From positions 1 to 50,919 of the forward strand of contig PWEO01000196.1 in assembly GCA_003553525.1 (NCBI GenBank): DNA of 50,919 nucleotides. The letters are read 5' to 3'. A program made the position numbers and the translations under genes. The stretch comes from Clostridiaceae bacterium (GTDB lineage Bacteria > Bacillota > Clostridia > Peptostreptococcales > T1SED10-28). Below are positions 1-50,919 of this stretch, piece after piece. Position 1 is the first letter of the stretch. Every line of letters begins with the position of its first letter. The notes beneath the pieces were generated by a model. That model saw only the letters and a list, made by a program, of their open reading frames with translations, was not told where the DNA came from and searched no databases.

Positions 1-327
1 ACGGAAGGAAACTACGATATGTTTTGTGTAGTGAACGCAAACCGGGAGCAAACTTCCACGGTGGAAGGGATTCTTCGACACGTTTATGCCATCGAGAAAA
101 CGGCGAAGGCAAAGGTGACGGGAATTATCAACAATACCCATTTACTCAGGGAAACTACCGTAGAAGAAGTATTAAAGGGACAGGAACTTTGTAAAGAAGC
201 GGCTGAAAAGCTGAAGGTCCCCATTAAGTATGTTGCGGCTATTGAAGAGGTGGCAAAGAAGCTGCCTTCTGACATAGAAGGGGAAATTTTCCCCATAAAG
301 ATGTATATGCGAGAAAAATGGATGTAA
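1..327 (+). CDS. MinD/ParA-like P-loop ATPase, C-terminal part (5' truncated by window edge)
   Basis: The reading frame is open from base 1 with no start in view, so only the last 108 residues are present. The visible part holds a core strand (residues MFCVVNANR) followed by helices, as in the C-terminal half of CobQ/MinD-type nucleotide-binding proteins that precede 2-oxoacid:ferredoxin oxidoreductase genes in Clostridia. The Walker A motif would lie upstream of the window. It ends 19 bases before the ferredoxin subunit gene, so it is probably the first gene of that operon. Its role is unproven; a part in maturation or regulation of the complex is only inference from position. An internal ATG at base 19 is unlikely to be a true start, because the frame continues upstream without a stop. 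Confidence 0.7.
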   Translation, partial: TEGNYDMFCVVNANREQTSTVEGILRHVYAIEKTAKAKVTGIINNTHLLRETTVEEVLKGQELCKEAAEKLKVPIKYVAAIEEVAKKLPSDIEGEIFPIKMYMREKWM

Positions 328-346
328 ATTAAGGGAGGGTAAAACA

Positions 347-568
347 ATGGCAAAAGGTAAAGTGTATTTTGATGATGATATCTGTAAAGGTTGTGAACTT
401 TGTACTACCGTATGTCCGGTGGACATTGTGATCATGGACAAAGAAAGAATCAACGCAAAGGGCTATCACCCGGCAACGGTAAGTGATATGGATAAATGTA
501 TCGGTTGTGCCAACTGTGCAACGATTTGTCCCGATTCCGTAATTACAGTAGAGCGAGAAAAAAAATAA
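347..568 (+). CDS. Ferredoxin-type (delta) subunit of 2-oxoacid:ferredoxin oxidoreductase
   Basis: This 73-residue protein carries two 4Fe-4S motifs, CKGCELCTTVCP at about residues 13-24 and CIGCANCATICP at about residues 51-62. Two-cluster subunits of this size pass electrons from the TPP-bound substrate of 2-oxoacid oxidoreductases to a free ferredoxin. The start is an ATG behind AGGGAGGG. The gene sits 26 bases before vorB and is clearly part of the same operon (ATPase - ferredoxin - alpha - beta - gamma). It acts in the cytoplasm. The subunit order matches VOR/KOR-type enzymes with separate delta subunits. Confidence 0.9.
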   Translation: MAKGKVYFDDDICKGCELCTTVCPVDIVIMDKERINAKGYHPATVSDMDKCIGCANCATICPDSVITVEREKK

Positions 569-594
569 AAAATTTATGAAGGAGGGAATAATAA

Positions 595-1659
595 ATGTCT
601 AAAACGTTAATGAAAGGGAACGAAGCATTAGGAGCAGCTGCGATTCAAGCAGGATGTAAATACTTCTTCGGATATCCTATTACGCCTCAAAATGAATTAC
701 CGGAATACATGTCAAGAGAACTGCCGAATATTGAAGGTGGGGCTTTTGTTCAAGCGGAATCAGAAGTAGCAGCCATTAATATGATTTACGGTGCCGCCGG
801 TGCCGGAGCAAGATGTATGACCAGTTCTTCTTCACCGGGTATGGCTTTAAAGCAAGAGGGAATTTCCTATATTGCAGGCGCAGAACTTCCTGCAGTTATT
901 GTAAACATATCAAGAGGAGGTCCCGGACTGGGAGGAATCCAACCCTCACAAGCCGACTATTTCCAATCCACAAGAGGGGGAGGAAACGGAGACTACCGAC
1001 ATTTAGTTTATGCTCCCGCCACCATTCAGGAAGCGGTGGATTTGGTTATGGAAGCCTTTGATGTGGCAGATTACTATCGTAACCCCGTAATTGTAATCGG
1101 AGACGGAATGATTGGACAAATGATGGAACCCGTAGAATTCAAAGAACAAAAGAAACGGGAACTGCCTGCAAAGGATTGGGCAACCACAGGGACCAATGGA
1201 GAGCGAAAGCCGAATATTATCAACTCCTTAGCCTTAGATCCGGCAGAATTGGAAAAGCATAACCAAAAACTTTCCAGAAAGTATAAAGAAATGGAAGAAA
1301 AAGAGGTACGACATGAAGATTATAGATTAGAAGACGCGGAACTGGTATTTGTGGCTTACGGAACAACTTCAAGAATTACAAGAAATGTGGTGGATGCCCT
1401 AAGAGACGAAGGCATTAAAGTAGGAATGATTCGACCGATTACCCTATGGCCTTTCCCTATGGCTGCCATTCAAAATGTACCGGATTCAACGAAAGCCTTA
1501 TTGTCTGTGGAAATGAGTGAAGGACAAATGATCGATGATGTGAAAATCGCCATTGAAGGAAGAATTCCTGCATACCATTACGGACGATCCGGCGGAATGA
1601 TTCCTGTTCCTGAGGATATTATGGAAAAAGCCAAGGAAATCTTAGGAGGTGTTAAATAA
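595..1659 (+). CDS. vorB: 2-oxoacid:ferredoxin oxidoreductase alpha subunit, VorB type
   Basis: This is a 354-residue pyrimidine-binding subunit of a ferredoxin-dependent 2-oxoacid oxidoreductase, which oxidatively decarboxylates 2-oxoacids to acyl-CoA. It begins with the family motif KGNEALGAAAIQAG and has FGYPITPQNE near residues 26-35, TSSSSPG near 76-82 and a C-terminal transketolase-C-like region. The start ATG follows GAAGGAGGG. Sequence and length fit the VorB group, annotated for 3-methyl-2-oxobutanoate (from valine) but not always tested. A 2-oxoglutarate enzyme (KorA) is the main alternative. In a peptide-fermenting anaerobe the product acyl-CoA could give ATP. The stop codon overlaps the next start. 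Confidence 0.9.
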   Translation: MSKTLMKGNEALGAAAIQAGCKYFFGYPITPQNELPEYMSRELPNIEGGAFVQAESEVAAINMIYGAAGAGARCMTSSSSPGMALKQEGISYIAGAELPAVIVNISRGGPGLGGIQPSQADYFQSTRGGGNGDYRHLVYAPATIQEAVDLVMEAFDVADYYRNPVIVIGDGMIGQMMEPVEFKEQKKRELPAKDWATTGTNGERKPNIINSLALDPAELEKHNQKLSRKYKEMEEKEVRHEDYRLEDAELVFVAYGTTSRITRNVVDALRDEGIKVGMIRPITLWPFPMAAIQNVPDSTKALLSVEMSEGQMIDDVKIAIEGRIPAYHYGRSGGMIPVPEDIMEKAKEILGGVK

Positions 1660-2408
1660 TGATGCAGGTAGTATATGAGAAAACTAAAGGATTAACCGAT
1701 AAGCAAACCCATTATTGCCCGGGATGTACCCACGGCGTGATTCACAAACTTGTAGGAGAAGTTTTGGTAGAACTTGGGGTTCTTGGAAAGAGTGTGGGAG
1801 TGGCTCCCGTAGGATGTTCAGTGCTTGCTTATGACTACTTTAACTGCGATATGCATGAAGCCGCTCACGGTAGAGCACCGGCTGTGGCAACGGGAATTAA
1901 AAGAGTGTTACCGGACCATACGGTATTCACTTACCAAGGAGACGGAGACTTAGCCTCCATCGGTACCGCAGAGATTATTCATGCAGCTCATCGAGGGGAA
2001 AAGTTCACAACCATCTTTGTAAACAATGCAATTTACGGAATGACAGGAGGACAAATGGCACCTACAACCTTAATCGGGCAAAAGGCCACCACGTCCCCCT
2101 ATGGTAGAGATAAAGCTACAACGGGAATGCCGCTGAAAGTGTCAGAGATGATGGCAACCATCGACGGTGCAGCCTTTGTTGAACGGGTATCGGTACACGA
2201 TGTTCCAAATATCCGAAAAGCGAAAAAAGCCATCAAGAAAGCCTTCCAGGTACAAATTGACGGTACAGGATTCGGGATTGTAGAAATTCTTTCCAACTGT
2301 CCGACCAACTGGGGAATTACACCGGTGGATTCACTGACCTGGTTAAAAGAAAACATGATTCCATACTATCCGCTTGGAAACTTTAGAACACCAGAGGAGG
2401 GTAAATAA
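1659..2408 (+). CDS. 2-oxoacid:ferredoxin oxidoreductase beta subunit (TPP-binding)
   Basis: This 249-residue protein binds the thiamine pyrophosphate cofactor of the complex. It has the conserved CPGCTHG at residues 20-26, CSVLAYDYFNCD near 53-64, and the TPP/Mg motif GDGD at 94-97 followed by NN at 122-123. The start overlaps the vorB stop (TAATG) and follows TAGGAGGT, so it is translationally coupled; a second ATG three bases downstream is equally possible. It works with the VorB-type alpha, the gamma and the ferredoxin subunits in the cytoplasm. Confidence 0.9.
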   Translation: MMQVVYEKTKGLTDKQTHYCPGCTHGVIHKLVGEVLVELGVLGKSVGVAPVGCSVLAYDYFNCDMHEAAHGRAPAVATGIKRVLPDHTVFTYQGDGDLASIGTAEIIHAAHRGEKFTTIFVNNAIYGMTGGQMAPTTLIGQKATTSPYGRDKATTGMPLKVSEMMATIDGAAFVERVSVHDVPNIRKAKKAIKKAFQVQIDGTGFGIVEILSNCPTNWGITPVDSLTWLKENMIPYYPLGNFRTPEEGK

Positions 2409-2409
2409 T

Positions 2410-2952
2410 ATGGCTGAAGAAAAAATTATTATGGCAGGATTCGGTGGACAGGGAGTAATGTCCATGGGACAACTGCTAACCTATGCAGGAATGATTGAAG
2501 ATAAGAACGTATCCTGGTTGCCTTCCTACGGACCGGAAATGCGGGGGGGGACGGCAAACTGTGCGGTAATCGTTTCCGATAAGCAGGTAGGTTCTCCGAT
2601 TATTACCAATGATGCAACGGCAGCAATTGTTATGAACCTTCCCTCACTGGATAAGTTCGAAACGGACGTTCGAGAGGGTGGTATGCTTTTAGTTAACTCT
2701 TCTTTAATTGAGAAAAAAGCAACGCGGGACGACTTGAAAGTGTATTATATCAAAGCCAATGAAATTGCCAATGACCTTGGAAACGCAAAGGTTGCCAACA
2801 TGGTAATGCTTGGAGCATACTTGGAAATCACAAAGATCGTTAAGGTGGAGTCCATTATCGAAGCCCTGAAAAAAGTTTTCGGGCCGGCGAAGGAGCACTT
2901 GGTACCACTAAATAAAGATGCTTTGGAAAAAGGTGCGGAAGCGGTAAGATAG
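2410..2952 (+). CDS. 2-oxoacid:ferredoxin oxidoreductase gamma subunit
   Basis: This 180-residue subunit begins MAEEKIIMAGFGGQGV, the glycine-rich hallmark of the gamma domain. SYGPEMRGGTA near residues 47-57 is also typical. I chose the ATG at 2410 because AGAGGAGG lies at 2393-2400; a longer frame would start inside the beta subunit without a ribosome site. The gene starts one base after the beta stop. A strong terminator about 80 bases downstream closes the operon. Confidence 0.9.
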   Translation: MAEEKIIMAGFGGQGVMSMGQLLTYAGMIEDKNVSWLPSYGPEMRGGTANCAVIVSDKQVGSPIITNDATAAIVMNLPSLDKFETDVREGGMLLVNSSLIEKKATRDDLKVYYIKANEIANDLGNAKVANMVMLGAYLEITKIVKVESIIEALKKVFGPAKEHLVPLNKDALEKGAEAVR

Positions 2953-3034
2953 TCTTTAAAGTAAGGCCGTCTTTAAAATAAGGAGAGTTTGTGCTGGGTA
3001 CACAAATTCTTCGGGAAATGTAGAATAGCACAAA

Positions 3035-3064
3035 AACAAGGATCCATAAGGATCCTTGTTTTTT
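3035..3064 (+). terminator. Rho-independent terminator of the 2-oxoacid oxidoreductase operon
   Basis: A perfect 11-bp stem (AACAAGGATCC / GGATCCTTGTT) with an ATAA loop is followed by a run of six T. It lies between the plus-strand operon and the convergent flavoenzyme gene. Confidence 0.9.
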
Positions 3065-3103
3065 ATGGACAGAATAGTCCGATGCTATTCAAGTGAATAA
3101 CTG

Positions 3104-4165
3104 CTATGCTTTAGAATACTGAGGACATTTTGTACCGTCAATCAGATAGAAACAGCGAGGTGTACATCGAAGACATGGGTTTACCGGCTGTCCTTGTTCT
3201 GCTTTAAGAATCCACTGGGAATCCACTAACAATCCTCGACCCACCGCAACAAAATCTGCTAGGCCTTCTTCAACCAGAGGCTCCGCTTCCTCGGGGGTTC
3301 GGATGCCGTTAACCACCACCACGGGAATATTTACGGATTTCTTCGTCTCAACACCGGTATAAACGATCCAGCTATAGGGAAAGGACTCCGGAGGTTTAGG
3401 AAGATCGTCATCCTTGGCGATCCCTGCGGAAATATGCAGAAGATCCACACCCATTTTCTCCAGTTCCCGGGATATTTCTATTCCTTCACTTAAGGTCGGG
3501 GTGTTGCCCCCGTGACGATAACCGATGATAAAGTCCTCGGGAAGGTTATCCTTTAACAGTGTTAAAAGCTCTCGAACAAAACGCATACGGTTTTCAAAGC
3601 TTCCCCCGTACAGATCCTCTCGCAGATTGGTAAGGGGAGATAGGAACTGATTGATTAAGTAGCCATGGGCTCCGTGTATTTCAATACCGTCGAATCCCGC
3701 TTCCTCGGCTCGAAGGGCGGCTATTAGAAATTCTTTTTGTATCCCTTTGATCTCACCGAGGGTAAGGGCCTTTGTGCTTCGGCCATCTTTAAGTTCGTAG
3801 GTTGATGGGGCCAGAGGTTCAGAGGCAACGGTTTTCGGAGCCTTATCCCCGGCATGATGGATTTGCAACAAGGATTTGCTTCCCTGGGTTCCAATAGCCC
3901 GGGAAATCTTAGAAAGCCCCTCAACCTGTTCATGCTTCCAAATTCCCAGTTGACTGTCTGCTAATCGACCGAACTTTGAAATTGCTGTGGCCTCCACAAC
4001 CACAAGACCTACTTGACCGAGACCTCTTTTTTCGTAATGCTTAACATGCTCATCGGTAACAAATCCTTTTTCATCGGACCAGTTAAAACAAACCATAGGG
4101 GGCATTACCAGACGATTGGATATACTATGACCTTTTAACGAATAGCTTGAATAAAGTGACGGCAA
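3104..4165 (-). CDS. NADH:flavin oxidoreductase / Old Yellow Enzyme family, single-domain
   Basis: This 353-residue FMN TIM-barrel protein reduces activated C=C bonds or related substrates. It has QIHHAGDK near residues 101-108, the active-site HGAHGYLINQFLSP at 164-177, and YGGSFENRMRF at 186-196. The tail carries four cysteines, C331, C334, C338 and C347 (CX2CX3CX8C). This resembles the 4Fe-4S site of 2,4-dienoyl-CoA reductase-type members, yet the FAD/NAD domain of those enzymes is absent. The start is TTG at 4165: AGGAGG lies 8 bases before it, whereas an upstream in-frame ATG has no such site. Substrate unknown. It is transcribed alone toward the vor operon terminator. Confidence 0.85.
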   Translation of the reverse strand: MPSLYSSYSLKGHSISNRLVMPPMVCFNWSDEKGFVTDEHVKHYEKRGLGQVGLVVVEATAISKFGRLADSQLGIWKHEQVEGLSKISRAIGTQGSKSLLQIHHAGDKAPKTVASEPLAPSTYELKDGRSTKALTLGEIKGIQKEFLIAALRAEEAGFDGIEIHGAHGYLINQFLSPLTNLREDLYGGSFENRMRFVRELLTLLKDNLPEDFIIGYRHGGNTPTLSEGIEISRELEKMGVDLLHISAGIAKDDDLPKPPESFPYSWIVYTGVETKKSVNIPVVVVNGIRTPEEAEPLVEEGLADFVAVGRGLLVDSQWILKAEQGQPVNPCLRCTPRCFYLIDGTKCPQYSKA

Positions 4166-4284
4166 ATAGAAAACCTCCTTTGAAATAAAATACTTCGCGT
4201 TACTAAGAGTATACCATAACAAAATACAATTAACAGAGAATCAGCAAAGAATCACCGGGAAATCCGGAATGTTTTAAAGGGACA

Positions 4285-4854
4285 TTACCGAAAAGTGATT
4301 TGATTGTTTTCCAGGGAATCAATGATTACCAAAGACTCTAACAAAATCCCTTTGGCCCGAAGGGCATCTCCACCGGTTTGGAAACCTTTTTCAATAACCA
4401 CCCCGGCGCCGACCAGCTGGGCCTTTGCCCCTTCAATGATTTCCATTAAACCCTTCATGGCCTCTCCGTTGGCGAGAAAATCATCCAAAATTAATATGTT
4501 TTCCCCCGGGGTAATATACTGCTTTGAAACCCGTATTTTATAGGTTTTTTCCTTGGTATAAGAATAAACCTCTCCTTCATAGGTATCGGGATCTAAATTT
4601 TTAGATTCCAGTTTTTTTGCAAAAACCACGGGGACATTAAAATACTGAGCGGCAATGGCGGCGATGGCAATACCGGAAACTTCCGCCGTTAGAATTTTAT
4701 CCACGGGAAGATGGGAAAATCTTCGATGGAATTCCTTACCCAGTTGATTTAATAGTACAATATCCAGTTGATGATTTAAGAACCGGTCCACCTTTAAGAT
4801 GTTGCCCTCCCGGACATGCCCCTCGGACAGAATTTTTTCTTTTAACAGATCCAT
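4285..4854 (-). CDS. xpt: Xanthine phosphoribosyltransferase
   Basis: This 189-residue enzyme converts xanthine and PRPP to XMP in purine salvage. Length and sequence match Bacillus-type Xpt: an N-terminal MDLLKEKI helix, [10 protein letters not shown] near residues 56-65, and the PRPP loop [13 protein letters not shown] near 121-133. The ATG follows AGGAGGGG. In Bacillus subtilis this gene is controlled by a guanine riboswitch, but no such element is visible in the roughly 300 bases upstream. A TATAAT lies on the minus strand near 4890, with no good -35. Confidence 0.93.
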
Positions 4855-4995
4855 AGAACCCCTCCTGAGTTTAAAATTTGTTTTTTATTATACTATAGAA
4901 GCGGATAAAAAGCGACCGGCCTGTCGAATAATGTCGTATAGAATAATTGATAAAAAAAAACAGTTAAGGAAGTACAGAAGCGATGTAAACAGTGA

Positions 4996-5024
4996 TTGAG
5001 TTAATTTTTTAATTGTGATAAAAT
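4996..5024 (+). promoter_or_regulatory. Promoter for glmM
   Basis: TTGAGT and TAAAAT are separated by exactly 17 bases, about 130 bases before the glmM start. The rest of the 4855-5156 divergent intergenic region is AT-rich, with no gene or riboswitch that I can recognise. Confidence 0.6.
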
Positions 5025-5156
5025 AATGAGCACAGTGTTTATGAATGTTTTTAAAAAAATAAAAAGAAAATTAAACAGGAAGAATAACCAATGGAATAAT
5101 CAAGAAGAGTAAACATAAAAAATGCAGAAAAAAAGTATAGATGGGGGTATTAAGAT

Positions 5157-6497
5157 ATGGGAAAATTATTTGGGACCGATGGGGTTCGAGGAATTGCCAA
5201 CAGGGATTTAACACCGGAACTGGCCAATCAATTGGCCAAAGCATCCGCAGACATTTTTATTAAAGAAAAAAAGGGTACGGTGGTCATCGGTAAAGATACG
5301 CGAATATCAGGAGATTTATTAGAGGCCGCCATGATTTCCGGCTTTTTAGCCATGGGAGTAGAGGTCATTACCCTTGGGGTCATCCCCACACCGGCAGTGG
5401 CCTATACCACACGAAAACTGAAGGCAAATATGGGGGTGGTCATCTCCGCGTCCCACAACCCTTACGAATATAACGGAATTAAATTCTTTAATCATGAAGG
5501 TTTTAAACTACGGGATGAAATCGAAGAGGAAATTGAAGACTATATTTTCAATAATAAAAGCACCGACAAAAGACCGGTAGGGGACGGAATCGGAAGATTG
5601 ATCGAGATGGAATACCCGGAGAAATTTTACGGAGACTTTGTAGCCTCAACTATTAAAGAAGATATCAAAGGCATGCGAATTGCCATGGACGTAGCCCACG
5701 GTGCGGCCTATAAAGTGGCCCCGGAAACCTTTCGAAACCTGGGGGCGGAAGTATTCGTCATTAATGATCAGCCCAACGGAAAAAATATCAATGATCACTG
5801 CGGCTCTACCCATCCGGAAGTATTAAAGGATGTGGTGGTGGAAAATCAATGTGATTTGGGCATTTCCTTTGACGGAGATGCGGACCGGTTAATCGCCCTG
5901 GACGAAAAAGGAGAAGTGGTGGACGGGGATCAAATCATGGCCATCTGCGCAAGCTTCCTAAAAGGAAAAGGCGAACTGAAAAAAGACACCGTCGTGGCTA
6001 CGGTAATGAGTAATATCGGTCTGGGACTGGCCTTAAAGGAAAAAAGCATTCAATTGGAAAAGACCAAGGTGGGGGACCGATACGTACTGGAAATGATGAA
6101 GGAAGAAGGGTATTCCCTTGGTGGCGAACAGTCGGGACATTTAATCTTTTTAGACCATAACACCACAGGAGACGGCCTGCTCAGCGCTCTAAAGCTTGCG
6201 GAAATTATTAAACATCAAAAAGAGCCTTTGTCGAAACTGGCATCCATGATGGAACGATTTCCTCAAACCCTGGTGAATGCCAAGGTACCCAATGAACATA
6301 AAGACTCTCTAATGAAGAATGAAGTGATTCTGGAGGAAATTCAAAAAGCGGAGCAGGTATTACAGGAGGAAGGCCGGGTGTTGGTAAGACCCTCGGGAAC
6401 AGAGCCCTTGGTCCGGGTAATGATTGAAGGGAAAAACTTAGCCCAGATCCAAGGATTTGCCCAAAAAATCGCCGGGCTGATTGAAGCACAGTTCTAA
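5157..6497 (+). CDS. glmM: Phosphoglucosamine mutase
   Basis: This 446-residue enzyme interconverts glucosamine-6-phosphate and glucosamine-1-phosphate, a step toward UDP-GlcNAc and peptidoglycan. It begins MGKLFGTDGVRG, typical of GlmM. The phosphoserine loop ISASHNP puts the catalytic serine at residue 99, the metal loop is FDGDADR near 240-246, and the phosphate-binding RPSGTEP is near the C terminus. Length equals the family norm. It stands immediately before glmS, its partner in the same pathway. Confidence 0.96.
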   Translation: MGKLFGTDGVRGIANRDLTPELANQLAKASADIFIKEKKGTVVIGKDTRISGDLLEAAMISGFLAMGVEVITLGVIPTPAVAYTTRKLKANMGVVISASHNPYEYNGIKFFNHEGFKLRDEIEEEIEDYIFNNKSTDKRPVGDGIGRLIEMEYPEKFYGDFVASTIKEDIKGMRIAMDVAHGAAYKVAPETFRNLGAEVFVINDQPNGKNINDHCGSTHPEVLKDVVVENQCDLGISFDGDADRLIALDEKGEVVDGDQIMAICASFLKGKGELKKDTVVATVMSNIGLGLALKEKSIQLEKTKVGDRYVLEMMKEEGYSLGGEQSGHLIFLDHNTTGDGLLSALKLAEIIKHQKEPLSKLASMMERFPQTLVNAKVPNEHKDSLMKNEVILEEIQKAEQVLQEEGRVLVRPSGTEPLVRVMIEGKNLAQIQGFAQKIAGLIEAQF

Positions 6498-6566
6498 TTA
6501 TTGGCATCCTCCGGGGTTTTCAGTGCAGGGAGCCCCGGTTAGTATACTTTTTCAGGAGGTGAGGCC

Positions 6567-6587
6567 ATGGTAAGGGCATACAACTAA
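6567..6587 (+). other. Possible 6-codon leader minicistron upstream of the glmS ribozyme
   Basis: An ATG-initiated frame encoding MVRAYN and a stop lies just behind an unusually strong Shine-Dalgarno stretch (AGGAGGTGA at 6554-6562). It ends about 28 bases before the ribozyme cleavage site. It may be a translated leader or chance; spacing to the ATG is short (4 bases). Confidence 0.3.
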
Positions 6588-6599
6588 ATCAGGACTCAA

Positions 6600-6762
6600 A
6601 GCACCATTGTCCAAAGCGCCAGGACTTGAAAATCCAGCAGCGGTTTTTAAGTTGACGAGGAACAGGGTTTATCGAATCATCGGCGGATGCCCTGCGGTTG
6701 TTCACGACCGAAACCGGTTTTTAAAACTCTGAAGTAATTCAGGGGACAGAGAAACCGTGGTG
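6600..6762 (+). ncRNA. glmS ribozyme: glmS ribozyme/riboswitch (self-cleaving, glucosamine-6-phosphate sensor)
   Basis: The conserved core is present in order: AAAGCGCCAGGACT at 6613-6626, GTTGACGAGG at 6651-6660, GGTTTATCGAA at 6666-6676 and CGGCGGATGCCC near 6681-6692. A closing element pairs CACG near 6703 with CGTG near 6757. By homology with characterised glmS ribozymes, cleavage should occur between A6615 and G6616 when glucosamine-6-phosphate is bound, destabilising glmS mRNA. A weak TATACT at 6543-6548 could be the -10 of a glmS promoter. The whole 292-base gap between glmM and glmS is explained by this leader. The exact 3' boundary is approximate. Confidence 0.93.
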
Positions 6763-6789
6763 ATGAAAATGAAAAAAAGGAGAAAGTAT

Positions 6790-8616
6790 ATGTGTGGGAT
6801 TGTAGGATATATCGGGAAGCAGCAGGCCTCATCAATACTAATTGAAGGACTGCAAAAATTAGAATATAGAGGATATGACTCAGCGGGACTGGCCATTTAT
6901 AGTAATGGAGAAATCGGGGTTCAAAAGTATAAAGGTCGTCTAAAGGTTCTAGAGGATCATTTAGAAAAAACCCCTATGGGAGGTTCCTTAGGGATCGGAC
7001 ATACCCGATGGGCCACCCATGGAGAGCCTAACGACTTAAATGCCCATCCCCATACCACCATGAACGGCCACATCGCCGTGGTGCATAACGGGATTATTGA
7101 GAATTATGGAAAGCTTACGGAATGGTTGATGGAAGAGGGAAAAGTTTTTAAAACCGAAACCGATACGGAAGTGATTGCCCATTTAGTGGATTACTTTTAT
7201 GAAGGGGACCTGATCCAGGCAGTACGACGAGCCACGGGCAAAATGGAGGGGGCTTATGCCATCGGCGTAATCAGCAAAAATGAACCGGAAAAACTGGTGG
7301 CGGTTCGAAAGGACAGTCCCTTAGTGGTGGGAATCGGAAATGAGGAAAACTTTATTGCATCGGATATTCCCGCTCTCTTAAAACATACCCGGGAAGTCTA
7401 TTTCTTAGATGACGGGGAAATGGCCGTACTAACGGAAAAAAGCATCGAAATCTTAAATGAACTGGGCCAAGAGGTAGTAAAAGAACCCTATAAGGTAACC
7501 TGGGATGTGGCCTCTGCAGAAAAGGACGGCTATGAACATTTTATGATGAAGGAAATTCATGAACAGCCCAAGGCCATTAAAGATACCCTGTCACCAAGAC
7601 TGAATGAAAAAGGATTTATTGAAATCGATGAGTTTAATTTAACCAAAGAGGATATTGAAGGCTTTGACAAAGTCATGGTGGTAGCCTGCGGGACCGCTTA
7701 CCATGCAGGGCTGATCGGAAAGTATGCCTTGGAAAAGTTTGCAAAAATCCCCGTGGAAGTGGACGTGGCCTCGGAATTTCGTTACCGGGATCCCTTCGTT
7801 ACGGATAAAACCCTGTTTATCGCCGTGAGTCAATCAGGGGAGACGGCGGATACCTTAGCGGCCCTTCGGGAAGCAAAATTAAGAGGGGCAAGAACCATGG
7901 CCATTACCAATGTGGTGGGCAGCCGAATTTCCAGAGAAGCCGATGATGTGTATTATACCTGGGCAGGACCGGAGATTGCGGTGGCATCCACAAAGGCCTA
8001 TATTACTCAACTCGTAGCCTTTTATACCATTGCCTTGGACTTGGGACTTAAAAAAGGCACATTGAAAGAGGATGCCTATCATCGGGTAATAAAAGAATTA
8101 AAAGGATTTCCTGAAAAAGCGGAAGCCTTACTGCAGTATAAAAAAGACATTCAATATTTAGCCGCTGAGCAGTTCAACAGCACCAGTGCTTTTTACATCG
8201 GTCGGGGAATCGACGATGCCGTGGCAAAAGAGGGATCCTTAAAATTAAAGGAAATTTCCTATATTCATTCGGAATCCATTGCTGCAGGAGAGCTGAAGCA
8301 TGGTACTATCGCCTTAATTGAAGAAGGCACCTTAGTGGTGGCCTTAGCTACCCAGGACCGCCTATACGATAAGATGTTATCCGGTATTCGAGAGGTTAAA
8401 GCAAGAGGCGCCTATGTCATTGCCGTGGCAAAGGAAGGGAATCAGGAAATTTATAAGGCTGCGGATGCGGTTATCACCATTCCCGATACCTTTGACGAGC
8501 TGACACCGATTCTTTCCGTAATTCCCCTGCAGCTGCTGTCCTACTATATTGCCGTAGCCAGAGGTTGTGACGTGGACAAACCGAAGAACTTAGCAAAAAG
8601 TGTGACCGTAGAGTAG
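6790..8616 (+). CDS. glmS: Glutamine-fructose-6-phosphate aminotransferase (isomerizing)
   Basis: This 608-residue enzyme makes glucosamine-6-phosphate from fructose-6-phosphate and glutamine, the entry step to amino sugars. The mature N terminus is CGIVGYIG, so Cys after the initiator Met is the glutaminase nucleophile; this fixes the start at 6790 behind AAGGAG rather than a longer frame. HTRWATHGEPN near residues 72-82 is typical. Two SIS isomerase domains follow (SQSGETADT, then STSAFYIGRG), and the C terminus AKSVTVE is the canonical end. It is preceded by a glmS ribozyme and followed by a strong terminator. Confidence 0.97.
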   Translation: MCGIVGYIGKQQASSILIEGLQKLEYRGYDSAGLAIYSNGEIGVQKYKGRLKVLEDHLEKTPMGGSLGIGHTRWATHGEPNDLNAHPHTTMNGHIAVVHNGIIENYGKLTEWLMEEGKVFKTETDTEVIAHLVDYFYEGDLIQAVRRATGKMEGAYAIGVISKNEPEKLVAVRKDSPLVVGIGNEENFIASDIPALLKHTREVYFLDDGEMAVLTEKSIEILNELGQEVVKEPYKVTWDVASAEKDGYEHFMMKEIHEQPKAIKDTLSPRLNEKGFIEIDEFNLTKEDIEGFDKVMVVACGTAYHAGLIGKYALEKFAKIPVEVDVASEFRYRDPFVTDKTLFIAVSQSGETADTLAALREAKLRGARTMAITNVVGSRISREADDVYYTWAGPEIAVASTKAYITQLVAFYTIALDLGLKKGTLKEDAYHRVIKELKGFPEKAEALLQYKKDIQYLAAEQFNSTSAFYIGRGIDDAVAKEGSLKLKEISYIHSESIAAGELKHGTIALIEEGTLVVALATQDRLYDKMLSGIREVKARGAYVIAVAKEGNQEIYKAADAVITIPDTFDELTPILSVIPLQLLSYYIAVARGCDVDKPKNLAKSVTVE

Positions 8617-8676
8617 AACCATGGGAAAAGAGTGAAGCTCATAATAAAAAGTGATGCTTATATGAAGAGAAACCGA

Positions 8677-8713
8677 AAACCGAGGAATCGGAAGACCTCG
8701 GTTTCTTTTTTTT
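8677..8713 (+). terminator. Rho-independent terminator after glmS
   Basis: The stem AAACCGAGG / CCTCGGTTT has a 10-base loop and is followed by C and eight T. Confidence 0.9.
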
Positions 8714-8737
8714 AGGAAAAACTCCGGCGACAATGCA

Positions 8738-8766
8738 TTGACCTTTACAACGAAAAGGGGTATACT
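8738..8766 (+). promoter_or_regulatory. Promoter for the ABC-F gene
   Basis: TTGACC and TATACT are separated by 17 bases. They start 25 bases past the glmS terminator and 44 bases before the TTG start. Confidence 0.75.
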
Positions 8767-8809
8767 AGAGGAAGTGTGCAAAACGATAATAGGTAATGGA
8801 GGAATTCGA

Positions 8810-10432
8810 TTGATAAATGTAACGAATGTAAGTTTAAGATTTTCCGATAAGAAATTATTTGAAGAAGTAAGTATGAAATTCCCCCCGGGAAACTGTTATG
8901 GGGTAATCGGGGCCAACGGTGCGGGGAAATCCACTTTTTTAAAGATTCTATCGGGAGAGGTGGAACCCAACAGTGGAGAGGTTTCCATGACTCCCGGGGA
9001 ACGGATGGCGGTTCTGAAACAGGACCACTATCAATATGATGAAGACGTGGTACTGGATATTGTGATGATGGGCCATGAAAGACTTTATCAGATCATGAAG
9101 GAAAAGGATGAGATTTACGGCAAAGGAGATTTTACCGAGGAAGACGGCGTGCGGGCCGCAGAGCTGGAAGCGGAGTTTGCGGAGCTTGACGGCTGGGACG
9201 CTGAAGTAAGCGGAGAAAAGCTGCTGATGGGTCTTGGGATTACCAAAGACCAACACACGGAGCAACTGAAAAATCTGGACGGTTCCGATAAGGTAAAGGT
9301 TTTGCTTGCCCAGGCACTGTTTGGGAATCCGGACATTTTACTGCTGGATGAGCCTACCAACCACTTGGATTTTAAAGCGATTAACTGGCTGGAAAACTTC
9401 CTGATGGACTATGAAAAAACCGTTATTGTGGTTTCCCACGATCGACATTTCCTGAACACCGTATGTACCCATATGGTGGATATTGATTTTAATAAAGCGA
9501 AAATGTTTGTAGGAAACTATGACTTTTGGTATGAATCCAGTCAATTAGCTCTTCGGATGATGAAGGATCAGAATAAGAAAAAGGAAGAAAAGGTAAAAGA
9601 GCTGCAAAGCTTTATTGCCCGGTTCAGCTCCAATGCTTCCAAGGCGAAGCAGGCAACTTCCCGAAAAAAAATGCTGGAAAAATTAACCATTGACGATATT
9701 CAACCCTCCACGAGACGCTATCCCTTCGTAGGATTCTCGCCGGAACGGGAGGCGGGGAAAGAAATTCTCAGTGTAGAGGGGATTTCAAAAACCGTTAATG
9801 GAGAAAAAGTTTTGAATAATATTTCCTTTACCCTTCGAAAAGGAGACAAAGTAATTTTACTGGGCGAAAGTGCAGCGGCAAAAACCACCTTAATGGAAAT
9901 TCTAATGGGAAAAATGGAAGCGGATTCCGGGTCCTATCAATGGGGAACCACTACATCCCAGTCCTATTTACCCAGTGACAACAGTGAGTTTTTTGAAGGC
10001 TTGGGATTATCTTTGGTAGACTGGCTGCGACAGTACTCCGAGGAAAAGGATGAGACCTATATTCGAGGATTCCTGGGAAAAATGCTTTTTTCCGGAGAGG
10101 AAGCCATGAAAAAAACCGATGTATTATCGGGAGGAGAGCGGGTTCGTTGCATGCTCTCACGAATGATGCTTTCCGGAGCGAACATTCTGCTATTGGATGA
10201 GCCTACCAATCATTTGGATTTGGAATCCATCCAGGCGGTAAACAACGGTTTGGCAGCCTTTAAGGGAACCCTGTTATTTACTTCCCACGATTATAAATTT
10301 ATTGAAACCGTAGCCAACCGGATCATTGAAATTACCCCTAACGGTATTGTGGACCGAATGATGAGTTTCGAAGAATACATTAATGATGATAAGCTTCAAA
10401 AAGAAGTCAGCGAGCTTTATAAAGCCAGCTAA
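8810..10432 (+). CDS. ykpA: ABC-F family ATP-binding protein, YkpA/YbiT type
   Basis: This 540-residue cytoplasmic protein has two ABC ATPase domains and no membrane segment, as in ribosome-associated ABC-F proteins. NBD1 has Walker A GANGAGKST at residues 34-42 and Walker B LLLDEPTNHLD near 177-187; NBD2 has LSGGERVR and a second LLLDEPTNHLD. NBD1's signature is LDGSD rather than LSGGE, and NBD2's P-loop reads GESAAAKTT (352-360), with alanine in place of two glycines. Both defects fall on the same composite nucleotide site. The linker near 250-300 is charged. The TTG start is set by GGAGGA six bases upstream. The closest relative I recall is Bacillus YkpA. Confidence 0.9.
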   Translation: MINVTNVSLRFSDKKLFEEVSMKFPPGNCYGVIGANGAGKSTFLKILSGEVEPNSGEVSMTPGERMAVLKQDHYQYDEDVVLDIVMMGHERLYQIMKEKDEIYGKGDFTEEDGVRAAELEAEFAELDGWDAEVSGEKLLMGLGITKDQHTEQLKNLDGSDKVKVLLAQALFGNPDILLLDEPTNHLDFKAINWLENFLMDYEKTVIVVSHDRHFLNTVCTHMVDIDFNKAKMFVGNYDFWYESSQLALRMMKDQNKKKEEKVKELQSFIARFSSNASKAKQATSRKKMLEKLTIDDIQPSTRRYPFVGFSPEREAGKEILSVEGISKTVNGEKVLNNISFTLRKGDKVILLGESAAAKTTLMEILMGKMEADSGSYQWGTTTSQSYLPSDNSEFFEGLGLSLVDWLRQYSEEKDETYIRGFLGKMLFSGEEAMKKTDVLSGGERVRCMLSRMMLSGANILLLDEPTNHLDLESIQAVNNGLAAFKGTLLFTSHDYKFIETVANRIIEITPNGIVDRMMSFEEYINDDKLQKEVSELYKAS

Positions 10433-10456
10433 AGCGATAAGCGGGCTAAGAACGAT

Positions 10457-10494
10457 AAAAAGGAAAGATCCCCAGTAGAGGATCTTTCCTTTTT
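10457..10494. terminator. Bidirectional terminator between ykpA and pckA
   Basis: A perfect 15-bp stem (AAAAAGGAAAGATCC / GGATCTTTCCTTTTT) with an 8-base loop gives a T run on both strands, between two convergent genes. Confidence 0.92.
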
Positions 10495-10523
10495 ATTATG
10501 GGTTAAACTATTGTGATCCTGGA

Positions 10524-12200
10524 TTAAACCGCTTGTCTGTCTTCTTTACCTTCAAAGGAGTTCAATTCGGAAATAATATGGTATAAAGATTTCAATGCTT
10601 CCGAGGGCAGGGCATCCACACCGTTTTTCTCGGTTTGGCGGGACTCCACGAATTGGATTCGTTTAAAAAAGTTTGTCATAAAAGATTTTCGATAGTCATC
10701 ATCTTTCAGATCCGCTTCAAAACCTTCGATTTCCATGATTTCAAACTCTTCAAAAGGACCCCATTGCGTAAACTCCGCACGGTTTTCCACAATGGATTCG
10801 ATAATCCCCAATGTAATTTGGGGGGTTACTTTCTTATCCATAAACTCTCCCGTATTAATGATGTAGCAGTCCACCCCGTCGGCAATTAAGGTTTTGAACA
10901 GGGAGTAGTCGATACTTAAAGGATAGGTTCTAAAAGGATTTGCATAGGGCTCTGCAACCAATTGATTAGGATCCACACCCTTCGCCAGTCGCTCCGCGGA
11001 GGTTCTAAAAGTGGCAAGGGTGGCTCCCATGACGGAACCGAGATCAGCACCTTTCACTTTTAATACCGGGGGCAAAGTAGGATCTTTCATGATCCAAAAC
11101 AAGGCATCTACCGGTTCTTCCAGACGATCCACCCGATTCTTTGTCCATAATTTGGATTTAATCGCCCGACCGTTGCCGTTACGAATATCCTCCGTCACAG
11201 GGTAAATCTTTCCGTCATCGTACATGATGGCTCCGTTATTCTGGGTGGTTAGAATGTATTTATTATCTTCACAGCCCATGGGATAATCCGCCGTCTTGTC
11301 AAAGTACGTAGGCTCCAAGGCGACGGAGGTTTTGTTTTTAATATCCACGATAAAAGCATCATCATGGAGTACGGTAACATCGTATTTATTATCATGCTTT
11401 GCATGGGTAATGGTGGATTTTCCTGATCCGGAAAGACCGAAAGCGGCGATGGTAAATTTTTTATCTTCCAGGTTATAGCGTTTCATACCTCCATGACAGG
11501 CGGCGTAACCATTTCTTGCCGCGGTTCCCCAAGCCAGGGTTAAGGTGCCTTTTTTATATTCTCCGAAGTACTTCATTCCCAGAAGTACTGCACAGTTATG
11601 CTCGGGATCGAAAAAAGTCAGCCCGTAGGGATGATCCGGATGGGTCCAGTCGGGGTCCGCAAATACAATGATATCCCCTTCCGGGATTTCTTTGGAGGCT
11701 TTATACATTTCCGCATACTTTTCGTTGATATATTGAAAATTTAATAACCAGCTATAAAGGATATTTTCATGGTTTTCAGGCAGGATTAAATGAGCTTTAA
11801 TCATAAACTCCGGGTCCAGTCCCACAAGGGCTTCGCCGTGATACATCTTTTGATATCGGGTTTTGTAAATCGCCTCACGAATAAGTCCCGAATACTCGGT
11901 CACGTCCACGTTCGACTCTCCCACGATTTTACGTGCCGCGGCGCATCGGCCAAAGGCGGTACCGTCGTTAAATAAAAGGGCATTGGTTCCTTCCTGCAGT
12001 CCTAATTTTTCCGGTTCATACACGGGAATTCCGGTCAGTTCGATGGTTCCGGGACTGTTTTTAGCCAGATGGTGGGCCTGGGATACGGTTTTTACCAGCT
12101 CTACATTGTTTCCGTATAGAGCGGTTTGAATGGTGACACGAATCTGGGACTTTACCTGATCGAAACTTTGTCTTCCATCATACTTACACATTGTGCTCAT
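10524..12200 (-). CDS. pckA: Phosphoenolpyruvate carboxykinase (ATP)
   Basis: This 558-residue enzyme interconverts oxaloacetate + ATP and PEP + CO2 + ADP. The kinase P-loop GLSGSGKST is at residues 255-263, with HDDAF at 279-283 as the second metal/nucleotide motif and AWGTAARNG near 223-231. It is slightly longer than the E. coli enzyme, as in several Clostridia. The ATG lies about 10 bases after AAGGAGG. In a fermenter it may run in either direction; the sequence does not decide. It is monocistronic, with its own promoter and a shared terminator. Confidence 0.92.
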   Translation of the reverse strand: MSTMCKYDGRQSFDQVKSQIRVTIQTALYGNNVELVKTVSQAHHLAKNSPGTIELTGIPVYEPEKLGLQEGTNALLFNDGTAFGRCAAARKIVGESNVDVTEYSGLIREAIYKTRYQKMYHGEALVGLDPEFMIKAHLILPENHENILYSWLLNFQYINEKYAEMYKASKEIPEGDIIVFADPDWTHPDHPYGLTFFDPEHNCAVLLGMKYFGEYKKGTLTLAWGTAARNGYAACHGGMKRYNLEDKKFTIAAFGLSGSGKSTITHAKHDNKYDVTVLHDDAFIVDIKNKTSVALEPTYFDKTADYPMGCEDNKYILTTQNNGAIMYDDGKIYPVTEDIRNGNGRAIKSKLWTKNRVDRLEEPVDALFWIMKDPTLPPVLKVKGADLGSVMGATLATFRTSAERLAKGVDPNQLVAEPYANPFRTYPLSIDYSLFKTLIADGVDCYIINTGEFMDKKVTPQITLGIIESIVENRAEFTQWGPFEEFEIMEIEGFEADLKDDDYRKSFMTNFFKRIQFVESRQTEKNGVDALPSEALKSLYHIISELNSFEGKEDRQAV

Positions 12201-12268
12201 TGAATAACATCCTCCTTGTTTTCCTAGATGGGATTATTAAAATCTATTATAAAGCAATAACAGCTTAT

Positions 12269-12297
12269 ATTATAGAATAAGTATAACGCATATGCAA
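12269..12297 (-). promoter_or_regulatory. Promoter for pckA
   Basis: On the minus strand, TTGCAT and TATAAT are separated by 17 bases, about 70 bases before the pckA start. Confidence 0.65.
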
Positions 12298-12366
12298 GGC
12301 TTTTTAGGGAAAAGTGTAACACATATAAAAAATATTATACGTTATGACGTAAATTAAGGATTTTTG

Positions 12367-12395
12367 TTGAAATAAACGGTGTTCTGAGATAAACT
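12367..12395 (+). promoter_or_regulatory. Candidate promoter for dsdA
   Basis: TTGAAA and TAAACT are separated by 17 bases in the divergent pckA-dsdA gap (12201-12500). The -10 match is weak. Apart from this and the pckA promoter I see no gene or structured RNA in the gap. Confidence 0.35.
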
Positions 12396-12500
12396 GATAA
12401 ATGCATTGAAGTTTCCAAATTCTTCGAAATTAAAGTTGTGTAATGGGAGCAATAGTAAAAACAATGGATTATGCTAAAAAAGAATGAAAGGATGGGTGTC

Positions 12501-13742
12501 ATGCATGAAATGATCGAAAAAATCACAGCATTACAGCCGGTTGTCTGGAACAATCCTAAGAAAAAAACCGCTCACTCAGTATTGGCAGATTTCAGCGTGA
12601 AGATGGAAGACATAGTAGATGCGGAGAGGCGCCTTCAGCGGTTTGCCCCCCTGATATACAAATATTTTCCTGAAACCGGGGACGGAATTATTGAATCCCC
12701 CTTTCAAGAACTTCCGGAGATGAAAGCTAATCTGGAGAAAAACCATTCCAAAACCATTAAAGGGAAACTTTATGGGAAATGTGATAATCAATTAAAGATT
12801 GCAGGTTCTATTAAGGCTCGGGGCGGAATATACGAAGTATTAAAGTTTGCAGAATCCATTGCCCTGGAAAATCACTGGATCACCCTGGAGGATAACTACG
12901 AAGTACTGGGAGAGGAAAAATATCGAGAGCGCTTTTCTCAGTACAAAATTGCAGTAGGTTCCACGGGAAATCTAGGGCTAAGTATTGGGATTATTTCTGC
13001 GACTCTTGGATTTGAAGTTACAGTGCATATGTCTAGGGACGCTAAACAATGGAAAAAGGATCTTTTAAGGGAAAAAGGTGCCAAGGTAATAGAATACACC
13101 GAAGACTACGGAAAAGCCGTGGAGGAGGGTCGTAAAGCCTGTTTAGGCGATGAGAAAGCCCACTTTATCGATGATGAGAATTCCAGGGACTTGTTCTTAG
13201 GGTACAGTGTAGCTGCCCTTAGACTCAAAAAGGATTTGGAAGGAAAAAATATTACGGTGGATGAAAAAAATCCCCTACGAGTATACCTTCCCTGCGGAGT
13301 GGGGGGTGCTCCCGGCGGGATTGCCTTTGGTCTGAAAACCATTTTTAAAGACGCGGTTCAGTGTTACTACGTAGAACCCACCCATGCGCCCTGCATGCTT
13401 TTAGGCCTTATTACGGGTAAAAAAGAAAAGCTTCATATAGGGGATTACGGAATCGATAACATTACCGAAGCCGATGGTCTCGCTGTAGGAAGACCCTCAA
13501 AAATGGTATCGGATCTTTCGGAGAACTTACTGGATGGAGGTTACACCTTAGAGGATGAAACCCTCTTGGGTTTGATGAAAATGTTATACAGTACCGAGAA
13601 AATAAAAATTGAACCCTCCGCCGCCGCCGGTCTGTTAGGTCCCGTCAAGTGGGAGGATACCAAGGAAACCACTCATATTGCATGGCTCACCGGAGGGGAT
13701 CTGATTCCCGAAGAAGCCTTCCGAAAATTACTCGACAAATAA
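12501..13742 (+). CDS. dsdA: D-serine dehydratase (D-serine ammonia-lyase)
   Basis: This 413-residue PLP enzyme deaminates D-serine to pyruvate and ammonia. The PLP lysine is K105 in AGSIKARGGIYE, GSTGNLGLSIG near residues 150-160 binds the phosphate side, and PCGVGGAPGG near 263-272 is the glycine-rich phosphate loop. E. coli DsdA is about 442 residues, so the N terminus is a little shorter. I chose ATG 12501, eight bases after AAAGGA; further in-frame starts lie upstream. No dsdX or dsdC neighbour is present, so a catabolic or detoxifying role with cell-wall D-amino acids is inference. Confidence 0.9.
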   Translation: MHEMIEKITALQPVVWNNPKKKTAHSVLADFSVKMEDIVDAERRLQRFAPLIYKYFPETGDGIIESPFQELPEMKANLEKNHSKTIKGKLYGKCDNQLKIAGSIKARGGIYEVLKFAESIALENHWITLEDNYEVLGEEKYRERFSQYKIAVGSTGNLGLSIGIISATLGFEVTVHMSRDAKQWKKDLLREKGAKVIEYTEDYGKAVEEGRKACLGDEKAHFIDDENSRDLFLGYSVAALRLKKDLEGKNITVDEKNPLRVYLPCGVGGAPGGIAFGLKTIFKDAVQCYYVEPTHAPCMLLGLITGKKEKLHIGDYGIDNITEADGLAVGRPSKMVSDLSENLLDGGYTLEDETLLGLMKMLYSTEKIKIEPSAAAGLLGPVKWEDTKETTHIAWLTGGDLIPEEAFRKLLDK

Positions 13743-13779
13743 ATAAAGTCGTAAAAAAAGTTGTAAATTTATGTACGGA

Positions 13780-13809
13780 TTGTCACGAATAATCAATATC
13801 TGTTATAAT
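13780..13809 (+). promoter_or_regulatory. Promoter for the ZIP transporter gene
   Basis: TTGTCA and a perfect TATAAT are separated by 18 bases, about 50 bases before the start codon. Confidence 0.65.
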
Positions 13810-13861
13810 CCCGGGGTTTCGGGTATAAACCACAAAGATTATAAAAACAAGGAGGAAAGAT

Positions 13862-14608
13862 ATGCAGACACTATTATATAGTTTTATAGCCGGGGTCTCT
13901 ACGGTACTGGGAGTATTTGTTCTGGTATTCTTCGGGAACCCTTCAGAAAAAGTTCTGGCAACCCTAATGGGTTTTGCCGGTGGAATTATGCTTGGGATAT
14001 CTGTATTTGAACTGATGCCTGAAGCTTTGGAAATGGGGACCATGACCATCACCATTATCGGTTTTGTCCTGGGAGTACTGATGATGTTCGGTTTGGATAA
14101 AATCGTACCCCACTCCCACTTATCTAATCCCGATGATTTGGAAGTGGAAAACCCCGAACGCTTAAAACGGGTGGAAAATCCCCTGCTTCGAACGGGATAC
14201 CTGGTCTTATTCGGGATTGCCCTTCATAATCTTCCCGAAGGCCTGGCCATTGGCGCCGGGCTGGAGTCCAGCCCGGAACTGGGTCTTGCCATTGCCGTAG
14301 CCATTGCGCTGCATAATATTCCCGAAGGCCTGGCCATCGCAGGACCGCTAAAATCCGGAGGGGTTACCACGGGGAAGCTCTTATTGTTTACTTTTTTAGC
14401 GGGACTGATGACACCCTTAGGGGCAGCCATCGGACTTTTGATATTTAATATCTCCCCGATCTTCGTAGGAGGCTCTTTAGCCTTTGCGGCGGGAGCCATG
14501 GTGTATATCGTCAATGACGAGTTGATTCCCCAAGGGCACAAAATGCACAGTCATTTATCCAATGCGGGAATTATCGCCGGGCTGCTGATTGCCTTTGGGT
14601 TATTATAA
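13862..14608 (+). CDS. ZIP family divalent metal transporter
   Basis: This 248-residue membrane protein has about eight hydrophobic segments. The two family signatures are ALHNLPEGLAIG around H122 and ALHNIPEGLAIA around H151, which form the metal pathway in ZIP proteins. A histidine-containing loop (PHSHLSNPDD near residues 83-92) lies between segments 3 and 4. It probably imports zinc, iron or manganese. The ATG follows AAGGAGGAAAG. It is monocistronic, with its own promoter and a terminator shared with the convergent fetB-like gene. Confidence 0.9.
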   Translation: MQTLLYSFIAGVSTVLGVFVLVFFGNPSEKVLATLMGFAGGIMLGISVFELMPEALEMGTMTITIIGFVLGVLMMFGLDKIVPHSHLSNPDDLEVENPERLKRVENPLLRTGYLVLFGIALHNLPEGLAIGAGLESSPELGLAIAVAIALHNIPEGLAIAGPLKSGGVTTGKLLLFTFLAGLMTPLGAAIGLLIFNISPIFVGGSLAFAAGAMVYIVNDELIPQGHKMHSHLSNAGIIAGLLIAFGLL

Positions 14609-14654
14609 AAACCATAGCTAGAAAGCAAGACCGGTAGACATCTAAATAAACCAT

Positions 14655-14692
14655 AAAAAAACCGGCCGGGCATTTGCCCTAGTCGGTTTTTA
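14655..14692. terminator. Bidirectional terminator between ZIP and fetB-like genes
   Basis: AAAAACCG / CGGTTTTT forms an outer stem and GGGC-ATTT-GCCC an inner stem, giving a T run on either strand between convergent genes. Confidence 0.8.
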
Positions 14693-15461
14693 GTTGCGCC
14701 CGATCATTAAAAAAGCTTTTGTAGCCAAGCTGCACAAATAGAATGACGGTGAGGGAAACGCTGCCTACGATCCCCAGCATGATGGCAATTTGATAGGCAA
14801 TGGCGGTGACCGGAGATACCCCGGATAAAATTTGCCCCGTCATCATACCGGGAAGGAAAACAATGCCCATCCCCACCATGGCATTGATGGTGGGGAGTAT
14901 GGCGGAGTCAAAGGCGCTGTCCACCACTTCCTTAGCCGCCTCCTTAGGGGTGGCACCAAGCATTAAGGCGGCTTCCACCAGGGTTTTTTGGTCCTTCATA
15001 CCGTCAAGCAGGCGGTTTACTCCAAGGGATATGCCCGTCATGGAATTGCCAATCAACATTCCGGCGATGGGAATAAAATACTGGGGGTCATACCAGGGAG
15101 AAATTTGAATCACCACGAATAAAAAGAATAAAAGGCTGGTAAGGGTACCGAGCACCATGGAAAGGGCCACGATGTTTTTCAGTTCTTTGCTTAGGGGAGA
15201 CTTTGACCGTTGAATAATATTGTAGATGGCGAAGCTCTCCATAACCAAAAGCACCAGCAGGGTTAAAAAGGGGTTCATACTCTCAAAGAGATAGACCAGT
15301 ACGTAACCTACCAAAATCAGCTGCAGGGTCATACGAATGCTGGAGATCAGCACCTCTTTTTCCCGGGCGATACCCCTCACCCGAAGGATGATCATCAGGA
15401 CGGCGATAAAGATGTAGGCGGACAGAACTTGCAGAATGCTTAAATCAATGATTCCATTCAT
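14679..15461 (-). CDS. fetB: FetB-type ABC transporter permease (UPF0014 family)
   Basis: This 260-residue membrane protein has about seven hydrophobic helices. Family features are RMTLQLILVGYVL near residues 43-55, IIPIAGMLIGNSMTG-like sequence near 128-142, and ALMLGATPKEA near 165-175. E. coli FetAB is linked to iron export and oxidative-stress resistance. Its start lies inside the end of the ATPase gene (17-base overlap), behind GAGGAGG, so the two are coupled. The substrate here is inferred from family only. Its end overlaps the terminator shared with the ZIP transporter gene. Confidence 0.85.
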   Translation of the reverse strand: MNGIIDLSILQVLSAYIFIAVLMIILRVRGIAREKEVLISSIRMTLQLILVGYVLVYLFESMNPFLTLLVLLVMESFAIYNIIQRSKSPLSKELKNIVALSMVLGTLTSLLFFLFVVIQISPWYDPQYFIPIAGMLIGNSMTGISLGVNRLLDGMKDQKTLVEAALMLGATPKEAAKEVVDSAFDSAILPTINAMVGMGIVFLPGMMTGQILSGVSPVTAIAYQIAIMLGIVGSVSLTVILFVQLGYKSFFNDRAQLKTD

Positions 15462-16080
15462 GGACTTCTCCTCCTCTTACCTGTAAGATCCGATCGGCGA
15501 AATTTTTTGCCAAGGCTTTGGAATGGGTTACCATGATCAAGGTCTTACTGTGCTCCTTGGCATAGTCCACAAAGGTTTGAATGATCAGGGACTCGGTTTC
15601 GTCGTCCAAGGCCGAAGAGGGTTCATCCAAAAGCAAAACCTCCGGTTCCATCAGTAAAATCCGCCCCAGGGCTAAACGCTGCTTTTCTCCCCCGGATAGA
15701 TTTTGGGCATTTTCATCTAAATCCTTTTGAAGCTTGACTCTCTTTAGGGTTTCTGCCAATTCTTTTTCAGAAGGGGAGGATTTGTCGGAAAATCGAAGGC
15801 CGATCTCCAGATTATCCCGCAAGGTGCCTTGAAAAATCACCGGAGTCTGGGGAAGCATAACCACTTTTCGGCGGAGCTCTATGGGGTCGATGTCCATCAG
15901 ATCCTGGTTTTGAAAGGTAATACGTCCCTGATCGGGAGAGATTAAATGGTTGAGCATTCGAAGCAACGTGGTTTTACCGCTTCCGCTTTCCCCCACAATA
16001 CAGGTGATCTCTTTTTCATGGATGGTAAGCTTAGAGACCGAGATGATATTCTTATAGGTTATCTGTTCAATTGAAAACAT
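15445..16080 (-). CDS. fetA: FetA-type ABC transporter ATPase
   Basis: This 211-residue ATPase has Walker A GESGSGKTT at residues 30-38, a Q-loop near MLPQTPVIFQG, signature LSGGEKQR, Walker B VLLLDEPSSALDD and a switch histidine in MVTHS. It is short and single-domain, and energises the overlapping FetB-like permease. The ATG follows AGAGGAGG. Confidence 0.88.
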   Translation of the reverse strand: MFSIEQITYKNIISVSKLTIHEKEITCIVGESGSGKTTLLRMLNHLISPDQGRITFQNQDLMDIDPIELRRKVVMLPQTPVIFQGTLRDNLEIGLRFSDKSSPSEKELAETLKRVKLQKDLDENAQNLSGGEKQRLALGRILLMEPEVLLLDEPSSALDDETESLIIQTFVDYAKEHSKTLIMVTHSKALAKNFADRILQVRGGEVHEWNH

Positions 16081-16107
16081 AATTTGAGCCTCCTCTGAAA
16101 AATCGTC

Positions 16108-16136
16108 TTGCCAGTTATTAAAAAATCAGTTACAAT
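16108..16136 (+). promoter_or_regulatory. Promoter for tRNA-Val
   Basis: TTGCCA and TACAAT are separated by 17 bases, 16 bases before the tRNA 5' end. Confidence 0.65.
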
Positions 16137-16152
16137 AGATATTAATAGAAAC

Positions 16153-16228
16153 GGGACATTAACTCAGTTGGGAGAGTGTTAGCTCGACAAGCTAAAAGTC
16201 ACAGGTTCAAGTCCTGTATGTCCCACCA
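16153..16228 (+). tRNA. tRNA-Val (anticodon GAC)
   Basis: A complete 76-base cloverleaf is visible. The acceptor arms GGGACAT / ATGTCCC pair fully, the D stem is ACTC/GAGT, the anticodon stem TTAGC/GCTAA encloses loop TCGACAA, and the T arm is ACAGG-TTCAAGT-CCTGT. The 3' ACCA is encoded. GAC reads GUC/GUU. Confidence 0.95.
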
Positions 16229-16242
16229 ATTATGATTACATA

Positions 16243-16277
16243 CCTTCTAACAAAGTACAAATGTTGGAAGGTTTTTT
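16243..16277 (+). terminator. Terminator after tRNA-Val
   Basis: The stem CCTTCTAACA / TGTTGGAAGG (one G-T pair) with a 9-base loop is followed by six T. Confidence 0.85.
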
Positions 16278-16385
16278 CATGCCCGGATATTTCGGAAACC
16301 TTCATCGGTGACCTTCGGTAGAATTCAAAGACAGTTGATTTAACCCATTGCAATAATCATTTTTTGTATCTTTCAAAAATAAATA

Positions 16386-17381
16386 TCACAGGCTTCCGAG
16401 GAAGTACTGCACCACTAAACTTACCACCACCACAAGGGTGGAGATGCTTATCCCGTGAAGCAAAGGCTTGATACCGGATTTGGAAAGTTCTTTGAAATTT
16501 GTTTTCAGGCCGATGGCTCCCAGGGCCATGACCATGAAAAAACGTCCCAGGGTACTTAAGGAAGTGCTTACCGAAGCGGGAATCCATCCCGTGGAGTTCA
16601 ATCCCACCATGGCTAAAAACCCTAAGATAAACCAGGGGAAGATTTCCAGGATATGAACGGAAGACTTCAGAGTGCTGTGTTTTCTCGCAATTATAGAAAA
16701 AACAAGGACCACGGGAATGATGGCAAGGGTTCGGGTCAGTTTTACGATAACGGCGAAGTCTCCGGCGATCTCAGAGTACGAATATCCCGCGGCCACCACG
16801 GAAGAGGTATCATTGATGGCGGTTCCCGTCCATAGACCGAATCCTAAGTCACTTAAACTCATGGCTTCCCCCATTAAGGGAAAGAGTACCACCATAAATA
16901 CATCAAAAATGAAAGTGGCGGATATGGCGTAGGCAATGAACTGATCCTTTGCTCCGATGACCGGAGCCACGGCGGCAATGGCAGAGCCTCCGCAAATTCC
17001 CGTTCCTGAGGAGATCAATCCTGAAAGTTTCCAGTCAAGACCCAGGATTTTTCCCAGGAGGTATCCCCCGAAAAAAGCGGCAAACAGGGTAAAGACCATA
17101 ACAATCAGAGAAAAACGGCCCACTTCCAGAACCTGATGAAAGCTTAAGGAAATTCCCATAAGGATGATGGCAAAGCGAAGAACTTTTTTTCCGGTAAAGG
17201 TAATTCCGGGATACAGCCCTTCCTTGGTGGAAACCCAGGGGTTTAGAATCATACCGATAAACAGCGCGATAACCCCGGCGCCAATGACGTGCACCGGAAG
17301 CAGCTCCGATATAAATCGGGAAATATATGCGATTCCCAGGGTTAACAGCAGTCCGGGAATTATTTTTTTCAGGATATACAT
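16386..17381 (-). CDS. YeiH/UPF0324 family putative anion (sulfate-like) exporter
   Basis: This 331-residue membrane protein has about ten hydrophobic helices. Typical features are ALFIGMILNPW near residues 39-49, GKKVLRFAIILMGISL near 64-79, and SSGTGICGGSAIAAVAPVI near 124-142. The family is annotated as a putative sulfate exporter, but transport has little direct proof. The ATG follows GAGGTGAG. It is transcribed alone toward the tRNA-Val terminator. Its leader contains a small hairpin. Confidence 0.85.
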   Translation of the reverse strand: MYILKKIIPGLLLTLGIAYISRFISELLPVHVIGAGVIALFIGMILNPWVSTKEGLYPGITFTGKKVLRFAIILMGISLSFHQVLEVGRFSLIVMVFTLFAAFFGGYLLGKILGLDWKLSGLISSGTGICGGSAIAAVAPVIGAKDQFIAYAISATFIFDVFMVVLFPLMGEAMSLSDLGFGLWTGTAINDTSSVVAAGYSYSEIAGDFAVIVKLTRTLAIIPVVLVFSIIARKHSTLKSSVHILEIFPWFILGFLAMVGLNSTGWIPASVSTSLSTLGRFFMVMALGAIGLKTNFKELSKSGIKPLLHGISISTLVVVVSLVVQYFLGSL

Positions 17382-17413
17382 TTTCTCACCTCGACCAATT
17401 CGTAATAATAAGA

Positions 17414-17435
17414 CCTGGGGAAAAATAAACCCAGG
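17414..17435. repeat. Short inverted repeat in the yeiH-like gene leader
   Basis: CCTGGG and CCCAGG are separated by 10 bases, starting 32 bases upstream of the minus-strand start codon. It could be an operator or an RNA hairpin; no U-tract follows on the gene strand that would make it a clear terminator. Confidence 0.35.
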
Positions 17436-17523
17436 CTAATCCTTAATAGTTTATCATAATTTAACGGAAAGCAAAAGAAAGGGGAAGAACATCTTTTTAA
17501 ATATATGAAACTTACTCTTAGTA

Positions 17524-17547
17524 CTTAGTCATAATTTATGGTATAAT
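17524..17547 (+). promoter_or_regulatory. Candidate -10 region for the nitronate monooxygenase-like gene
   Basis: A perfect TATAAT at 17542-17547 lies 52 bases before the start codon. No convincing -35 sits 16-18 bases upstream. Confidence 0.4.
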
Positions 17548-17599
17548 AACATATACTTTGAGAAAAGTACTAATTTATCAAAAGAAAGGTAGGGAAAAC

Positions 17600-18709
17600 A
17601 TGGAATTGCCAAACTTAAAAATCGGAGAACTAGTAGCAAAATATCCAATTATACAAGGAGCCATGGGGGTTGGTGTGTCTCTTTCCAAGCTTGCCGGGAC
17701 GGTGGCGAATGAAGGGGGAATCGGTGTGATTTCCGGAGTTCAGATCGGTTTTGATGAACCGGGATTTGAAGAAAACAATGACGCCGCCAATGTAGAGGGA
17801 CTTAGAAAACATATTCAAAAAGCCCGGGAAATCAGCCCCGAGGGAATTTTAGGGGTAAACCTGTTAGTAGCCATTCAAAATTATAAAGATATGGTAAAGG
17901 CTGCTGTTGAAGAAAAAGTGGACATTATCATATCGGGAGCGGGACTTCCGTCGGAACTGCCAAAACTTGTGGCGGGAAGTGACACGAAGATTGCACCCAT
18001 CGTTTCCTCGGGAAAAGCCGCAAGACTTATTGCTAAGATGTGGGACCGGAAACATCAGGTGATTCCCGACGCCGTGGTAGTGGAAGGACCGGAAGCCGGG
18101 GGACATTTAGGTTTTTCCAAGGAGGAGCTGGCAAAGCCCACGTTACCGAATATTTATGACTTAGTGGAAGAGGTTATTGAAGCCCTAAAACCTTTTGAAG
18201 AAAAATATAAAAAAAGCATTCCCGTAATTGCCGCCGGAGGTATTTTTGACGGTAAGGATATTGCAAAGGCGTTGAAAAAAGGAGCGGCGGGAGTACAAAT
18301 CGGAACTCGTTTTGTGGCCACGGAAGAGTGCGACGCCCATCCAAACTTTAAAGACGCCTACATTCATTCCAAGGATGGAGAAATCGAGCTGGTAACCAGT
18401 CCCGTGGGAATGCCGGGAAGAGCCGTTGTAAATCAATTGACGGAGAAAATCAAAACCGAGAATATCCCCGTGGAGAAATGCTATAACTGTTTGATTCCCT
18501 GCAATCCGAAGACCACCCCGTATTGTATTTCCACCGCATTGATAAAAGCCGTTAAGGGAGATGTGGAGCAAGGGCTGGTATTTGCCGGAAGCAATGCCTA
18601 CCGAATAACAAAGATGACCACGGTTAGGGAGCTAATGCAGGAGTTAGTTGAGGAAACCAAAGAAGCCATGGGCTTGAACCCGGAGTCCCGGGAGATTCCT
18701 TCCCTATAG
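17600..18709 (+). CDS. Nitronate monooxygenase-like FMN protein
   Basis: This 369-residue protein of the 2-nitropropane dioxygenase/NMO TIM-barrel family has PIIQGAMGVGVS near residues 16-27, EGPEAGGHLG at 162-171 (flavin/active-site histidine motif), IPVIAAGGIFDG near 207-218 and GVQIGTRF at 231-238. The tail carries C294, C297, C301 and C309 (CX2CX3CX7C), a possible metal or Fe-S site not found in classical NMOs. Physiological substrate is unknown. Start 17600 is chosen because a purine-rich AAAGGTAGGG precedes it. A strong terminator follows. Confidence 0.82.
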   Translation: MELPNLKIGELVAKYPIIQGAMGVGVSLSKLAGTVANEGGIGVISGVQIGFDEPGFEENNDAANVEGLRKHIQKAREISPEGILGVNLLVAIQNYKDMVKAAVEEKVDIIISGAGLPSELPKLVAGSDTKIAPIVSSGKAARLIAKMWDRKHQVIPDAVVVEGPEAGGHLGFSKEELAKPTLPNIYDLVEEVIEALKPFEEKYKKSIPVIAAGGIFDGKDIAKALKKGAAGVQIGTRFVATEECDAHPNFKDAYIHSKDGEIELVTSPVGMPGRAVVNQLTEKIKTENIPVEKCYNCLIPCNPKTTPYCISTALIKAVKGDVEQGLVFAGSNAYRITKMTTVRELMQELVEETKEAMGLNPESREIPSL

Positions 18710-18739
18710 CGCAGCACAATACAGTAGAATTGTATGAAG

Positions 18740-18790
18740 AAAAGCATAGACAAAGAGTGGTGAAAACCGACTTTTTGTCTATGCTTTTTT
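18740..18790 (+). terminator. Terminator after the nitronate monooxygenase-like gene
   Basis: A 15-bp stem (AAAAGCATAGACAAA / TTTGTCTATGCTTTT) with a 19-base loop runs into a T tract. Confidence 0.85.
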
Positions 18791-18903
18791 GCTGTATCAA
18801 GATGCTTTTATAATGAAAAAAGGGGCATCCGTTGCTGTTTAAATCATGGAAAATAACGGAGGTTTTGTGGTATGATATTGATAAGAATCGAAGGAGGGAT
18901 TTT

Positions 18904-20187
18904 ATGGAACGTAAATTTCAAGAAGATTTAGAATTTGCAAAGGCCATGGACCGTCGGGACCCCTTAAAGGACTTTCGTGCAAGGTTTCATGTAAAGGAAG
19001 ATGAAATTTATATGGACGGCAACTCCCTAGGTCTCAGCTCCCGGGATGCTCAGCAGTCCATAGAACGGGTAGCAAGGGATTGGAAGAATGAAGGGATTAA
19101 AATGTGGGGGATGGAACAGGGAAGGTATTTTAATTATCCCAAACTGGTGGGGGAAAAAATGCGGGGGATGATCGGGGCAGAGCCGAATGAAATCATTCTT
19201 AACGGCAGCATTACCACGAACTTACACCAAGCTCTGGCCACTTTTTACAAGCCGGATAAGAACCGGTATAAAATTTTAGTGGATGAGTTGAATTTTCCCA
19301 CGGACATCTATGCGGTAAAAAGTCTGATCGAATTGAAAGGGTACGCCCTGGATGACGCCTTAGTAACCGTAAAAAGCAGAGACGGACGAGAGATTCTGGA
19401 AGAGGATATCCTAGAGGCCATGAAGGAGGATGTCGCCTTAATTCTGCTGCCTTCGGTGCTGTATCGAAGTGCACAGCTGATCAATATGGAGCAAATCACG
19501 GAAGAAGCCCATAATAGAGGGATTATCATCGGCTGGGATCTAGCCCACTCCATCGGCGCCATTCCCCATAATTTCAAAAAAATTGATCCGGACTTTGCCG
19601 TATGGTGCACCTACAAATACTTAAACGGGGGACCGGGATCCGTAGCGGGACTTTATATCAATCGAAAGCACTTTGAAAAGGAGGCGGGACTGAAAGGGTG
19701 GTTCGGTAACCGGGATGACCGGCAGTTTCTCCTGGAACACCGATTTGAACAGGCCGGGGACGCCGGGGGTTGGCTCCAGGGAAGCCCCCATATGCTCTCC
19801 ATTGCCCCCCTGGAAGGTTCCCTAACCATTTTTGAAGAAGCGGGGATACAAAAAATTCGGGAAAAATCCCTGATTATAACAGAGTTTTTAATGTTTTTAG
19901 CGGAAAAACGACTGTTAAACTTAGGATACGTTATCGGAAATCCCCGGGAAAATCATCGGCGGGGGGGCCATGTATCCTTGGAACACGATGAGGCTTATCG
20001 AATCAGTCTTGCCCTGCGGGATCACGGGGTAGTACCGGATTACCGGGAGCCCAATGTAATTCGCCTAGCCCCCGTGGCCCTTTATAATACCTATGAAGAA
20101 GTGTATCGATTGGTGGAGACCTTAGAAAAAATCGCAAAAGAGAAGATCTTTGATAAATATTCCTTGGAAAGAGGAACCGTTCTGTAG
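18904..20187 (+). CDS. kynU: Kynureninase
   Basis: This 427-residue PLP enzyme of aminotransferase fold type I is predicted to cleave kynurenine (or 3-hydroxykynurenine) to anthranilate and alanine. It has the opening MDGNSLGLSS, ELNFPTDIYAV for substrate/PLP contacts, DLAHSIGAIPH, and YKYLNGGPGS with PLP lysine K238. RGGHVSLEH near the C terminus is also typical. ATG 18904 follows AAGGAGGG; longer frames lack a ribosome site. No tryptophan dioxygenase or kynurenine formamidase gene is in the window, so it would have to use imported or otherwise derived kynurenine. The MBL-fold gene follows after 50 bases and is probably co-transcribed. Confidence 0.88.
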   Translation: MERKFQEDLEFAKAMDRRDPLKDFRARFHVKEDEIYMDGNSLGLSSRDAQQSIERVARDWKNEGIKMWGMEQGRYFNYPKLVGEKMRGMIGAEPNEIILNGSITTNLHQALATFYKPDKNRYKILVDELNFPTDIYAVKSLIELKGYALDDALVTVKSRDGREILEEDILEAMKEDVALILLPSVLYRSAQLINMEQITEEAHNRGIIIGWDLAHSIGAIPHNFKKIDPDFAVWCTYKYLNGGPGSVAGLYINRKHFEKEAGLKGWFGNRDDRQFLLEHRFEQAGDAGGWLQGSPHMLSIAPLEGSLTIFEEAGIQKIREKSLIITEFLMFLAEKRLLNLGYVIGNPRENHRRGGHVSLEHDEAYRISLALRDHGVVPDYREPNVIRLAPVALYNTYEEVYRLVETLEKIAKEKIFDKYSLERGTVL

Positions 20188-20237
20188 GCTGTATGAGGAA
20201 AGAGGAACCTATAATAACATAAAGGAAGGAGCACCTT

Positions 20238-21077
20238 ATGAAAGTAACCTTACTAGTGGATAATCAAACCTTTGTGGATCAATATTATTACGGTGAACCG
20301 GGGATATCCTATTACATTGAGACAGAGGGTAAAAAGGTCCTGTTTGATGTGGGCTACTCCGGAATTTTCCTTGAGAATGCAATGGAAATGGGAATTGATT
20401 TAACGGAGGTGGATTATGTGGCATTATCCCATGGCCATGATGACCATACGGGAGGGCTTTTGGAGCTTATAAAACGACAAACGGAAAAACAGAGAAAGGG
20501 ACATCGAATAAAGCCTCCGATCCTAGTGGCGCATCCCTGGACTTTTTATTATAAAGAGTCGGAAAAGGGGGAGGAAAACGGTTCCATGGTTCAAAAGGAT
20601 ATTTTGGAAAAGCATTTTTCCCTGCATTTATCCCAAGCACCCTACTGGATTACCGACCGGTTAGTGTTTCTTGGAGAAATTGACAGAAGCAACGATTTCG
20701 AAAACCTCGGACCCTCTGGACGGATGTTCTATAAGGGCAGTATGGAGCAGGACTATATGAAGGATGACTCCGCCTTAGTGTATAAAGCCAAAGAGGGACT
20801 GGTAATTCTAACGGGCTGTGCCCATGCGGGGATCTGCAATACGGTGGAATATGCGAAAAAAGTGACAAAGGAAGAAAAAATCCACCGGGTAATCGGAGGC
20901 TTCCATTTGCAAAATGCCGATCGGAAGCTTTTGGACAAAACCTTGAACTACTTAAAAAAACAGGGAATCGGAGAAGTATATGCGGGACATTGTACGGATT
21001 TAGAAAGCAAAATTGCCCTGGCCCAAGGGCTGAACATTAAAGAACTGGGTGTAGGACTACAAAAAGACTTCTGTTGA
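20238..21077 (+). CDS. Metallo-beta-lactamase-fold hydrolase (DHPPP-synthase-like)
   Basis: This 279-residue MBL-fold protein has the metal motif SHGHDDHTGG (H65, H67, D69, H70), a GCAHAGICN block near residues 195-203, and GGFHLQNAD near 221-229. This arrangement matches the COG1237 group around dihydropterin ribofuranosylaminobenzene-phosphate synthase, whose bacterial members have no firm function. It follows kynU closely, behind AAGGAAGGAG. Its last codons form the left arm of the terminator. A role in kynurenine metabolism is only suggested by position. Confidence 0.8.
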   Translation: MKVTLLVDNQTFVDQYYYGEPGISYYIETEGKKVLFDVGYSGIFLENAMEMGIDLTEVDYVALSHGHDDHTGGLLELIKRQTEKQRKGHRIKPPILVAHPWTFYYKESEKGEENGSMVQKDILEKHFSLHLSQAPYWITDRLVFLGEIDRSNDFENLGPSGRMFYKGSMEQDYMKDDSALVYKAKEGLVILTGCAHAGICNTVEYAKKVTKEEKIHRVIGGFHLQNADRKLLDKTLNYLKKQGIGEVYAGHCTDLESKIALAQGLNIKELGVGLQKDFC

Positions 21078-21089
21078 AGTCTTTTTTTT
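21061..21089 (+). terminator. Terminator overlapping the 3' end of the MBL-fold gene
   Basis: AAAAAGACTTC / GAAGTCTTTTT with a TGTT loop is followed by more T. The left arm encodes the final residues KDF, so stem and coding sequence share bases. Confidence 0.88.
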
Positions 21090-21172
21090 ATACTATTTTT
21101 TCGATAATAGTTCGTGATTAGGATAAGAAAATGGGTATAGACTGTAAAAGAATGGATTTAGGAGGAATGCTT

Positions 21173-21811
21173 GTGAATAACAAAGAATATGTATGGTATT
21201 TAAGCTATGGGTCAAATTTGAATAAAAATCGATTCAACTGTTATCTGTCCGGGGGGCAGCCCGTGGGTTCTATGGAATCGGAAAAGGGTTGCAGGGATAG
21301 GGCGGCGCCGCTAAAGGCACGGGGAAAAACCATTCCCCATGAGATGATTTTCGCCGGCAGTTCCACCCGGTGGAACGACAAAGGGGTAGCGGCCATCGAT
21401 CCGAAGGAGGATCCCACGGCCCTTACCTACGCCAGAATGTACCTTGTTACGAAAGACCAGTTTTTTGACCTGGTAAAGCAGGAAAACTATATTCCCTTAG
21501 ATCAAATGCTTCACTGGACCTTACCGAAAGCGGGAGAGAGTAAAGTGATGTTCCCAAATAATTGGTATGGAAAACTGCTTCATATGGGAGAGGAAGAAGG
21601 CTATCCGATCTACACATTCACGTTTCCCGGGGATTTTCAGCAGCTGAAAATCAATCCTCCTGATCGAAGCTATATAAAAATCATTCAAAGAGGACTGGAA
21701 GAAACCCATATATTTTCCCTGTGGGAAGTGGAAAAATACTTAATACAACTTCGGGGCATTAAAGGATTTTATTCAAGGGAAGAGTTGCAGGAAATCCTAA
21801 AAAATCCATAA
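21173..21811 (+). CDS. Gamma-glutamylcyclotransferase-like (AIG2/GGCT fold) protein, function unknown
   Basis: This 212-residue protein has WYLSYGSNLNKNRF near its N terminus, the YGSN nucleotide/substrate loop of the GGCT-like superfamily, and a following FAGSSTRWNDKGVAAID segment like the second conserved strand. I do not recognise a closer family. The GTG at 21173 is preferred: AGGAGG ends 7 bases upstream, whereas the in-frame ATG at 21167 is only one base from it. It could act on gamma-glutamyl or related small amides; this is inference from fold. Soluble, no signal peptide. Confidence 0.65.
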   Translation: MNNKEYVWYLSYGSNLNKNRFNCYLSGGQPVGSMESEKGCRDRAAPLKARGKTIPHEMIFAGSSTRWNDKGVAAIDPKEDPTALTYARMYLVTKDQFFDLVKQENYIPLDQMLHWTLPKAGESKVMFPNNWYGKLLHMGEEEGYPIYTFTFPGDFQQLKINPPDRSYIKIIQRGLEETHIFSLWEVEKYLIQLRGIKGFYSREELQEILKNP

Positions 21812-21892
21812 AGGCTGATTCAATTAAAAATAAAAATATGCTTAGACTACTGAAATAAAGTAGCCATAACATATTAGACGAGGAGGTATGGA

Positions 21893-22294
21893 ATGATACA
21901 TTGGTTTTTTCGGTTTCTAATTACCTTTGCGGTTTTTATGGTCATTGACTTAATTTGGCTGGGAGTAATCGCAAAAAAACTCTACAGGAAGTATCTGGGG
22001 CACTTAATGAAAAAGAAGGTAAACTGGAACGCTGCCATTATTTTTTATTGTATCTTTATTGGGGGACTGATCTTCTTTGTCATCGACCCGGCGCTGGAAA
22101 AGGAAAATGTAAGATACGCAGTACTTGCGGGAGGAGCTTTTGGACTGATCACCTATGCAACCTATGATTTAACGAATCTGGCAACCTTACAGGATTGGCC
22201 GATTGCGATTGCCGTGATTGACTTGATTTGGGGAACGGTACTGTCCGGGGCTACCGCAGGGGTTTCCTTTGGCATTATTAATTATTTATTATAA
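21893..22294 (+). CDS. DUF2177 family membrane protein
   Basis: This 133-residue protein has four hydrophobic segments (about residues 5-25, 47-65, 78-95, 106-130). The family features FMVIDLIWLGVIAKKLY at the start and ATYDLTNLATLQDW near 88-101 are clear. No function is established for the family. The ATG follows GAGGAGG. It stands alone, with no obvious partner on either side. Confidence 0.82.
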   Translation: MIHWFFRFLITFAVFMVIDLIWLGVIAKKLYRKYLGHLMKKKVNWNAAIIFYCIFIGGLIFFVIDPALEKENVRYAVLAGGAFGLITYATYDLTNLATLQDWPIAIAVIDLIWGTVLSGATAGVSFGIINYLL

Positions 22295-22356
22295 GAAAAA
22301 GGTGTTCAGCAGTGCTGTAATTTAACGCAAAAAAATCTAAAAAGAAGGTGATGAAA

Positions 22357-24138
22357 ATGAAACAAAACTATCTAAACGGTAAGGATTTTTATAATATTTT
22401 TCGCCATGGGGCTATGGAAGTAATCAATAATAAGGACCATTTGAATAAAATTAATGTATTTCCGGTTGCCGACGGGGACACCGGCAGCAATTTGGCAATG
22501 ACTCTGAACTCTGTAATCGACTATACTCAAGTGGTGGATTCCTTCTATGAAACCAGTAAATCCATGGCAGAGGCTTCCATCTACGGTGCAAGGGGAAATT
22601 CCGGAGTGATTTTTGCCCAGTATATTTCCGGTATTGCCACTGCCAGTGAAGGAAAGGACCGAATTTCTTTAAAAGACTTTATTGAGGTCATACGAAAGGC
22701 CTCGGAAGGGATTTACGATTCCCTTGTCAATCCCGTGGAAGGAACCATGCTTACGGTTATGAAGCAGTGGTCCCTGTATTTATCCGAGCATAAGGATAAG
22801 TATCAGAATGTAGAGGAGATGTTTTTAAGCTCCATCGACGAAGCCAAAAGTCTTCTGGCCAAGACCCCGGATCAATTGGAAGTCTTAAAAAGACATAATG
22901 TGGTGGATTCCGGAGCCAAAGGGTTTGTTTATTATTTGGAAGGGATTATCAAGTTTATCCGCGGAGAGACCATTGAAATTTCCCGGGATTTTCAAGGGGC
23001 GGGGGTCTTCAATCAAAGCTACGACCGAAAACATGAAAACACGGAGTTCCGCTACTGCACGGAAACCTTGATTAAGGGAAATGTGGATAAGGACCGATTA
23101 AAAGAAGCCCTGGGGGCCTATGGAGATTCCATTATTGTGGCGGGAAGTACGACCTTAAAGCATGTGCACCTTCATACCAATAAGGTAGAGGAGGTATTTA
23201 AAGAATTGTCAAAGTACGGTGTGATTGATCGACCGAAGATCGAGGATATGAGGATTCAGGAAAAACTCAAGGATAAAATCTCGAAAATTGCTATTTTGAC
23301 GGATTCCATCGGAGACTTTCCCAAGTCTTATTTGGATGAGTACGACGTGCATTTGCTTCCCGTAAATATTTTTGTGGGAGAAAATCAGTATTTAGACAAG
23401 GTTACAGTAGGTGTGGAGGATTTTTATGAAACGATTAAGCACTCTAAGATTTATCCCAACAGCGGACAGCCCAATGATATGCAGGTAAAACAAAAATTAG
23501 ACTATCTTAAGGAACACTACGAGAGTATTATTTGCATCATGGTATCCGGAAAGCTTAGCGGAACCTATGAAAGCGTGGAAAAATACGGAAAAAAACTAAA
23601 AGAAGAGGGCTATCCTATTGAAGTAATCGACTCGAAGCTGAACTCCGGAGGCCAAGGCCTGCTGGTGACCCGTGTGGCAGAGATGGCGGCATCGGGAGCA
23701 TCAAAGGAAGAGATACTGGAAGCCATTGAAAACATTATTCCCCGAACGGAGATTTACGTAGCCTTAAATACCTTTGCTAATTCCTTGAAAAGTGGCAGGG
23801 TCCCTAAGGTAGTTGGAAAAATCGGTGTATTTTTCAAACTCCGCCCAATCATTTCTCTGGACAAAGAGGGTAAGGGTACGGCTTTTTCCATCGCCGTGTC
23901 GAAAAAAATGCTGATGAGTAAAATCAAGAAGATGCTGGAGAAGAAAAATAAGGAAACCCCCATTACGGAATACGTGGTGGTTTATTCTAAGGATCGAAAA
24001 GGTGCCGAGGATTTTGCCAAGGATATCCAGAGGATTATCGGAAAAGCACCGAAATACATTACGGAAATCTCTTCGGTCACCGCCCTTCATGTGGGCGAAG
24101 GAGCCATAGCCGTAGGCTTTATTCGAGAGGGGGCGTAA
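22357..24138 (+). CDS. DAK2-DegV fusion protein (fatty-acid kinase FakA-like plus FakB-like)
   Basis: This 593-residue cytoplasmic protein joins two modules that are usually separate. Residues about 1-200 form a DhaL/DAK2 kinase domain with VADGDTGSNLAMT and GARGNSGVIFAQ. Residues about 215-300 resemble the FakA middle domain (KHVHLHTNKVEE). From about 305 it is a DegV domain with ILTDSIGDFP, NSGQPN and SGKLSGTYESV, the fatty-acid binding signature. In Firmicutes FakA phosphorylates fatty acids bound to DegV-type FakB, so a self-contained kinase/carrier is a plausible reading. ATG 22357 is preferred by spacing to GAAGGTG. The next gene starts two bases after the stop. Confidence 0.85.
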   Translation: MKQNYLNGKDFYNIFRHGAMEVINNKDHLNKINVFPVADGDTGSNLAMTLNSVIDYTQVVDSFYETSKSMAEASIYGARGNSGVIFAQYISGIATASEGKDRISLKDFIEVIRKASEGIYDSLVNPVEGTMLTVMKQWSLYLSEHKDKYQNVEEMFLSSIDEAKSLLAKTPDQLEVLKRHNVVDSGAKGFVYYLEGIIKFIRGETIEISRDFQGAGVFNQSYDRKHENTEFRYCTETLIKGNVDKDRLKEALGAYGDSIIVAGSTTLKHVHLHTNKVEEVFKELSKYGVIDRPKIEDMRIQEKLKDKISKIAILTDSIGDFPKSYLDEYDVHLLPVNIFVGENQYLDKVTVGVEDFYETIKHSKIYPNSGQPNDMQVKQKLDYLKEHYESIICIMVSGKLSGTYESVEKYGKKLKEEGYPIEVIDSKLNSGGQGLLVTRVAEMAASGASKEEILEAIENIIPRTEIYVALNTFANSLKSGRVPKVVGKIGVFFKLRPIISLDKEGKGTAFSIAVSKKMLMSKIKKMLEKKNKETPITEYVVVYSKDRKGAEDFAKDIQRIIGKAPKYITEISSVTALHVGEGAIAVGFIREGA

Positions 24139-24140
24139 TT

Positions 24141-24917
24141 TTGCATTCTATAATTATCGAATCCATTATTGTATTATTTGTGTATTTCTTTCTGTTTTTT
24201 GTAGTGGGGACCTTGATTAAAAATAACTCCATTGTGGATATCGGCTGGGGAATCGGCTTTGTAATTTTAGCCTGGTTTACCACCCTGCGCTCGGGGAACG
24301 TCGGCGGCGCCAATCTGTTAATTACGATCCTGATCAGTATTTGGGGCGTTCGCCTGTTTTATCATATTATGAAAAGAAACCTTGGAAAAGGAGAGGACTT
24401 TCGCTATGCCAAATGGCGGGAAGAATGGGGGAAATGGGTAATCCCCCGGGCTTTTTTCCAGGTGTATATGCTCCAGGGAGTATTTATGTTTATCGTGGCC
24501 CTTCCGGTGGTTTTGATCAACACCCGGGATGCTCCGGGAGGAATTTCCCTGTTTGCCCTTATCGGTCTGGGGATTTGGATCATCGGCTTTTTCTTTGAGA
24601 GTGTAGGGGATTATCAGCTGAAAAAATTCAAGGAAAACCCAAAGAACAAAGGAAAAATCATGAGCTCGGGACTATGGAAATATACCCGGCATCCCAATTA
24701 CTTCGGCGAGGCCACCATGTGGTGGGGACTGGCGGTAATTTCCGTATCGGCAGGTGGTTCCATCGCCGTCTTTGTCAGTCCGATTGTAATTACCTATCTG
24801 CTTTTATTTGTCTCCGGGGTACCGATGCTGGAAAAAAGTTTTGATAAAAGACCGGGGTATCAAGAATATAAGGAGGTAACTCCAAAGTTTTTCCCCTGGT
24901 TTCCAAAGAAAAAGTAG
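24141..24917 (+). CDS. DUF1295 membrane protein (steroid 5-alpha-reductase / ICMT-like)
   Basis: This 258-residue protein has about six hydrophobic helices and the signature GLWKYTRHPNYFGE near residues 177-190, typical of DUF1295 and isoprenylcysteine methyltransferase-like folds that bind NADPH or SAM at the membrane. It starts at TTG, two bases after the DAK2-DegV stop and behind GAGAGGGGG, so the genes are coupled. A lipid-modifying role would fit a fatty-acid kinase partner, but this is inference. Confidence 0.8.
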   Translation: MHSIIIESIIVLFVYFFLFFVVGTLIKNNSIVDIGWGIGFVILAWFTTLRSGNVGGANLLITILISIWGVRLFYHIMKRNLGKGEDFRYAKWREEWGKWVIPRAFFQVYMLQGVFMFIVALPVVLINTRDAPGGISLFALIGLGIWIIGFFFESVGDYQLKKFKENPKNKGKIMSSGLWKYTRHPNYFGEATMWWGLAVISVSAGGSIAVFVSPIVITYLLLFVSGVPMLEKSFDKRPGYQEYKEVTPKFFPWFPKKK

Positions 24918-24931
24918 ATTTAGGAGAAGGG

Positions 24932-26119
24932 ATGCTAAATATGTCTCAAGCACAAAAAAAGCAAGGAGCGGTTAGAAACTGGGTGATTTTTTACACGGTT
25001 TCCCTTTTGGTATTTCTAAACTTTTGGGCCAGTGTCACCACCACGCCCCTGTATATTTTAGAATTAGGGGGACGGGAATTTCATTCGGGGCTTCAAGGAA
25101 CGCTGTTCTTTTTAGGAGCGGTAATTTTTCGGATATATCTCGGGCCCTTATCGGACCGCAGCGGCAGAAAAATCCCTTTATTAATCGGAGCCTTTGTTTT
25201 CGGGAGCACGCCGATTCTTTTATACGCTGCCCAATCGGTGTGGACCGTGATATTTATCAGAATCTATCAATCCATCGGCTTAGCGGCGTATTTTGCCAGC
25301 GGGCCCGCCTTTGTAGGAGATGTAGCCCCCTTTCACAAGATGGGAACCTATATGGGGCTATACCGGTTAATGAGTGCATCGGGCCTTTTACTCGGTCCTT
25401 TAATTGCCATCAGTCTGATCAATCGCTATGATTATAACACCTGGTTTTTGTGGAGTTTCGGCATCGGGATCCTCGGATTTTTGTTAATGCTTTTGATCCA
25501 CGGTCCGAAGCCGAAGGCATCGGAAAAACTGAAGTTTTTTTATCAGGCGAAAGAGGTGTTGAAGGATCATGAGTTACGGGAAATCTATTTAGGGATCGCG
25601 ATTTTTTCCTTTGCTTCCGGGATTATTTTCACATTTGCCCCCGTATATCTGGAGCAAATTGCAACCCTGGAAAATTCCGGGATCTTTTTTACCATATACT
25701 CCTTTGCAGGAATTATCGCCAGTATTGCCGTGGGAAGACTTCTGGATCATAAGTCTCCACTGCTGATTATTCTTTTATTAGGTTTAAGTTATGGAATCGG
25801 ACTGATCCTCTTAACCACCGTGGGCTTTTTATCCGAGATAATGATCCTTGCTGCGATTCTACTCGGCATAGGGTATGCAGGGGCTGTCCTGGGACTTACC
25901 ACAAGACTGATCAAGACAGTTTCCGAAGAGTCTCGAGCCATTGCAATTTCCATTCAGGAAAACACCATCGATGTTTTTATTGCCTCCGGTGCTTTCGTTT
26001 TTTCCGGTATGATTCCCTTACTGGGTTATGAGCTAAGCTTTATATTGATCGGCATACTCATTATCGGGGCAATGATTTTACGGTACCGAAAGGGAACTAC
26101 CGATGGTAATCGGTTTTAA
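24932..26119 (+). CDS. Major facilitator superfamily transporter
   Basis: This 395-residue protein has about twelve hydrophobic helices and the MFS motif GPLSDRSGRKIPLL between helices 2 and 3 (about residues 72-85). It resembles drug/metabolite:H+ antiporters, but substrate cannot be told. It begins 14 bases after the DUF1295 gene; ATG 24932 and ATG 24941 both have an acceptable ribosome site. A bidirectional terminator follows. Confidence 0.85.
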   Translation: MLNMSQAQKKQGAVRNWVIFYTVSLLVFLNFWASVTTTPLYILELGGREFHSGLQGTLFFLGAVIFRIYLGPLSDRSGRKIPLLIGAFVFGSTPILLYAAQSVWTVIFIRIYQSIGLAAYFASGPAFVGDVAPFHKMGTYMGLYRLMSASGLLLGPLIAISLINRYDYNTWFLWSFGIGILGFLLMLLIHGPKPKASEKLKFFYQAKEVLKDHELREIYLGIAIFSFASGIIFTFAPVYLEQIATLENSGIFFTIYSFAGIIASIAVGRLLDHKSPLLIILLLGLSYGIGLILLTTVGFLSEIMILAAILLGIGYAGAVLGLTTRLIKTVSEESRAIAISIQENTIDVFIASGAFVFSGMIPLLGYELSFILIGILIIGAMILRYRKGTTDGNRF

Positions 26120-26157
26120 GCTTTCAGGAAAGAAGAATTATCAAAAGAATAACCAAC

Positions 26158-26214
26158 AAAAAAAGACCCTCGAAAAACCTCTTATCATAAAAGGATTTTG
26201 GGAGGATCTTTTTT
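26158..26214. terminator. Bidirectional terminator between MFS and ferredoxin genes
   Basis: The long stem AAAAAGACCCTC / GAGGATCTTTTT (one A-C mismatch on plus, T-G on minus) has T runs in both directions and separates convergent genes. Confidence 0.8.
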
Positions 26215-26227
26215 ATTGCAGCTTTTT

Positions 26228-26398
26228 TTATAACTGTTCCGGAGCATCTACGGGGCATACATTGGCACAGGCACCACAGTCGATACAAGCTTCTTCATCA
26301 ATTACATAAATTTCGTCCCCTTCAGTGATGCAGTCCACCGGACATTCCGGTACACAAGCCCCACAGTTAATACAGGTATCATTAATTCTATAAGCCAT
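26228..26398 (-). CDS. Small two-cluster 4Fe-4S ferredoxin (56 residues)
   Basis: Reading the minus strand gives a 56-residue protein beginning MAYRINDTC. It has two clusters: C9, C12, C15, C19 and C38, C41, C44, C48, each in the form CxxCxxCxxxCP. This is a classical clostridial ferredoxin, the general low-potential electron carrier. The ATG follows AGGAGG, and a strong minus-strand promoter lies 40 bases upstream. C23 is an additional cysteine. The gene shares its upstream region with the divergent ABC operon. Confidence 0.93.
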   Translation of the reverse strand: MAYRINDTCINCGACVPECPVDCITEGDEIYVIDEEACIDCGACANVCPVDAPEQL

Positions 26399-26437
26399 AA
26401 AATTCGCCTCCTATGTTTTAATTTTATTTCTATTTTA

Positions 26438-26466
26438 TTATATCAATAGAGAAAGGGACTTCTCAA
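26438..26466 (-). promoter_or_regulatory. Promoter for the ferredoxin gene
   Basis: On the minus strand, TTGAGA and TATAAT are separated by 17 bases, 40 bases before the ATG. Confidence 0.75.
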
Positions 26467-26500
26467 TAAGATGAAACCGAAACCCGCTGGAAAACGTCAT

Positions 26501-26523
26501 TATATAATGAGAATCATTATATA
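26501..26523. promoter_or_regulatory. Fur-box-like palindrome between divergent promoters
   Basis: Two 10-base arms, TATATAATGA and TCATTATATA, flank GAA. The central 19 bases (26503-26521) match 16 of 19 positions of the classical Fur consensus GATAATGATWATCATTATC. It sits 34 bases upstream of the ferredoxin -35 and 19 bases upstream of the ABC operon -35. Binding by Fur or a relative (PerR, Zur) is inference. Confidence 0.55.
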
Positions 26524-26542
26524 TTTCGGACAATATTTGAAA

Positions 26543-26571
26543 TTGACAAAAAATATATGGTGGTATAAAAT
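26543..26571 (+). promoter_or_regulatory. Promoter for the ABC/M28-like operon
   Basis: A perfect TTGACA and TAAAAT are separated by 17 bases, about 45 bases before the first start codon. Confidence 0.8.
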
Positions 26572-26616
26572 AATTTTCATATGAAGTATTTCTACATACA
26601 TAAAGGAGGGGCTAGG

Positions 26617-27597
26617 TTGGAAATGATCCGAGTAGAAAACCTGAAAAAGACCTTTGCATTAAAAAGCAAAGTTTTAGGAATAAAAACGGGAGAAGTACAT
26701 GCGGTCAACGGTATAAATTTTGGGATTCAACGAGGGAAAACCCTGGGACTGGTAGGAGAATCCGGCAGCGGGAAATCCACCACGGGCAGGCTGATTCTGC
26801 GTTTGTTGGAACCCACCGAAGGAAAGGTTTCTTTGGAAGGCCGTGATATCAGTAAAATAAGCAATCGGGAATTTCGTAAAATGCGAAAAAACATTCAAAT
26901 GGTTTTTCAAAATCCTTACTCTGTACTGGATTATAAAATGACCATAGAGGATATTTTAATACAACCCCTGCATATTCACAAAATCGTGACCCCCTTGGAG
27001 TATAAAAAAGAGGTGGAGCGGCTGTTGGGAATCGTCGGCCTGTCAAAAAAAGATCGGAAAAAGTTTCCTCATGAATTTTCCGGGGGACAAAGACAGCGAA
27101 TCGGCATTGCCCGGGCCCTGGCCACACAACCGAAGTTCATTGTCTGTGATGAACCGGTATCCGCCTTGGATGTGTCCGTACAGTCTCAAATTATTAATTT
27201 GTTAAAAGACCTTCAAAAGGAATATCACTTGACCTATCTGTTTATTGCCCACGGACTAAACGTCATTAAGCATGTCAGCGATGAGGTTGCGGTCATGTAT
27301 CTCGGAAAGATTGTGGAAATCGGCGAGGTGGAAGAAGTCTTTGAGCGGCCGAAGCACCCCTATACCATGGCCTTGATGTCCGCATCTCCGATACCGAATC
27401 CGGAAGCAAAACGCAATCGCATTCATCTTAACGATGAAATTCCCAGCGCCCTGAATATTCCCAAGGGATGTTCCTTTCATCCCCGATGCCCAAAGGCCAT
27501 GGAGGTCTGTAAAGAGATAGAACCTAAATTAAAAGTGGACAAAACCCATGAAGTTGCCTGCCATCTGTTCCACGGAACGGAGGACAACCATGATTAA
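26617..27597 (+). CDS. Opp/Dpp-type ABC transporter ATPase (OppF-like), first gene of operon
   Basis: This 326-residue ATPase has Walker A GESGSGKST, signature FSGGQRQR, Walker B FIVCDEPVSALD and a switch histidine in IAHGLNV. The C-terminal extension includes the oligopeptide-type block GCSFHPRCP with further cysteines, as in OppD/OppF proteins. It would pair with the OppD-like ATPase four genes on to energise one permease complex. TTG 26617 is preferred for its spacing to AAAGGAGGGG; ATG 26623 is possible. Its end overlaps the next start by 8 bases. Confidence 0.88.
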   Translation: MEMIRVENLKKTFALKSKVLGIKTGEVHAVNGINFGIQRGKTLGLVGESGSGKSTTGRLILRLLEPTEGKVSLEGRDISKISNREFRKMRKNIQMVFQNPYSVLDYKMTIEDILIQPLHIHKIVTPLEYKKEVERLLGIVGLSKKDRKKFPHEFSGGQRQRIGIARALATQPKFIVCDEPVSALDVSVQSQIINLLKDLQKEYHLTYLFIAHGLNVIKHVSDEVAVMYLGKIVEIGEVEEVFERPKHPYTMALMSASPIPNPEAKRNRIHLNDEIPSALNIPKGCSFHPRCPKAMEVCKEIEPKLKVDKTHEVACHLFHGTEDNHD

Positions 27598-30100
27598 TTT
27601 ACTCAAAAAAATAAACTTTCCGCTACTGCTAGGGGGAATATTAGTACTGATCATGCTATTTGCATATTTTTTCCCCCAGGTATTAACTGATAAAAATCCG
27701 AATGTAGAAGAGGCTGCAAAGTATATTGAAGTTCGACGGGACGGCGAATGGGTAGAGGAGTTTGCAACAAGGCCCTTTCCCCCGAATAGGGAAAATATTA
27801 TGGGGAGTGATGAAGCGGGCAGGGATATTTACACTCGTATCATATATGGCACCAGAAACACCCTCCATGTCGCTTTATTAGTGGTCTTTCTCCGGATTTT
27901 GGTAGCCATGCCCTTGGGCATTATTGCCGGTATGGGGGTGAAATCCGTATCCCTATTCATCAATATGTTTAACACTTTTTTTACTACCATTCCAAAGCTG
28001 TTGATAGCTTTTGTGATTTTGAATATCAACTATTTTCGAAACCTGGAGATAGATCGGGCTATTTTGGCCTTTGCCATTGTTTTAACCGTTATAGGCTGGT
28101 CCAAGCTTGCATCGATGATAGAAGATCAAACCGCATTAATTATGGAAGAGGATTTCATCGAAGGGGAAGTCGCCGTAGGAAAAAATCCGTTGCAAATCGG
28201 CGTGCAAAACCTTCTGCCCCATTTAATTCCCCATGTGATAAGTTTCCTCTTTATAGAAATCGGCATGGTGCTCTTTTTGTTAGCTCAATTAAGCGTGCTG
28301 ACGGTGTTTATCGGTCCTCGAAGAATGCCTTTAGCCGAGGCTTTTCAAGGAAATTTTGAAATGGCCTTTGAACCGGAATGGGGAAGTATGCTGGCCAGGG
28401 CGCCGGAGGTTATCCGTCTCTATCATGATCGAATGTGGTTAACCCTGTTTCCCGCCCTGGCATTCTTTTTCGGCGTAACGGCGTTTAATCTGACCGGAGA
28501 AGGGCTTCGCATCGAGTTTCAAAAACGAAATTCTCAGATCGTAAGCTTCATTCGAAAAGGATTTTTTCTCGCTTCACCGAAGATTTACTGGATGCAGTTA
28601 AGAAGTTTTAAAATATACTGGAAACCGGTTTTAGGAAAAACCCTAGCGGTGCTTTTGATCCTGGGGTACTTCTCCTATCCTGCCGAGGCCAGTCAGCACT
28701 TTTTTGATATTGAACGGGCAAAAACCCACGTAGAAGAGCTGAGTGATGAAAAATATGAAGGGCGTCTGGTGGGGTTTGAAGGCGGCAACAAAAGCGGCGA
28801 ATATATCATCGACACCCTGAAGTCCTATGGACTTAAACCCTGGGAAGAAAGCTATACCCAGGAGTTTAATACCTTGGATGAGTCCGGAGGATTTTTTGAA
28901 AGGCTTATCGTTGAGGAGGCTTACATTGAAGTCTATCAAGGGGAAGACGCTGAGGTTTATCATATCAATGAAGATTTTATCATCCCCGCCCTGCACAAGG
29001 CTGAGATGCACCTTGAAGAAGATACAAATGAAGCAGGCTGGATCGACTATCACGGAAAAACCATTACCTACCATGAGGATCATACCTCCGTGAAAATCAC
29101 CGATGAACAGCAGCATATTCCGTTAATCGATATCGAAGACCATGGGGATATTCATAGTCAGTTGTATGTGAGGGGACAAGGTGTTTGGGCACATTCAGCT
29201 ACCCATAATTTCCCTACGGTAAGTAATCCTCGAGGAATCTCTTATCACTTGGGAATACTAAATACGGACCTTTATGACCGGGAACTGATTGATACCTACA
29301 GCCATAATAGAACACTGATTATCCCCTTTGAGGATCTTCGACAATCCTTGGATGGAGCCGATGTGGAGATGGCTTTGTTTGTGAAGCCGCCCAAACTCCC
29401 AAGCTATCCCGGAAGAAATATCACGGCCATAATACCGGGAGAAAACTGGGAGCAGGAAGGTCCAAGGGAACTGATTGTTATCGGAGCTCCTTATGACGGA
29501 GCCTACACCGGGGGAAGAGAAGCTTTCGCTCCGGCAATTACCGCAACACCTGCGGCCACAAGCCTGGAAATTGCAAGAGTGCTTTCTGCGATGGAAGAAC
29601 CATTAGAAAAAACCGTGATGTTCATCTTTTGGGATGGAGAATATAGCTTTTATCCCTTTAGAATTCGAGGGAGCTTTCAATACACAGCCTCCCAGCGAAC
29701 CTTTCAGCAGGCGGATTTCCCCTATACTTATATCGATGTGGGTTACACCGGTAATGAAAGTGTGGACCAATTGGAGATCAATATTATGCATGGGCAAAAA
29801 AGAAGTGATACCAGTTATTTAATTAGAACCAGTCTTAGCCAAAGGCTGCAAGAGCTGGAAATTAATTACCGAATGTTTGACGCATCTCAACGATGGGCCA
29901 GAGGCTCAGTCTCCCGTGCCCTATATGGAATGAATATGAACTCCCAGTTCAGCATGGGATTTGGAAGCAATTACTATCCTTATATCAACCGTCTGGAAGA
30001 CAAGGTGGAAAGCATTAATTATGAAAAAATGGAAGGTACAGGGCAAATTATTGTGGACAGTATAACCATGAATTCCCATTTGAAAGAGCCACAAAACTAG
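27590..30100 (+). CDS. DppC-like ABC permease fused to an extracytoplasmic M28-peptidase-like domain (predicted inactive)
   Basis: This 836-residue protein is over twice the usual permease length. Residues 1-345 are a DppC-type permease: helix at about 10-28, GSDEAGRDIYTRIIYGTRN at 72-90, a cytoplasmic coupling loop with GKNPLQIGVQNLLPH at 197-211, and a basic stretch at 307-350. An added helix at about 348-364 would export the rest. Residues 385-836 resemble M28 aminopeptidases, starting EGRLVGFEGGNKSGEYI with a later core IVIGAPYDGAYTGG (629-642). The metal ligands look lost: the AHYD motif reads APYD (633-636), the DDN motif is absent near 650-656, and the EE pair reads EY (684-685). It may capture substrate instead of a separate binding protein (inference). 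ATG 27590 follows GGAGG. Confidence 0.85.
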   Translation: MINLLKKINFPLLLGGILVLIMLFAYFFPQVLTDKNPNVEEAAKYIEVRRDGEWVEEFATRPFPPNRENIMGSDEAGRDIYTRIIYGTRNTLHVALLVVFLRILVAMPLGIIAGMGVKSVSLFINMFNTFFTTIPKLLIAFVILNINYFRNLEIDRAILAFAIVLTVIGWSKLASMIEDQTALIMEEDFIEGEVAVGKNPLQIGVQNLLPHLIPHVISFLFIEIGMVLFLLAQLSVLTVFIGPRRMPLAEAFQGNFEMAFEPEWGSMLARAPEVIRLYHDRMWLTLFPALAFFFGVTAFNLTGEGLRIEFQKRNSQIVSFIRKGFFLASPKIYWMQLRSFKIYWKPVLGKTLAVLLILGYFSYPAEASQHFFDIERAKTHVEELSDEKYEGRLVGFEGGNKSGEYIIDTLKSYGLKPWEESYTQEFNTLDESGGFFERLIVEEAYIEVYQGEDAEVYHINEDFIIPALHKAEMHLEEDTNEAGWIDYHGKTITYHEDHTSVKITDEQQHIPLIDIEDHGDIHSQLYVRGQGVWAHSATHNFPTVSNPRGISYHLGILNTDLYDRELIDTYSHNRTLIIPFEDLRQSLDGADVEMALFVKPPKLPSYPGRNITAIIPGENWEQEGPRELIVIGAPYDGAYTGGREAFAPAITATPAATSLEIARVLSAMEEPLEKTVMFIFWDGEYSFYPFRIRGSFQYTASQRTFQQADFPYTYIDVGYTGNESVDQLEINIMHGQKRSDTSYLIRTSLSQRLQELEINYRMFDASQRWARGSVSRALYGMNMNSQFSMGFGSNYYPYINRLEDKVESINYEKMEGTGQIIVDSITMNSHLKEPQN

Positions 30101-30112
30101 AAGGAGGTCCCT

Positions 30113-31057
30113 ATGAATTTTGAAATGACCATTAACCTAATGAAAAAAGCAATCTATCATATTCTGATTCTTGTCATTGTTTTAGCTGTAGTGATTGTGG
30201 CAACCGGATTTCCTATGGATTTTGATGTGGAATATCATCATGGTGAATTTCATTGGAATATGCCCTTAGAAGAGATCCAAAGAAGTATTACTCAAAACTT
30301 TGCAAGCTTTTTCAGCGGAGAGGTATTTAATATGGAGATTTTAAGCACCACCCCCTTAACCATGCTGAGGGGAGCCTTTTCCTTAAGTTTTGCGGTGCTG
30401 TTTTTCGGAACGCTGTTAGCCCTGTTAATCGGCATCCCGAAAGGGATCATCGACAGTCGGAAAAAAAGGACTGCCGGAACATTTAAGCTGCTCCAGACCT
30501 ATATTCCATTGTCGATTCCTGATGTGTTAACCATTAGCCTGATACAACTGGGTGCGATTTACTTGTACTATAATGAAATAGCTTTTTTAGGTATCGGCCC
30601 GATTCATTTTTTAGGAGATGAACACTGGTATCAAAGCATTTTTCCGATCATTTCCATCAGCGTGTTGCCTGCAGCCTATATTTCCAGAGTTACGGCCAAT
30701 ACCATTGAGGGCTTGCAGGAGAAGGCTTATATTATTACCGCAAGGGGAAAAGGATGCTCTTATTTTCAGATTCTACGAAAACATATGATGAAAAACATTA
30801 CGTTTGAAATCCTGTCGATTTTCCCCACAATCATGGGAATGATGTTTGCCAGCTTAATAATCGTAGAACGATTATTTTATTATCAGGGAATGGGCTATCA
30901 CTTGATTTATATTTATACCACCAGTCGTCTAAGCATCGAACAGGCTCAAGTGGTGTTTACACTATTCACCTTAACCCTGGCGCTGTTTTACTATTTGATT
31001 TTTCTACTGTTAAAATCCTTGAAGGCGAAAATAATGCCGAAGCTGAAAGAAAACTAG
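30113..31057 (+). CDS. DppB-like ABC transporter permease
   Basis: This 314-residue membrane protein has about six helices. The cytoplasmic coupling loop AYIITARGKGCSYFQILRKH lies near residues 205-224. The N terminus has one helix and a roughly 60-residue extracytoplasmic loop, as in DppB/OppB. It would be the second half of the transmembrane channel with the DppC-like fusion protein. ATG follows AAGGAGGT. It is 12 bases after the fusion gene. Confidence 0.85.
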   Translation: MNFEMTINLMKKAIYHILILVIVLAVVIVATGFPMDFDVEYHHGEFHWNMPLEEIQRSITQNFASFFSGEVFNMEILSTTPLTMLRGAFSLSFAVLFFGTLLALLIGIPKGIIDSRKKRTAGTFKLLQTYIPLSIPDVLTISLIQLGAIYLYYNEIAFLGIGPIHFLGDEHWYQSIFPIISISVLPAAYISRVTANTIEGLQEKAYIITARGKGCSYFQILRKHMMKNITFEILSIFPTIMGMMFASLIIVERLFYYQGMGYHLIYIYTTSRLSIEQAQVVFTLFTLTLALFYYLIFLLLKSLKAKIMPKLKEN

Positions 31058-31067
31058 GAGGTTTTTT

Positions 31068-32042
31068 ATGAAATTACTTCAGGTTAAAAACTTAAAAACC
31101 TATTTTTACATCGATAAGGAGGAAGTGCCTGCGGTGGACGGCGTGGACTTTGATATTAACCAAGGGGAGGTACTGGCCTTGATCGGTGAATCCGGCAGCG
31201 GGAAAAGTGTTACCTCCATGTCGATTATGGGTCTCATAGATGAACCGGGAAAAATCATATCCGGAGAAATTCTATTTAATCGTCAGGATATTTTTGAAGA
31301 TGATTTATTGCAAAAAAGCGATAAACAAATGCGGTTCTTACGGGGCAAAGAGATCAGTATGATCTATCAGGATCCCTTAAGTTCTCTGCACCCCATGATC
31401 AAAGTGGGAGAGCAGGTGGCAGAGGCCTTAATGATTCACGAAAATACCACGAAAGCCGAGGCCAAAGGAAAAGCCATTGAAATGATGAAACGGGTGGGCA
31501 TCTCCGATGGAGAGAAGCGATACGATGAATTTCCCGGGCAATTCAGCGGAGGTATGCGCCAGCGGATCATGATTGCCATGGCCATTATCTGCAATCCCCG
31601 GCTTTTGATAGCCGACGAACCCACCACAGCCCTGGATGTAACCATACAGGCGGAAATTTTAGATTTACTGAGAAGGCTCCAAAGTGAAAACCGGATGTCG
31701 ATGATGCTCATCACCCACGATTTAGGAGTGGTGGCGGAAATGGCGGACCGGGTATGTGTGATGTACTGCGGTAAAATCATGGAGGAGACTACCAATCAGC
31801 GGCTGTTTAAAAATCCGAAAAACCCCTATACCAAGGGACTGATGAAGTGCATTCCTAGGATTGACGATAAACTGGAATACTTAGACACCATTGAAGGTTA
31901 CGTACCCCATCCCACGGATTTTCCCAAGGGATGCCGGTTTTCCACCCGATGTCCCGAGGTAATGGCGCATTGCAAAGAGGAGCTGCCGGAACTTAGGGAA
32001 GTAGAACCCGGTCATAAGGTAAGGTGTTGGCTATATGGGTAA
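31068..32042 (+). CDS. Opp/Dpp-type ABC transporter ATPase (OppD-like)
   Basis: This 324-residue ATPase has Walker A GESGSGKSV at residues 40-48, signature FSGGMRQR, Walker B LLIADEPTTALD and MLITHDLGVV. Its C-terminal GCRFSTRCP block with more cysteines is typical of OppD. It follows the DppB-like gene by 10 bases, behind TAGGAGG, and overlaps the start of the deacetylase gene by 8 bases. No solute-binding protein gene is found within the operon. Confidence 0.9.
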   Translation: MKLLQVKNLKTYFYIDKEEVPAVDGVDFDINQGEVLALIGESGSGKSVTSMSIMGLIDEPGKIISGEILFNRQDIFEDDLLQKSDKQMRFLRGKEISMIYQDPLSSLHPMIKVGEQVAEALMIHENTTKAEAKGKAIEMMKRVGISDGEKRYDEFPGQFSGGMRQRIMIAMAIICNPRLLIADEPTTALDVTIQAEILDLLRRLQSENRMSMMLITHDLGVVAEMADRVCVMYCGKIMEETTNQRLFKNPKNPYTKGLMKCIPRIDDKLEYLDTIEGYVPHPTDFPKGCRFSTRCPEVMAHCKEELPELREVEPGHKVRCWLYG

Positions 32043-32970
32043 AAACTTTGTTGGAATAATTATGATAGTATCCTTATTGTTACTTGCAGCCTGTAATGGA
32101 GATACGGAAGAGGAACAGAGTTTAGAGGATCAAGAAACCATAGAACAAGAGCAGTCCCTAGAGGGGGAACCCCAAGAAGATCCGGATCCGACAGAGGATG
32201 ATGAGACGATAGAAGAGGGAGAAGAGGGAGAAACTCTAGAGAAAGGACAGGACGAGGAGACCGTTGTCCTTTCTTTAGAGGAAATACAAGAGCGATATCA
32301 AGATCAAGAACCGGAAGAGTGGGGAGAGTGGGTGACGGGGGTTAAAACGAGAATTGATACCGAAGACCGGGTAATCGCCCTTACCTTTGATGCCTGCGGC
32401 GGCGCCTATGATCGAGCCTTAATCGAGTATTTAAAAGAGAAGGAAATCCCCGCAACCCTCTTTATCAGCGGGGAATGGATTGATAATCATCCCGATACCT
32501 TAGTAGCCCTTTGGGAAAATCCAATTTTTGATATTGCCAACCACGGAAAAGACCATAAACCCTTATCCGTACAGGGGAATTCCGCTTACGGAATCCCGGG
32601 AACCGCCTCCATTGAAGAGGTGTATGAAGAGGTTTATGGAAATCATTTAAAGATCAAAGAGTTAACGGGTCATGCATCGAAGTTTTTCCGATCAGGCACG
32701 GCCTATTATGATGAAGTGGCGGTAAAAATAGTCGAAGACTTAGGGGAAATCGCGGTAAACTATAACGTATTAGGCGATGCCGGGGGCACTTTCACGGCGA
32801 ACCAGATCTACGAAAGCATGGTACAGGCCGAACCGGGAGCAATCATGCTCTTTCATATGAATCATCCCGACAGTGATATCGCAGAAGGAGTCAAACTGGG
32901 AGTAGAGGCTTTGCTGGAGGAAGGCTTTGAGTTTGTACTGTTAAAGGTGTATATGGATAAACTGCAATAA
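32035..32970 (+). CDS. Polysaccharide deacetylase (NodB homology) lipoprotein
   Basis: This 311-residue protein has a signal with lipobox LAAC, so C20 would be lipidated and the protein anchored outside the membrane. Residues 23-95 are a very acidic, Glu-rich linker with repeated EQSLE/ETIE units. The NodB-type domain follows: TFDACGG at 117-123 with catalytic/metal Asp, a metal HxxxH at H170/H174, FFRSG at 217-221 and LFHMN at 272-276. Enzymes of this family remove acetyl groups from peptidoglycan or chitin-like sugars. The start overlaps the OppD-like gene, so it belongs to the transporter operon. A terminator follows at once. Confidence 0.85.
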   Translation: MGKNFVGIIMIVSLLLLAACNGDTEEEQSLEDQETIEQEQSLEGEPQEDPDPTEDDETIEEGEEGETLEKGQDEETVVLSLEEIQERYQDQEPEEWGEWVTGVKTRIDTEDRVIALTFDACGGAYDRALIEYLKEKEIPATLFISGEWIDNHPDTLVALWENPIFDIANHGKDHKPLSVQGNSAYGIPGTASIEEVYEEVYGNHLKIKELTGHASKFFRSGTAYYDEVAVKIVEDLGEIAVNYNVLGDAGGTFTANQIYESMVQAEPGAIMLFHMNHPDSDIAEGVKLGVEALLEEGFEFVLLKVYMDKLQ

Positions 32971-32971
32971 C

Positions 32972-32994
32972 AAAGGGTGCCTCGGCACCTTTTT
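32972..32994 (+). terminator. Terminator of the ABC/M28-like operon
   Basis: AAAGGGTGCC and GGCACCTTTT pair (one G-T) around a very short turn and run into T. From 32995 to 33111 I see no gene or signal. Confidence 0.75.
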
Positions 32995-33111
32995 GTAATA
33001 GAATATTCCGACTAAGAAGTGATAATTCTAACCAGCAAAGAGACTTCCCGGAAAGACATCATAAAAGATGACAAATAAGTAAAATTAAAAATTCAGTGAT
33101 GGCGTGAATAC

Positions 33112-33144
33112 AAAAATGAGCCTCGGGAATTGCTCCCAAGGCTC
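33112..33144 (-). terminator. Terminator of tRNA-Ala
   Basis: On the minus strand, GAGCCTTGGGA / TTCCCGAGGCTC (one mismatch) is followed by ATTTTT. Confidence 0.8.
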
Positions 33145-33164
33145 AAATTCTAACGCTTTTCAAT

Positions 33165-33239
33165 TGGTGGAACTGAGGGGATTCGAACCCCTGACCCCTT
33201 GACTGCCAGTCAAGTATTCTCCCACTGAACTACAGTCCC
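33165..33239 (-). tRNA. tRNA-Ala (anticodon GGC)
   Basis: A 75-base cloverleaf is read on the minus strand. Acceptor arms are GGGACTG / CAGTTCC, including the G3-U70 pair that marks alanine tRNAs. The D stem is GTTC/GAAT, the anticodon stem CTTGA/TCAAG holds loop CTGGCAG, and the T arm is AGGGG-TTCGAAT-CCCCT. The 3' ACCA is encoded. Confidence 0.95.
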
Positions 33240-33260
33240 TGATTACTTACAACAAAGTAT

Positions 33261-33289
33261 ATTATAATGCAAAGCGACGCAAAAGTAAA
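33261..33289 (-). promoter_or_regulatory. Promoter for tRNA-Ala
   Basis: On the minus strand, TTTACT and TATAAT are separated by 17 bases, 21 bases before the tRNA 5' end. A TATAAT on the plus strand at 33325-33330 may serve the glucokinase gene, without a clear -35. Confidence 0.65.
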
Positions 33290-33365
33290 GACTGTGGGCA
33301 AAAGAAATTTTCGGGGTAATATGATATAATAAGCATATTAATTCAGGATGGTTAGGAGGATAAGC

Positions 33366-34328
33366 ATGGATCAACAGCAAAAGATAATGATCGGGATTGA
33401 TTTAGGAGGTACAAGCATTAAATTCGGTTTGATTTCGTCAAAGGGGGCAATCCTTCGAAAAAACAAACGTAAAACACCGATTTCTAAAGATTTTCATGAG
33501 ACTGTGGAGGTTATTACCGAGGAAGTGCATAGGATTTTAGAGCAAGAAGGCTTAAGAATAAGTCATTTAGTTGGAATCGGAATCGGAATTCCAGGGGTTG
33601 CCAATGAAAAGGGCGAGGTGGTTTTTGCCAACAACCTTTTTTGGAAGAACAAACCCTTACAAAGAATTTTGGAAGAACAATTGGGCACCCGGGTGAAGGT
33701 GGGAAATGATGCCTCCTTAGCGGGATTTGGGGAGTTTCATTTCGGAGCCATGAAAAATACCCGAAATGCTTTACTGCTGACCCTTGGAACGGGACTGGGT
33801 GCCGGGGTGATCATCAACGGGAATGTCTTTCATGGCAGTCATTATTTAGGCACGGAAATCGGTCATATGGTCATCGGAGAAAACTTTTATAATTGCAACT
33901 GCGGCAATAACGGTTGCCTTGAAACCTTTGCTTCCGCAACGGCCTTGGTGAAATACGCCACGCATCTTATGGATGCGGGAGAAACCTCAAGTTTGAAGAC
34001 TGTTCATGGAAAAAAGGAAAAGTCCCTCACTACCCAGCAAATTTTTGCTGCCGCCAGAAATAATGATAAAATAGCAATAAAAGCCCTTGACCGTTTTACC
34101 CATTATCTCGCCATCGGGATTGCCAACCTGATCAATATATTTGATCCTGAGGTTATAGCCCTTGGAGGCGGCCTTAGTGAAAGCGGAGATTTGTTTTTGG
34201 AAGACCTGAGGGTTGTTGTGAAAACCCATACCTATGTGAAAGAGCAAAACCCCACTAAAATTGTTATTGCGGATTTAAAAAATGATGCGGGAATTTTAGG
34301 CAGCGGCATGTTCGTACTAAAGGATTAA
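33366..34328 (+). CDS. glk: ROK family glucokinase
   Basis: This 320-residue sugar kinase phosphorylates glucose with ATP. It has the ATP motif GIDLGGTSIKFG at its N terminus, substrate motif ETFASATAL, catalytic Asp in VGNDASLAG, and the ROK zinc signature CNCGNNGCLE. Start 33366 follows AGGAGGA; a longer frame would include that site. Standing before alpha-glucosidase, MalQ and GlgP, it fits removal of the glucose these enzymes release. A N-acylhexosamine kinase role is the alternative. Confidence 0.88.
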   Translation: MDQQQKIMIGIDLGGTSIKFGLISSKGAILRKNKRKTPISKDFHETVEVITEEVHRILEQEGLRISHLVGIGIGIPGVANEKGEVVFANNLFWKNKPLQRILEEQLGTRVKVGNDASLAGFGEFHFGAMKNTRNALLLTLGTGLGAGVIINGNVFHGSHYLGTEIGHMVIGENFYNCNCGNNGCLETFASATALVKYATHLMDAGETSSLKTVHGKKEKSLTTQQIFAAARNNDKIAIKALDRFTHYLAIGIANLINIFDPEVIALGGGLSESGDLFLEDLRVVVKTHTYVKEQNPTKIVIADLKNDAGILGSGMFVLKD

Positions 34329-34343
34329 TTTTCTTAATACTCC

Positions 34344-34372
34344 TTACAAAAGTGGGAAAAGTGTGATATTAT
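34344..34372 (+). promoter_or_regulatory. Candidate promoter of the GH31-malQ-glgP unit
   Basis: TTACAA and TATTAT are separated by 17 bases, ending 16 bases before the LacI-type operator. The -35 match is only partial. Confidence 0.5.
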
Positions 34373-34388
34373 ATTAAAAAAAATGAAG

Positions 34389-34400
34389 GCAATCGTTTGC
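34389..34400. promoter_or_regulatory. LacI-family-type operator (site 1)
   Basis: GCAATCGTTTGC is a near-palindrome with the central CG of LacI/GalR operators. It lies about where transcription would start, a position for repression of GH31-malQ-glgP. It shares GCAAWCGWTTGC with the site before the maltodextrin-binding gene. Confidence 0.6.
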
Positions 34401-34467
34401 ATAAACCAGGTTAAAGTACCATAATAAGGGAAAATGTCAATGAAACTTCCGCAAAGGAGGCAATGCT

Positions 34468-36630
34468 GTGAAGTCTTATAAACTGAATAACGAAGTCGAA
34501 GCATTTGAATTTGGAAGCCCCTTGGATACCGGGGCCCTGTTGGAAAAGGGCGTCCCGGAGAAGATCCACTGTAATGAAGAAATTTCTTTGGGAAAGACTA
34601 CGAAGTTGCAATTTCCATTACTCCCAAGGGACCGAATCTATGGACTGGGAGAGCATCTTGGAAGCATCAACCGCAGAGGCAGAAGGTTTCGATCCTATTG
34701 TCGGGATGAGGCCAATCATACCGAGGATAAAAACGAACTATACGGGGCCCATAATTTTTTTGTTCATGTAAAGGAACAGGGGCTGACGGGATACTTTATA
34801 GATTTTCCCGGGGAAGTGGTTTATGACGTGGGATTTCAGGATGATCAGAAATTTACTGTTGAGATCCACGGTAAGGATTTTCGTCTTATTAAAATTCCGG
34901 GAAACCGTATGGAAGAGGTTGTATCCCGGTTCCTTCAAGTGGCGGGAAAAGCCTATATTCCTCCGAAGTGGGCCTTCGGTTATTTTCAAAGCCGGTGGGG
35001 ATATAAGGACTTAGAAGAAATTAAAGGGGTATATGAGAGATTTCAACAAGAACAAATCCCCTTAGAGGGAATTTATCTGGATTTGGATTATATGGAGGAT
35101 TTTAAAAACTTCACGGTTTCCAAAGAGCGGTTCCCGGAATTTGGAAAATTCGTAAGGAAACTGAAAAATAACGGTGTCTACCTAGTACCGATCATTGATG
35201 CCGGGATAAAAATTGAACCGGATTATGATATCTATGAAGAGGGTATTAAAGGAAAACACTTTTGTCTCAATGAAGAGGGAGCCCCTTATGTGGCAGCGGT
35301 ATGGCCGGGGAAGGTTCATTTTCCCGACTTCCTGCAAAGGGAAACCAGACAGTGGTTCGGAGAGAAGTATAAATTTCTTACAGACCTTGGCATTGAAGGG
35401 GTTTGGAATGATATGAACGAGCCGGCGATCTTTTATGACGAAAAGAATCTTGAAGAGGCTATAGACTTAGCCTCGGCTTGCCGGGGGAAAAATCTGAATG
35501 TTCATAAATTTTTTGAACTGAAGGATACCTTTGCCAACCTCTTAAACGATGAAGATTATCATCAACGATTTTACCATAGGGTCCAAGGAAAAAAGCAGCG
35601 CCACAAAGATGTACATAATCTATATGGAGATTATATGACCCGTGCCGCTAATTACGGATTATCGAAACATTTGGACAAACGGTTTTTACTGATCTCCAGG
35701 GCTTCAAGCATCGGGATGCATCGATACGGGGGGATCTGGACGGGAGATAATGCCTCCTGGTGGACCCATTTGGAAGAAAATATTCGGATGATGCCCTCCA
35801 TTAATATGTGCGGATTTTACTACATCGGAGCCGATACCGGGGGCTTCGGCGGTCAGTGTTCCGGGGAACTTCTTACCCGGTGGCTGCAGTTCAGTGCGTT
35901 TACCCCCCTGCTTCGAAATCATTCCGCACTGGATACAAGGCCTCAGGAGCCCTACGCTTTTTCCGAAGCGGTATTGGAAAACTCCCGAAGCATTATTAAA
36001 GGGCGCTATCGATTGATTCCTTATTTATATTCCACGTATATGAAGGCCGTGGAGAATTATCAATTATTCTTTAAACCCTTGGCCTTTGAATACGGCGGCG
36101 GATACGAAGAGATTGAAGACCAGCTGCTGATCGGAGAGGAAATTATGCTGGCTCCGATCCATAAAAAACATCAATCCCAAAGATTGGTGGATCTTCCGGA
36201 AAGAATGGCGCTGATTACGGTATCCGAGAAGGCTACGAAAATAACCCTGGCTCCTGCAGGCCCTCAGCGATTATCCTATGATTTGGACCATTTACGGTTT
36301 TTTCTACGGGAAAACAAAATGATTCCTCTGGGAAAATCCGCAGCGAATGTGTCGAAGTTATCGGTACAAGAACTGGAGGTACTGGCCTATGTAACCGATA
36401 AGGCGGAACATACCTTTTATGATGATGACGGCATCAGTCTGGAAAACAGGGAGAAGAATTTGATGAAAATCATCGTTGAATTCCAACAAGATAGTTACCA
36501 TATAGAGGTTGAAAAGCCTCATAAAGAACTGGAAGTCATCAGATTTACCATTATAGATAACAGCGGCAGGATTCATAGAAAAAGTCATGAAATTAAACGG
36601 AAAAAAAGCAGAAATGAACCCATGGAATGA
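34468..36630 (+). CDS. Glycoside hydrolase family 31 alpha-glucosidase
   Basis: This 720-residue cytoplasmic enzyme (no signal peptide) releases glucose from alpha-glucosides. The nucleophile is D315 in GVWNDMNEP and the acid/base is D427 in GIWTGDNASWW. FGYFQSRWGYKD near residues 169-181 is also typical of GH31. GTG at 34468 is the start, 7 bases after AAAGGAGG. With MalQ and GlgP directly downstream it would degrade imported maltodextrins; isomaltose-type substrates are possible too. malQ starts 16 bases after its stop. Confidence 0.92.
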   Translation: MKSYKLNNEVEAFEFGSPLDTGALLEKGVPEKIHCNEEISLGKTTKLQFPLLPRDRIYGLGEHLGSINRRGRRFRSYCRDEANHTEDKNELYGAHNFFVHVKEQGLTGYFIDFPGEVVYDVGFQDDQKFTVEIHGKDFRLIKIPGNRMEEVVSRFLQVAGKAYIPPKWAFGYFQSRWGYKDLEEIKGVYERFQQEQIPLEGIYLDLDYMEDFKNFTVSKERFPEFGKFVRKLKNNGVYLVPIIDAGIKIEPDYDIYEEGIKGKHFCLNEEGAPYVAAVWPGKVHFPDFLQRETRQWFGEKYKFLTDLGIEGVWNDMNEPAIFYDEKNLEEAIDLASACRGKNLNVHKFFELKDTFANLLNDEDYHQRFYHRVQGKKQRHKDVHNLYGDYMTRAANYGLSKHLDKRFLLISRASSIGMHRYGGIWTGDNASWWTHLEENIRMMPSINMCGFYYIGADTGGFGGQCSGELLTRWLQFSAFTPLLRNHSALDTRPQEPYAFSEAVLENSRSIIKGRYRLIPYLYSTYMKAVENYQLFFKPLAFEYGGGYEEIEDQLLIGEEIMLAPIHKKHQSQRLVDLPERMALITVSEKATKITLAPAGPQRLSYDLDHLRFFLRENKMIPLGKSAANVSKLSVQELEVLAYVTDKAEHTFYDDDGISLENREKNLMKIIVEFQQDSYHIEVEKPHKELEVIRFTIIDNSGRIHRKSHEIKRKKSRNEPME

Positions 36631-36646
36631 CAAGGAGGACCCTTAT

Positions 36647-38128
36647 ATGTTTAAACGTTCAAATGGAATTTTGCTGCACATATCTTCCTTACCGGGAGAG
36701 TATGGCATTGGAGATTTCGGGAAAGAAGCCTATAAATTCGTAGAATTTCTAGATAAATCCGGAGTAAAGTATTGGCAAATTCTCCCCCTGGGAATCACCG
36801 GTTACGGAGACTCTCCCTACCAAAGCTTTTCTGCCTTTGCGGGCAATCCCTATTTTATTGATTTCGAAGAACTGATCAATGAAGGGTTTTTAACCGGGGA
36901 GGAAGTCGCAGGGATTAATCTTAATAAAAACTCTGAAAAGGTGGATTACCTTCATTTGTATGAAGGGAAAATGGAATTGCTGAGAAAAGCCTATGAAAGA
37001 GGAAAAGGGGTTCTGAGAAGCCGTCTGGAAGAATACTATCAGGAAAACTTCAGCTGGTTACAGGAGTTTTCATTGTATATGGCGATTAAAAAATCCCACG
37101 GAGAAAAATCCTGGCTGGAGTGGGAGAAGGACTACCGAAATTGGCGTTCCCAAACTGTGAGAAGATTTGTGGCAAATCATCAGGAAGAAATTTTCTTTTG
37201 GATTTTCACCCAGTATTATTTTGACCGACATTGGCATCGATTGAAAAAGTATGCTAATGATAAAGGCATAGAAATCATAGGAGACTTACCGATTTATGTT
37301 TCCGAAGACAGTGCCGACGTATGGAAAAATCCGGGACTTTTTCAACTGGATGAAAATCTAAAACCCATCACCGTTGCCGGATGTCCTCCCGATGCTTTTT
37401 CCAGTACCGGTCAGTTGTGGGGAAACCCCATTTACGACTGGGAAGCGATGAAAGATAGCGGATATAAGTGGTGGATCAAGAGGATTGCCCATAGCTTTAC
37501 ACTGTATGATGTACTTAGAATTGATCATTTCAGAGGATTTGAAGCTTACTGGGAAGTGCCCTTCGGGGAAGATACCGCAATCTTCGGGGAATGGACCAAG
37601 GGTCCGGGAATGGAGCTTTTCCGGGCGATCAAAGAGGAACTGGGCGAACTGAAAATTATTGCCGAGGATTTAGGCTACCTCACACCTGAAGTAGAAAAGT
37701 TAATCAAGGACTCCGGTTTTCCGGGAATGAAAGTATTGCAGTTTGCCTTTGATCCCCGGGAAGAAAGCGATTACTTGCCTCATAACTACACCCAAAACTC
37801 CGTGGTATATACGGGGACCCATGATAATCATACCGCCGTGGGGTGGATGGAAAACATTCCTGAAGAACAGCTGGACTTTGCAAAAAAATATTTAAAGCTC
37901 GACGACAGGGAAGGATACCCCTGGGGACTGATCCGGGGAGCCTGGAGTTCCGTATCCAATATTGCGGTGGCGCCGATGCAGGACTTTCTGGGCCTGGGGG
38001 ATGAAGCCCGAATGAATATCCCCTCTACCCTTGGAGGAAACTGGGATTGGCGGATGGAGCACCATCAATTATCCGAAGACTTGGCAAGAAGAATATACGA
38101 CTTAAATAAGACCTATGGGAGGTTATAA
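36647..38128 (+). CDS. malQ: 4-alpha-glucanotransferase (amylomaltase)
   Basis: This 493-residue GH77 enzyme transfers alpha-1,4-glucan segments between maltodextrins and releases glucose. It has SSLPGEYGIGDFG at the start, WQILPLGITGYGDSPYQ near residues 45-61, DLPIYVSEDSADVW, RIDHFRGFEAYWEVP with the nucleophile Asp, and IIAEDLGYLTPEV with the acid/base Glu. Length is the usual one. ATG 36647 follows AAGGAGGACC; a longer frame overlaps GH31 without a site. glgP starts one base after the stop. Confidence 0.95.
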   Translation: MFKRSNGILLHISSLPGEYGIGDFGKEAYKFVEFLDKSGVKYWQILPLGITGYGDSPYQSFSAFAGNPYFIDFEELINEGFLTGEEVAGINLNKNSEKVDYLHLYEGKMELLRKAYERGKGVLRSRLEEYYQENFSWLQEFSLYMAIKKSHGEKSWLEWEKDYRNWRSQTVRRFVANHQEEIFFWIFTQYYFDRHWHRLKKYANDKGIEIIGDLPIYVSEDSADVWKNPGLFQLDENLKPITVAGCPPDAFSSTGQLWGNPIYDWEAMKDSGYKWWIKRIAHSFTLYDVLRIDHFRGFEAYWEVPFGEDTAIFGEWTKGPGMELFRAIKEELGELKIIAEDLGYLTPEVEKLIKDSGFPGMKVLQFAFDPREESDYLPHNYTQNSVVYTGTHDNHTAVGWMENIPEEQLDFAKKYLKLDDREGYPWGLIRGAWSSVSNIAVAPMQDFLGLGDEARMNIPSTLGGNWDWRMEHHQLSEDLARRIYDLNKTYGRL

Positions 38129-38129
38129 T

Positions 38130-40487
38130 ATGGACAGACAAACGCTGGTAGAAAAAATGGAATCCCGTTTATTAACGGAGGCTAAGAAAAGAATGGACAA
38201 GGCATCGGAAAAGGAAAAATACCACGCCTTGGCAAAGGTGTTGATGGAGGAAATCACACCCTATTGGATTAACAGCGAGGAACGGTTTACTCATTCGAAA
38301 AAAGCTTACTATCTTTCCTCCGAGTATCTGATGGGGAGGGCTCTTACCAACAACCTGATCAATATGCAATTGAAGGATGAAATAGAGGAGATCTTAAAGC
38401 AGGAAGACATCGATATTAATGTTTTAGAGGAACAGGAAGAAGATGCAGCTCTTGGAAATGGAGGTCTTGGTAGACTGGCCGCCTGCTTTTTGGACTCCGC
38501 CGCAACAAAGGACTACCCCTTAATGGGCTATGGGATACGGTATCAATACGGAATTTTCAAACAGGAGTTTAATAACGGATTTCAAGTGGAAAGGGGAGAT
38601 GACTGGACTCGGGACGGAGATCCCTGGTCGATCAAAAGACGGGAAAAGGCGGTTATCGTAAAATTCCATGATGAGGAAGTAGTGGCAGTTCCCTTTGACA
38701 TGCCCATTGTGGGTTACGGGAAAAAAACCATCAACACCCTAAGACTATGGGAAGCCCACGGGAAAAAAGCTTTTGATTTGGAAACCTTCAATCGCCAGGA
38801 TTATCAGGGAGCCCTGGAAGAGGAGATCAAAGCCAGTGCAATTTCCAAAGTGCTATACCCCGATGATTCCACGGAAGAGGGAAAAATTTTGCGTTTAAAG
38901 CAACAGTATTTCTTTGTTTCCGCTTCGCTACAGGACATGATTCATAAGTACAAGGAAACCCATGAGGATTTCCGAGAGTTTCATCTTTTCCATGCCATTC
39001 AACTCAATGATACCCACCCTGCCGTGGCCGTACCGGAACTGATGAGAATACTTACCGCAGAGGAAGACCTCAGCTGGGAGGATGCTTGGGAGGTTACCAC
39101 CAAAACCCTGGCCTATACCAACCATACTTTAATGGCAGAGGCCTTGGAGCAGTGGCCCGTAGACTTTTATAAAAAGTTGTTGCCGGAGATTTATGAGATT
39201 ATTCATCGAATAAATAATCAGTTGTTGGTAGAACTCAGGGATCGTGGGATTTCCAATGAAAGTGATTTTGAAATTATTCATAACAACAGCATTAAAATGG
39301 CGTGGCTATCAATTTACGGAACCCATTCCACCAACGGCGTGGCAGAACTTCATACCAACTTGCTGAAAAACGTGGAGCTGAAACACTGGTACGATTTATA
39401 CCCTGAACGATTCAACAACAAGACCAACGGCATTACCCAACGGAGATGGTTGTTAAAGAGTAATCCAGAGCTTTCGGAACTGATTACGGAACTTTTAGGG
39501 TCCAAGGACTGGGTCGTGGATCTTGAAAAACTCAGGGGACTGAGCAAGTACGGGGGGGATGAAAAGGTATTAGAAAGATTTGAAAGCATAAAACGGCAGA
39601 AAAAGCGGGAGTTGGCAGATTTTATTCAAATCCATGAGGACATTTCCATTGACCCTGAGTCGATTTATGATATTCAGATCAAACGTCTTCATGAATATAA
39701 GCGGCAGCTGCTTCTGGCTTTTTATATTCTGGATCGCTACTATCGTATTAAAGAAAATCCTTCAGAGGACTTGCATCCAAGAACCTTTATCTTCGGCGCA
39801 AAGGCTGCACCGGGATACTTTAGAGCCAAGGGAATCATTAAATTTATCAACGAAATAAAGAACCTGGTAAATGAAGATCTCGATATGAGAGGAAAAATGA
39901 AAGTGGTATTTGTGGAAAATTACCGGGTTTCCTATGCGGAAAAGCTGTTTCCTGCAGCTGACCTGTCAGAGCAGATTTCCACCGCAGGGAAAGAAGCTTC
40001 AGGCACGGGGAATATGAAATTCATGCTAAACGGGGCACCTACCATCGGGACCTATGACGGAGCGAATGTTGAAATCGTTGAAGAGGCCGGGGCGGAGAAC
40101 AACTTTATCTTTGGTCTTCGGGTAGAGGATATTGAAAAGATCAAGGACAGCTACGATCCCTCCATGCCTTATGAAAATACTCCGGGTCTAAAGAAAGTGG
40201 TGGATACCCTAATTGACGGAACCTTTGACGATGAAAACACCGGAATGTTCCAAGACCTTTATGATGCATTGCTTAACGGCGCCCACTGGCATTATCCGGA
40301 CCACTACTTTATTTTAGAAGACTTTGCGGCTTATCGCAGAACCCAGCAGGAAGTGGAGCCCGCGTATAAAGATCGGAAAAATTGGTTGAAAAAATCCTGG
40401 GCAAATGTTTCGGGAGCGGGAAAATTCAGTTCCGACCGGACAATCGAGCAGTATGCCAAGGAAATTTGGGGACTTGAAAAAGGTTGA
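38130..40487 (+). CDS. glgP: Glycogen/maltodextrin phosphorylase
   Basis: This 785-residue GT35 enzyme phosphorolyses alpha-1,4-glucans to glucose-1-phosphate. It has GNGGLGRLAACFLDS near residues 110-124, IQLNDTHPA, and the PLP site EASGTGNMKFMLNG with lysine K630. ATG 38130 lies one base after malQ and behind GGGAGG. It completes the GH31-malQ-glgP degradation unit; a terminator follows. Confidence 0.95.
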   Translation: MDRQTLVEKMESRLLTEAKKRMDKASEKEKYHALAKVLMEEITPYWINSEERFTHSKKAYYLSSEYLMGRALTNNLINMQLKDEIEEILKQEDIDINVLEEQEEDAALGNGGLGRLAACFLDSAATKDYPLMGYGIRYQYGIFKQEFNNGFQVERGDDWTRDGDPWSIKRREKAVIVKFHDEEVVAVPFDMPIVGYGKKTINTLRLWEAHGKKAFDLETFNRQDYQGALEEEIKASAISKVLYPDDSTEEGKILRLKQQYFFVSASLQDMIHKYKETHEDFREFHLFHAIQLNDTHPAVAVPELMRILTAEEDLSWEDAWEVTTKTLAYTNHTLMAEALEQWPVDFYKKLLPEIYEIIHRINNQLLVELRDRGISNESDFEIIHNNSIKMAWLSIYGTHSTNGVAELHTNLLKNVELKHWYDLYPERFNNKTNGITQRRWLLKSNPELSELITELLGSKDWVVDLEKLRGLSKYGGDEKVLERFESIKRQKKRELADFIQIHEDISIDPESIYDIQIKRLHEYKRQLLLAFYILDRYYRIKENPSEDLHPRTFIFGAKAAPGYFRAKGIIKFINEIKNLVNEDLDMRGKMKVVFVENYRVSYAEKLFPAADLSEQISTAGKEASGTGNMKFMLNGAPTIGTYDGANVEIVEEAGAENNFIFGLRVEDIEKIKDSYDPSMPYENTPGLKKVVDTLIDGTFDDENTGMFQDLYDALLNGAHWHYPDHYFILEDFAAYRRTQQEVEPAYKDRKNWLKKSWANVSGAGKFSSDRTIEQYAKEIWGLEKG

Positions 40488-40525
40488 TGCATCAAAGTGA
40501 GTAATTGAGCAGGAAAATGTAAAGG

Positions 40526-40559
40526 ACAGGGCCGGGACCCTTTCTCGGTCCTGTTTTTT
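40526..40559 (+). terminator. Terminator after glgP
   Basis: A 12-bp stem (ACAGGGCCGGGA / TCTCGGTCCTGT, two G-T pairs) with a 5-base loop is followed by six T. Confidence 0.88.
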
Positions 40560-40598
40560 AAAAACATTGGAATACTTATAAAAATTTTCAAATAATTG

Positions 40599-40627
40599 TT
40601 GTAACTTATCGACGGAGAAGGTATAAT
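40599..40627 (+). promoter_or_regulatory. Promoter of the maltodextrin ABC operon
   Basis: TTGTAA and a perfect TATAAT are separated by 17 bases. Confidence 0.7.
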
Positions 40628-40664
40628 AAATTTATACACATAAACATTTTTTTTTACTCAATCA

Positions 40665-40678
40665 TGCAATCGATTGCA
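40665..40678. promoter_or_regulatory. LacI-family-type operator (site 2)
   Basis: TGCAATCGATTGCA is a perfect 14-base palindrome with central CG, 38 bases past the -10 of the maltodextrin operon. It matches site 1 before GH31. The LacI-type gene at the end of this operon is the natural candidate binder. Confidence 0.7.
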
Positions 40679-40727
40679 CCCGCAATCAGGGCGGCAATCC
40701 GGAAAACAAATTAAGGGAGGATGTACA

Positions 40728-42053
40728 ATGAAAAAAGGATTAGGCTTATTGTTAATCTTAGTTTTAGGTTTTGCTTTAATGGCTTGCGGAGGAGACGACA
40801 ACGGAGATAACGGCGAGACGGATCTTGATGAAGCGGAAGGTCTTACCGCGGAGATTTCCGTACAGGTTGAAGAAGACTGGCTGCCGCTTTATGAAGCGGC
40901 AAGAGACAGAGTTTTAGAAGACAATCCCGATGCTACCATTAATTTTATTGAAACACCGTCATTTGACCATCTAGATGTACTGGATTCAACGGATCCCACC
41001 AATGAAGACGTAGCGGATCTTTACGCGATCCCTGCAGACCGAATCTTCGGCCTGTATCAAAATGACGCCTTAGCAGCACTAAATGCTTTAGAATTAGCAG
41101 ATCGGGTTGGAGGATTTGATGATTACGAAGCAGGACTTGGCGGAAACTTTATTATTAACGACGAATATATGGCCTTTCCCATGAACATCGAAACACTGAT
41201 CAACTTTGCAAACACAGCCAATGCCGCAGACTTAGGGATTGACCTTGGTTCTGACATTGAATTTACGGATTTAGATCCTGAAGATATGTTAATCCCAGTA
41301 TTTGATGCCTGGTTTGGAGTAGCTTTTACCAACAGTGCAGAAGTTGAATTTTTAGGACATGATGAAGATGGAGAATTATACTCCGACTTAACCCAGGATT
41401 TTGACGAATTGGATCCGGAAAAACAAGCGGTATTCGAAGCTTTGTTTAACTACTGGCAAGCTCATCATGAAGCGGGCACCGACCTTTGGGACGAAGAAGC
41501 GGCATGGGGTTATATGGACGCTGAGTTCACCACAGGCGGGAACACTGCCCTTCGAATTGAAGGACCCTGGTCTACCGGAAACCTTTCAAACCAAGCGGGC
41601 GACGGAGAGGACCTGGATATTTTACCACTAAGTCAGGTAACTATTAACGGAAATCCCATGGCTCACTGGCAAGGAGGTTGGGGACTGGTTCTTAATGCAA
41701 GAATTGAAATGGATGAAGACCAAATGCTACTTGGTCACTTGATGATTGAAGAAATCATGAACACCGACTATGCAGTAGAGTTCTTTGAAGCCAGCGGAAA
41801 AATCATGGAAAATGTAGACGCTTCGGTGTATACCGATTCCGACCAACTTTCCGATACGGATAAAGAAGTTATTGCAGCGGTTATCGAATCCTATAACGAA
41901 GCTCCTGCAAGACCACTGTTTACCGAATGGGGTCAAGTTTGGGATACCTGGAAAAACGGAATGCTTTCCTGGTCATCAGTAAACCCTGCTAACGCAGAAG
42001 AAGCTTACCAGGAAATCAAAGCTTCCTTTGAAGCCATGATGCTAAACTTCTAA
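40728..42053 (+). CDS. malE: Maltose/maltodextrin-binding lipoprotein (ABC importer)
   Basis: This 441-residue extracellular solute-binding protein has a signal peptide ending in LMAC, so C20 is the lipidated residue. Its position before two sugar-type permeases and MalK points to maltodextrin binding. The mature part is strikingly acidic: by my count about 93 Asp+Glu against 12 Lys+Arg in 422 residues. Aromatic residues are frequent (WQGGWG, FNYWQAHH), as expected for sugar stacking. ATG 40728 follows AGGGAGG. A hairpin follows the stop. A binder of another alpha-glucan is possible. Confidence 0.87.
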   Translation: MKKGLGLLLILVLGFALMACGGDDNGDNGETDLDEAEGLTAEISVQVEEDWLPLYEAARDRVLEDNPDATINFIETPSFDHLDVLDSTDPTNEDVADLYAIPADRIFGLYQNDALAALNALELADRVGGFDDYEAGLGGNFIINDEYMAFPMNIETLINFANTANAADLGIDLGSDIEFTDLDPEDMLIPVFDAWFGVAFTNSAEVEFLGHDEDGELYSDLTQDFDELDPEKQAVFEALFNYWQAHHEAGTDLWDEEAAWGYMDAEFTTGGNTALRIEGPWSTGNLSNQAGDGEDLDILPLSQVTINGNPMAHWQGGWGLVLNARIEMDEDQMLLGHLMIEEIMNTDYAVEFFEASGKIMENVDASVYTDSDQLSDTDKEVIAAVIESYNEAPARPLFTEWGQVWDTWKNGMLSWSSVNPANAEEAYQEIKASFEAMMLNF

Positions 42054-42094
42054 AAGCAGTATTGCAACAAAATTGAATATCCATTAAACTAATG

Positions 42095-42137
42095 AAGGTG
42101 CAGGGAAAAGGGCTAAGCCTTTCTCCCTGCACCTTTT
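42095..42137 (+). terminator. Intercistronic hairpin after malE (partial terminator or mRNA stabiliser)
   Basis: A perfect 12-bp outer stem AAGGTGCAGGGA / TCCCTGCACCTT encloses an imperfect inner stem (AAAGGGCT / AGCCTTT), followed by only four T. The right-arm CACCTTTT can alternatively pair with the next gene's AAAAGGTG ribosome site (42139-42146). Confidence 0.7.
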
Positions 42138-42152
42138 GAAAAGGTGAAAATG

Positions 42153-42611
42153 ATGTCTCGAAATTACCGAATAACTCAAAAAAAACTCTATATCCTGTTA
42201 ATCACAATCAGTATTTTGATTCTGGTCCTTTCCTTGGAAGCTTTAATGGAAGTCAAGGATCAGGGTAGATTCTTACAATGGTTTGAAGGAATTCAGGCCG
42301 AGGAAAGCTTTAGTATTTCTGAAGCAGAAGCTTTTGATACCTACGTTTCAGGTCATATCCTTTTGTATATGCTGAACTTAGTCATTCCTCTAGGGTTTGC
42401 CCTTCATACTTTTTTCGCTTATCAAAAGGCAAAGATCAACAGCCTGTTTATTTATCTCTGGTTTATCATGCTGTTGGGAGGTATGGCATTTACCCTCATC
42501 AGCTGGAACCTTGATTCATTGTTTTACTACATCAGATTGATGGCTTACCTGGTATTAATCGGCACCACATTGTCTCTAAGTAAGGAAATCACAGTCAGTA
42601 AAAATTGGTAA
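42153..42611 (+). CDS. Uncharacterised membrane protein in the maltodextrin ABC operon
   Basis: I do not recognise this 152-residue protein. It has four likely transmembrane segments: one near the N terminus (about residues 11-29), then after a roughly 40-residue acidic extracytoplasmic loop three more (about 68-88, 96-117, 124-140). Its C-terminal half resembles no family I know. It sits between the binding lipoprotein and MalF; the MalF gene starts 13 bases after it, so it is co-expressed with the importer. Start 42153 has the best spacing to AAAAGGTG; ATG 42150 is next to it. It may assist the importer (inference). Confidence 0.75.
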   Translation: MSRNYRITQKKLYILLITISILILVLSLEALMEVKDQGRFLQWFEGIQAEESFSISEAEAFDTYVSGHILLYMLNLVIPLGFALHTFFAYQKAKINSLFIYLWFIMLLGGMAFTLISWNLDSLFYYIRLMAYLVLIGTTLSLSKEITVSKNW

Positions 42612-42624
42612 AGGTGGGAGTACC

Positions 42625-44718
42625 TTGAGAAAGTATAATCGATACTTAGTTGATGAAATAGGAAACACCTATGAACGTAAAAATCAATATCTATTAGAGA
42701 TTGCGTTACTGCAGGAAGAAATGGAAAAGGTCGGCGGGCAAGAGAGAAAAGCACTGAAAGAAAAAGTGCAGGAACTGCTGAAAAACAAAGGCAAGCACCC
42801 TTATCATCAAGCCTACAAAGCCTATGAAGAGGAGAAATCTCTTTTTTGGAAAGGGTTGAAAAAAGAAAGCAAAGCCTATGAAAGTACTTTGGAGAAAGAC
42901 TTATCAAGAAACGTGAGAATTTTCAAAGTGCAGGATTTTAAAGCCAGGAAAAAAGAAATATTTTTTAAGAACTATATAGAATTAGGCTACGAAGCCACCT
43001 ATTATTATGAAGAAGCAAAGCTGGAACAGAAGTATTATCCGGAGATTATCTCCACATATACGGAATATCAAAAGCATTTAAAAGAAGCGAAAGAACAACG
43101 TCAAAAGCTTAGCGCAGAAGAGGAAGCGCAGGCAAAAGAGCGTTTTAAAGAATACAAACAGGAAAAGAAAGAAGAATTGAAAAACAGCATTGAATCCTTG
43201 AAAAAAAAGCGAAAAGAAAAACTGATTTCCGATAAAGCATTAAAAAATGGGAAAAAAGAGTTGAAACATCGATATAAAAAAGCCTTGACCCTAAAAGCGT
43301 TGGAGGCTCCTAAAAAAGCAAATCAAGAGCTGATCCAAAACTTGAAGCATGAACTGAAGGAAAAGCCTAAGCAGCTGAAAAAAACCCTGAATGCGGATAT
43401 CGCCGATAAAAGACGAAAAATCCCCATCGAAGTGGAAAAAACAAAACCGGTCATTGCATACAGCACTATTTTTCTACCGGGTCTGGGACAATTGTTAAAC
43501 AAACAGTTTGTCAAAGCAGGACTGTTTTTATTAGCTTCTTTTTTCATTTATTTTGCGGCCATACCCTATGCCCTTGGTTACGGAAATTATCAGGGGGACG
43601 GAATTTCAGGTCTTATTACCTTGGCAGAGGGGGCCCCTAGAGTTTATACTTCCATGATGTTTTTGATTGAAGGAATCTTAGCGATTTTTCTGGTATTGAT
43701 CGCCATCGGATTTTTAGGGATTTCTTTGAAGGATATTAAGGGTGTGGAAGAAAAATCCATCCGGGGGATACGACCGAAAAATTGGTTTGAAACCCTGGAA
43801 AATATAAAACAGGAAGGCTTTCCCTATGTGGTATCCTTTCCCGCATTGTTTGTGATTATTTTTATTGTGGTAGTACCGGTTATTACCACCTTGATGCTGT
43901 CTTTTACCAATATGGATCCCCAGCATCAGTCGAAATTTTCCTGGATCGGTATTGATAACTATCGAACCCTGATCTTAGGTGAAGGACTGGCGGGTTCCGT
44001 GTTCTGGCAGATTCTTGGTTGGACGTTGATCTGGACCTTTGTGGCAACCACTTTTGCCATTCTGATCGGTTTTCTCCTGGCCCTGATCACCAATCATGAA
44101 CGGATCCTGGGGAAAAAAATCTTTCGAACAATTTATCTCCTGCCCTGGGCGGTACCGGCCTTTATCACAATTTTATTCTTTAGCATCATGTTTTCTCCCA
44201 ACGGAGCCTTAACCGACATTATCAGCAACGTTTTCGGAGAGCGAATTATCGTTAAACACAGTACGAATTTAACAAGACTGACCTTAATCGGCCTGCAAGG
44301 CTGGCTGGGAAGTGCCTATATCTTCCTGTTGACCACGGGAGTTCTGCAGGCCATCCCCTCGGATTTATACGAGGCCGCGGAAATCGACGGAGCAACGATC
44401 TGGCAAAAGACCCGACGAATCACGATGCCGATTGTACTCTTTCAAACCGCACCCTTGTTAATTACTCAGTATACCTTTAATTTCAATAACTTCTCCATTA
44501 TTTATCTGTTCCATGGAGGAGGTCCTTTTAACCCCACTAGATACGGAAATCTTGCGGGAGGCACGGATATTTTAGTCTCCTATATTTACAAACTTACCAT
44601 GGTCAATCAATACCAGGCCATCAGTGCGGCGATTATTTTGTTCGTATCCCTGGGAGTCATGTTCTTTGCTTATCTGGGATTTAGAAACTCGAAGGCCTTT
44701 AAGGAGGAGAGATTATAA
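42625..44718 (+). CDS. malF: MalF-type sugar ABC permease with a long charged N-terminal extension
   Basis: This 697-residue protein is far longer than most MalF proteins. Residues 1-275 are hydrophilic and Lys/Glu-rich, with heptad-like helices (about 30-55, 150-260) suggesting coiled coil in the cytoplasm. Residues 278-315 hold FLPGLGQLLNKQFVKAG, like the PGxGQ motif of small two-helix membrane domains. Another helix lies at about 345-365. Residues 398-697 are a standard permease with the coupling loop EAAEIDGATIWQKTRRITMP at 583-602. TTG is the start, behind AAGGTGGGAG. Its stop overlaps the malG start. Confidence 0.87.
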   Translation: MRKYNRYLVDEIGNTYERKNQYLLEIALLQEEMEKVGGQERKALKEKVQELLKNKGKHPYHQAYKAYEEEKSLFWKGLKKESKAYESTLEKDLSRNVRIFKVQDFKARKKEIFFKNYIELGYEATYYYEEAKLEQKYYPEIISTYTEYQKHLKEAKEQRQKLSAEEEAQAKERFKEYKQEKKEELKNSIESLKKKRKEKLISDKALKNGKKELKHRYKKALTLKALEAPKKANQELIQNLKHELKEKPKQLKKTLNADIADKRRKIPIEVEKTKPVIAYSTIFLPGLGQLLNKQFVKAGLFLLASFFIYFAAIPYALGYGNYQGDGISGLITLAEGAPRVYTSMMFLIEGILAIFLVLIAIGFLGISLKDIKGVEEKSIRGIRPKNWFETLENIKQEGFPYVVSFPALFVIIFIVVVPVITTLMLSFTNMDPQHQSKFSWIGIDNYRTLILGEGLAGSVFWQILGWTLIWTFVATTFAILIGFLLALITNHERILGKKIFRTIYLLPWAVPAFITILFFSIMFSPNGALTDIISNVFGERIIVKHSTNLTRLTLIGLQGWLGSAYIFLLTTGVLQAIPSDLYEAAEIDGATIWQKTRRITMPIVLFQTAPLLITQYTFNFNNFSIIYLFHGGGPFNPTRYGNLAGGTDILVSYIYKLTMVNQYQAISAAIILFVSLGVMFFAYLGFRNSKAFKEERL

Positions 44719-45674
44719 TGGATAGACCCAACAACGGCCACAGAAAAACCTTTTTGGAAAAAATGGGAGAAAAATTTCCCTTCTTCCAAAGAAAAAACAA
44801 AAGCAAACTGTATCTCTCGGACCGGCAACCCTTAACCCTGCAAGGAAAAATCGGGTTGGTGATCGCGCATCTGGTTTTAATCATTTGGTCCGTGATCATT
44901 ATCTGGCCCTTATATCAAATGGTGGTTTCCGCTTTTAACGGACTACAGGATGGATATTTAGTGCTTAATCGGAATTTTGAGTTTTCCTTAAAGCATTTCG
45001 AATACCTTTTTAACGAGACTTTGTACCTGGCCTGGGTGAGAAATACCATTTTTATTTCTGTTTCCACAGCGCTGCTAACCCTGTTGTTCGTATCTTTTAC
45101 GGGGTATGCCTATTCCAGGTATCGCTTTAAAGGACGAAAAGCTTCCTTAATGGCGATTTTATTAATACAGACCATTCCGGTTTTTGCAGGAATTACGGCC
45201 TTCTTTACGATGCATTCGATCCTATCTTCCGTACTTCCCTATTTTACCCGGCAAATGATGCTGATTCTGATTTACTCCGGTGGAGCAATTGCGGCGAACA
45301 CTTTTATTTTAAAAGGGTATATCGACTCCATTTCCACGGAGCTGGATGATGCTGCAAAAATTGACGGTTGCAGCAATATGCAGATTTACCGTTTGATCAT
45401 TATGCCCGTGGCCAAACCCATGCTGATGATCATCGGCCTATGGTCTTTTATCGGACCCTTTATGGACTTTTTAATGCCCCGGGTGCTGCTTACCAGTCCG
45501 CGGTCTTATACCTTAGCCGCGGGACTCTTTACCCTGGTTAACGATTTTCGAACCATGAATCAGCCGGCCTTTGCCGCTGGCGGATTATTAACGGCGATTC
45601 CTATTGTGCTGCTGTTTGTAAGTCTGCAAGGACAGCTGGTATCCGGTCTTTCCAAAGGATCGGTAAAAGGTTAG
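44718..45674 (+). CDS. malG: MalG-type sugar ABC permease
   Basis: This 318-residue permease has about six helices and the coupling loop ELDDAAKIDGCSNMQIYRLI near residues 212-231. The N-terminal 40 residues are basic and cytoplasmic. It pairs with MalF to form the channel. The ATG overlaps the malF stop (TAATG), behind AAGGAGGAG, so translation is coupled. Confidence 0.92.
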   Translation: MDRPNNGHRKTFLEKMGEKFPFFQRKNKSKLYLSDRQPLTLQGKIGLVIAHLVLIIWSVIIIWPLYQMVVSAFNGLQDGYLVLNRNFEFSLKHFEYLFNETLYLAWVRNTIFISVSTALLTLLFVSFTGYAYSRYRFKGRKASLMAILLIQTIPVFAGITAFFTMHSILSSVLPYFTRQMMLILIYSGGAIAANTFILKGYIDSISTELDDAAKIDGCSNMQIYRLIIMPVAKPMLMIIGLWSFIGPFMDFLMPRVLLTSPRSYTLAAGLFTLVNDFRTMNQPAFAAGGLLTAIPIVLLFVSLQGQLVSGLSKGSVKG

Positions 45675-45713
45675 AAGTACGGGAGTCACATAATTTAGCG
45701 AGGAGGAAATATA

Positions 45714-46799
45714 ATGAAGGTCGTTTTGAAAAATATCGGTAAAAAATACGAGGGTAGAGAAGAATTCACCTTGAAAGATATTAATTTAGAGGTTGAAGAT
45801 CAGGAATTCTGTGTGATTTTAGGGCCCTCCGGCTGCGGAAAGACCACCATGCTTCGAATGATCGCGGGACTGAACTCCATCACGGAAGGGGATTTGCTGT
45901 TTAATGATAAGCGGATGAATAAAGTCGCCCCGAAGGACCGGGATATTGCCATGGTATTTCAGTCCTACGCTCTTTATCCTCATATGACAGTTTATGAGAA
46001 TATGGCCTTTTCCCTGACTATGCGAAAAGAACGAAAAAGCCTTATTGATGAACGGGTACAGGAAGCGGCAAAGGTTCTTCAAATGGAAGAAAATCTTTAC
46101 GTCAAGCCTTCGGACATCTCCGGTGGTCAGCGTCAGCGGGTAGCCCTTGGAAGAGCCATGGTTCGAAATCCCAAAGTGTTTTTAATGGATGAGCCCCTAT
46201 CGAATCTGGATGCAAAACTTCGAGAGCATATGCGGGTAGAGTTGATCCGGCTTCACAAACAGTTAGGGACCACAACCATTTATGTAACCCATGATCAAAC
46301 CGAAGCCATGACCATGGCCAGTAAGATTGTACTCATGGACGACGGAATTATACAGCAGGTGGGAAAACCGGATGATCTTTATATGCGGCCGAAAAATCTA
46401 TTTGTGGCGGCTTTTATCGGTTCCCCTTCCATGAATATCATCAAAGGAAAAATTGAGCAGGGCCGGTTTGTTTCCGATAATCGCCTGATGCAGATCACCC
46501 CGACGGAAACTCATAAGGAAGGACTTAAAGCCTATGAGGGAAAAGCGGTTTCTGCCGGGATACGACCCGAGCGGTTTGAATCCGGCGGAGAGTACGGAGA
46601 TACCTTCAACGTGAATGTGGAAGTAGTAGAAATGCTGGGGAAGGAAAAGATTCTTTACGGAAAACTCGATGACGGTCATGAGCTGATTATCTCCACCCCG
46701 GGACATTATAAATACGAAGGGGGAGAACGCTATTCCTTCGGATATGAACTGGAGGCCATCCATTATTTTGATCAGGAGACGGGAGAGCGCATTAATTAA
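45714..46799 (+). CDS. malK: Sugar ABC transporter ATPase (MalK/MsmX/UgpC type)
   Basis: This 361-residue ATPase has Walker A GPSGCGKTT at residues 37-45, Q-loop VFQSYALYPH, signature ISGGQRQR at 135-142, Walker B VFLMDEPLSNLD at 155-166 and VTHDQTEA. A C-terminal OB-fold (TOBE) regulatory domain from about 240 includes AGIRPER. It energises MalFG. Many Firmicutes keep this ATPase elsewhere as a shared subunit; here it is in the operon. ATG follows GAGGAGG. Confidence 0.93.
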   Translation: MKVVLKNIGKKYEGREEFTLKDINLEVEDQEFCVILGPSGCGKTTMLRMIAGLNSITEGDLLFNDKRMNKVAPKDRDIAMVFQSYALYPHMTVYENMAFSLTMRKERKSLIDERVQEAAKVLQMEENLYVKPSDISGGQRQRVALGRAMVRNPKVFLMDEPLSNLDAKLREHMRVELIRLHKQLGTTTIYVTHDQTEAMTMASKIVLMDDGIIQQVGKPDDLYMRPKNLFVAAFIGSPSMNIIKGKIEQGRFVSDNRLMQITPTETHKEGLKAYEGKAVSAGIRPERFESGGEYGDTFNVNVEVVEMLGKEKILYGKLDDGHELIISTPGHYKYEGGERYSFGYELEAIHYFDQETGERIN

Positions 46800-46870
46800 T
46801 TTCCTCGGAATAATAGAGAATCCCTGGATGAATTTTGCTATGCAAGCTAAATGAATAACGAGGGGTGAAG

Positions 46871-47908
46871 ATGTTGAATAAGAAAAAATCCATAACCATT
46901 AAAGATGTGGCAAAAAAAGCGGGGGTTTCCTCATCAACGGTTTCCAGGGTGATCTCAAAAAATCAGAAAATAAGCCCTGAAACCACGAAAAAAGTTCTGA
47001 AATGTATGGATGAGTTAGGTTATCATCCCAATGCCATAGCCAGATCCCTAGTAAGTCGTAAAGCCGGTACCCTGGGAGTGATTATGCCCTCCACTTCAAA
47101 GGATGCCTTGCTCAATCCCTTCTTTCCCGAAGCCCTTAGGGGTATTACCCATTGGGCCTCAAAGGCAGGCTACGATATTTTACTTTCCACTAATGACAGT
47201 AAAAATGAGGAACTGGCCGTAATAAAGAAGTATATCAATAGTTCGAAGGTGGACGGGATTGTGCTGATGTCCAGTGAAATTCGGGATATTTGCGTGGAGT
47301 ACTTATCCTCCGTAGACTTTCCCTTTTCCATTATCGGATCCCCAGCTGAAAATGGAGATCGAATTAATCACGTAGACAACGATAACTACATGGCCACCTA
47401 TGAGTTGACCCGGTATTTGACGATGAAAGGGAGAAAAAACATTGCCATGATTGCGGGAGATTTGTCACTGATGGTAACGAAAAAACGGATTGAAGGATAT
47501 AAAAAGGCCTTGGAGGAAAGCAACTTAATCTTTGAGCAGAATCAAGTGTATACCGGAAGTTTTGATGAAAAAACCGGATACGAATACGCTTCCATTATTG
47601 CAGATTTAAATCCGATTCCCGATGCGGTAATAGTCACCGACGACTTAGTGGCCTTTGCGGCGGTACGGCTGTTTAAACAGTTAAAGCTGGAAATTCCAAA
47701 GGATATTGCGGTGGCAAGCTTTAATAACAGCGTCTTATCCAGATATTCCAATCCCCCCATTACTTCCGTGGATGTAAATGCTTCGGAGTTGGGAGAAGAA
47801 GCGATAAAATTATTGGTCCGTGCCATTGAAAAAGGGGAACGGGGCAATAAAATAATTACTCCCCATATCATTTATAAAAGAAAATCCACGGAAATGGATG
47901 AACAGTAA
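46871..47908 (+). CDS. LacI family transcriptional regulator of the alpha-glucan genes
   Basis: This 345-residue regulator has the LacI helix-turn-helix TIKDVAKKAGVSSSTVSRVI and hinge helix NAIARSLVSRKAGTLGVIMP, followed by a periplasmic-binding-protein-like sensor domain. As last gene of the maltodextrin operon it likely binds the two GCAAWCGWTTGC sites before GH31 and malE, with maltose or a similar sugar as inducer (inference). ATG 46871 follows GAGGGG; no terminator separates it from malK. Its stop lies in the terminator stem. Confidence 0.9.
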   Translation: MLNKKKSITIKDVAKKAGVSSSTVSRVISKNQKISPETTKKVLKCMDELGYHPNAIARSLVSRKAGTLGVIMPSTSKDALLNPFFPEALRGITHWASKAGYDILLSTNDSKNEELAVIKKYINSSKVDGIVLMSSEIRDICVEYLSSVDFPFSIIGSPAENGDRINHVDNDNYMATYELTRYLTMKGRKNIAMIAGDLSLMVTKKRIEGYKKALEESNLIFEQNQVYTGSFDEKTGYEYASIIADLNPIPDAVIVTDDLVAFAAVRLFKQLKLEIPKDIAVASFNNSVLSRYSNPPITSVDVNASELGEEAIKLLVRAIEKGERGNKIITPHIIYKRKSTEMDEQ

Positions 47909-47932
47909 AACCTGCGCAGGCAGGTTTTTTTT
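47907..47932 (+). terminator. Terminator after the LacI-type gene
   Basis: AAAACCTGC / GCAGGTTTT with a 4-base loop is followed by T (eight in all). Its left arm begins in the stop codon. Confidence 0.9.
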
Positions 47933-47952
47933 ATTGGTGAAATAAAGTGTCA

Positions 47953-47981
47953 TGGATAATTTCACCGGGCTTGGGTATAAT
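47953..47981 (+). promoter_or_regulatory. Candidate promoter for glgB
   Basis: TGGATA and a perfect TATAAT are separated by 17 bases, 34 bases before the TTG start. Confidence 0.5.
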
Positions 47982-48015
47982 TAAAACAGTAACTATGTTG
48001 ACAGGAGGGGATTAC

Positions 48016-49920
48016 TTGAAAAACAATCATTCAGTCATTGATCCAAAGGATGTTTTTTATTTTCACGAGGGCACCCATCAACGGGCCTTTCAGTTTATGG
48101 GAGCCCATCTTACAGAGGAAGAGGGAAAGCGGGGCGTGCGTTTTACCCTATGGTCGCCCCACGGAAAAGAAATACGGGTGATCGGAAACTTTAATCATTG
48201 GCATGGACACCACTCTAAAATGGAACCGGTGAAGGCTTCAAATCTCTGGTCGCTTTTTATTGAGGGGGTACAGGAAGGGGATTTGTATAAATACGAAATT
48301 GTTACTCCGGAGGGGAAAACCATTCGAAAAGCCGACCCCTTTGGTTTTTATACGGAACATCGTCCCGGGACCGCCTCCATTGTCCAGGGACTCAGTCACC
48401 ACCGGTGGCAGGACGAACAATGGGAAAGGGAAAAGCCTCGAAAAACCTTATACAATAAGCCCCTTTCCATTTATGAGGTTCATTTAGGTTCCTGGAAGAA
48501 AAATTATGAGGGGAAAGTTCTGACCTACCGGGAACTGGCAGAGGAACTCGTAAACTATGTAGATGCCATGGGCTATACGCATATTGAGCTCTTGCCTATT
48601 ATGGAGCACCCTTTGGATGAATCCTGGGGATATCAGACCACGGGGTTTTATTCTGTTACCAGCAGATACGGGACCCCTACGGATCTAATGTATTTGATTG
48701 ATGCCTGTCACCAAAAAGAGATCGGGGTAATCCTGGACTGGGTTCCGGGACATTTTTGCAAGGATGAACAGGGACTGGCCTATTTTGACGGGAAAGCCCT
48801 TTTTGAGTACGATGACTTTTCCCGGGCCAATAATAAAGGCTGGGGCACCTTGAATTTTAATTTGGGAAGACTGGAAGTGCAAAGCTACTTAATCTCCAAT
48901 GCCATGTTTTGGCTGGAGGTCTTTCATGTGGACGGTATTCGGGTGGATGCGGTATCCAATATGATCTACCGGGACTTTGGAAAAGATCCGGGAGAGTGGT
49001 CCGTAAATCATCTTGGGGGGCGGGAAAACCTGGAAGGCATTAGCTTTTTACAAAAGCTAAATGAAACCGTGTTTCAAAATTTCCCCGGTGCCCTAATGAT
49101 GGCGGAGGAATCCACGGCTTTTCCCAAAGTAACCCATCCCACTAATCGTGGCGGCCTGGGGTTCAATTTCAAATGGAACATGGGCTGGATGAATGATACG
49201 TTAAAATACATGAAAAAAGACCCCGTCTATCGAAAAGCCCATCACCATAAAATGACCTTTACCATGACCTATACTTATACGGAAAATTTCATTTTACCCT
49301 TATCCCATGATGAAGTGGTGCATTTAAAGAAGCCCCTGCTTGAGAAAATGCCCGGAGATCATTGGCAAAAGTTCGCAAATCTAAGGGCCTATTTCGGTTT
49401 TATGTTTGGGCACCCGGGCAAGAAGCTGAACTTTATGGGCTCGGATATCGCAGAACTTCGGGAGTGGGATCCGAAGCGGTCCCTGGACTGGGGATTATTG
49501 CAAAGAAGAGAACACCAAACCTATCATCGGTATAAAAAGAGCCTGCTGCACTTTTATAAAGGGGAGCCCGCTTTATGGGAGCAGGATCATCATCCGGTGG
49601 GATTTCAGTGGATTGATGCCGATGATGTGGATCACAGCATCTATAGCTTTATTCGAAGAAGCAAAGAAGAAGAACTCATTGTAATATGCAATTTCACCCC
49701 GGTGGTGCGAAGGGGATACACCGTAAAACTTCCGAAACAGGGAGTTTATGAAGAAGTTTTCAACAGCGACAGGGAAGAATTTGGGGGGTCCGGAGTAAAA
49801 AACGAAGGGATCTATCCTACCGAAACATTAACCGGAGAGGCCTTCTGGGAAGGAAAAATTCAGATTACCCTGCCTCCTTTAGGCACCATATTTTTAAAAA
49901 GGGTGAACCATTCCCATTAA
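48016..49920 (+). CDS. glgB: 1,4-alpha-glucan branching enzyme
   Basis: This 634-residue GH13 enzyme introduces alpha-1,6 branches into glycogen. A CBM48 domain (about residues 35-125, with [14 protein letters not shown]) precedes the barrel. Catalytic residues are D311 in [12 protein letters not shown]364 in MMAEEST and D432 in LSHDEVVH. Two conserved stretches differ from common GlgB: VVHGKK reads VVHLKK, and GNEFGQ reads GSDIAE. The TTG start is set by AGGAGGGG five bases upstream; longer frames have no such site. It begins a glycogen synthesis operon with glgC 40 bases downstream. Confidence 0.92.
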
Positions 49921-49960
49921 CAAAGAAGATAAGGCAAAAAAATATTATGGAGGTGTTTGT

Positions 49961-50919
49961 ATGGAAAGAGAAGTAGTCGCAATGCTATTGGCCGGCGGAA
50001 GGGGAACACGACTGGGTCTGTTAACCGATGATATTGCCAAACCGGCGCTACCCTTCGGCGGAAAGTATCGAATTATTGATTTCACCCTAAGCAACTGTGC
50101 AAATTCAGGGATTCATACCGTGGGGGTATTAACTCAGTATCGGCCCATGACCTTAACCAGCTACATTGGTATCGGCAGCGCCTGGGACTTGGATAAAACC
50201 ATGGACGAAGCCGGCGGCGGGGTGACCATTCTTCCCCCCTACATCAACAAGGATGGGGGACAGTGGTATTCCGGAACCGCCAACTCGATTTATCAAAACA
50301 TTGAATACATCGATCAGCATAATCCGGAACACGTATTAATCCTTTCGGGGGATCATATCTACCGGATGAATTATCAAGGTCTGATTGAGCATCACAAAGA
50401 AAACCAGGCGGATGTGACCATTTCAGTCCTTCGGGTGCCCTGGGATGAGGCCAGTCGCTTTGGAATCATGGATACTGATGAAAAAGGGAGAATTGTGGAA
50501 TTTCAGGAAAAACCGGAAAAACCGAAAAGCAATCAGGCTTCCATGGGCATTTATGTATTTGATTGGCAGGTACTTCGTCAGCAATTAATTGAAGATGAGG
50601 CCAAGGAGGATTCCTCCCATGATTTCGGGAAAGACATTATCCCCCAGCTCCTTGAGAAAAAGAAGAAACTGTACGCTTATAATTTCAGCGGATATTGGAA
50701 AGATGTGGGGACGGTTAAGAGTTACTGGGAAGCGAACATGGATCTGTTAGTCAAAGATTTTATTTTTGATCTCTTTGACCGAAAGTGGATTTTTCGTTCG
50801 GAGAACTATAAAGTTGCCCCGAAGTACGTGGGAGAAAGTGCGGAGATTAGCAGCGGATTAATCAGTGACGGATGTAAAATCTTAGGAGAAGTAAATACCA
50901 CCGTGATTTTCCCGAAAGT
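49961..50919 (+). CDS. glgC: Glucose-1-phosphate adenylyltransferase, 3' truncated by window edge
   Basis: The frame is open from ATG 49961 (behind TGGAGGTG) to the window end, giving about 319 residues. GlgC makes ADP-glucose from glucose-1-phosphate and ATP, the committed step of glycogen synthesis. Visible motifs are [10 protein letters not shown] for nucleotide binding, [28 protein letters not shown] with the catalytic Asp, GIYVFDW and YWKDVGT. The left-handed beta-helix domain starts near the end. glgD and glgA are expected downstream but not seen. Confidence 0.95.

Follow-up and report, generated by a model that had tools for sequence, protein, structure and literature searches.

Among type I ABC importers, MalFGK2 serves as the reference. 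In the stretch of DNA analysed here (50,919 nucleotides of a Clostridiaceae contig, referred to below as the window), a malF-type gene codes for about 275 residues ahead of the membrane-spanning part of the permease, which raises the question of whether this extension is a genuine part of an importer and what it could do there. The initial annotation described it as a coiled coil followed by a PGLGQ two-helix domain. Our analysis identifies the product of this gene as the MalF subunit of a distinct clade of maltodextrin-type importers with a linked gene for a four-transmembrane (4-TM) protein and their own MalK.

A genuine long MalF with an ordinary permease core

The long form of malF (42625..44718, + strand) encodes a permease of 697 amino acids. 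Its reading frame opens at a TTG codon, with GGTGGGAG upstream, 13 bases past the preceding gene, and its 3' end reaches the start of malG. Both the open reading frame and the Lys/Glu-rich character of the extension (K 21%, E 15%) agree with the initial annotation. Apart from the odd layout itself, nothing favours an artefact in which two genes were fused by misassembly or a missed stop codon, and we regard this as extremely improbable: the same uninterrupted layout, which a phyletic survey had been proposed to look for, recurs in dozens of genomes that are independent of one another, some of them from isolates. The separate gene start envisaged near residue 390 was not found either; in five species of the genus, no internal start codon with a clear Shine-Dalgarno sequence is present at residues 262-300 or 370-415. 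The dN/dS ratio of residues 1-275 is 0.07-0.18 within the genus, which indicates purifying selection. The long layout is therefore real and selected.

Residues 478-681 match BPD_transp_1 (PF00528; E 3.7e-15, 56.6 bits against a cut-off of 26.4), and residues 440-690 match the MalF profile NF008232 (E 2.7e-50), with a score of 171.6 bits, below the cut-off of 392 for this E. coli MalF equivalog. Judged by these profiles, the protein is MalF-like but outside the equivalog. It combines the BPD_transp_1 domain, a MalF fold that includes TM1-TM2 and an operon with a binding protein, MalG and MalK, as expected of a MalF-type CUT1 permease. In the AlphaFold2 model of the full-length protein, built on 72 homologues (mean pLDDT 82.5), residues 291-689 superpose on residues 10-509 of E. 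coli MalF. The best E. coli MalF crystal entries give Z 22.6-24.3, and the best superposition (Z 24.3, rmsd 3.0 A, 334 residues, 28% identity) places model residues 302-689 on 18-509. The domain match, the model and the superposition together define the permease core TM3-TM8 (43810..44715, +) with its EAA loop (44371-44430).

The protein thus shares with E. coli MalF of MalFGK2 (PDB 4jbw, 2r6g) the eight-TM core including TM1-TM2, the EAA loop and an operon with malE, malG and malK functions. In contrast, the E. coli system has neither the 275-residue extension nor a 4-TM partner, and E. coli MalF carries a periplasmic P2 loop between TM3 and TM4 that is absent from the window MalF, where a short loop at about residues 427-443 takes its place.

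The PGLGQ motif initially noted is indeed present (residues 285-289, 43477-43491), but it does not mark an added domain. The hairpin that contains it (residues 276-395, 43450..43809, +) is the ordinary TM1-TM2 of MalF, because short Firmicutes MalFs start just before the same hairpin and the superposition on E. coli MalF runs from its residue 10. These short proteins (MdxF/MalC type; L016-L019, L118-L132) share the PGxGQ-type TM1-TM2 hairpin and the core at 32-45% identity; they differ in their length of about 430-465 residues, in having no 4-TM gene and usually no adjacent malK. Membrane proteins of the DUF5683 and DUF6677 families also have a TM helix preceded by a PGxGQ-type motif (best member E 0.0027-0.0029), but the window segment is MalF TM1-TM2 and the window protein scores 12.3 bits for DUF5683, below the gathering score of 26.7. 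Two other MalF-like permeases (L024, L025) have a charged, probably helical insertion of about 100 residues after TM helix 1 and ahead of the core; it is an unrelated elaboration, likely on the outer side.

The extension is a predicted compact cytoplasmic domain

Structure prediction of residues 1-275 (42625..43449, +), one of the checks initially suggested, gave a confident domain (AlphaFold2 on this part alone, pLDDT 95.5, pTM 0.84). A beta-hairpin (7-17) is followed by eight helices (21-33, 38-53, 59-88, 95-115, 122-161, 164-197, 203-225 and 229-265). The coiled coil of the initial annotation is not supported, since no single heptad register runs through the extension, the helix periods are 3.2-3.7 and the predicted eight-helix domain is compact. 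The cytoplasmic location proposed earlier from charge is, by contrast, upheld by homology. E. coli MalF has its N-terminus in the cytoplasm and, as the model can be superposed on that protein, the extension is on the cytoplasmic side. With high confidence in the model, we describe it as a predicted compact, ordered cytoplasmic domain ahead of a normal MalF TM1.

Conservation is concentrated at the N-terminus, at residues 113-124, at a helical-hairpin turn (199-208) and directly before TM1. Among 72 sequences, R18, F113, I201 and E269 are invariant. The N-terminal motif (L/Y)D(E/D)IGN-Y-RKN-YL-E (residues 7-27; 42643..42705, +) has D10, R18, K19, N20 and Y22 conserved in at least 90%. The turn LKxKxKxGLISxKAxxN (residues 192-208; 43198..43248, +), with invariant or nearly invariant I201, S202 and A205, joins helices 164-197 and 203-225, and the membrane-proximal segment DI(S/A)DxRRKTPxExEK (residues 254-275; 43384..43449, +) conserves R263, R264, P267 and E269.

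The extension has no family match in Pfam or NCBIfam, and a sequence-profile search of the PDB with the 400-residue N-terminal part of the long MalF found none. Fold comparison with the PDB gave no credible match (lowest Foldseek E 0.73; highest VIA Z 8.2, with rmsd 14.5 A), which is not proof of a new fold. The likeness of hairpin 163-231 to ribosome recycling factor-type helical hairpins (Z 7.8, 69 residues) was judged generic, and a possible likeness between the LISxKA turn and hairpins of the SHOCT type is unsupported by any Pfam match.

The extension is basic (71 Lys+Arg against 48 Asp+Glu), with a positive net charge in 71 of 72 sequences and a median of +16. Together with a weak structural likeness to elongated BAR-type helical domains, this could mean that it lies on the inner leaflet or binds RNA or the ribosome and so localizes the transporter. 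We find this doubtful: the BAR matches (Foldseek E near 1, rmsd about 11-16 A) are at the level of any long-helix bundle, the best BAR/F-BAR comparison (Z 8.2, rmsd 14.5 A) falls within the range of long-helix matches, and the specific conserved motifs and the co-occurrence with the 4-TM protein point instead to a protein partner.

Distribution and origin of the long form

Scanning the species contigs of GTDB yielded 98 relatives; 80 of them were retained. MalF lengths are bimodal: complete long forms have about 680-710 residues, the short ones about 430-465, and only fragments at contig edges lie between. The long form occurs in Tissierellales, Clostridium, Fusibacter, Peptoniphilaceae and some spirochaetes; its Bacillota hosts include Soehngenia, Tissierella, Clostridium, Proteiniclasticum, Fusibacter, Acetoanaerobium, Epulonipiscium, Helcococcus and Murdochiella. 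Among the spirochaetes it is present in Treponema putidum and in two Spirochaetes MAGs. In a tree built from the core only, the 83 long MalFs form one clade against 19 short ones (SH-aLRT 100), suggesting that the extension was probably gained once. The position of the spirochaetal proteins inside Bacillota groups points to transfer. Plasmid and phage MalFs among the best matches listed are short-type in appearance.

A membrane protein encoded next to the long MalF

The most informative feature of the locus, missed by the initial annotation, is the upstream gene that co-occurs with the extension. It encodes a membrane protein of 155 residues (42144..42611, +) without family match. A homologue sits between malE and malF in 75 of 76 long-MalF loci, with sequence weighing less than position and size in some distant assignments; in two loci (L076, L108) the gene was located by tblastn and not by the ORF picker. 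In most members, three or four hydrophobic helices exceed the threshold used, and we read the family as four-TM. In one survey, of 98 relatives, long MalF and the 4-TM protein are found in the same 13 (13/13). In a second, across the phylum, 5 of 398 genomes have a long MalF, and the same five give strong matches to the 4-TM profile (E <1e-39); the remaining weak matches (E 3e-5 to 0.01) are partial and lie in unrelated or broken frames. At short-MalF loci the gene was detected in 0 of 17, even at E 10. No plasmid match was found for the protein, and no family or PDB match was accepted; SdpI, a candidate for the family, matched only 1 of 53 members (E 0.003). The 4-TM protein is thus a divergent, unclassified membrane protein and a near-obligate partner gene of the long MalF.

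In Treponema putidum (L083) the extension is present and no 4-TM protein was detected in the operon or the genome. This species offers a natural test case for an extension working without the 4-TM partner.

Distances were correlated across 53 loci, with partial correlations conditioned on the MalF core and MalG. The extension shows its strongest correlation with the 4-TM protein (r 0.81; partial r 0.53, 0 of 1000 permutations), ahead of the MalK NBD (partial r 0.36), the MalK regulatory part (0.30), its own adjacent hairpin (0.21) and MalE (0.20). Because saturation and unequal rates can inflate distance correlations between fast-evolving proteins, these values are supporting evidence only.

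Operon organization and the MalK ATPase

The order of the long-MalF operon is malE-[4-TM protein]-malF-malG-malK. The malE-type gene for a maltodextrin-binding lipoprotein (40728..42053, +) probably starts at ATG 40728 rather than TTG 40674. Its product is tied to maltodextrin-binding proteins only via a family profile (maltose/maltodextrin-binding protein 2xd2, E 1.4e-13), and no Pfam solute-binding match was obtained even at E 1. Upstream of it, after glgP, lie a terminator at 40533-40553 and, at 40599-40627, a promoter-like site (TTGTAA-17-TATAAT). Next comes a perfect palindrome at 40665-40678, TGCAATCGATTGCA, which is likely to serve as operator for the LacI-type regulator encoded at 46865.

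Between malE and the 4-TM gene, a stem-loop (42094..42136, +; -31.5 kcal/mol, z -6.2) is a probable internal terminator. In clostridia, internal terminators set the ratio of binding protein to translocator (PMC9045158), and by analogy the stem-loop would be consistent with such a role. The 4-TM gene lies past it, grouped with the translocator genes. Comparable stem-loops were found by a strict search in 13 of 68 long-MalF loci.

Downstream, malG (44718..45674, +) encodes a protein with BPD_transp_1 that matches the MalG profile NF008231 (E 2.2e-36). It is followed by a malK-type gene (45714..46799, +) for an ATPase with an OB_MalK domain. This gene directly follows malG in all 48 long-MalF loci with long flanks and is near malF in just 2 of 17 short-MalF loci. 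In multitask NBDs, residues N84, K74, D77, R104, E110 and K154 are conserved or involved in the interface (PMC7658222). The window MalK belongs to the same NBD family as MsmX/MsmK and keeps K74, D77, R104 and K154, but it has S84 and L110 and so lacks the multitask MsmX signature (Asn84, E110). Among the MalKs of long operons, Ser84 is found in 74 of 74 and E110 is lost in 72 of 74, which makes this MalK look, by its sequence, like a dedicated ATPase. The closest other NBDs of the same genome are only 40-44% identical to it.

What the extension could do

With a genuine and conserved extension on the cytoplasmic side, it is reasonable to expect a role that goes beyond transport. The anatomy of the long MalF is well supported; its function we infer. 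A search of the literature on MalF extensions, maltodextrin importers and accessory subunits found nothing on this layout and no functional data on any member.

The initial annotation suggested tethering, and in the window malQ and glgP lie directly upstream of the operon and glgB downstream. An elongated, charge-rich extension could act as a scaffold that holds these cytosolic glucan enzymes, or glycogen, at the transporter exit. This appears rather improbable, because malQ or glgP is found within about 10 kb in only 25 of 48 long-flank loci. The enzymes may be encoded elsewhere. There is no match to a carbohydrate-binding family, and the proposal has gained no positive support.

Near-obligate pairing with a small membrane protein could also reflect a role limited to assembly, and small accessory proteins are known for other membrane complexes. 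The extension would then stabilize MalF or guide its insertion without regulating it, and the 4-TM protein would be an assembly factor. This is unlikely, if conceivable: the same family includes short MalFs that lack the extension, and a cytoplasmic domain of 275 residues is large for such a role.

Our best, still tentative, reading joins the extension and the 4-TM protein in a single accessory translocator module that would act on MalK, on coupling or on assembly. The single long clade, the ordered and selected extension, the 4-TM gene found in two surveys in exactly the long-MalF genomes and grouped with the translocator genes, the dedicated-looking MalK and the way in which divergence of the extension correlates with that of the 4-TM protein and of MalK all speak for it; the extension of T. 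putidum, with no detectable 4-TM protein, speaks against it. The co-occurrence of long MalF and 4-TM protein could alternatively reflect one ancestral operon inherited whole. Within the accessory-module reading, the 4-TM protein would pack within the membrane, close to the extension and to MalF TM1-TM2. The extension would reach the MalK dimer and adjust coupling, assembly or the on/off state as a built-in regulator or clamp. Such a module might replace regulation by soluble partners such as EIIAGlc in other bacteria. A step further, and only slightly less probable, is a reading in which the MalF-fused helical domain and the dedicated 4-TM subunit would jointly gate or couple the MalK ATPase, as a form of intrinsic control. 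The earlier suggestion that the extension senses transporter state comes close to the accessory-module reading, whose mechanistic part is itself a proposal. Intrinsic control by such additions is, as far as we could find, undescribed for MalFGK2-type importers.

A widespread clade of MalFGK2-type importers in anaerobes thus carries an unclassified domain with a confidently predicted fold, and with it a tightly linked membrane protein that is likewise unclassified; two unnamed protein families gain a concrete partner and context. If the extension and the 4-TM protein belong to the translocator, this importer would have subunits, and probably a mode of regulation, that are absent from the model system.
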